Shown: one piece after another, positions 1 through 29,762 of the stretch
Layout: the number at the start of each line of letters is the position of its first letter
Numbering within the stretch: position 1 is the first letter of the stretch
IMG/VR virus record: IMGVR_UViG_3300035698_003722
Coordinates: 1 to 29,762 of that record
Length of the DNA stretch: 29,762 nt
Source of the DNA: a virus
Reading direction: 5' to 3' (one strand)
The notes under the pieces: generated by a model
Told to the model about the DNA's origin: nothing
Databases searched by the model: none
The model's input: only the letters and a program-made list of their open reading frames with translations
Made by a program: the position numbers and the translations under genes

Positions 1-127
1 CATTAGTCATTTGAATTCAGGCGTCACCGCGACGCGGGTGAAAAATTTAATCACCAAAAATTTGAACGCGGACAATTTCGACGTCAAGTCGGTCAACGTT
101 GATGGTGATTTCAAAATCAATGTTGAC
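1..127. repeat. Terminal direct repeat, left copy (circular overlap)
   Basis: Bases 1-127 are identical to 29636-29762 and the reading frame of the gp25-like gene continues through the junction. This is best read as the overlap left when an assembler closes a circular or circularly permuted genome, giving a unit length of 29,635 bp. A real 127-bp terminal repeat cannot be excluded from sequence alone, but its position in the middle of a coding region argues against it. Confidence 0.95.
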
Positions 128-145
128 GCAATTCGAAAGGGATGA
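1..145 (+). CDS. gp25/GPW-like baseplate wedge protein, 3' part
   Basis: This is the end of the gene that starts at 29478 and runs across the point where the circle was opened; the reading frame enters at base 2 and stops with TGA at 143-145. Joined, the protein is 100 residues. It ends in a short alpha/beta segment (TRVKNLITKNLNADNFDVKS and following) that fits the C-terminal half of the small gp25/gp46 wedge family. The stop overlaps the ATG of the next gene (ATGA), so translation is probably coupled. Family assignment rests on the 5' part; confidence that the two parts are one gene is very high because the 127-bp overlap is exact. Confidence 0.85.
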   Translation, partial: ISHLNSGVTATRVKNLITKNLNADNFDVKSVNVDGDFKINVDAIRKG

Positions 146-462
146 TTGAATCTGTAAAAATAAGAGAACAACAAAATATTTTTGACGCGTTGTTAGCGGC
201 GGGGGGGTCGGTCGTTGACGCGTTCCAACACCTCATCGCCGTTAATGACGACGCGTCAATGTCATGGATAAACGAAACGGGCGTGACATTCGATAGGGGA
301 ACGGTCGAAAAACTAGATTTCACTGTTTTGACGGCTTACAAACGAAATAATCACACACCCGTGAATCGGGCGGAGTTGATAGAAAACGACACAACGGGAT
401 TCATGACGCAATCGCAAGGGATCGGGAACACTATTGTCGGAAACAATTTTGTTATATTATAA
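142..462 (+). CDS. Small baseplate-associated protein, LysM/gpX-like
   Basis: 106 residues. The N-terminal half (VKIREQQNIFDALLAAGGSV, then a helical stretch and GVTFDRGTVEKLD) has the layout of the small proteins that follow gp25 in Bacteroidota contractile-tail gene clusters: a 'QNxFD' start, a helix, then a short turn like that of LysM-type tail protein X. The C-terminal part (MTQSQGIGNTIVGNNFVIL) is typical of an extended tail-protein end. It overlaps the gp25-like gene by four bases and is followed by a structural gene, so a role in the baseplate is likely. The family assignment is by pattern only. Confidence 0.55.
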   Translation: MIESVKIREQQNIFDALLAAGGSVVDAFQHLIAVNDDASMSWINETGVTFDRGTVEKLDFTVLTAYKRNNHTPVNRAELIENDTTGFMTQSQGIGNTIVGNNFVIL

Positions 463-471
463 AAAACTAAG

Positions 472-1098
472 ATGAGCGAAAGAACGACATTAAAATCATT
501 TTTCGAATCGGGGGATGTACCGACGGAAACACAATTCGCGGACTTGATCGATTCGCTTTTCAGTTTGGCAGATGACGACGCGGATGAAATCCCCGAATCG
601 ACTTCGCGCAAATGGTTGACCGTTGCCGAACGGGCAAAATTAGCGAACATACCAATCGCGTTGATCACGCAAGCGATCGCCGAGGCGGGGACAGACACGG
701 CGATTCGTGGTTGGTCAGCCTTACGGGTAAAACAAGCGATCGACGCGTTGGGCGGGGGCGGTGGCGGTGGCGGAAATTACCCATCGATCGCAACCACGGT
801 CGAGGGGTCGGATTTTACCGCCGTTGCGGGGAACATTCATATTGTGTCAACCGCTTCGCAAGTGGTCAACGTGACGCCGCCCACATCCCCCACCGCGGGG
901 GATCAATTCGGTGTCACGGATGGGCGGCGGAATTTCAACTCAAACGCTTGTAATGTTCGTTTCAACACGGGGGGTGTTCGTTTTTGCGGCGACACATCGA
1001 CGTCGGCGAACGTTCTTTTGTCAACCAAAGATACCGCGATCGTTTTTGAATATCATTCGGTTGGGTACGGTTGGGTAATTGTAAGCGGTCAAGTTTAG
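472..1098 (+). CDS. Tail fibre/appendage protein with glycine linker
   Basis: 208 residues in three parts. Residues 1-30 (TTLKSFFESGDVPTETQFAD) form a short N-terminal domain common in Bacteroidota phage tail proteins. A helical section ends in SALRVKQAIDAL. After it comes a run of nine glycines (about residues 93-101, bases 750-776), then a beta-rich C-terminal domain with GDQFGVTDGRRNFNS and a GYGWVIVSG end, as in many fibre tip domains. The glycine run looks like a flexible hinge between attachment and receptor-binding parts. Role in adsorption is inferred from architecture and from its place among baseplate genes. Confidence 0.6.
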   Translation: MSERTTLKSFFESGDVPTETQFADLIDSLFSLADDDADEIPESTSRKWLTVAERAKLANIPIALITQAIAEAGTDTAIRGWSALRVKQAIDALGGGGGGGGNYPSIATTVEGSDFTAVAGNIHIVSTASQVVNVTPPTSPTAGDQFGVTDGRRNFNSNACNVRFNTGGVRFCGDTSTSANVLLSTKDTAIVFEYHSVGYGWVIVSGQV

Positions 1099-1126
1099 AC
1101 CATTCTAATCAGTTAAAAAAAAGACA

Positions 1127-1993
1127 ATGGCACGAAGCATTGAAACGATTTACAACGAATTAACGGCGATAAAACTATCACAACCCGATTTAACCGATTT
1201 GTCACCGTCCCCGACCGACGCGGACGATTTGAAAACCGATTTAACATCGGGATCAGTCGTCGCGGTTTGGCGTTTATGGCTGTGGATCATGGCAGTCGGG
1301 ACACATATTCATGAATTACTATTTGACAAACACATCGTCGAAGTAGAAGCGATTCATGTCGGTCGGGAATGGGGGACGTTGACGTTTTTACATGACCGAA
1401 CTTTGGAATTTCAATTGGGCGATTCTTTCGATTGGAACGGCGTTCAATTTGCTTACGATCCCGCCGTCCCCGAGAATCAAATCGTTAAACGATGCGCGGT
1501 TGTGGTTTCGGGCTTTCAGGTTCTTTTCAAGGTGGCGAAATTGGACGGGAACGGTGATCCCGAAAAGTTGTCCGCCCCTGAAATTTCGGCGTTGGAAACA
1601 TACGTCGACCGAATCGTTTATGCGGGAACGACATTCGTTGTGATTTCCGATGACCCCGACGACATCAAAGTTGATTTGAATTTGGTGTTTAACCCGTTAA
1701 TCATTGCGCCCGACGGATCATTGATCGCCGACGGATCAGTTTTTCCCGTTATTGACGGTATCAATGCTTTCATTAAAAACTTACCGTTCAACGGGGTTCT
1801 GAATGTCACGTCATTGGTTGATCATCTTCAAACGATCGTCGGTGTTGTTGATCCAACCATGAATTCGGCGTCATCAAAATTCGGCGGTTACGCTTACGCT
1901 ATTATCGACATGAATTATCACACCTTCGCGGGACACGCCGTTTTGGATCAGGGAAATTCGGTCATCACTTATATTTCCGCGAACGATGTTTGA
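1127..1993 (+). CDS. Baseplate gpJ-like wedge protein
   Basis: 288 residues, start ATG after an A-rich leader (AAAAAAAAGACAATGG). The opening (SIETIYNELTAIKLSQPDL) and the aromatic segment VWRLWLWIMAVGTHIHELLFDKHIVEVE near residues 45-75 are characteristic of the J-like baseplate proteins of Bacteroidota Mu-like phages, sometimes mislabelled nucleotidyltransferase in databases. The rest alternates strands and ends in a beta-rich domain. It follows the gp25-like gene by two genes, as gpJ/gp47 follows gpW/gp46 in Mu and P2, and would form the wedge of the baseplate. It overlaps the next gene by eight bases. Confidence 0.65.
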   Translation: MARSIETIYNELTAIKLSQPDLTDLSPSPTDADDLKTDLTSGSVVAVWRLWLWIMAVGTHIHELLFDKHIVEVEAIHVGREWGTLTFLHDRTLEFQLGDSFDWNGVQFAYDPAVPENQIVKRCAVVVSGFQVLFKVAKLDGNGDPEKLSAPEISALETYVDRIVYAGTTFVVISDDPDDIKVDLNLVFNPLIIAPDGSLIADGSVFPVIDGINAFIKNLPFNGVLNVTSLVDHLQTIVGVVDPTMNSASSKFGGYAYAIIDMNYHTFAGHAVLDQGNSVITYISANDV

Positions 1994-2492
1994 CATTAAC
2001 TTTTCCGAATTGGCAAAGAATTTGACGCCTTGGTTTTGGCGGACGAACCGTTGGAAACAATGGATCGGGGTTTGTTTGTGGGGATTGCAAAAAATCAACG
2101 TTTTGTTCGTGTCGTATCGATCGACGACCGTTTTCAATTTGGGGTTCACTGGTCAAACGATATATTTGCAAAAGTGGTTGAATTTACAATTTGATGAGGT
2201 CGACGAAACATATCAGATAATCAACCGCCCCGTTCTACAAACACCCGCCGTGTGGAATAAAGCCGAACAAGTTGGAAACCATATTTTCAACAAGTCCGAA
2301 ACGTCCGACGACCGTTTGTATTTATTCAATAAGAACGAAAATACAGACGGTTTCGATTTCATCGTTTATGTCCCCGCCCCGATTGTTTTGAGTGATACGT
2401 TGATCGCAACGATCCGCGTTCAGGTCGACAAATTTTTGATTGCGGGGAAAACGTACGACGTCACGCAAACCTCGAACCCGTGGGGCTATTAA
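1986..2492 (+). CDS. Baseplate/tail protein following gpJ (gpI/gp48 position)
   Basis: 168 residues. The sequence FTGQTIYLQKWLNLQFDEVD, a run of aromatic residues (RLYLFNKNENTDGFDFIVYVPAPI) and the ending DKFLIAGKTYDV match a pattern often seen in the gene after the J-like protein in Bacteroidota phages. Synteny suggests the gpI/gp48 role, joining wedge to fibres, but no P2 gpI similarity is visible. The start overlaps the end of the gpJ-like gene, which indicates translational coupling. Confidence 0.5.
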   Translation: MFDINFSELAKNLTPWFWRTNRWKQWIGVCLWGLQKINVLFVSYRSTTVFNLGFTGQTIYLQKWLNLQFDEVDETYQIINRPVLQTPAVWNKAEQVGNHIFNKSETSDDRLYLFNKNENTDGFDFIVYVPAPIVLSDTLIATIRVQVDKFLIAGKTYDVTQTSNPWGY

Positions 2493-2516
2493 ATAATAAT
2501 TAAAGAACTTAAAAAA

Positions 2517-3428
2517 ATGAATAAATTAATCACAACCAACGTCGGGGGGATGCCTTTTGATTCTGACGATTTACGTTTTTTAGATGATGCTCAACGGGCT
2601 GTTTTCAAAGCTATAGGGGACGCGATTTCGAGCGATCAATCAATTATCTGTTTATGGGGTGTTGAAGTTGTTGAAAACGGTTTGAATTACGACGTCAGTG
2701 AGGGATTTGTGTATTGTAATGGCGAATTTTTTCACGTTCCCGTTCATTCGGTTGCGAAGGAAATCGCGCCCGATGTGAATTATTGGAGCGAATCCCATTC
2801 GTTCGATTCGGCGGGAAATGAGAATTTCAAAATATCAGGAACGTTCGACACGTATCAAGTTAGGGAAATGAAATTGAAAGATTCATTAACCGACGGCGCG
2901 GCGGGGGCGGATGATCACATAGTTGGAAGCGGTCATAAACCGCCGACATTCGTTGAACTTTGGGCGTTGAAAACCGAAACCGTTTCAATTCAATCCCAAC
3001 TATTGTCATTGTCAAACAACCGATTGAAACAAGGTCAGCTAATTGAAATGTATACGGGTTCAGTTGTTTCCCATTCTGATTGGCAACCGTTGGATACGCC
3101 GTTGGTTGTTGGTGATGTGGGTGTCATTCACGCCCCGTCGGTGTCGTTAATCACAGCGGGTTCAACTATTGTGAAAGTGACGATTTCAAGTGATCAGCAT
3201 TTTTCGACGGATTGGATCAAAATTGTCGGGGTTAATCCCGATGCGCTTGACACGATCCGCGTGATTGGATTGGGGTTGACCTTCGGACAAGGCGGGGACG
3301 TTTTGTGGAATTCAGGTTGTGACAAAACTTTTTTCATCATCAATCAATCGGGGGCGTCCCATACATGCACGATCCGCGTGATGAAACAAATCGGAATGGT
3401 TTTGAATGTTGAGCGAAAACTAATCTAA
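2517..3428 (+). CDS. Tail fibre-like structural protein
   Basis: 303 residues, start ATG preceded by AAAAAA. The N-terminus (ITTNVGGMPFDSDDLRFLDD) and a following segment describing a beta-rich 'GVEVV...YDVSEGFVYCNGEFF' fold are typical of fibre or baseplate-anchored proteins in Bacteroidota phages. A short helical segment (ALKTETVSIQSQLLSLSNNR) separates this from a beta-sandwich-like C-terminus. It is the last structural gene before lysis, the usual place for fibre genes. Receptor specificity cannot be deduced. Confidence 0.55.
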   Translation: MNKLITTNVGGMPFDSDDLRFLDDAQRAVFKAIGDAISSDQSIICLWGVEVVENGLNYDVSEGFVYCNGEFFHVPVHSVAKEIAPDVNYWSESHSFDSAGNENFKISGTFDTYQVREMKLKDSLTDGAAGADDHIVGSGHKPPTFVELWALKTETVSIQSQLLSLSNNRLKQGQLIEMYTGSVVSHSDWQPLDTPLVVGDVGVIHAPSVSLITAGSTIVKVTISSDQHFSTDWIKIVGVNPDALDTIRVIGLGLTFGQGGDVLWNSGCDKTFFIINQSGASHTCTIRVMKQIGMVLNVERKLI

Positions 3429-3440
3429 TTGAAAAAAAAA

Positions 3441-3794
3441 ATGAGCGAAAAGATTCAAAACATTATGTCGTTTGGGCAATTGATCATCGCCGCGATTGCT
3501 ATGGTCGCCGTGATATTAATTCCATTAATGGCGGGATTGATCAGAATACACAAAGCGCAACAACAAACGAACGTTCGTTTGGATCACGTAGAGAAAACAG
3601 TCAGTGACGACGCGCCGAAAATGGATAAAATAATCGAATTATCAACGCGCGTCAAAGCATTGGAACAATATCGCGCCGAAATCGAACCGACACGAATTCA
3701 AACGATTCAAATGTTGGCAACCATTAACACGAAGTTGGACGCGAATTCAAATCAATTCAACGCGATCTGGCAACACATAAACAAAGAACAATGA
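3441..3794 (+). CDS. Membrane-anchored coiled-coil protein of the lysis module
   Basis: 117 residues from ATG 3441; an in-frame TTG twelve bases upstream is ignored because the ATG is preceded by the same A-run found before other starts here. A single hydrophobic segment (LIIAAIAMVAVILIPLMAGL, about residues 12-31) is followed by an about 85-residue charged helix with heptad-like spacing (VRLDHVEKTV, IIELSTRVKALEQY). Topology is that of a protein anchored in the inner membrane with a coiled coil on one side. It sits directly upstream of the endolysin and overlaps it by four bases, so a part in lysis (holin, antiholin or hemolysin XhlA-like) is plausible but unproven. Confidence 0.6.
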   Translation: MSEKIQNIMSFGQLIIAAIAMVAVILIPLMAGLIRIHKAQQQTNVRLDHVEKTVSDDAPKMDKIIELSTRVKALEQYRAEIEPTRIQTIQMLATINTKLDANSNQFNAIWQHINKEQ

Positions 3795-4264
3795 AAAACC
3801 ACAAATTCGGACATCGATCAAATGCAAACCTTGCGACGTGTCACCCTGATTTGATCAAAATAATGATTTTAGCGTTAAGTTTTTCCCCGTCTGATTTTGG
3901 GATAACGTTCGGACACCGAACCGTCGAGGAACAACAAAAACTATTCGCAAAGGGACGAACCGCGGCGGGGTCGATTGTAACCAACGCCGACGGTGTGATC
4001 AAAAAATCAGACCACAATGAATTTCCGTCGCGGGTCGCGGATGTTCACGCGTACATCCCTTCGAATAAAAAATTGGCGTATGATCACCGGACTTTGTCCG
4101 TGATTGCGGGTTGCGTTTTCGCCGCGTGTGCGGTGTTGGTCGAACAAAATGAAATCAACCCGAAATCATTCATCCGATGGGGTGGCGATTGGGATCGGGA
4201 CGGCGAAATCGTCCATGATCAAAATTTAATTGATTTACCACATTTCGGTGTTCACATCAAATAA
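3791..4264 (+). CDS. Endolysin, peptidase M15 family
   Basis: 157 residues, the size of a single-domain M15 peptidase that cleaves peptide cross-links or stems in peptidoglycan. Metal ligands and catalytic motifs are visible: FGHRTVEEQQKLFAKGRT (the S/Y-GxRTxxxQ element, near residue 40), then S73-x-H75...A-x-D84 (SDH...VADV), and H151-x3-H155 (LPHFGVHIK) near the C-terminus. No signal peptide, so it needs the holin encoded just downstream. It overlaps the upstream membrane protein by four bases and is part of a compact lysis cassette. Confidence 0.85.
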   Translation: MKNHKFGHRSNANLATCHPDLIKIMILALSFSPSDFGITFGHRTVEEQQKLFAKGRTAAGSIVTNADGVIKKSDHNEFPSRVADVHAYIPSNKKLAYDHRTLSVIAGCVFAACAVLVEQNEINPKSFIRWGGDWDRDGEIVHDQNLIDLPHFGVHIK

Positions 4265-4271
4265 CAAAATC

Positions 4272-4475
4272 ATGAAAATCATCAAAAACTACAACAACCC
4301 AACGCCCGCGTTTTGGCGGCGATTAGGTGACGCGCTATTGGCGGCGTCCACAACGGCGACCGCGTTCGCAATAGCGACGGATCATGAAACAATCGCGATC
4401 ATCGTTTTGATCATCGGATCGGTCGGGAAATTTATGACGAACATGTTTTCCACGAAACATGATCCGCGTGTCTAG
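4272..4475 (+). CDS. Holin-like protein with two membrane segments
   Basis: 67 residues from ATG 4272 (AAAATCATG). The longer in-frame version from 4230 is rejected because it would lie inside the endolysin gene. Two hydrophobic segments (LLAASTTATAFAIA, about 17-31, and IAIIVLIIGSVGKFMTNMF, about 36-54) with charged ends give a class II holin-like hairpin. This is the usual small gene after the endolysin in Bacteroidota phages. Function is inferred from topology and position. Confidence 0.7.
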   Translation: MKIIKNYNNPTPAFWRRLGDALLAASTTATAFAIATDHETIAIIVLIIGSVGKFMTNMFSTKHDPRV

Positions 4476-4995
4476 GTCGGGCGCGATTTGGTTCGTCATG
4501 ATCATGATCATGACGGGGTGTTGTGTGTCACAAAAAACATCTGTTCGGAAAATCAATCGAATGGTTGATTGCAACCCGTCGTTGATCGACGATTTCCGTG
4601 ACACGGTGATCGTTCAGGTGATCGATACGGTGTTAATTCCTGAATTGGTTATTTCGGGGACGGTGAACGTTTCGGAATCCGACACCGCGATCATCGTCGA
4701 TATTGATTCGGGAATCGAAATTGAAATCATCACATCCCCGATCATCACATCCCCGACGACGGGTGACACAATCCCGCGTTTCAATATAAAAGCGACGGCA
4801 ACAATCCCGACCGACACCGTGATCGTTGATCGTTTCATCACCGTTCCGTGTCCTGATCCGATTGTCGTTGATAATATGTCGGATTCGATCGGTTCAATCC
4901 GTGTGAAATGGGGTGTGATCGGGTTCGTGATAGGAATCGGTGTGATACTTTTGATTTTGCGCGCGATAAAGTTTATTGTAAGCAAACCCCCCTAA
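4459..4995 (+). CDS. Unimolecular spanin (u-spanin), lipoprotein with C-terminal membrane helix
   Basis: 178 residues. An N-terminal signal (VMIMIMTG-C21) ends in a lipobox M-T-G-C, so the mature N-terminus should be lipidated and placed in the outer membrane. The middle is rich in beta-branched residues and contains two exact copies of IITSP from a tandem 15-bp repeat (4726-4755). The C-terminus has one membrane helix (WGVIGFVIGIGVILLILRAI, about residues 150-169) with basic residues after it. Lipid anchor plus C-terminal inner-membrane anchor in one chain is the defining layout of a u-spanin, as in phage T1 gp11. It overlaps the holin gene by 17 bases and implies a Gram-negative envelope. 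Confidence 0.8.
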   Translation: MIRVSRSGAIWFVMIMIMTGCCVSQKTSVRKINRMVDCNPSLIDDFRDTVIVQVIDTVLIPELVISGTVNVSESDTAIIVDIDSGIEIEIITSPIITSPTTGDTIPRFNIKATATIPTDTVIVDRFITVPCPDPIVVDNMSDSIGSIRVKWGVIGFVIGIGVILLILRAIKFIVSKPP

Positions 4996-5001
4996 TTTAT
5001 G

Positions 5002-5009
5002 TATGTTTG
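5002..5009 (+). promoter_or_regulatory. Possible TAnnTTTG -7 box (TATGTTTG)
   Basis: A perfect match to the Bacteroidota -7 consensus lies seven bases after the spanin stop codon. TTG at 4976-4978 is 23 bases upstream, at the long end of accepted spacing. Because a strong terminator begins only about 50 bases downstream, a transcript from here would be about 70 nt. One such 8-mer could also occur by chance. Confidence 0.35.
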
Positions 5010-5057
5010 TGGCTTGGTTAATTAAAATTGATTTGGTACATCGATTTGTTCATGTGG

Positions 5058-5086
5058 AAACCCCCGTCATCGCGACGGGGGTTTTT
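5058..5086 (+). terminator. Rho-independent terminator after the lysis module
   Basis: A perfect 11-bp stem AAACCCCCGTC / GACGGGGGTTT with a five-base loop (ATCGC) is followed by a T-run. It lies 62 bases after the spanin gene and separates the late transcript from the early operon at 5260. The A-run on the left of the stem makes it symmetric, but all genes are on the + strand. Confidence 0.92.
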
Positions 5087-5098
5087 CCGTTTAAATAC

Positions 5099-5146
5099 CG
5101 TCAGAAACGGCGCAAATTTCAACGATTACATTGAATACGTGTAAAC
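5099..5146 (+). repeat. 48-bp intergenic repeat, copy A
   Basis: Matches 10418-10465 at 45 of 48 positions and shares a core with 14396-14414. It contains CAAATTTCAACGA, an internal TTCAA...TTGAA inverted repeat, and ACGTGTAAAC. It lies between the late terminator and the early operator, about 80 bases upstream of the palindrome at 5227. Copy B is placed in the same way upstream of the second early promoter, which suggests a binding site for a regulator or initiator. Confidence 0.85.
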
Positions 5147-5226
5147 GTATGGCTTTGTTCATATCGTTTCAATATGGCGATGAGGTCGAATATTTAACTA
5201 AGCGAAAAAAAAAATGATCAGATAGT

Positions 5227-5251
5227 TATAGACTAAACAGTTTAGTCTATA
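5227..5251. promoter_or_regulatory. 25-bp perfect palindrome, probable operator
   Basis: Two 12-base arms (TATAGACTAAAC and its complement) flank a single A. The right arm runs into the -7 box at 5248-5255, so a dimeric protein bound here would block or position RNA polymerase. The core TAAACAGTTTAGTCTA (5234-5249) recurs exactly at 10555-10570. No repressor gene is recognised in the window, so the ligand could be a host factor or one of the unknown early proteins. Confidence 0.85.
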
Positions 5252-5255
5252 TTTG
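5248..5255 (+). promoter_or_regulatory. Early promoter -7 box (TATATTTG)
   Basis: Perfect TAnnTTTG match, five bases before the ATG at 5260 and overlapping the 25-bp palindrome. No clear -33 TTG is seen. The short distance implies a transcript with almost no 5' leader. Confidence 0.75.
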
Positions 5256-5259
5256 CCGT

Positions 5260-5532
5260 ATGAACAACGAAACCACCATCACCGCCGAATTTATTAACCC
5301 TCTGATTTTCAAGGGAATAACAATGAGGCAAGCAAACCGCGAATTTTTAGTTCGTTTTTATGCTGACGCATCGAACCGTTCCGATCACCGATTAATGTCG
5401 GTTAATTCATTACGGAATGAAATCGGCGATTTGTTCACGGTGAAATTCGTCGAAAAGTTCGTCGAATCAGGGTTTCAAAAGCAATCATTTAAACTAAGAC
5501 GCGGAATAGAAGTTGTTCTTTGGGCGCGTTAA
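5260..5532 (+). CDS. Unknown small early protein
   Basis: 90 residues, first gene of the early/replication operon, directly under the palindromic promoter; its ATG lies at or near the predicted transcription start. The sequence is basic and probably helical in the middle (MRQANREFLVRFYADASNR, LRNEIGDLFTVKFVEKFV) and ends in a short strand. No family is recognised. First position in the early operon and small basic composition would suit a regulator or host take-over protein, but nothing in the sequence proves it. Confidence 0.75.
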   Translation: MNNETTITAEFINPLIFKGITMRQANREFLVRFYADASNRSDHRLMSVNSLRNEIGDLFTVKFVEKFVESGFQKQSFKLRRGIEVVLWAR

Positions 5533-5563
5533 TTTTTTAAACATTTATTAAACAATTTTTATC

Positions 5564-6088
5564 ATGGCTGAAAAATCGGATGCTGAAAAAAGCATCGTAA
5601 AAAAAACAACCGTTAAAATCGGGACGGGTGAATCCCAATGCGCCACTGGCGGGGAATTCACCATCAAAAGAAAAACAATATCAGAAGGGGATAAAAAACG
5701 CAGTACGTTTCTAATCATCGGGACGACTGGACACGAAAACCCGTTCGCCACCGCGAACGAGGTGGTGAATTTTTGTCTTGCGATTTATAAGAGAAAAATT
5801 GATATTTCAGCGTTAAGATCGGGTTCATTGGAATACTTGGACATGGGCGGCGTTTCACGTTCCGAAAAGGCAAAATTGAACGTCGCGAACGGGCGTTTGG
5901 ATAAAGCAATCGAATCAATTTCGTTAGCGCGTCGCGTGTTCCTGAAAGGCGACCTTTCGGAAGGTTCATCAAATATGAAAATGATTGATGAATTGGAAGA
6001 GTTGAAAATCCCGATCAACCGTGTCAAAACACTAATTCAAAACATGATCATCGGGGATAATTCCGAAACACCTGAAAGCGATGTGTAA
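5564..6088 (+). CDS. Unknown early protein
   Basis: 174 residues. A charged N-terminal stretch (EKSDAEKSIVKKTTVKI) is followed by a compact region with ATGGEFTIKRK and STFLIIGTTGHENPF, then a long helical section (ANGRLDKAIESISLARRVFL, MIDELEELKIPINRVKTLIQ) and an acidic tail. No motif is recognised. It lies in the early operon, separated from the first gene by 31 bases, and overlaps the next gene by eight bases. Its place upstream of the SSB suggests a replication- or recombination-related role, which is only contextual. Confidence 0.75.
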   Translation: MAEKSDAEKSIVKKTTVKIGTGESQCATGGEFTIKRKTISEGDKKRSTFLIIGTTGHENPFATANEVVNFCLAIYKRKIDISALRSGSLEYLDMGGVSRSEKAKLNVANGRLDKAIESISLARRVFLKGDLSEGSSNMKMIDELEELKIPINRVKTLIQNMIIGDNSETPESDV

Positions 6089-6308
6089 AAGAAAATCGAA
6101 ATTTAACGCCTTACGTGATAGGGTCAACGCGGTTCGGAAAAATTTTGAATCTGAACCGTCGTTCAAATGGTTGCCGACATTTCGTCGGGAACATCCCGTT
6201 CACACACACGATCGAATTCGGAATGTGTACTATGGTAATTCAACCGATGAAACGATCACGTCAGATCTAGAGGCTTTTTGGATCAAGTACAAACCATTAA
6301 AAAAATGA
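6081..6308 (+). CDS. Unknown small basic early protein
   Basis: 75 residues, strongly basic in the first half (CKRKSKFNALRDRVNAVRKN) and aromatic toward the end (DLEAFWIKYKPLKK). The start overlaps the upstream gene by eight bases and the stop is three bases from the next start, so it is translated within the operon. No family recognised; the basic helix would suit nucleic-acid contact. Confidence 0.65.
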   Translation: MCKRKSKFNALRDRVNAVRKNFESEPSFKWLPTFRREHPVHTHDRIRNVYYGNSTDETITSDLEAFWIKYKPLKK

Positions 6309-6311
6309 GGG

Positions 6312-6704
6312 ATGAAAATTGACCTAAAATTTGAAACACTAATCGGGCAAGCGTTTTTAAACATCGTTGTCATCGACGATTTTTCAATATCGACGCTGAA
6401 CGTATCTAGTCGTCCGCGGAACGTCGTTTCGCCCGTTTGCGATCCCGATAACGTAGGTTCGATAGCCCGCGTGTTCTGGTCGGCGAAAATTGAATCCCGA
6501 ACATGGGGTTTTGAAATAGTCGAAAAGAAAATCGAAAAAATCAACATTTACAATTTAGGCGGGGACGTTTTGGAATACGACGTGTTCAATTCAGATATTT
6601 CAGTTTTATCAAACATGGTTGACGTTAGCGAAAACACGATCGCCCCGACCGTTGTGAATGTTAGGTTTTCACAAAAACAAACGATCATTTCGGTTCTTTT
6701 TTAA
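6312..6704 (+). CDS. Unknown early protein, beta-rich
   Basis: 130 residues with alternating hydrophobic stretches (QAFLNIVVIDDFSISTLNVS, IARVFWSAKI, TVVNVRFSQKQTIISVLF) that predict mostly strands. No known motif. It lies between an unknown basic protein and the SSB gene, with 22 bases to the latter. Function not assignable. Confidence 0.65.
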   Translation: MKIDLKFETLIGQAFLNIVVIDDFSISTLNVSSRPRNVVSPVCDPDNVGSIARVFWSAKIESRTWGFEIVEKKIEKINIYNLGGDVLEYDVFNSDISVLSNMVDVSENTIAPTVVNVRFSQKQTIISVLF

Positions 6705-6726
6705 TTAACAAATAATTCATAAAAAA

Positions 6727-7365
6727 ATGGCTCAAAGAAAAGCTACAGTAGCAACAAAGAAAAAAGCAGTCGCGCGCGAATTTTTGCCCGAAGGTTTTGA
6801 AATGCCCGCCACCGCGGGGGATAATTACATGAAGTTTGAAATAGGCGAAACGACGTTCCGCGTGATTTCAAAACCCTTGATCGGTTGGTTAGGGTGGAGC
6901 GAGAAATCACCGAATAGGTTTCCAACTCTTGAAGCGGCGAACGCGTCGGGGATTAATTTCGACGATTCACCGCGATATTTTTGGGCGATGGTTGTTTGGG
7001 ATTACGAAAAGAAACGTCCGCGAATATTAGAGATCACGCAAAAAACGGTTCTAAACGTGATTCACGCGTTGGTTAAAAATGTCAAATGGGGCGCGCCTTA
7101 CTCTTACGACATCACCGTTGAAAAATCAGGATCAGGAAAAGACAATACAAAATATGGTACAACGCCAAACCCGAAAGAACAATTGCCTCGCGAAGTTATC
7201 GAGGCTTGTAAAGAATGGGAAATTGATCTAAACAATCTATTTACCGATGATGATCCGTTTGTTGGTATTCCCGAAGGTTTCGAAAGCGAAACTACCGATG
7301 ATGATTACGTTGAATTTGAAACGGAAATCGTTGATGAAAACGTTGATGACGATTTGCCCTTTTAA
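6727..7365 (+). CDS. ssb: Single-stranded DNA-binding protein
   Basis: 212 residues, start ATG after ATAAAAAA. A basic N-terminal segment (QRKATVATKKKAVARE) is followed by an OB-fold-like core opening with YMKFEIGETTFRVISKPLIG, the pattern found at the start of phage ssDNA-binding proteins. Aromatic residues for base stacking are frequent (FWAMVVWDYEKK, GAPYSYDITV). The last about 35 residues are acidic and end in DDDLPF, nearly identical to the partner-binding tip of bacterial SSB proteins (DDDIPF in E. coli). It would coat ssDNA during replication and recruit primase or host factors through the tip. Confidence 0.8.
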   Translation: MAQRKATVATKKKAVAREFLPEGFEMPATAGDNYMKFEIGETTFRVISKPLIGWLGWSEKSPNRFPTLEAANASGINFDDSPRYFWAMVVWDYEKKRPRILEITQKTVLNVIHALVKNVKWGAPYSYDITVEKSGSGKDNTKYGTTPNPKEQLPREVIEACKEWEIDLNNLFTDDDPFVGIPEGFESETTDDDYVEFETEIVDENVDDDLPF

Positions 7366-7409
7366 ACGGGAATAGGAATGATATTCCTTATCTGAAATGA
7401 GAATAAAAA

Positions 7410-7530
7410 AAGGTATTAGGGGGTGACGGATCATGAAGCGATGACCAACATTCAGGTCGGCGAAAGCAAGTCGGAACAATCCGAAACGCGGGAAACCGTC
7501 ACCCCTCACTACTTTTGACCCTAAAACCTT
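7410..7530 (+). ncRNA. Candidate structured RNA between ssb and the VRR-NUC gene
   Basis: Long-range pairing encloses about 65 bases. Outer helix: AAGGTATTAGGG (7410-7421) with CCCTAAAACCTT (7519-7530), one mismatch. Inner helix: GGTGACGG (7422-7429) with CCGTCACC (7496-7503). Inside are GCG/CGC (7438-7440 with 7487-7489), GACC/GGTC (7443-7446 with 7455-7458), a GC-GAAA-GC mini-hairpin (7460-7467) and TCGGA-ACAA-TCCGA (7471-7484), forming a multi-branch junction. There is no T-run after it, so it is not an ordinary terminator, and no tRNA features are present. It occupies almost the whole gap and ends nine bases before the next ATG, so it may be a leader element or a processed RNA. No covariation could be tested. 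Confidence 0.55.
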
Positions 7531-7539
7531 ATTGAATTT

Positions 7540-7941
7540 ATGTCGACAACAAATGACCTGACAAAAAAGATCGTTAACTTTTTGAACGTCAACGGGTGTG
7601 TCGTGTGGAACGTTTACAACGGCGGCGTTTTCGATCCAAAGTTGAAAAAATATCGGAAAAATTCAAGTCATAAACTAGGGGTTTTCGATATTTGCGGATT
7701 CAGGAAAAAAGACGGATTACACGTTGAGATTGAAATAAAAACGGGAACGGATGTGATGTCAAGTTTTCAGAATAGTCATTTTGATGAATTAACTTTTTCA
7801 GGCACACTTTCATTCATCGCGCGCGACTTCGATTCGTTTGAATCGTGGTTCAAAAAAAGAACACATGAGCAACCAAAAACCACCACCACCACCACCACCA
7901 CCACTAAAAGAAAACCCGAATTCGGATCGGGGATCGCGTAA
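7540..7941 (+). CDS. VRR-NUC nuclease (PD-(D/E)XK, resolvase-like)
   Basis: 133 residues. Active-site pattern of VRR-NUC enzymes is complete: G47-V-F-D50 (LGVFDICGF), E65-I-K67 (VEIEIKTG) and Q77 in SSFQNSHFDEL. The family has structure-specific nucleases, often acting on Holliday junctions or flaps, which suits its place between SSB and primase-helicase. The C-terminal tail carries nine threonines from an (ACC)8 repeat that also codes for eight prolines of the overlapping downstream gene. The last 77 bases overlap that gene in another frame. Confidence 0.8.
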   Translation: MSTTNDLTKKIVNFLNVNGCVVWNVYNGGVFDPKLKKYRKNSSHKLGVFDICGFRKKDGLHVEIEIKTGTDVMSSFQNSHFDELTFSGTLSFIARDFDSFESWFKKRTHEQPKTTTTTTTTTKRKPEFGSGIA

Positions 7942-8587
7942 GTTTCGCGGGATTTGGATTCCGTCCGAAATATGGGAAAACGAAAAGCTATCAATTCAGC
8001 AAAAAGTTTTTTTATCTGAAATAGATTCATTATCGGGGCGTTCAGGATGTTTCGCGTCGAATGGCTATTTCGCGAAGTTTTTCGGGCTATCGAAATCCCG
8101 TGTTTCAAATGTAATTTCATCGCTACAAAAAGCGGGGTTAATCGAAATAAAAATGATCACATCTGAATCAGGTAGGAACGTTGAAAAACGGATCATTCGA
8201 CCGATGGGCTACGAACGAACCCCCCCCATTATGGGAATGGAAAACATCCCCCCCGCCGAGGCGGAAAAACCGACCCACATCGATGATGTTCGAATCATTA
8301 TTGATCAACTGAATGAACGCGCGGGGACGAAATACAAATCATCGTCGCGGGCAACGCAAAAACATATCAACGCGAGATTGAACGAAGGGTTCACCGTTGA
8401 TGATTTCAAAAAGGTTATCGTTGATCGTGTTCGTTTATGGGGTCACGACGACAAAATGAAACAATTCATCCGCCCCGAAACATTGTTCGGGACGAAATTC
8501 GAAAGCTACCTAAACAACGCCCCAAAGAAAACAACGCCCCAAAGAAAAGCAGTTGATTTTGGTGATCGCAAAACAACGCCCACATGA
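7865..8587 (+). CDS. Replication initiator / helicase-loader-like protein
   Basis: 240 residues from ATG 7865; the in-frame ATG at 7838 is less likely because it lies deeper in the nuclease gene. After a polyproline stretch (residues 6-13) comes a winged helix (about 30-100; SIQQKVFLSEIDSLSG, FASNGYFAKFFGLSKSRVSN). The C-terminal domain (about 140-218) has IIDQLNERAGTKYKSSSRAT, then INARLNEGFTVDDFKKVI, and RPETLFGTKFESYLNN, the hallmark of the conserved phage C-terminal domain Phg_2220_C of replisome organisers. It probably binds the origin and loads the helicase encoded next, whose start it overlaps (ATGA). Confidence 0.8.
   Translation: MSNQKPPPPPPPPLKENPNSDRGSRKFRGIWIPSEIWENEKLSIQQKVFLSEIDSLSGRSGCFASNGYFAKFFGLSKSRVSNVISSLQKAGLIEIKMITSESGRNVEKRIIRPMGYERTPPIMGMENIPPAEAEKPTHIDDVRIIIDQLNERAGTKYKSSSRATQKHINARLNEGFTVDDFKKVIVDRVRLWGHDDKMKQFIRPETLFGTKFESYLNNAPKKTTPQRKAVDFGDRKTTPT
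7879..7905 (+). repeat. (ACC)8 microsatellite read in two frames
   Basis: Eight ACC units plus ACT. In the nuclease frame they give nine threonines; in the initiator frame, shifted by one base, they give eight prolines (CCA). Gain or loss of a unit keeps both frames, so both proteins would change length together. Confidence 0.95.
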
Positions 8588-10410
8588 GTAATGAACACGC
8601 AAATCGATTCGAGAAATTAGGGTTTCAGCCTAAAGGATCACGGGATCAACAAAAGGTGAAATGCCAAGCGGGTGAAAAATGTGGAAACCCGAACGCGAAA
8701 AACAAATCAGACACATGTGTTTCCATTAATTTAACCGACGGTGTTTTCAATTGTCACAAATGCGGGGTAAAAGGTACGGTCGCGGAACGTCGTTTCGGAT
8801 CAACACCAACGCATCAAACCCCCGTCAAAATAGTCTATAAATTACCACGAAAATCAGGACTACACAAAGCCGACGACGCGTTGAATAAGTGGTTCAGATC
8901 GCGCGGGATCGCCCCCGACGTGGTTGAATCGAATAAAATCGCTTATCAAAATGATTGGATTGTTTTCCCATACATCCGCGACGGTGAATTGATAAACTTA
9001 AAACGTCGGGATCGCAATAAAAAAGATTATCGCCAAAACGCGGGATCAATGGGGATCATGTGGAATCGTGATCGTTGCGTCGAACCCGTAACATTAATCA
9101 TTGTCGAGGGTGAATTGGACGGGATGTCCGTTGAAATGGCGGGATTTACCAATCACACGACACCCAATCAGGGCGCGCCAAATGCGGGTGACACAAACGT
9201 TGATAAGAAACTAGAGTGTATCGGAAACACGTGGGAAATATTCGAAACAAAAACGCGAATCATTATCGCGGTGGACAACGATGAAAACGGGCGGCGGTTG
9301 GAATCCGAATTGATCCGACGATTGGGCGCGGATCGGTGCGCGACCGTCGATTGGGATGACTGCAAAGACGCGAACGAATATTTGTTAACCCATGGTGTCG
9401 ACGCCGTCCGTGAAAAAATCGACGGGGCGGTTGATATCCCCGTTTCGGGGGTTTGGCGTGTCGGTGACGCGTGGGATTCAATGTTGGACGGGTTTCGTAA
9501 TGGAAAAAAAAGGGGGCAAACAACCCACGTCCCGACAATCGATCCATGTTGGACATGGCGAACGGGCGATTTGAATTTATGGTCGGGTTACAATAACGAA
9601 GGTAAAACCGCCATGTTGAATCAATTGTTGTTATTGCGGGCGCGGAATAACGGCGAAAAAATCGGGGTTTTCAGTCCTGAAAACTACCCCGCCGATGAAT
9701 TTTTTGATGACCTCATCCATTCGTTAGTTGGTAAGACAACTGATCCCTATTTCCGTGATCAAATGTCGGAATCGGAATATATTAAGGCGTCGGAATTTAT
9801 AAACGATCATTTTTTCGTGGTGAATCCTGAATCTGATCCGACTTTGGATGTCCTATTTGAAAAATTCGAACACCTCGTTCGACGTCATGGAATCCGTCAT
9901 GTCGTGTTTGATCCGTGGAATCAAATTGATCACATGATGAAAGCGGGCGAACGTGAGGATTTGTATATTTCCCGCGCGATGACAAAATTCAAACGATTCG
10001 CAGTCGATAACGACGTTTCCATGAATATCGTTGCGCATCAAAACACCCCGCGGGAAACAGACGCCCGCGGGAACTATTATCAACCGACGAAATACAATCT
10101 AAAAGGTGGCGGGACGTTCAGCGATAAAGCCGACAACGTGTTGATCGTTTGGCGACCGTATTACAATACTGACAAAACCGATCCTACTGTTTTTTTCATT
10201 TCGGAAAAAATCAAAAAACAACGGTTGGTCGGTCATCCTGATTCAACTGAATTATCGTTCAATAGGCGGCGGAATCAATATTCCGTGAACGGTGAATCGA
10301 TCATTGATTCATCGCCGCCACCCGTTCAAACATCGATGATGACATCGAATGGGGATTGGGTGGATGATGACGATCAGAATGACCCCCGCCCCGATGACAT
10401 GCCATTTTGA
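8584..10410 (+). CDS. Bifunctional primase-helicase (T7 gp4-like)
   Basis: 608 residues in the order zinc-binding domain, TOPRIM, RecA-type helicase. Zinc ligands C27, C33, C45, C57 and C60 surround VFNCHKCG. TOPRIM residues are E175 (VEGELDG) and D231/D233 (AVDNDENG). Walker A is GYNNEGKT (335-342) and Walker B ends at D443 (HVVFDPWNQ); H485 lies in NIVAHQNTPR. The C-terminus is acidic and ends DDMPF, similar to the SSB tip. It would synthesise primers and unwind DNA at the fork. It is the only replicative enzyme here; there is no polymerase gene. The ATG overlaps the previous stop (ATGA). Confidence 0.9.
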   Translation: MSNEHANRFEKLGFQPKGSRDQQKVKCQAGEKCGNPNAKNKSDTCVSINLTDGVFNCHKCGVKGTVAERRFGSTPTHQTPVKIVYKLPRKSGLHKADDALNKWFRSRGIAPDVVESNKIAYQNDWIVFPYIRDGELINLKRRDRNKKDYRQNAGSMGIMWNRDRCVEPVTLIIVEGELDGMSVEMAGFTNHTTPNQGAPNAGDTNVDKKLECIGNTWEIFETKTRIIIAVDNDENGRRLESELIRRLGADRCATVDWDDCKDANEYLLTHGVDAVREKIDGAVDIPVSGVWRVGDAWDSMLDGFRNGKKRGQTTHVPTIDPCWTWRTGDLNLWSGYNNEGKTAMLNQLLLLRARNNGEKIGVFSPENYPADEFFDDLIHSLVGKTTDPYFRDQMSESEYIKASEFINDHFFVVNPESDPTLDVLFEKFEHLVRRHGIRHVVFDPWNQIDHMMKAGEREDLYISRAMTKFKRFAVDNDVSMNIVAHQNTPRETDARGNYYQPTKYNLKGGGTFSDKADNVLIVWRPYYNTDKTDPTVFFISEKIKKQRLVGHPDSTELSFNRRRNQYSVNGESIIDSSPPPVQTSMMTSNGDWVDDDDQNDPRPDDMPF

Positions 10411-10417
10411 TCAGGAT

Positions 10418-10465
10418 CGTCAGAAAAGGGGCAAATTTCAACGATTACATTGAACACGTGTAAAC
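10418..10465 (+). repeat. 48-bp intergenic repeat, copy B
   Basis: Same element as 5099-5146 with three mismatches. It begins seven bases after the primase-helicase stop. Downstream, TCAACGA recurs at 10473-10479 and in reverse (TCGTTGA) at 10505-10511, so the 170-bp gap holds three copies of that heptamer, one inside the repeat. The arrangement would suit an origin or a regulator binding region. Confidence 0.85.
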
Positions 10466-10554
10466 AGACACGTCAACGATAAAACACCTAAAACGGGCGT
10501 ATTGTCGTTGAATTAGCAATCCGCGAAAAATAAGTGACACCCGTTGTCGGATGT

Positions 10555-10570
10555 TAAACAGTTTAGTCTA
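10555..10570. promoter_or_regulatory. Second probable operator (TAAACAGTTTAGTCTA)
   Basis: Exactly the 16 bases found in the centre and right arm of the 5227-5251 palindrome; here only the inner TAAAC-A-GTTTA part is symmetric. As at 5227, it runs into the -7 region of a promoter, 11 bases before the ATG at 10581. A weaker site for the same regulator is the simplest reading. Confidence 0.8.
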
Positions 10571-10576
10571 CTTTTA
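10569..10576 (+). promoter_or_regulatory. Second early promoter, -7 box TACTTTTA
   Basis: One mismatch to TAnnTTTG, in the same place relative to the operator core and the start codon as the box at 5248. The ATG follows after four bases. Its resemblance to the first early promoter supports it more than the box itself. Confidence 0.55.
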
Positions 10577-10580
10577 CATC

Positions 10581-11000
10581 ATGAACGAACAGAAAAAAAG
10601 TACCCAAAAAGACGTCGACACGACGCAACCAATTGAAAACCAAGACGTTAACCGCGTTTTGTATTGCGAAAACCGAAACCAATATTTCGAACGGGCGACC
10701 GTAGGGATGACCCATTGGTGTAAGGACATAAAGTTCGCCGCCGAATTTAATCAACAAATGGCGGAAAACATGTTGTCCGCGATGAGGTCAACTATTTGTG
10801 ATCACAAACACATTCATATTTCAATCGGTGTGTTCGGTGGCGTCCTCGCTAATGCTTCGAGATGCGAATTAGCAAAAATCGAATTAGCAAAACGAAATTT
10901 GTTTGATTTGACGGGGTACGATAAAACCCAAAAGCGTGATTTTTGGTATGAAATCAACCGTCGATATTTATCGCAATTTCCAAAACACACCGCGTCGTAA
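10581..11000 (+). CDS. Unknown protein, first gene of second early block
   Basis: 139 residues from ATG 10581; an upstream in-frame ATG at 10551 would lie across the operator and promoter and is rejected. The chain is charged and probably helical (WCKDIKFAAEFNQQMAENML, CELAKIELAKRNLF, FWYEINRRYLSQF) with several cysteines and histidines (TICDHKHIHIS) that do not form a clear zinc motif. No family recognised. It shares the operator of the replication operon, so it is probably expressed at the same stage. Confidence 0.75.
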   Translation: MNEQKKSTQKDVDTTQPIENQDVNRVLYCENRNQYFERATVGMTHWCKDIKFAAEFNQQMAENMLSAMRSTICDHKHIHISIGVFGGVLANASRCELAKIELAKRNLFDLTGYDKTQKRDFWYEINRRYLSQFPKHTAS

Positions 11001-11043
11001 GTAATCAGGGGCGGCGATGAGGTCGCCCCATTAATTTGAAACC

Positions 11044-11208
11044 ATGAATAACCACGAATCACACGAAGATCGTTTATATAGGGTCATCAATGAAATAAGA
11101 GAAAAGCACCGCCGCCGACTTTTATTTGTTTGCATCGCCGCCGTAATACTTTTTAACGTCATCGCTGTAGAAATTGTTTACCTCATCACTTTATTCACTG
11201 AATACTAA
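11044..11208 (+). CDS. Small membrane protein, 54 residues
   Basis: ATG 11044 to TAA 11206-11208. A charged N-terminal half (NNHESHEDRLYRVINEIREK, then HRRR) is followed by one long hydrophobic segment (LLFVCIAAVILFNVIAVEIV) near residues 26-45 and a short tail. The topology is a single-pass protein with a basic, probably cytoplasmic, N-terminus. The gap between neighbours is filled by this gene and its ATG is preceded by TTTGAAACC. Function unknown; early expression would fit superinfection exclusion or host membrane modification, but that is a guess. Confidence 0.6.
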   Translation: MNNHESHEDRLYRVINEIREKHRRRLLFVCIAAVILFNVIAVEIVYLITLFTEY

Positions 11209-11218
11209 TAAAATCAAC

Positions 11219-11419
11219 ATGGAATTGAAAAACGCAATCAACGCAATCAAAGGAACAACGGTCATTCCGTGGGTTTCTTACGCGGAAAAACTGAAATACT
11301 TGACCGTTGAGAAAACATACATCGTGCAATCAATCGCACATGGAAACATCACCATTATCGGGGACGACGGAAATCCCCGCCCGCATGTCGCCAGTTTATT
11401 CTACATACTACCATTCTAA
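11219..11419 (+). CDS. Unknown small early protein
   Basis: 66 residues from ATG 11219 (AAAATCAACATGG); an upstream in-frame ATG at 11174 lies inside the membrane-protein gene and is not used. The protein has LKYLTVEKTYIVQSIAHGNI followed by TIIGDDGNPRPHV, a pattern that resembles small SH3-like beta barrels of the sort seen in phage early genes. No firm family. It is 10 bases after the previous stop and 12 before the next start. Confidence 0.65.
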   Translation: MELKNAINAIKGTTVIPWVSYAEKLKYLTVEKTYIVQSIAHGNITIIGDDGNPRPHVASLFYILPF

Positions 11420-11431
11420 AAACACACGAAC

Positions 11432-11668
11432 ATGAAGCAATTAACCCGAAAACAAAAAGATAAACTAGCACTTGAAACACTTGAGATGCTAAACAAAATA
11501 ACCGCCGACGCCGAAAAGGTCGATCGATATGATTTCATTGGTCAACATGAGATTATCATACGTGTTGGCGATATTTTAGGAGCGATCGCCGATTCATCAC
11601 ATAGATCAGGGTACAAAATAGGGGTCGATGAGGGTAAAAGAACAATGTTTAATTACAAAAAAAATTGA
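11432..11668 (+). CDS. Unknown small early protein, helical
   Basis: 78 residues, almost all helical by composition: a basic start (KQLTRKQKDKLALETLEML) and a second helix (GDILGAIADSSHRSGYKIGV). No motif recognised. One base separates its stop from the next ATG, so the two are likely coupled. Confidence 0.65.
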   Translation: MKQLTRKQKDKLALETLEMLNKITADAEKVDRYDFIGQHEIIIRVGDILGAIADSSHRSGYKIGVDEGKRTMFNYKKN

Positions 11669-11669
11669 T

Positions 11670-12110
11670 ATGAAATCCTACAACCATCAATGTAAAATAG
11701 TTCAAAATTTTGGGTCAGTATGTAAAGCTGACGTGTACCGCTTCGAAAAATCCTATTCAAAAAGCAAACAAACACGCGTCATGATCACGTTAACCGCTGA
11801 GAACGCCCACCACATGATTAATTCAGCAAACGACATGATCAAAAAATCAAAAGGTGATGAGTTCAACGAAGCGATAACCGTGTCATTGTTGAAGTTATTC
11901 GGGTTTCACCGAAATATTTCGGTTCGATGGTCGTCATTGAAAATAGTCGACGGAAACGTTGAAATCACATCGTTCGCCGACGTCCCCGAATTTGAGGGGT
12001 TCGAAAGCCCCGACGATTATTTCGAATATATTGACGAACCGTCCCGATTCGCTAATTTCATCAATCACCTGAAAAACGTATTGTCCAACACTAAAATATC
12101 AATGAAATGA
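11670..12110 (+). CDS. Unknown early protein
   Basis: 146 residues from ATG 11670; the in-frame ATG at 11628 would overlap the preceding gene by 40 bases. The chain mixes a basic first half (KIVQNFGSVCKADVYRFEKS, TRVMITLTAENAHHM) and an acidic part (FADVPEFEGFESPDDYFEYI). No known domain. It overlaps the following gene by four bases (ATGA). Confidence 0.65.
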   Translation: MKSYNHQCKIVQNFGSVCKADVYRFEKSYSKSKQTRVMITLTAENAHHMINSANDMIKKSKGDEFNEAITVSLLKLFGFHRNISVRWSSLKIVDGNVEITSFADVPEFEGFESPDDYFEYIDEPSRFANFINHLKNVLSNTKISMK

Positions 12111-12640
12111 ACGCCTTGAATTACGACGCTAAAGTGTGCCAAATGTTAGAGAAAATGCCCGTCGGGGCGATCGTTAGGGTTGATCGGGTTTGTCGACCTG
12201 AAAATCGTGATCGTTTCGTCGCGTCATTGAAAATGTGGATGAACCGACAGCCCCGCGGGTGTGGTGTTTCGTTTTCATCGGACTTCAGGACGTTTAGGAG
12301 AAACGCCGACGTGAAAACCGAAACCGAAACCGATCCGTCCGAATGGTCATTCGATGTTGAATTAGCTATTAAAAAAGCGAATGAGGTTGTCGCGTGGTGG
12401 AGGGAACGGATAAAACAACCCGTCACCCCGTTCACTTATAATGGATGCGAAACATTCAGTGATCCTATATTTTCAGTTGAATCATTCATCACCGTGATCG
12501 GATTGTCAAAACCTCGTTCGCGACCCTTTTCAACGTATGTGTACAAATTGCAAAAATTACGTGCGGCGGTTGAAAAAATAGACAAAGACAAATCGGGATC
12601 ACCTTATCACGAAATAAAAATGCCCGAATTGCCTGAGTAG
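12107..12640 (+). CDS. Unknown early protein
   Basis: 177 residues. The N-terminal region (YDAKVCQMLEKMPVGAIVRV) resembles a helix-turn start; then come MWMNRQPRGCGVSFSSDFRT, a helical region (ELAIKKANEVVAWWRERIK) and a C-terminal helix (YVYKLQKLRAAVEKIDKDKS). No recognised domain. It is followed after 21 bases by the first copy of the three-hairpin repeat, which separates it from the TOPRIM gene. Confidence 0.65.
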   Translation: MNALNYDAKVCQMLEKMPVGAIVRVDRVCRPENRDRFVASLKMWMNRQPRGCGVSFSSDFRTFRRNADVKTETETDPSEWSFDVELAIKKANEVVAWWRERIKQPVTPFTYNGCETFSDPIFSVESFITVIGLSKPRSRPFSTYVYKLQKLRAAVEKIDKDKSGSPYHEIKMPELPE

Positions 12641-12661
12641 TTAAGAATGGTTTTTCATTTA

Positions 12662-12775
12662 GACCTATTTCGGAAAACGAAAGGGGGGTGTTTCGGAAAA
12701 CGAAACACCCTATTTCGGAAACGCGTAGGAGATAACACAGTTTATAACAAAGAAAAGAATACATGCCAATCAACT
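12662..12775 (+). repeat. Three-hairpin leader repeat, copy 1
   Basis: About 110 of 114 bases match 19279-19391. It holds three copies of a TTTCG-GAAA(A)-CG unit. The middle one forms a perfect 10-bp stem GGGTGTTTCG / CGAAACACCC (12686-12695 with 12701-12710) capped by GAAAA. The last 58 bases, from CTATTTCGG to ATGCC, are identical in both copies. Here the copied ATG (12763) opens a four-codon ORF (MPIN) and stops at 12775-12777, so this copy appears to have come from the gpG-like leader together with its first codons. Confidence 0.92.
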
Positions 12776-12817
12776 AAAACCATAAGCAATGGCAAATAAA
12801 GATATGTTCACGAATAA

Positions 12818-13678
12818 ATGGATCACGAACAATCGATCATAATCGTTCGACGCTATGAATCAGGGATGTTAACGATAAGGGCGTTGCATTATCAATTAGT
12901 TTCACGCGGTATGACGAATACTTTCGTTCATTACAAACGTGTGGTAAACGCAATGATCGCCGCCCGTTGGCGCGGTGATGTGTCTTTCGAGGCGTTCAGC
13001 GATCACGACCGTGAAATTTTAGGTGAATCAAGTCACACAACTACAACCGTTGAAAACGCCGTCGATTCATCAATGTACGCGATTAATCATTGGTTAAGCA
13101 ATTACAAAAAAAACCGATGGGAAAATCAAGAAAATTATCTTGAAATATGGATTGAAAAAAAAGCGTTACAAGGTGTCTTTCAGAAAGTAACCGAGCGAAA
13201 CGGCGTAATACTTTCGCCGTGTAAGGGTTACCCATCGTTGACGTTCTTAAATGACGCCGCTGAACGATTCGTTGAAGCAAAACGACGGGGAATGAATCCC
13301 GTCATTGTTTATTTTGGCGATTACGACGCAAGCGGCGAAGACATTCCCCGATCAATTCAAGATAACTTGAATCGTATTGGATCAGGGGGGGTGATTGTTG
13401 AGCGACGCGGGCTGTTCTTAATGCAAGTTGAAAAATTACAATTACCCACCGCGCCAACGAAAGCGGGCGATTCACGGGCGAAAAAATGGAAAGGTATCGG
13501 GCAAGTAGAACTTGATTCAGTTGATGTTTCTATTCTTCAAAGCTGGTGTCAAGAAGCAATTGATGAATTTTTTGATCCTGATTTGTATTCCGATCTGATT
13601 AGTATTGAAGCTGAAGAAACCGCCGAATACAGATCGGAAATGAAGTTGCGAATAATCGATTTAGTCAACGACATGTAA
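12818..13678 (+). CDS. Single-subunit Topo VI-A/Spo11-like TOPRIM protein (Topo mini-A type)
   Basis: 286 residues. The N-terminal domain contains LTIRALHYQLVSRG, where R21 and Y25 line up with the R-x3-Y of the winged-helix (5Y-CAP) domain of topoisomerase VI A and Spo11, whose tyrosine cuts DNA. The TOPRIM domain has E113 (WIEKKAL) and D168/D170 (YFGDYDASG), with the linking KGYPSLTFLNDAAERF typical of phage homologues. No GHKL-ATPase B subunit is in the genome. Such stand-alone A-like proteins in mobile elements have been called Topo mini-A; activity is largely unstudied. A duplicated leader and two tiny ORFs precede the gene. The ATG follows GAATAA. Confidence 0.75.
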   Translation: MDHEQSIIIVRRYESGMLTIRALHYQLVSRGMTNTFVHYKRVVNAMIAARWRGDVSFEAFSDHDREILGESSHTTTTVENAVDSSMYAINHWLSNYKKNRWENQENYLEIWIEKKALQGVFQKVTERNGVILSPCKGYPSLTFLNDAAERFVEAKRRGMNPVIVYFGDYDASGEDIPRSIQDNLNRIGSGGVIVERRGLFLMQVEKLQLPTAPTKAGDSRAKKWKGIGQVELDSVDVSILQSWCQEAIDEFFDPDLYSDLISIEAEETAEYRSEMKLRIIDLVNDM

Positions 13679-13685
13679 AAAACCA

Positions 13686-13693
13686 TATCTTTG
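13686..13693 (+). promoter_or_regulatory. Promoter -7 box (TATCTTTG) of the secreted-protein gene
   Basis: Perfect TAnnTTTG, eight bases after the previous stop and 34 bases before ATG 13728, giving an A/T-rich leader of roughly 28 nt. No clear -33 element. With the terminator at 14276 it makes the gene an independent unit. Confidence 0.65.
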
Positions 13694-13727
13694 TAATCAA
13701 TTAAATTTCACAAATATTTTTAAAAAA

Positions 13728-14234
13728 ATGAAAAATTTACTTTTTTTAATCGCCGCGATTGCGTTCATAACAACCACCGCCGCCCCCCCGTTGATCGGGC
13801 AAACCTCGTTATCTGACGTGATGGTTCAATCTGACTACTCAATTGTAAAAGTGGAAACGATTTCGGATTCGGTTGTGTACTGCGAAAATATTTCCGTATT
13901 GCTGACTGTTTGTTCAAATTTCGGGTTCGTTGGGTTAAGCACGTTCGATGTTGATGACAACGGATCAGTCGGCGCGACCGATTTGAATCAATTCGTTTCG
14001 GGTTATGGCACGAATTGCGAATTTCCTGATTTCAACGAATTAATAATTGATGAAACTTTTTCGGGTGGTGTTACATTTTTTGAATCAAATGATGAAATGA
14101 TTATTGGGTTTTTGGAACGGACAATGTGGGATGAACCCGATCCGAATGACTACGGTTACGCCCCCTTGACTTTTGAATTAACAACGATCACGTCAGATAA
14201 AATCATGAAACATTGGGTCGTCGTGAAAAAGTAG
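13728..14234 (+). CDS. Secreted protein with EF-hand/dockerin-like loop (moron candidate)
   Basis: 168 residues. Residues 1-25 form a signal peptide (KNLLFLIAAIAFITTTAAPP) with likely cleavage after IGQ; there is no lipobox. A 12-residue calcium-binding loop, D74-x-D76-x-N78-G-S80-x4-D85 in FDVDDNGSVGATDLNQFVSG, is followed by YGTNC, a form frequent in secreted Bacteroidota proteins. Only one loop is present, whereas true dockerins have two. The remaining C-terminal part is acidic and unassigned. The gene has its own promoter box and terminator between the early and packaging operons, which fits a moron altering the host surface or secretion. Confidence 0.7.
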   Translation: MKNLLFLIAAIAFITTTAAPPLIGQTSLSDVMVQSDYSIVKVETISDSVVYCENISVLLTVCSNFGFVGLSTFDVDDNGSVGATDLNQFVSGYGTNCEFPDFNELIIDETFSGGVTFFESNDEMIIGFLERTMWDEPDPNDYGYAPLTFELTTITSDKIMKHWVVVKK

Positions 14235-14275
14235 ATAGGAAATAAAGACGGATGATCCGTCGCTATATTTAAAGG

Positions 14276-14304
14276 AACGCCCCGTTAAACGGGCGTTTTT
14301 TTTT
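14276..14304 (+). terminator. Rho-independent terminator after the secreted-protein gene
   Basis: Stem AACGCCC / GGGCGTT with an eight-base loop (CGTTAAAC) followed by nine T. It lies 42 bases after the stop codon and ends transcription of the early side or of the moron unit. Confidence 0.9.
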
Positions 14305-14395
14305 AATCAACAATTTCGGCTCATTGACAAAGTCCCGCCACCAAAAACGAATGAAATCAGAATCCGCGTCATTCGATGGGACACATATCTATTTT

Positions 14396-14414
14396 AAGGG
14401 GCAAATTTCAACGA
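14396..14414 (+). repeat. Short third copy of the intergenic repeat
   Basis: AAGGGGCAAATTTCAACGA is shared exactly with copy B at 10418-10465. The similarity stops after this core. As with copies A and B it lies upstream of a promoter that starts a new transcription unit. Confidence 0.7.
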
Positions 14415-14446
14415 ACGAACGGCGGGGTCGTGTGTAGTGACCCCGC

Positions 14447-14463
14447 TAACACTTTAAGTGTTA
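14447..14463. promoter_or_regulatory. 17-bp perfect palindrome upstream of terS
   Basis: TAACACTT-T-AAGTGTTA, directly after the GCGGGGTC/GACCCCGC hairpin and 89 bases upstream of the terS -7 box. Its sequence differs from the early operators, so it could bind a late activator or a host protein. Confidence 0.6.
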
Positions 14464-14551
14464 CATGAGCATGTTCGGGCGATTTAAGCAATGAATCAGG
14501 GGCGTGGATCGGGTCAATGATGACAAATCACGATTTCCGTCGGGTTTCGGT

Positions 14552-14559
14552 TAACTTTG
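14552..14559 (+). promoter_or_regulatory. Late promoter -7 box (TAACTTTG) before terS
   Basis: Perfect TAnnTTTG match four bases before ATG 14564, so the mRNA is probably leaderless. The same octamer precedes the gp25-like gene at 29465. Confidence 0.7.
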
Positions 14560-14563
14560 CTAC

Positions 14564-15070
14564 ATGAACGAACGAAAACCGACATCCGACACGCGCGCCG
14601 ACACGCCCCCGAAAAAAAAGAGGCGGAACGGTTCGAACAAATGCGCGGCGGGGTGTGGTTGCGGTCGACACAAAACCCGTTCAGGGGATAAGACATTGAA
14701 AGCGCAAACGCGAACACGTGTTCGGCAAATGGAATTCATACAACTACTCAAAGCGGCGGGGGGAATACATCAACCCGCACTTGATGAATTGGGGATCAGT
14801 CGATCAACGTTAGCGGATTGGCGAAACAAACCCGACGATTTCGCCGAAATGATGGATGAAATCGAAGCGATGCAAATTGATTTCGTTCGTTCAAAAATGA
14901 TGTCGGGGATCAAAGGCGGATCGGAACGATTGATCGAATTCTATTTGTCCCGACGTGATCCCGCGTTTGCGAAACCCGTTGAACGCCCCGATACACCTTT
15001 GCACATCACGCCGCCGTCTGTGGTGTTCATTCCCGCGTCGATCCCAACCCCCGATCCCAACGATGATTGA
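14564..15070 (+). CDS. terS: Terminase small subunit
   Basis: 168 residues. A basic start (PPKKKRRN) and a cysteine cluster C27-x3-C31-x-C33-x2-H36 precede the DNA-binding helix-turn-helix (LDELGISRSTLADWRNKP, about residues 72-90). An oligomerisation helix follows (FAEMMDEIEAMQIDFVRSKM) and a helix ending GGSERLIEFYLSRRDP. This order is typical of TerS, which recognises the packaging site and feeds DNA to the large subunit. The Pro-rich C-terminus overlaps the start of terL by eight bases. The Cys/His cluster is unusual and could bind zinc. Confidence 0.8.
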   Translation: MNERKPTSDTRADTPPKKKRRNGSNKCAAGCGCGRHKTRSGDKTLKAQTRTRVRQMEFIQLLKAAGGIHQPALDELGISRSTLADWRNKPDDFAEMMDEIEAMQIDFVRSKMMSGIKGGSERLIEFYLSRRDPAFAKPVERPDTPLHITPPSVVFIPASIPTPDPNDD

Positions 15071-16469
15071 CGAACATCAAATTCAATACAACCCCGCGTT
15101 CGAATCGGTGTTCCTATCAACTGAACGCTACCTGATGTTGAAAGGCGGGGCGGGGGCGGGAAAATCCGTTGTCGCCGCCCAAAAATTGGTCGGGCGGTTC
15201 ATCGCTGAAAACGATCATCGGTTTTTGGTGTGCAGAAAACACGGGGTCGACATTAAACGATCCGTTTGGGATTTGATTTTGAATGTGATCGATGATTGCG
15301 GACACACCCCATTCATTCAGGTGAACAAAACCGATCGATCAATCAAACATATTTTAACGGGATCGGAATTTGTGTTTTCAGGGATCGACGACCCCGAAAA
15401 GATAAAATCGATATTTGGAATCACCGGGATTTGGTGTGAGGAAATCACAGAGTTTGACGAAGATGATATTGATCAACTGGATTTGCGTTTGCGTGGTATC
15501 ACGCGTTACTACAAACAAATGATCGGGACATTCAACCCCGTTTCAAATCGTCATTGGGTTAAAGAGAAGTTTTTCGACACACCGTCAGACGACGTCATGA
15601 CACATCAATCGACGTTCCGTGATAACATGTTCATTGATGATGACTATAAAAAAGTATTAACGACACGTTTCAAATCGAACCCGCGATCCTATCAAATATA
15701 TGTTTTGGGGATGTGGGGCGAACCGATCACGGGGTTGGAATTTTATTCACAATTCAACGTCGGTGTTCATGTTGGTGATCCGCCACCGTACGACCCCGCC
15801 GCCCCGATACACATCACGTTCGATTTCAACGTCGTTCCGCATGTCACCGTGTGTGTTTGGCAAGTCCACCACGGGCGGGATGATCAAGAACTGATAACCT
15901 CATCGACTTTGTGGTGTATTGATGAGGTTTGTTTAGAACACCCTTTGAACAACACCCCGTCCGCCGCGAAACGTGTCAAATCAATGTATTTGGATCACGT
16001 CGGGGGCGTTCACATATACGGTGATCCGTCGGGGGCGTCGCGTGACACCCGATCCGAATCGGGACGGAATGATTTCACCATCATTTTCGATGAACTTCGT
16101 TCCCTGAATCCGATCAACCGTGTTCAACCGTCCGCGCCGAATATCATCAATAGAGGTCAATGGATCAATTCGATTTTCGACAACGATGACCCGTCTGTTT
16201 TCAGGATTCGATTTGCTGAACGTTGTGTCGTGACAATTGAAGATTTCCAACTTTGCAAAATGTCGGCGGACGGGAAAAAGTCAAAAAAACGGGTCACAAA
16301 CAAAATGACGGGGGTTTCATTTGAACAATACGGACACGCGACCGACGCGTGTGAATACCTTTTCACAACTTTGTACGAATCGGTGTTTCGGGATTTCATC
16401 CACGGATCGGTTGACGCTGACAAACGGAAGATTGAAACCCGAAAACAAGTCGGTCGAAAATCTTACTAA
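15063..16469 (+). CDS. terL: Terminase large subunit
   Basis: 468 residues from ATG 15063, which overlaps the end of terS; the longer in-frame extension to 14955 lies inside terS and is rejected. The ATPase domain has Walker A GGAGAGKS (28-35), Walker B with E126/E127 (GIWCEEITEF) and the coupling motif IGTFNPVS. The RNase H-like nuclease domain has D254 (HITFDFNV), E288 (WCIDEVC) and D321 (HIYGDPSG). The motif set fits the PBSX/Terminase_3 type. It pumps DNA into the prohead and cuts it; many relatives package by headful, which would explain the circular assembly. Confidence 0.92.
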   Translation: MIDEHQIQYNPAFESVFLSTERYLMLKGGAGAGKSVVAAQKLVGRFIAENDHRFLVCRKHGVDIKRSVWDLILNVIDDCGHTPFIQVNKTDRSIKHILTGSEFVFSGIDDPEKIKSIFGITGIWCEEITEFDEDDIDQLDLRLRGITRYYKQMIGTFNPVSNRHWVKEKFFDTPSDDVMTHQSTFRDNMFIDDDYKKVLTTRFKSNPRSYQIYVLGMWGEPITGLEFYSQFNVGVHVGDPPPYDPAAPIHITFDFNVVPHVTVCVWQVHHGRDDQELITSSTLWCIDEVCLEHPLNNTPSAAKRVKSMYLDHVGGVHIYGDPSGASRDTRSESGRNDFTIIFDELRSLNPINRVQPSAPNIINRGQWINSIFDNDDPSVFRIRFAERCVVTIEDFQLCKMSADGKKSKKRVTNKMTGVSFEQYGHATDACEYLFTTLYESVFRDFIHGSVDADKRKIETRKQVGRKSY

Positions 16470-16478
16470 CGGAAAATG

Positions 16479-16486
16479 TACCTTTG
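16479..16486 (+). promoter_or_regulatory. Possible internal -7 box (TACCTTTG) before gp36
   Basis: Perfect TAnnTTTG in the 33-bp gap after terL, 17 bases before ATG 16503. Could start a head-gene transcript; chance occurrence is possible. Confidence 0.45.
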
Positions 16487-16502
16487 TTGAAACTTATTTC
16501 AC

Positions 16503-17045
16503 ATGATATTCATAAAACCCCGCGACATCTCACGATCGATTCGCGACGAACATTTGACATCGATCACGGCGGACGACACCACGATCATGACCGACGCGGA
16601 ATTGGCGTCAATCACAGAATTCAAATCCTATCTGATCGGTAAATATGACGTGGCGGTTTTGTTCGCGTTGATTTCTGATTGGATTGTTTCGACATCGTAC
16701 GCGGTCGGGGATGTTGTGTATTTCGCGACCGATGAAATATTTTACGAATGTACGGTCGTTGGTTCAGGGGCTACACCTTCTGAACTGATAAAATGGAAAG
16801 TCATAAGCGACCCCCGCGATCCGTTGGTTGTTGAATTTATGGTTGATTTGATATTGTATCGAATACATTCACGGGTTTCGGCGAAACAAATTCCCGAACA
16901 CAGAATCACCCGCCGCGATGACGCGGTTTCGTTCCTAAAGTCGGCGGCGAAATACACAATTTCCGTTCCATGGGATCAGGAATCAAACGTCGAACCCGCC
17001 TCAATCACATGGGGATCAAACCAACGTGAACAAAAAACATACTAA
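16503..17045 (+). CDS. Mu gp36-like (DUF1320) head protein with inserted carbohydrate-binding-like module
   Basis: 180 residues. The ends match Mu gp36: MIFIKPRDIS...LIGKYDVAVLF at the start and DPLVVEFMVDLILYRIHSRV, IPEHRITRRDDAVSFLKSAAK at the end. Between them, about residues 59-100, is SDWIVSTSYAVGDVVYFATD...FYECTVVGSGATPSELIKWK, the W-Y-GD-V-Y-C-P-W spacing of chitin-binding CBM5/12 modules. gp36 is probably a head-tail connector part; an exposed CBM-like loop could decorate the virion. It lies between terL and the portal gene. Confidence 0.75.
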   Translation: MIFIKPRDISRSIRDEHLTSITADDTTIMTDAELASITEFKSYLIGKYDVAVLFALISDWIVSTSYAVGDVVYFATDEIFYECTVVGSGATPSELIKWKVISDPRDPLVVEFMVDLILYRIHSRVSAKQIPEHRITRRDDAVSFLKSAAKYTISVPWDQESNVEPASITWGSNQREQKTY

Positions 17046-17049
17046 AGAC

Positions 17050-18336
17050 ATGAAAATTCCATTCACAAACATTGAAATCGGACGCGTCGCGCATGTCGCC
17101 GAAGTTGAAAACATTGAAAAAAAACGTCCTGATTCAGGCGAAGTGTTCAAAGGGGTCGTGAAAAGTCAGTTAACGCGTTCACGCGCAAATATCGGAAAAT
17201 GGGTCGGCGCGGTTGCGTTGGCGGAATCGGTAAAAACCCCCGATCGAACTGAACTAATCCGACTTTTCAATGAAGTCGACCGTGATCCGCATTTAAGATC
17301 GTTAATGTCGACGCGGACAAACGCGGTTTTGTCGACGCCCTATTTCCTACGGAAAAAAGGCGAAGTGGTTCGTGATGATGATCAATCCTTAATACTCAAT
17401 GCGGAATGGTTTGTTAGGTTTTTGGAGTTGACAATCGACGCGAGATTTTACGGTTATTCCCTGATCCAACTTGATGAAATAATCGACAACAAATTCAAGT
17501 CAGTCGAACTTGTACCGCGACAATACGTCGTCCCTGAATTGGAATCGGTTCGACTGAAAATCGGTTCGAAGGAAATGAAATCATTCATCGAACCCCCGTT
17601 TTCTGATTGGTGTATTGGTGTGGGTGATCGGTTCGATTTAGGGATTATCAACAACGCCATTCCGTTTTTAATCTACAAAAAAGACGTTTTGGCGGCGTGG
17701 TCTGAGTATGCGGATTTGTTTGGCGCGCCGATTAGGATCGGGCGAACGGACGTTCAAAATAACGTGAAACGCGAAAACATGAATGACATGTTGGAAAACA
17801 TGGGGTCAATGTCATGGGGAACGTTCGATATAAATGATCAACTTGAATTAATCGAGGCGAACAACCGTGACGCGTTCAATGTATTCAAAGAAATGGCAAA
17901 AACAGTTAATTCTGAATTGTCAAAATTATTCGTCGGACAAACGGGGACGACTGACGAAAAATCATTCGTCGGATCAGTAGAAGCCCATGAACGAACGTTC
18001 AACACTTACACCGCCGCCGATAAACGATTTGTTGCGAACGTGGTTAACAACAGATTAATTCCCTTAATGGTTTCACACGGAATGATCCCTGACGGTTTTG
18101 AATTTGCGTTTGATTACACGGAAAAACTGACGTTGGATCAGAAACGCGAAGCGGTCAAAGCGTTCGCCCCTTACTTTGAAATATCGCCCGAATGGATCAC
18201 CGAACAATTCGGAACACCAATCGAAGCGGTGAAAACGTCGGGCGGGAACGTTGATCCGACAAACGGTTTGACGAATAGTCAACGCGTTCTCGTCGCGACT
18301 TCGAAGTTGTACGAACAAGCAAAACCAAAAAAATGA
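17050..18336 (+). CDS. Portal protein, Mu gp29-like (DUF935)
   Basis: 428 residues from ATG 17050; an in-frame GTG at 17026 would overlap gp36 and is less likely. Recognisable family segments include FNEVDRDPHLRSLMSTRTNA, YGYSLIQLDEI, DLFGAPIRIGRT, LSKLFVGQTGTTDEKSFVGS and FNTYTAADKRF. It forms the dodecameric ring through which DNA enters the capsid. It overlaps the following 47-residue gene by four bases. Confidence 0.88.
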   Translation: MKIPFTNIEIGRVAHVAEVENIEKKRPDSGEVFKGVVKSQLTRSRANIGKWVGAVALAESVKTPDRTELIRLFNEVDRDPHLRSLMSTRTNAVLSTPYFLRKKGEVVRDDDQSLILNAEWFVRFLELTIDARFYGYSLIQLDEIIDNKFKSVELVPRQYVVPELESVRLKIGSKEMKSFIEPPFSDWCIGVGDRFDLGIINNAIPFLIYKKDVLAAWSEYADLFGAPIRIGRTDVQNNVKRENMNDMLENMGSMSWGTFDINDQLELIEANNRDAFNVFKEMAKTVNSELSKLFVGQTGTTDEKSFVGSVEAHERTFNTYTAADKRFVANVVNNRLIPLMVSHGMIPDGFEFAFDYTEKLTLDQKREAVKAFAPYFEISPEWITEQFGTPIEAVKTSGGNVDPTNGLTNSQRVLVATSKLYEQAKPKK

Positions 18337-18476
18337 AGATCAAGATAACGCACAAAGAAACGGTCGTTGAGTTCAGCGAACCAAATATTCATCGTTTTGA
18401 TACGGCTAAATTAATATTGGCGGAAATGGTTCAGAATATTCACCGTTTGAATACCAAAGCCGAAAACCCGAAATAA
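18333..18476 (+). CDS. Small unknown protein between portal and MuF
   Basis: 47 residues, ATG at 18333 overlapping the portal stop (ATGA), ending in TAA directly before the ATG of the next gene (TAAATG). The chain starts with KIKITHKETVVEFSEPNIHR and is charged and partly helical (TAKLILAEMVQNIHRLNTK). The perfect packing between two structural genes supports real translation. Function unknown. Confidence 0.6.
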   Translation: MKIKITHKETVVEFSEPNIHRFDTAKLILAEMVQNIHRLNTKAENPK

Positions 18477-19280
18477 ATGGACTTAACCGACGCGCAAATT
18501 GCGCAACTATTGGAGCAAGTATTCGCGGGAACGGTGACGGGTTTCGAACCGTCATTGGACTTGTACATCGCAACGGCGGAACATTTGGATGATGGATTGT
18601 TCGAAGGGTACGGGATGTCATTGTTCGATGAAAACGGATTCGCGGATTTGTCCAAATTGGACGCGGAAATGTTAACAGATTTACGCGATAATATACATGT
18701 TTTCAGCGCGTTCAAAGCGCATCATTCCGCCGATTTCATGGGTTCGTTGATTTGGGATGATGACGGGATTAAACGTCCGTTCGCTGATTTTAAATTGGAC
18801 GCGATGAATTATTTCGGGATCGCACACGATACGCATTTGGAAACGGAATTTCGAACGTCGGTCGCGATGGGACGGGGGGCGTCATTTTGGCGGGACATTC
18901 AGGATGACAAGGATTTGTTTCCGTTCCTGAGATACAACACCGTGGGTGATGAGCGCGTTCGCCCTGATCATGTGGATTTAGACGGAATCACACGCCCCGT
19001 CGGGGACAAGTTTTGGAAAACGCATTTCCCGCCGAACGGTTTTCGATGTCGATGTGACGTGGATCAGGAATCAGGAACGGACGCGGGATTCAAACAAACG
19101 TCCAATAAGGTGATGAAAACGGTCGATGATCCGCCTGAATTGTTCAAAATGAACCCCGCGTTGGATCGGGTGGTGTTTTCGGCGGATCACCCCGCGTTCA
19201 CGGTCGCGGAAAAATACAAGGTTGAAGCAAAGGAAATGTTCGGATTGCCGCCTAAATTCGGTCGTCACTTGGACGAATGA
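18477..19280 (+). CDS. Mu F-like minor head protein (gp30/SPP1 gp7 family)
   Basis: 267 residues. The C-terminal half carries the family signature: YNTVGDERVRPDHVDLDGIT, VGDKFWKTHFPPNGFRCRCD. The first half is helical. These proteins attach to the portal and are packaged in the head, sometimes ejected with the DNA. The last codons overlap the start of repeat copy 2, whose first two bases belong to the stop codon. Confidence 0.85.
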   Translation: MDLTDAQIAQLLEQVFAGTVTGFEPSLDLYIATAEHLDDGLFEGYGMSLFDENGFADLSKLDAEMLTDLRDNIHVFSAFKAHHSADFMGSLIWDDDGIKRPFADFKLDAMNYFGIAHDTHLETEFRTSVAMGRGASFWRDIQDDKDLFPFLRYNTVGDERVRPDHVDLDGITRPVGDKFWKTHFPPNGFRCRCDVDQESGTDAGFKQTSNKVMKTVDDPPELFKMNPALDRVVFSADHPAFTVAEKYKVEAKEMFGLPPKFGRHLDE

Positions 19281-19391
19281 CCTATTTCGGAAAACGAAAG
19301 GGGGTATTTCGGAAAACGAAACCCCCTATTTCGGAAACGCGTAGGAGATAACACAGTTTATAACAAAGAAAAGAATACATGCCTATCAACT
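19279..19391 (+). repeat. Three-hairpin leader repeat, copy 2
   Basis: Second copy of 12662-12775. It fills the 98-bp gap between the MuF-like gene and the gpG-like gene and includes the latter's first four codons. The middle hairpin keeps its stem in another way: GGGGG/CCCCC with TTTCG/CGAAA and a bulged TA (19300-19311 with 19317-19326). Changed bases on both arms with the stem kept point to selection for structure. This is probably the original location, since here the ATG starts a full gene. Confidence 0.9.
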
Positions 19392-19795
19392 TTAAGAAAG
19401 CGAAATCACGGGTCAAAAAAATCAAATCGGAAACCCCGCGTTTGATTGCGGTCGAAGCGGTAAAGCATTTCAAAAAATCTTTTCGGGACGGCGGGTTCAC
19501 TGACGATCGTTTTTCACCGTGGGCGAAACGCAAGCGATTAAGCAAGTCGGACAAGCGTACAAAGAAACGCCGCGCGATTTTGGTTGATTCGGGTGATCTT
19601 CGAAAATCGATCAAACGTCGAAAGGCAACATTTCGAACGGTCGTCGTAGGGTCGTATGGGTTGAATTATTCGTCCATTCACAATCGCGGTAAGGGGCGAA
19701 TTCCAAAGCGTCAATTTGTAGGGGAATCGCGAAAACTGAATTTATCAATCAGATTGATCCTATACAAAAAATTCAAAAACGCATTGAAAAAATAA
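19379..19795 (+). CDS. Virion morphogenesis protein, Mu gpG-like
   Basis: 138 residues, very basic (KKAKSRVKKIK, WAKRKRLSKSDKRTKKRR). The family core ILVDSGDLRKSI, VVVGSYGLNYSSIHNRG and IPKRQFVGESRKL is complete. gpG-like proteins act in head-tail joining or tail completion. It is the only structural gene preceded by the three-hairpin leader, whose 3' end includes an AGGAG 51 bases before the ATG, too far to act as a standard ribosome site. Confidence 0.85.
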   Translation: MPINFKKAKSRVKKIKSETPRLIAVEAVKHFKKSFRDGGFTDDRFSPWAKRKRLSKSDKRTKKRRAILVDSGDLRKSIKRRKATFRTVVVGSYGLNYSSIHNRGKGRIPKRQFVGESRKLNLSIRLILYKKFKNALKK

Positions 19796-19805
19796 CACTA
19801 AAAAC

Positions 19806-20372
19806 ATGGCATCACCAAAAACAACAATGATTCAGGTAATCCGCGCGGCGGTTGAAGCGATCCCGAACATCGGATCATTTCGCGGGTTCAATGGACAATT
19901 CGACGACAATCGGGATCACCCGTTGAAATTCCCGTGTGTGTTGTGGGAAATTATAGATTTGCCTTGGAGACAAATGAAAAACCCGTCGGGCGTAGGAAAC
20001 ATCCAACGCTCGTTGGCGGGTGAAATCGTTTTTCACGTCGGGGTTCGTTCATTTGGTATCGATCCAAATATTGACGATGAGGTTTTCGAAATCGCCGATT
20101 CGGTTTCCGCCGCCGTCGCGGGGATTGATCAAGATGAATTCGGTCGTTTTTATCGAATCAATGAAGCCATGGACACGCAACATGATCAGGTTGTCGATCA
20201 TCAAATCACGTTCAAATTTCAGATAATCGATGTCGTGACATTTTCTAACGATCAAACGACGGGGATCATTAAAACATTACAACAACACGGGGACATCCAA
20301 CCCGCCCCGCCAAACGCTATCCCAAATTTTAGCGAAACCCCGCAACACGGAACGGACAATCCTGACGACTAA
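19806..20372 (+). CDS. Tail terminator/completion-like protein
   Basis: 188 residues. MIQVIRAAVEAIPNIGSFRG, PCVLWEI, GEIVFHVGVRSF, EIADSVSAAVAGID and VDHQITFKFQIID follow the alpha-beta pattern of small proteins after gpG in Bacteroidota Mu-like phages. By position it would cap the tail tube at the neck. The tail (HGDIQPAPPNAIPNFSETPQ) is Pro-rich and probably disordered. The stop codon abuts the ATG of the next gene. Confidence 0.6.
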   Translation: MASPKTTMIQVIRAAVEAIPNIGSFRGFNGQFDDNRDHPLKFPCVLWEIIDLPWRQMKNPSGVGNIQRSLAGEIVFHVGVRSFGIDPNIDDEVFEIADSVSAAVAGIDQDEFGRFYRINEAMDTQHDQVVDHQITFKFQIIDVVTFSNDQTTGIIKTLQQHGDIQPAPPNAIPNFSETPQHGTDNPDD

Positions 20373-20579
20373 ATGAACCGAAACCCTGAAAATATAGAAC
20401 GCCGCCGCGATGATTTGGTGATCGAAATAAACAGTCGTAAAACTGAACGCGTCGGGGATGTGATTCGTGATTTCGCGTCCCGACATTACATTTCCGAATC
20501 AACCGCGTGGAAAGATTACAAAAACGCGGGCGGGGATGAAACCCCGCGGTGTCGTGACGTGAATTCAAAGCGTTATTAA
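20373..20579 (+). CDS. Small HTH-like protein
   Basis: 68 residues, ATG immediately after the previous stop. The middle DVIRDFASRHYISESTAWKD looks like a helix-turn-helix (helix, ISES turn, helix), with basic residues on both sides. It sits between the tail-terminator-like gene and a possible internal promoter, so it might regulate late genes, or act as a head-tail joining component. Neither is proved. Confidence 0.55.
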   Translation: MNRNPENIERRRDDLVIEINSRKTERVGDVIRDFASRHYISESTAWKDYKNAGGDETPRCRDVNSKRY

Positions 20580-20692
20580 AGCCCACACGTAACGAGGTTG
20601 ATTGATTGGTTTTTTTCGGCGTGTCAACACGTTGGTCACTGTAAAGACGAATTAACGGCGTTTAAAATCGTTTTTCCGCCGCGTTAAAAAAT

Positions 20693-20700
20693 TAAATTTG
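20693..20700 (+). promoter_or_regulatory. Promoter -7 box (TAAATTTG) before the protease-scaffold gene
   Basis: Perfect TAnnTTTG, six bases before ATG 20707, in a 127-bp gap that also holds a CGTGT/ACACG palindrome (20619-20630) and the inverted pair TTAACG/CGTTAA (near 20652 and 20681). Suggests a separate, probably leaderless, transcript for capsid formation. Confidence 0.65.
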
Positions 20701-20706
20701 CTAGTA

Positions 20707-21843
20707 ATGAAATTGAAGCACGTAAAAAACATGACATCCGACAGCGCGTCGATGTTTATATTTTCCGAAATCGGCGGGTGGGGAATTGATGGACAAGAAT
20801 TCGCCAACGAAATCGAATATTTGGGGCGAAACGGGATCACCGAGATCAACGTTCACATCAATTCGGGCGGCGGATCAGTCATTGACGGTTTGTCAATTTT
20901 GCGATCGATGCAATTGTTCAAAGGTGTAATCAACACCCACGTCGAAGGTGTCGCCGCGTCAATCGCGGGTGTTTTGGCGATGGGGGGGTCAACACGTTCG
21001 ATCGTTGATTTCGGTCGGATCATGATTCACGATCCGACATTTTCAGGTAACTTTCAAATGGATGAAAAGCAAACGAACGCCGTCACCGCAATTCGTGAAA
21101 TGCTGATCACTATTTTTGATAAAAACACAACCATGACCGCGGACGAAATTTCCGACATCATGACGGCGGAAACGTGGTTCGACGCGACGGAATCGTTGTC
21201 GCGGGGGTTGGTTGACAAAGTAATTGACACGGAACGAAAGTTCGAAAACATATTTGAAGGGGAAACGAACATCGCCGCGATGGTGAATCGGGCGTCAACC
21301 GTTTACAAACCAAAAATCAAAATTCAAAAAAATACGATGAAAAAAATCACATCACATTTGAATCTAGCGGAAAACACCGCCGAAACCGCAATCGTTGACG
21401 CGGTCAAAATCATTGAAGGTAAAGCGACGACCGCCGAAAACAAGTTGGCAACCGCAACCGCAACAATCGCGGCGAACGCGTCGGAAATTATCGCGTTGAA
21501 AAAAGTCATTGCAACGTCGGAAGTTGACAAAGCAATCACGACGGGAAAAATCAAAAAGGAATCACGCGACGCGATGATTGAATTGGCGATTCAAAATTCG
21601 GAATCATTTCACGCAATATTGGAATCCGTTCCAACGAAATCAGCGAAGGTCATCGACCTAATTGACGACGGGAAAGCGGATAAAGGCGAATTGGAAAAAA
21701 TGATCGACGGGAAATCATTCCGTCAATTGGAACGATCAAAGCCGAGATTATTGAACAAGATCAAAGCCGAGAACATTGAATTGTTCAATGAAATGTATTT
21801 CAACGAATATGGGGTGAAACACCCTGACGACGTCAAAAAGTAA
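20707..21843 (+). CDS. Prohead protease (ClpP/S14-like) fused to scaffold
   Basis: 378 residues from ATG 20707; a TTG at 20698 is not used because it lies in the promoter box. The protease part (1-200) has INSGGGSVIDG, the nucleophile S85 in EGVAASIAGVLAMGG and H108 in GRIMIHDPTFSG, followed by TWFDATESLSRGLVDKVID. From residue 211 the sequence restarts as MKKITSHLNLAENTAETAIV, and continues as a long coiled coil (TAENKLATATATIAANASEI, IALKK) typical of scaffolding proteins. It would shape the capsid and cut itself and capsid parts. Nested start discussed separately. Confidence 0.87.
   Translation: MKLKHVKNMTSDSASMFIFSEIGGWGIDGQEFANEIEYLGRNGITEINVHINSGGGSVIDGLSILRSMQLFKGVINTHVEGVAASIAGVLAMGGSTRSIVDFGRIMIHDPTFSGNFQMDEKQTNAVTAIREMLITIFDKNTTMTADEISDIMTAETWFDATESLSRGLVDKVIDTERKFENIFEGETNIAAMVNRASTVYKPKIKIQKNTMKKITSHLNLAENTAETAIVDAVKIIEGKATTAENKLATATATIAANASEIIALKKVIATSEVDKAITTGKIKKESRDAMIELAIQNSESFHAILESVPTKSAKVIDLIDDGKADKGELEKMIDGKSFRQLERSKPRLLNKIKAENIELFNEMYFNEYGVKHPDDVKK
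21337..21843 (+). CDS. Nested scaffold protein (internal start, tentative)
   Basis: ATG 21337 is in frame with the protease and follows an A-rich stretch (AATTCAAAAAAATACG) like those before other starts here. It would give a 168-residue scaffold beginning MKKITSHLNLAEN, which looks like the natural start of stand-alone scaffold proteins in related phages. The arrangement parallels lambda C/Nu3. Proteolytic release from the fusion is the alternative. Confidence 0.5.
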   Translation: MKKITSHLNLAENTAETAIVDAVKIIEGKATTAENKLATATATIAANASEIIALKKVIATSEVDKAITTGKIKKESRDAMIELAIQNSESFHAILESVPTKSAKVIDLIDDGKADKGELEKMIDGKSFRQLERSKPRLLNKIKAENIELFNEMYFNEYGVKHPDDVKK

Positions 21844-21893
21844 AAAAAAGAACATCTAGTTCATCATCATCATTCAAAAAAAAAGCTGAAAAA

Positions 21894-22796
21894 ATGGCTA
21901 TTCAAAAAGAAATCTGGTCGCAAGACATTAAAGACGTTTTGTTTCAAGGGCTTGAATTCACCGAACGCGCGTTGGATCACAGCATGTACATCAACGGGAA
22001 AACGGTACACGTTCCGCAAGCGGGAGCGAACCCCGCGATAGTTGTCAATAGATCAACGTTCCCCGCGACCGTTGGATCAAGAACCGACACGACGAAGGAT
22101 TACTCAATGAAATCATTGACGACCGATCCGATCATGTTGACGGACATTGACGAACTTCAATCGTCTTACGACAAAAGAAAGTCAATTTTAGCTTCGCACA
22201 CAAACGTTTTGACAGAACGCGCGGGGCTGGAAATCATTCACGGTTGGGCGGGAACGGTGGCGAACAAGATTGCGACAACTGGTGACGCCGACGCGTTGGC
22301 GTTAGCCCCGTCAGCGACGGGAACGCGAAAAGCGTTGACGATGAAAGACATCCGCGCATGTGCGAAATTAATGGATAAGCAAAACGTCCCGAAAATGGGT
22401 CGAATGTTAATCCTACCTTCCGACATGTATTATCAATTATTTGATGACGCGAACGCCGCAAAGCGTGACGCGATGAACGCTAATCCTATTTTGGACGGCG
22501 TTATCGATCGAATTTTTGGTTTTGACTTATATTCGGTTGGGGTTGCCAACCGTTTGACAACGGGGTTGGCTTTAAGGGATGTAACGCACGCGGGCGCGGC
22601 GTCTGATCATTTCGCGGGGATTGCTTGCCATGTGGATCAGGTTTCGCGCGCTTTAGGTGCTATAAAGGTTTTCGCAGAAGAAGAGAAAGCCGACTACTAC
22701 GGGGGTGTGATGTCCGCCGAGGTGATGATTGGATCAACGCCTTTGCGAACAAGCGAAGCGGGTGTCATTTCTTTACATCAGGTTGCCGCATCATAA
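21894..22796 (+). CDS. Major capsid protein
   Basis: 300 residues, after a 50-bp A-rich gap. The sequence has the composition and layout of an HK97-fold capsid: IQKEIWSQDIKDVLFQGLEF, VHVPQAGANPAIVVNRSTFP, PIMLTDIDELQSSYDKRKSI, MGRMLILPSDMYYQLFDD and a C-terminal YYGGVMSAEVMIGSTPLRTS. Its place right after protease-scaffold confirms the role. Stop overlaps the next ATG by one base. Confidence 0.88.
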   Translation: MAIQKEIWSQDIKDVLFQGLEFTERALDHSMYINGKTVHVPQAGANPAIVVNRSTFPATVGSRTDTTKDYSMKSLTTDPIMLTDIDELQSSYDKRKSILASHTNVLTERAGLEIIHGWAGTVANKIATTGDADALALAPSATGTRKALTMKDIRACAKLMDKQNVPKMGRMLILPSDMYYQLFDDANAAKRDAMNANPILDGVIDRIFGFDLYSVGVANRLTTGLALRDVTHAGAASDHFAGIACHVDQVSRALGAIKVFAEEEKADYYGGVMSAEVMIGSTPLRTSEAGVISLHQVAAS

Positions 22797-22972
22797 TGTT
22801 GAAACCAAAAAAGGATCAATGGATCACGGGGGACGGAACGTCGTTCCCCGCGACCATTGAAGGGGAAATTTCCGCGATTAAATTCGCGGATAAGTTCAAC
22901 CCGAAATTGACGATAAGTTTTGTGAAAGGGAAACACCCCCGCAAACGATCAGATCGTTCACATAAACAGTAA
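22796..22972 (+). CDS. Small unknown protein between capsid and sheath
   Basis: 58 residues; ATG shares its A with the capsid stop TAA (TAATG). The protein reads LKPKKDQWITGDGTSFPATI then GEISAIKFADKFNPKLTISF and a basic end (KHPRKRSDRSHKQ). No family recognised. Size and place would suit a capsid decoration or head-completion protein. Confidence 0.6.
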   Translation: MLKPKKDQWITGDGTSFPATIEGEISAIKFADKFNPKLTISFVKGKHPRKRSDRSHKQ

Positions 22973-22987
22973 AAAAAAAACCCAAAA

Positions 22988-24175
22988 ATGGGAACTTCAA
23001 AAATACTATTTGTAAGAGGCGCGGGCGGACTAGGTCGCGCGTTAGCGAACAACGATCACATTTCAGCGTTGATGTTTTTCAACGATCAACTACCATCAGG
23101 ATTTTCGACGACCGATCGAAACAAAGCGGTCTATTCCTTAGAACAAGCTGAAACACTTGGTATCGCAGAAGGATCGACCAATCACGCGGGGGAGTGGTAT
23201 CAAGTTTCTCAATTTTTCAACCAAAACCCGAACGGAAAACTTTGGATTTCATTTCAGGTGTTGACCACAATGACAACCACATTCGTCGAAATTGATGTTC
23301 TTCAAAGAGAAGCGAACGGCGAAATCAGACAGATCGGAATATTAGATTTGTCAGATACATCATTGGTTCGCATAGGAACGGATAATGTCGCCACAACAAT
23401 ACAAACGGTCGTGACGGGGTTAAAAGCCGCCGACATGTCGTTGAACGTGGTGATGGGATTTGATGATTCTGGATTGTCTGATTTGTCTGACTACGTTGAC
23501 GGCGCGGCTTTGAATAAGGAAAATATTTCGGTAGTTATTGGCGCGGATTCATCAAACGTCGGGCAAGCGTTAGAAACCTCATCATCGAAGTCCGTTCCCG
23601 CTTTGGGTGCTGTTTTGGGTGTGATTTCAGCGTCGGCGGTCAATGAATCAATCGGGTGGGTTGCAAAGTTCGACATGGCAAAGGATGCGGAATTATCAAT
23701 CCCGAAATTAACATCGGGCGAATTGGTGAAAACCATTTCGGCGGCGGCGGAAACGGGGTTGAATGACAAAGGTTATATTTTCCTGAAAACGCACACCGGG
23801 ACGAACGGTACATTCGCCAACTTTGGACGAACGTTTGGAATACAATCGGGCGATTTTTCCACGGTTGAAAATAACCGAACGATGGACAAAGCTATTCGCA
23901 ACGTTAGAACGTTCATGTTGCCGAATTTGAATTCACCTTTAGTGCTGAATGGTGACGGTACATTGACAAACAACACGATCGCAGTTTTCGAAAACGCGTG
24001 TGAACGCGCGTTAGATGGAATGGTTCGTGATGGTGAAATTTCCGCCTATTCGGTGAAAATTGATCCTGCTCAACCCGTTTTATCAACATCAAATTTAATC
24101 ATCGCGGTTGGGATCGTTTCCGTTGGTGTTGCGGCTATAATCACCACGAACATCGGATTCGCGGTTTCGGTTTAA
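22988..24175 (+). CDS. Tail sheath protein (DUF2586-like)
   Basis: 395 residues. KILFVRGAGGLGRALANNDH, ISALMFFNDQLPSGF and QAETLGIAEG in the N-terminus are the signature of the DUF2586 sheath-type proteins of Bacteroidota phages. GYIFLKTHTGTNGTFANFGR, RTMDKAIRNVRTFMLPNLNS and ALDGMVRDGEISAYSVKI in the C-terminal half are the conserved sheath core. A contractile tail is therefore certain in outline. The gene is followed by the tube gene after 25 bases. Confidence 0.88.
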   Translation: MGTSKILFVRGAGGLGRALANNDHISALMFFNDQLPSGFSTTDRNKAVYSLEQAETLGIAEGSTNHAGEWYQVSQFFNQNPNGKLWISFQVLTTMTTTFVEIDVLQREANGEIRQIGILDLSDTSLVRIGTDNVATTIQTVVTGLKAADMSLNVVMGFDDSGLSDLSDYVDGAALNKENISVVIGADSSNVGQALETSSSKSVPALGAVLGVISASAVNESIGWVAKFDMAKDAELSIPKLTSGELVKTISAAAETGLNDKGYIFLKTHTGTNGTFANFGRTFGIQSGDFSTVENNRTMDKAIRNVRTFMLPNLNSPLVLNGDGTLTNNTIAVFENACERALDGMVRDGEISAYSVKIDPAQPVLSTSNLIIAVGIVSVGVAAIITTNIGFAVSV

Positions 24176-24200
24176 TCATTAACTCTAAAAAGGAAAAAAA

Positions 24201-24611
24201 ATGACCCCATTAATTAACGGCGAAGCGTACGATTTCGCGCAAATATTGGTCAACATCGCGGGTGTTCCGATTGCCTCGGTCACGTCGATCGAATATGGCG
24301 AAGAACAAGAGAAGAAAAACAACATGGGATCGGGGCGACGCCCCGTTTCACGTGGGCGCGGAACGATTAAGGCGTCCGCCTCGATCGAAATGTCAATGAC
24401 AGATGTTCAGGCGATCAGAGCATCCGCCCCGAACCGATCGTTGTTAGCTATTCCCGCTTTCGATGTGGTGGTTGTATTCGGCAACCCGCAATCCCCAACG
24501 AAACACACGTTGAAAAACGCTGAATTCATATCGGACAAGGTTTCGGGATCGTTGGACGACACGGATTTGTTGACGTCGTTTGACTTGATCATTTCAGAGG
24601 TGAAGTGGTAA
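24201..24611 (+). CDS. Tail tube protein
   Basis: 136 residues, ATG preceded by AAAGGAAAAAAA, one of the few starts here with a purine-rich GGA nearby. The chain has YDFAQILVNIAGVPIASVTS, GYEE-like acid patch (IEYGEEQEKKNNMGSGRRPV), GTIKASASIEMSM and a C-terminal beta strand set, consistent with the tube fold. Order sheath-tube-chaperone-tape measure is standard for myoviruses. Confidence 0.8.
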   Translation: MTPLINGEAYDFAQILVNIAGVPIASVTSIEYGEEQEKKNNMGSGRRPVSRGRGTIKASASIEMSMTDVQAIRASAPNRSLLAIPAFDVVVVFGNPQSPTKHTLKNAEFISDKVSGSLDDTDLLTSFDLIISEVKW

Positions 24612-24671
24612 AATTCAAAAAAAAAAGTAAAATTATCACATTTTTAACCCCATTTAACACACAAACAAAAA

Positions 24672-25022
24672 ATGGCAAATTCAGATTTAAAAAGGGATGA
24701 GGTAGGACAGCCAAAGGAAGAAACAATAAAAAAAGCTGATCCCGTTGATCCGTTCCCAGCGGGGACGAAATACATCATCGAAGTCGAAGGTAAAACCGCA
24801 TATTTGAGAAAACCCGACCGTCACACGGTTGAGGCGGCGTTAGGTTATGCGATGCCAATTCAGGGTCGCCCCCAGTATGTTCGCGCGGGCGAAATAGTGC
24901 TTTTGGGTTGTTGGTTGGGTGGCGATGAGGAAATCAAAACAGATGACGATTTATTGATCCCCGCGGCGATGCAAGCATTTCAAACGATAAGCAAAACGGC
25001 GGCGACCTTAAAAAAAAATTAA
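24672..25022 (+). CDS. Tail assembly chaperone, short form (gpG-like)
   Basis: 116 residues ending in a lysine-asparagine tail coded by an A-run. The core (KYIIEVEGKTAYLRKPDRHT, VLLGCWLGGDEEIKTDDDLL) fits chaperones that hold the tape measure before tube polymerisation. It stops at 25020-25022. A -1 slip on the nine A at 25010-25018 continues into the downstream frame without a stop, giving a 184-residue long form. Confidence 0.8.
   Translation: MANSDLKRDEVGQPKEETIKKADPVDPFPAGTKYIIEVEGKTAYLRKPDRHTVEAALGYAMPIQGRPQYVRAGEIVLLGCWLGGDEEIKTDDDLLIPAAMQAFQTISKTAATLKKN
25010..25018 (+). other. Programmed -1 frameshift site (A9)
   Basis: Zero-frame codons are TTA AAA AAA AAT TAA. Slipping back one base on AAA gives AAA TTA AGT GCG and an open frame that passes through ATG 25070 to the stop at 25225. 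Position, direction and gene context (last codons of the chaperone, just upstream of the tape measure) match the classic gpG/gpGT arrangement. Confidence 0.85.
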
Positions 25023-25069
25023 GTGCGTCACGGTTAAATGTTAAAAACGGATCATCGGAAATCTCTAAA

Positions 25070-25225
25070 ATGAATTCGTTGATCCGTTTCTACTTACATA
25101 TCAACCCGCGTGAATTAACGGATGACGAATTCGCGCAAACTTGGAACGAATTGCAATTCGCAATTGATTATCATCGAAAAAACGTGATCGGGGTGACTGA
25201 AAACGTTATGAAAAAGGGAAAATAA
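25070..25225 (+). CDS. Tail assembly chaperone T domain (frameshift extension)
   Basis: The open frame begins at the slip site (25016) and holds LSASRLNVKNGSSEISK before M at 25070; a 51-residue protein could also start there. The part FYLHINPRELTDDEFAQTWN is the typical T domain of Bacteroidota phages. It stops right before the tape measure ATG (TAAATG). As part of the fusion it would bring tube subunits to the tape measure. Independent translation from 25070 is possible but less likely. Confidence 0.75.
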   Translation: MNSLIRFYLHINPRELTDDEFAQTWNELQFAIDYHRKNVIGVTENVMKKGK

Positions 25226-27055
25226 ATGTCGCAAGTCGAAGAGTTTGTCATAAGGTTAAAGGATCAGTTTTCGGGGAAATTACGGGACGCCGACGACGCG
25301 TTGGATGACACCCGTGATTCAGCGGATCAGTTGAATTCATCGTTCGACACAATGAAAACGGCGGCGGCGGGGGCGGTGGCGGCGTTGGGTTTGCGCGAAT
25401 TCGCGCAAGCAACGGGGGAATTCTCTAAAATGCGGGCGGCGGTGACTGCATACACGGGCGAATCGGGAAAAGCATCTGACGAATTGATCACCAACGCCAA
25501 CGCAATCGCGGCGACGTACGGTGGGGAAACGACTGAAATTTTGAGGGCGGCGAACGCGATGACAAAACAAGTCGGCGGGACGATGGAATCAAACATGAAT
25601 CTGATCGTTGCGGGGTTTCAAAAAGGTGCAGACAGTAACGGTGAATTTTTGAAGCAATTGACCGAATATCCCGTTTTCATGAAAGAGGCGGGATTGGACG
25701 CCGCCCAATCGATCGCGTTGATCACGCAAGCGTCGAAAGATGGTATTTATGACGACAAAGCGTTTGATTCAGTTAAGGAAATGACGTTGTCGTTGACAGA
25801 AATGACCACGATCCAACGGGACGCAATCAACAACATCGGGATCGATGCAGATGGACTTTTGCAGGACATGAATTCGGGCGCGCTTTCACCTTTTCAGGCG
25901 ATGCAAAAAATTGTCGGGGTCATGGATGATTTCGATATTTCAGCACAAAAAACCATCGTCGCGGACATTTTCAAGGGCGCGGGCGAGGATTCAGGATTAG
26001 CGTTCATCAAATCATTGGAAACAATGGATTTGGAGTTGGCAAATTTGGAAGATACGTCCGACGGTTACATCAACGGGTTATTCGAGATGAACAAGATGTT
26101 TGAAGGTGTTAAAACAACGGTTTTGACCGCGATGATCCCCGCGATCACGGGGTTGATGAATTTCGTCGCCGAAAACAAACCCTTACTTTTGGGATTAGCG
26201 ACGGCGTTGGGGGTTGTCGGTACGGTCATGGGGTTCATGGCTATTCAAACATGGCTACTCAACACGGCGTTGTTCGCGAATCCGATCGTGTGGGTTGTTG
26301 TTGCGATTGGAGCGTTGATTGGTGCAATCGTTTGGGCTTATAACGAATTTGAAACATTTCGTAAAATATTAGACGGGATAGGTAAAGTCATCGGAATCGT
26401 TGTCGGTTGGATTCGCGACGGATTGGTTTGGCAGTTTAACATGTTGAAATTAGGTATCGCCGCCGTTTTGGAGTGGTTTTCGCAATTCGCCCCGACTATA
26501 AAAAAATACATGTTAATCGCTTTGGATGTGGTCAAAAAATTGAACCCGATTTATTGGCTAGTTCAGGGCGTCAAAAAAATGTTCCCTGAACTTTATGCGA
26601 CAATCGTTGATAAATTCAACGCCGTTTTCGGATGGTTAAAGGAAAAGTGGATCGCGTTAAAAAAGTTCTTTGGTTTTGATGTTGAGGTCGACGCGAATGT
26701 CAACCCTAAAATCAACGATCCCGACGTGAATCCCGACGTGAATCCCGACGTGAATCCCGACGTGAATCCCGACGTGAATTTGTTGGGCGGGAATCCCGAC
26801 GTGAATTTGTTGGGCGGGGATAAGAAGTCGAATCTAACGTTGGGATCAACCGCGGCGAACGCGGCGAATATCGGATCGGGCGTTGGCGGCGGTTCTAATT
26901 CCGCCCCGAAAACGTTCAACATCAACATTGACAAATTGATTGAAAATTTCAACATCAGCACCGAAAACGTTGAAACATCAACACAACGGATTCGCGATTT
27001 GGTTTTGGAAACCCTATTGACCGCGGTGAATGATGTTCAGACCGTAATTGATTAA
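25226..27055 (+). CDS. Tail tape measure protein
   Basis: 609 residues, the longest gene of the tail module. N-terminal helix with heptads (EEFVIRLKDQFSGKLRDADD, DQLNSSFDTMKTAAAGAVAA), a middle region ITQASKDGIYDDKAFDSVKE typical of the family, and a hydrophobic segment (LLLGLATALGVVGTVMGFMA, then ANPIVWVVVAIGALIGAIVW) near residues 315-370. The repeat NPDV (five times) and two NLLGG units lie near residues 496-531. Length is modest, so the tail should be short for a myovirus: at about 1.5 angstrom per residue around 90 nm. Confidence 0.92.
   Translation: MSQVEEFVIRLKDQFSGKLRDADDALDDTRDSADQLNSSFDTMKTAAAGAVAALGLREFAQATGEFSKMRAAVTAYTGESGKASDELITNANAIAATYGGETTEILRAANAMTKQVGGTMESNMNLIVAGFQKGADSNGEFLKQLTEYPVFMKEAGLDAAQSIALITQASKDGIYDDKAFDSVKEMTLSLTEMTTIQRDAINNIGIDADGLLQDMNSGALSPFQAMQKIVGVMDDFDISAQKTIVADIFKGAGEDSGLAFIKSLETMDLELANLEDTSDGYINGLFEMNKMFEGVKTTVLTAMIPAITGLMNFVAENKPLLLGLATALGVVGTVMGFMAIQTWLLNTALFANPIVWVVVAIGALIGAIVWAYNEFETFRKILDGIGKVIGIVVGWIRDGLVWQFNMLKLGIAAVLEWFSQFAPTIKKYMLIALDVVKKLNPIYWLVQGVKKMFPELYATIVDKFNAVFGWLKEKWIALKKFFGFDVEVDANVNPKINDPDVNPDVNPDVNPDVNPDVNLLGGNPDVNLLGGDKKSNLTLGSTAANAANIGSGVGGGSNSAPKTFNINIDKLIENFNISTENVETSTQRIRDLVLETLLTAVNDVQTVID
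26717..26818 (+). repeat. Tandem repeat in tape measure gene
   Basis: Five units of the 12-mer (G/A)ATCCCGACGTG (26717-26776), then AATTTGTTGGGCGGG, one more 12-mer, and AATTTGTTGGGCGGG again. All are in frame. Copies are exact except for the first base of the first unit, so the array is young or is being homogenised. Confidence 0.95.
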
Positions 27056-27060
27056 AAAAA

Positions 27061-27723
27061 ATGATTGAAACACCAAATCCGAACAATAGATTCGCCGCGT
27101 CTACAATAGGCAAAGCGAATTCAGGGATTGCCAAAATAGGGTTCACACCGTTCGTTCTTGACACGCAAACACTTTTAAAGGGCGTCGCGTCGGGTCAGGT
27201 GCGTTCGTTTATTTTTGACTCATTAAACGGTGATTTCGCCCAATCCGATCAAACCTCGTATTTGGGAACGCCCGTCTTTTCGAACTTAATATTCGAACCC
27301 GACCCCGTGTTGAACACAACGGGAACTTTCACCGACATCGACGGTGTTGATCAGTCATTCGAAGGAATGAGGATCGACACGGTTTTATTTCAGGTTTCGC
27401 GCGCGAAAAACATTATCAAAACATCGGTTCAGGGAAAAAACGGAACGGCGAAAGAATACACGTCCGACGGGGATTTTCAAATATCGATAAACGGATCAAT
27501 CGTTTCCGAAAATCCGAACGCATACCCCGAAGATGAGGTCAAAAAATTCATTAAAATAATGTCAATACCTGAATCGATTTCCGTGACATCTGAATTTTTG
27601 TCCTATTTCGGGATCACCGATGTCGTTGTCGAATCTTATTCTATGGGACAAAACGCGGGTTTTATTGATGTTCAACCGTTCACGATAACACTATTATCGG
27701 ACACCCCAATCGAACTACAATGA
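27061..27723 (+). CDS. Baseplate protein, DUF6046-like
   Basis: 220 residues. The conserved core is MRIDTVLFQVSRAKNIIKTS, VQGKNGTAKEYTSDGDFQIS and YPEDEVKKFIKIMSIPESIS, matching the pattern of DUF6046 proteins found after the tape measure in Bacteroidota phages. Probably part of the hub or the tube-initiation complex. It overlaps the gpD-like gene by four bases. Confidence 0.7.
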   Translation: MIETPNPNNRFAASTIGKANSGIAKIGFTPFVLDTQTLLKGVASGQVRSFIFDSLNGDFAQSDQTSYLGTPVFSNLIFEPDPVLNTTGTFTDIDGVDQSFEGMRIDTVLFQVSRAKNIIKTSVQGKNGTAKEYTSDGDFQISINGSIVSENPNAYPEDEVKKFIKIMSIPESISVTSEFLSYFGITDVVVESYSMGQNAGFIDVQPFTITLLSDTPIELQ

Positions 27724-28688
27724 AACGGTTAATTTGTGAAATTTCGATTGGCGACATCACGACAAAATTCGTGAAAATGTTCACGATAAATTCATCGTTC
27801 GACACATTCACCGACACCGCCGAAATTAGCATCCCGCGAACCGTGATCCATAACCAACAAAAAAAGCGAATCGAAGAACTGATAAAAGTTGGCGATCCCG
27901 TTGAAATTAAAGCGGGTTATTTTCCGAATTTGGAATCGCGATTTGTTGGTTTCGTTGTTGGTATCAAATCGGGCGTCGTCACAGAAATAAAATGTGAGGA
28001 TTACGCATATTTATGCAAACAAACATCACACAACGTTTCGATCGAGGCGACGACCGTTAAGTCGTTAATCAATCAATTGAAACCCGACGACATCACCGTC
28101 GACGCCGTCGACGCGGAAATCGGTTCATTCAGGGTTAAAAATTCCACTTTGTCGCAAGTGTTGGACAAAATACGTGAATCGTTCGGCGTTCGGGCGTGGT
28201 TCAGGGGGTCGATACTGGTGGCGGGGTTGCCGTACATCAACAACATCGGGATCGATCACGCCGTGTCGTTTCAAATCGACATCCCGTTAGGAAAAGGTGA
28301 CGGGTTAACCTATGAAAACAGTGATGATGTGAAAATCAAAATCAAGGCGGTTTCTATTTTGCCCGACAATAAAAAATTGACCATCGAAGTCGGTGACGCC
28401 GACGGGGAACAAAGGACTTTCAACGCGTACAATATAACGTCGGAATTGGAATTGAAAAAATTAGCGGAACAACATTTGGACGATTTGAAATTCACGGGAT
28501 TTCGCGGATCGTTCGTGATGTTCGGCGAACCGATGATCAAACACGGCGATAAAATCACATTGACGGACAAATTGAACCCCAATCGCGGGGACGGTGTGAC
28601 GAAATACGCAGTCAAAGCCGTAGAAACGACATTCAGTGTTGACGGGGGGATCAGACAAACCGTTTCTTTAGGGAAAAAGGCAAGTTAA
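27720..28688 (+). CDS. Baseplate hub protein, gpD/gp27-like
   Basis: 322 residues. FDTFTDTAEISIPRT near the start, FVGFVVGIKSGVVTEIKCED, QVLDKIRESFGVRAWFRGSI, KIKIKAVSILPDNKKLTIEV and the ending VKAVETTFSVDGGIRQTVSL give the successive domains of phage late control protein D (hub trimer). It connects the tube to the spike encoded next. Confidence 0.8.
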   Translation: MKRLICEISIGDITTKFVKMFTINSSFDTFTDTAEISIPRTVIHNQQKKRIEELIKVGDPVEIKAGYFPNLESRFVGFVVGIKSGVVTEIKCEDYAYLCKQTSHNVSIEATTVKSLINQLKPDDITVDAVDAEIGSFRVKNSTLSQVLDKIRESFGVRAWFRGSILVAGLPYINNIGIDHAVSFQIDIPLGKGDGLTYENSDDVKIKIKAVSILPDNKKLTIEVGDADGEQRTFNAYNITSELELKKLAEQHLDDLKFTGFRGSFVMFGEPMIKHGDKITLTDKLNPNRGDGVTKYAVKAVETTFSVDGGIRQTVSLGKKAS

Positions 28689-28778
28689 AAACACTTAAAA
28701 TCGCCGTGATTAAATGATTGATTGATAAAGGTGCGTGATGAGGTGGTGATATTTTTAATTGAAATTTGACGGCTTAAA

Positions 28779-29225
28779 ATGGAAAAAGGAAAAAACATTC
28801 GCGATTTACTGAAAAAGATGACCGACACGGGGGCGGAAATTTATTCGGTGATCGGAAAAGTGGGGAACATTGACAAATCAAAACGCGTTTGTGTGGTCAA
28901 CCCAATTGACGAATCACCCGCGATTTTTGGTGTAAGATATTCACCGACGGCGGGTGATTCGTCGGGGTTGATTATGAACCCCAAAAAAGGATCAATCGTT
29001 GTCGTCACGTTTTTGGATGATCACAACGCGTTCATTTCATTGATGACGGAATTTGAAAGCATTGTTTTCAAAAACGCCGATGCGGATTTGAAAGCGATTT
29101 TGAATGACCTGATCGCGATGATCGAAAAATTGACCGTCCCAACACCGTCGGGCGCGTCGTCAACCCCCCTAAATTTCACAGAGTTAACCCCCATAAAAAC
29201 GGCAATCTCAAAACTTTTTGAATAA
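28779..29225 (+). CDS. Baseplate spike protein, gpV/gp45-like
   Basis: 148 residues. An OB-fold start (AEIYSVIGKVGNIDKSKRVC, VVNPID) is followed by NPKKGSIVVVTFLDDHNAFI, the usual gpV core, and then a helix and a Pro/Ser segment (LTVPTPSGASSTPLNFTELT). No long beta-helix spike is visible, so the tip may be short or provided by another protein. A 90-bp non-coding gap precedes the gene, with an AAAATGG start. It overlaps the next ATG by one base (TAATG). Confidence 0.7.
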   Translation: MEKGKNIRDLLKKMTDTGAEIYSVIGKVGNIDKSKRVCVVNPIDESPAIFGVRYSPTAGDSSGLIMNPKKGSIVVVTFLDDHNAFISLMTEFESIVFKNADADLKAILNDLIAMIEKLTVPTPSGASSTPLNFTELTPIKTAISKLFE

Positions 29226-29467
29226 TGACATTAATAAAATCAACTTTGAAATCGTCGATAAAACAAGCGTTTGAAAACGAAAAGGAATCAACCGACCCGT
29301 CATCAACATCAATTGACCGTATCGCCGAGGCTATTTCCGACGCGGTTGATAAATACATCCGATCGGCGACATTAACCGTTCCCGCGGGAATTCCCGTTAC
29401 GACGGCGGGGACGGCGGCGGCGCAAACGGGCGCAACAACGGCGTCGACGGTGTGTGTAATCTCTTAA
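29225..29467 (+). CDS. Small tail protein of unknown role
   Basis: 80 residues: an N-terminal helix (LIKSTLKSSIKQAFENEKES), a second helix (DRIAEAISDAVDKYIRSATL) and an Ala/Thr/Gly-rich beta-prone tail (VPAGIPVTTAGTAAAQTGAT). Such small proteins between gpV and gp25 are common in Bacteroidota clusters. Its stop codon forms part of the promoter box of the next gene. Confidence 0.65.
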   Translation: MTLIKSTLKSSIKQAFENEKESTDPSSTSIDRIAEAISDAVDKYIRSATLTVPAGIPVTTAGTAAAQTGATTASTVCVIS

Positions 29468-29472
29468 CTTTG
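29465..29472 (+). promoter_or_regulatory. Promoter -7 box (TAACTTTG) before gp25-like gene
   Basis: Perfect TAnnTTTG, the same octamer as at 14552, overlapping the stop codon of the previous gene and five bases upstream of ATG 29478. It would give a leaderless mRNA for the baseplate/lysis genes. Confidence 0.6.
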
Positions 29473-29477
29473 CAAAA

Positions 29478-29762
29478 ATGAAGGCAATCGACATAAAATT
29501 GGATCATGTGGACTACGATTTGGAAATCGTGAACGGTGATTTTGTGATTGGTGAATCAGACCAACAAAACATTCAATCCATTCTACACGCGCAAGCGGGG
29601 CAATTTTACGAAAACCCTAAAATCGGGGTTGGGATCATTAGTCATTTGAATTCAGGCGTCACCGCGACGCGGGTGAAAAATTTAATCACCAAAAATTTGA
29701 ACGCGGACAATTTCGACGTCAAGTCGGTCAACGTTGATGGTGATTTCAAAATCAATGTTGAC
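29478..29762 (+). CDS. gp25/GPW-like baseplate wedge protein, 5' part
   Basis: First 95 codons of a 100-residue protein completed at 1-145. YDLEIVNGDFVIGESDQQNI followed by QAGQFYENPKIGVGI matches the gp25/gp46 wedge family pattern (D-x-L-x...GD...Q-x-I...GxFxxxPxxGVG). It is a structural part of the baseplate wedge next to the gpJ-like protein. The start is fixed by the promoter box and CAAAAATG. Confidence 0.82.
   Translation, partial: MKAIDIKLDHVDYDLEIVNGDFVIGESDQQNIQSILHAQAGQFYENPKIGVGIISHLNSGVTATRVKNLITKNLNADNFDVKSVNVDGDFKINVD
29636..29762. repeat. Terminal direct repeat, right copy (circular overlap)
   Basis: Identical to bases 1-127. See the left copy. Confidence 0.95.

Follow-up and report, generated by a model that had tools for sequence, protein, structure and literature searches.

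A duplicated intercistronic element at the F-G junction and an accessory slot of a Winoviridae-like phage, predicted to act as an mRNA signal

An intercistronic element is present twice, in the same orientation, in the DNA of an uncultured Winoviridae-like phage of Bacteroidota, once between the head genes F and G and once in front of an accessory gene slot. The window analyzed here is the whole stretch of 29,762 bases, which has Mu-type head genes and a 127-base terminal direct repeat. Both copies, and their fold, are retained in related phages, which makes a functional role likely, as a signal for mRNA processing or as a start signal. We propose that it is a cis-acting signal in plus-strand intercistronic RNA, in which a hairpin for mRNA processing or insulation is followed by a translation-initiation leader. 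This prediction is tentative, and we put its probability at roughly 0.4.

Gene setting of the two copies

The Mu-type head genes in the window encode the terminase large subunit, a portal-like protein, gpF (Phage_Mu_F), and gpG (PF05069). By gpF, the closest named phages (31-39% amino-acid identity) are Winoviridae of Flavobacterium and Winogradskyella. Three related contigs were found, namely L003 and L004, both with gpF at 90%, and L179 (portal 82%). The element is identical in L003 and L004, which were therefore counted as one lineage, so that the comparison of the element rests on five sequences from three lineages.

Sequence comparison within the record places the early copy at 12662-12775 and the late copy at 19279-19391, both on the plus strand, as the first-pass annotation had reported. 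BLASTN aligns them in the same orientation with 96% identity over 114 columns (E 1.5e-49), and there is no third copy in the record. A core of 95 nt is 96% identical, and 5′ of the core lies an identical block of 26 nt with a 1-nt length difference. The sequence TTTCGGAAAACGAAA occurs exactly four times in the window, twice in each copy.

All features in the setting are on the plus strand. The late copy lies between the gpF-like gene (Phage_Mu_F, 18477-19280), whose stop codon abuts the hairpin, and the gpG-like virion morphogenesis gene (PF05069, 19379-19795). The early copy lies between a conserved gene (12107-12640, 55% amino-acid identity in L004) and a DNA topoisomerase-like TOPRIM gene (12818-13678, PHROG 6247, E 5e-53), which is the cargo of the slot here. 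A second conserved gene, with a dockerin-like repeat recognized by eye, is found downstream of the slot (13728-14234). The early copy also carries a remnant of the gpG start, the codons MPIN followed by a stop (12763-12777), and a 17-codon ORF (12789-12842) overlaps the TOPRIM start at 12818; the sequence bears out the earlier description of both.

Each copy sits within a terminator-bounded operon, closed by intrinsic terminators at 14275-14304 for the early copy, also present in L004, and at 5058-5086 for the late copy. The gene layout suggests that both copies are placed within polycistronic transcripts. No TAnnTTTG promoter was found near either copy, and no terminator was recognized at the element itself. 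TAnnTTTG sites 3-6 bases ahead of an ATG include those at 5248 and 14552 in the window and at 911 in L004. At 5248 and 14552, the motif is followed by 4 bases and then ATG, which would yield nearly leaderless mRNAs.

Three further observations were made in the window. A second pair of duplicated intergenic stretches (5099-5265 and 10418-10586) shares 48 nt at 94% and 32 nt at 81% identity in nearly the same register. These stretches end in TATATTTG and TACTTTTA, respectively, immediately 5′ of ATG, and they are probably duplicated early promoters. The gap between the portal gene and F holds a 47-codon ORF (18333-18476), which L004 does not have. An ORF at 24672-25225 is followed by a 203-nt gap and then a tape-measure-like gene, an arrangement that may represent a frameshifted tail assembly chaperone.

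Predicted fold and conservation

The minimum-energy fold given by RNAfold for the window copies is one nested hairpin (12664-12729 in the early copy and 19281-19345 in the late copy), with pairing between unit 3 and the arms of unit 1. The fold energies are -30.2 and -25.7 kcal/mol (z -6.6 and -3.5), and none of the 200 shuffles was as stable. One long hairpin of -23.6 to -30.2 kcal/mol is predicted on the plus strand for all five copies, with plus-strand z-scores of -2.4 to -5.9 in the five-copy comparison, and the minus-strand fold is weaker in each of them. From the outside to the inside, the hairpin consists of CCU(A)/(U)AGG, a C-G/G-C step, an internal loop, a helix between CGAAA of unit 1 and UUUCG of unit 3, a GC clamp, and a tip formed by unit 2. 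The internal loop is asymmetric and is predicted as 5/4 in four copies, the early window copy among them; it is 7/8 in L179, where the helix between units 1 and 3 is partly lost. The hairpin begins 0-1 nt past the upstream stop codon in four of the five copies, and the gap is 23 nt in the early window copy.

The first-pass annotation had described three tandem hairpins. Such a local form does compete. Its isolated fold is 2.6-5.2 kcal/mol weaker than the nested one, and when L004 is folded within its mRNA context, the predicted minimum has three local hairpins enclosed by an outer AUGACCCU/AGGGUUAU helix. Of the three, the last hairpin is weak, however, and the nested form is the minimum-energy fold. 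The middle stem is kept despite changes on both arms, as had been noted: it reads GGGTG/CACCC in the early copy and GGGGG/CCCCC with a TA bulge in the late copy. The GAAAA loop did not hold up as a shared feature, as the relatives carry GTAAA, AAAAA (L004 early), and TTAAA (L179).

The GC clamp occurs in two orientations, C..G in L179 and the L004 late copy and G..C in the other three copies (the two of the window and L004 early), so that pairing is kept; this flip may reflect one or two events through shuffling of the 22-nt units. In the alignment of the nested hairpin, 94% of the cells pair, and 9 cells are changed on both sides compared with 3.8 in shuffles (0 of 500 as high). Such counts favor the structures, which were read off the same sequences, and they reflect few independent events. 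Counted by pairs, 5 are changed on both sides compared with 3.4 in shuffles, a value reached by 71 of the 500. The tandem three-hairpin form scores similarly (91% of cells, 10 changed on both sides), and since the two forms share the clamp, the covariation count does not choose between them. Other intergenic gaps of the window are also structured; thus, it is the duplication and the conservation, and not structure alone, that are distinctive.

Units 1 and 2 have invariant TTTCG/CGAA arms in every copy, and unit 3 is a half-site only. An A-rich leader of ~33 nt, with a conserved ATAACA...TTATAACAAAG, runs from the hairpin foot to the ATG (12730-12762 in the early copy and 19346-19378 in the late copy), and no close match to it was found elsewhere in the window. 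Between the window and L004, the hairpin is 77% identical in the late copy and 91% in the early copy, compared with four-fold degenerate-site identities of 59% for F, 50% for G, and 56% for the portal gene, and of 35% for the gene beside the early slot (only 34 sites). The higher identity of the element suggests that it is constrained as a non-coding element, or that the early copy has been partly refreshed by conversion.

History of the copies and the F-G junction of other phages

All three related contigs have the late copy at their F-G junction. L004 is the relative that spans both sites, and it keeps both copies at homologous positions; its early copy lies 3′ of the homologue of ORF 12107-12640 and 5′ of the homologue of the gene at 13728. 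The L179 contig begins downstream of the early slot, and the counts for the early copy come from the window and L004. The gene behind the early copy in L004 is a 60-aa ORF that begins at the leader's own ATG and is different from TOPRIM; no function could be assigned to it. No TOPRIM homologue was found on the 25.8-kb L004 contig or in L179, and a TOPRIM protein query against viral contigs found no relatives. Because the cargo differs, the leader appears to mark an accessory slot rather than to have been copied to the TOPRIM gene in particular. This modifies the earlier proposal that a leader had been copied to a gene of another function: a gpG leader moving from late to early fits the data, with the slot rather than the TOPRIM gene as the target and with an old copying event. 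We note that the F-G junction also takes cargo: Flavobacterium phage FPSV-S1 has a gene for a site-specific DNA methylase there (L012, 3277-4191).

The L004 early copy retains ATGCCG and the CGAATGACCC sequence spanning the F stop codon, which it has in common with the L004 late copy. These remnants of the F-G junction in the early copies make it likely that the late site was the source and the early slot the recipient. The occupation of both sites in a relative ~79% identical indicates that the copying is old and fits a duplication that predates the split of the window phage and L004. The part 3′ of the hairpin is 100% identical between the copies of the window and 94% between those of L004, compared with 74-77% between the two phages. 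The hairpin half of the L004 early copy is 91-92% identical to the window copies and 75% to the L004 late copy, which is itself closest to the L179 late copy (82%). From these mosaic identities we infer that the copies have exchanged sequence since the duplication, presumably by gene conversion.

Among Mu-like phages and prophages of Bacteroidota that are less closely related, the F-G gap has a different content. A minus-strand TAnnTTTG is present in 39 of the 53 gaps surveyed and a plus-strand motif in 3; the minus-strand search also covered 30 bases of gpG, some longer gaps hold small ORFs, and not all 39 are convincing. In several of these gaps, the motif is followed by a hairpin of ~45 nt with a CGCG...TAA...CAAG core and then by a terminator-like hairpin. 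Among nine sequences of the first hairpin, 7 of 10 pairs are changed on both sides (16 cells compared with 6.3 in shuffles). A model of it matched one locus outside the training set at the same place, weakly (L073, E 0.007), and matched away from such prophages in 3 of 299 genomes of one family; Rfam gave no family match in the eight loci tested. We regard the F-G gap (at about 10,200 in most) of L063, L075, L091, L114, L117, L118, L125, L127, and L130 as holding a candidate minus-strand small RNA gene, with a TATATTTG-type promoter beside the gpG start, the covarying hairpin, and a terminator-like hairpin at the F stop codon. The window element has no such promoter and terminator, and therefore this candidate does not explain it. 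Homology of the element to these gaps was likewise rejected, as the covariance model R1, run on 88 sequences, found no new member, only the known copies, with the next match at E 0.97. Rfam gave no gathering-score match in the window and none at E up to 5 for 19230-19420. Phage records searched with the element yielded chance matches only, and the sole other 19-mer match is within the coding sequence of an unrelated phage.

Proposed role, alternatives, and known systems

The element is intercistronic, structured, conserved, and fixed in orientation, with no recognized promoter, and we infer from this combination that it acts as RNA. In the proposed mechanism, the imperfect hairpin of roughly 66 nt starts at the upstream stop codon and is followed by the A-rich leader and the start codon. 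Cleavage of the RNase III type at the asymmetric internal loop, insulation and protection of the cut mRNA, or both would allow the downstream cistron to be expressed as its own unit. The original copy would serve gpG; an ancestral duplication would have placed a second copy in the accessory slot, along with the gpG start and the stop region of F, and there it would head whichever gene occupies the slot. It counts against this reading that in the window the ATG of the early leader gives only MPIN-stop and cannot directly start the TOPRIM protein. A more speculative and rather doubtful extension is that the leader is a portable cassette, in which matched structured leaders on a virion-assembly gene and an exchangeable accessory gene are kept alike by recombination, one factor acts on both, and accessory genes are swapped behind a ready-made start signal. 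If the proposed mechanism itself is right, an mRNA leader would be evolving as its own module, with the leader of a structural gene duplicated into an accessory slot and retained there while the cargo changes. A common RNA-level regulator of both leaders, as suggested earlier, is possible; a putative GAAAA-binding protein would face a loop that varies among the copies.

Four narrower mechanisms were tried and rejected. Shine-Dalgarno sequestration does not fit an AGGAG that is more than 30 nt from the ATG and is changed to AGGAT in L179, and by sequence reading the frame that would follow read-through of the F stop codon is closed in the L004 late copy by an in-frame TAA ~13 codons on. CsrA-type GGA sites have disappeared from the middle units of L004 and, in L179, from units 1 and 2, and boxB-like loops are not maintained, the GNRA-like pentaloop being AAAAA in L004 early and TTAAA in L179. 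A limited literature search, covering intercistronic phage stem-loops and small RNAs of Mu-like Bacteroidetes phages, found nothing specific and no RNA-level control of this kind in Bacteroidota phages.

Several other explanations may be considered. The element could be a DNA operator array, with tandem palindromes TTTCGNNNAACGAAA repeated every 22-23 bp, or about two helical turns, to which a DNA-binding protein of the phage would attach to control or block transcription in a stoperator-like manner. The invariant arms of units 1 and 2, the constant spacing, and a perfect palindrome in L179 (TTTCGTTAAACGAAA) speak for such an array; it is nevertheless unlikely, given that unit 3 is a half-site, that the GC clamps between units vary in a way that preserves pairing, and that both sites have no recognized promoter and a fixed orientation and distance to the ATG. 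We also consider it unlikely, and more so, that the hairpin is bound by a phage protein, perhaps the basic gpG, which represses or couples downstream translation. The lysine- and arginine-rich gpG and the position of the hairpin against the stop codon, where a terminating ribosome would melt its foot, are consistent with this control, but the start codon ~33 nt beyond the hairpin is not sequestered, AGGAG becomes AGGAT in L179, the loop varies, and the early window copy does not head the cargo ATG. The mosaic pattern, with 3′ halves 94-100% alike within a genome and an L004 early hairpin half resembling the window copies, could even come from a tandem-repeat patch homogenized by recombination, with no regulatory role; conservation of both sites beyond synonymous sites and a fold kept also in L179 make this quite improbable.

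The remaining explanations carry still less weight. A minus-strand small RNA, as suspected in the surveyed F-G gaps, is very unlikely here, as the minus-strand TAnnTTTG is absent from the window, L004, and L179, no terminator was seen on the minus strand, and the fold is weaker on that strand. Two similar structured copies per genome and GAAAA pentaloops in some units resemble an antitermination or RNA polymerase-modifying RNA of the put or nut type, which we judge very improbable indeed, because the recognized promoters are distant, the GNRA-like loop is lost in two copies, and no antiterminator gene was identified. The palindromic and duplicated nature of the element fits a small mobile element (MITE), an alternative given in the first-pass annotation, which would show as random scatter in hosts. 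This suggestion is rejected as highly improbable: a degenerate 25-base pattern of the element had 0 matches in 84,980 genomes and matched only the L003 and L004 contig among viral contigs, dispersed copies in hosts or unrelated phages were not found, L004 uses the same two sites, and the boundaries of the element follow the F-G junction.

The preferred reading, an RNA-level processing and start signal, can be compared with known systems. Lambda boxB and HK022 put are repeated small RNA hairpins, some with GAAAA loops; the element differs from them in its varying loop, distant promoters, and lack of an identified antiterminator. In cluster K mycobacteriophages, the SAS is a 13-bp sequence, GGGATAGGAGCCC, located 3-7 bp from the ATG in 11-19 copies per genome, and the extended SAS (ESAS) has upstream inverted repeats that do not support RNA pairing (PMC3203893). 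The likeness lies in a repeated conserved sequence with inverted repeats at the starts of genes of different families, in the same orientation and kept across relatives. The element differs in having two copies, a hairpin foot ~33 nt from the ATG with the sequence TAGGAGATAACA, and pairing that is kept.

Phage T7 has several RNase III processing sites per genome. One of them, R1.1, is located between genes 1.0 and 1.1 and is a standard RNase III substrate; it folds into a hairpin of 60 nt whose asymmetric internal loop is 4/5 (PMC6121014). The element resembles it as an intercistronic hairpin of ~60 nt with an asymmetric loop in polycistronic phage mRNA, here a predicted fold with a 5/4 loop in four of five copies. 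It differs in that there is no known sequence similarity, the phage is one of Bacteroidota, a long A-rich leader is conserved alongside, and the loop is 7/8 in L179. By this analogy of shape and place, rather than by membership of the class, processing of the RNase III type with insulation of the downstream cistron would be the likeliest job of the element.
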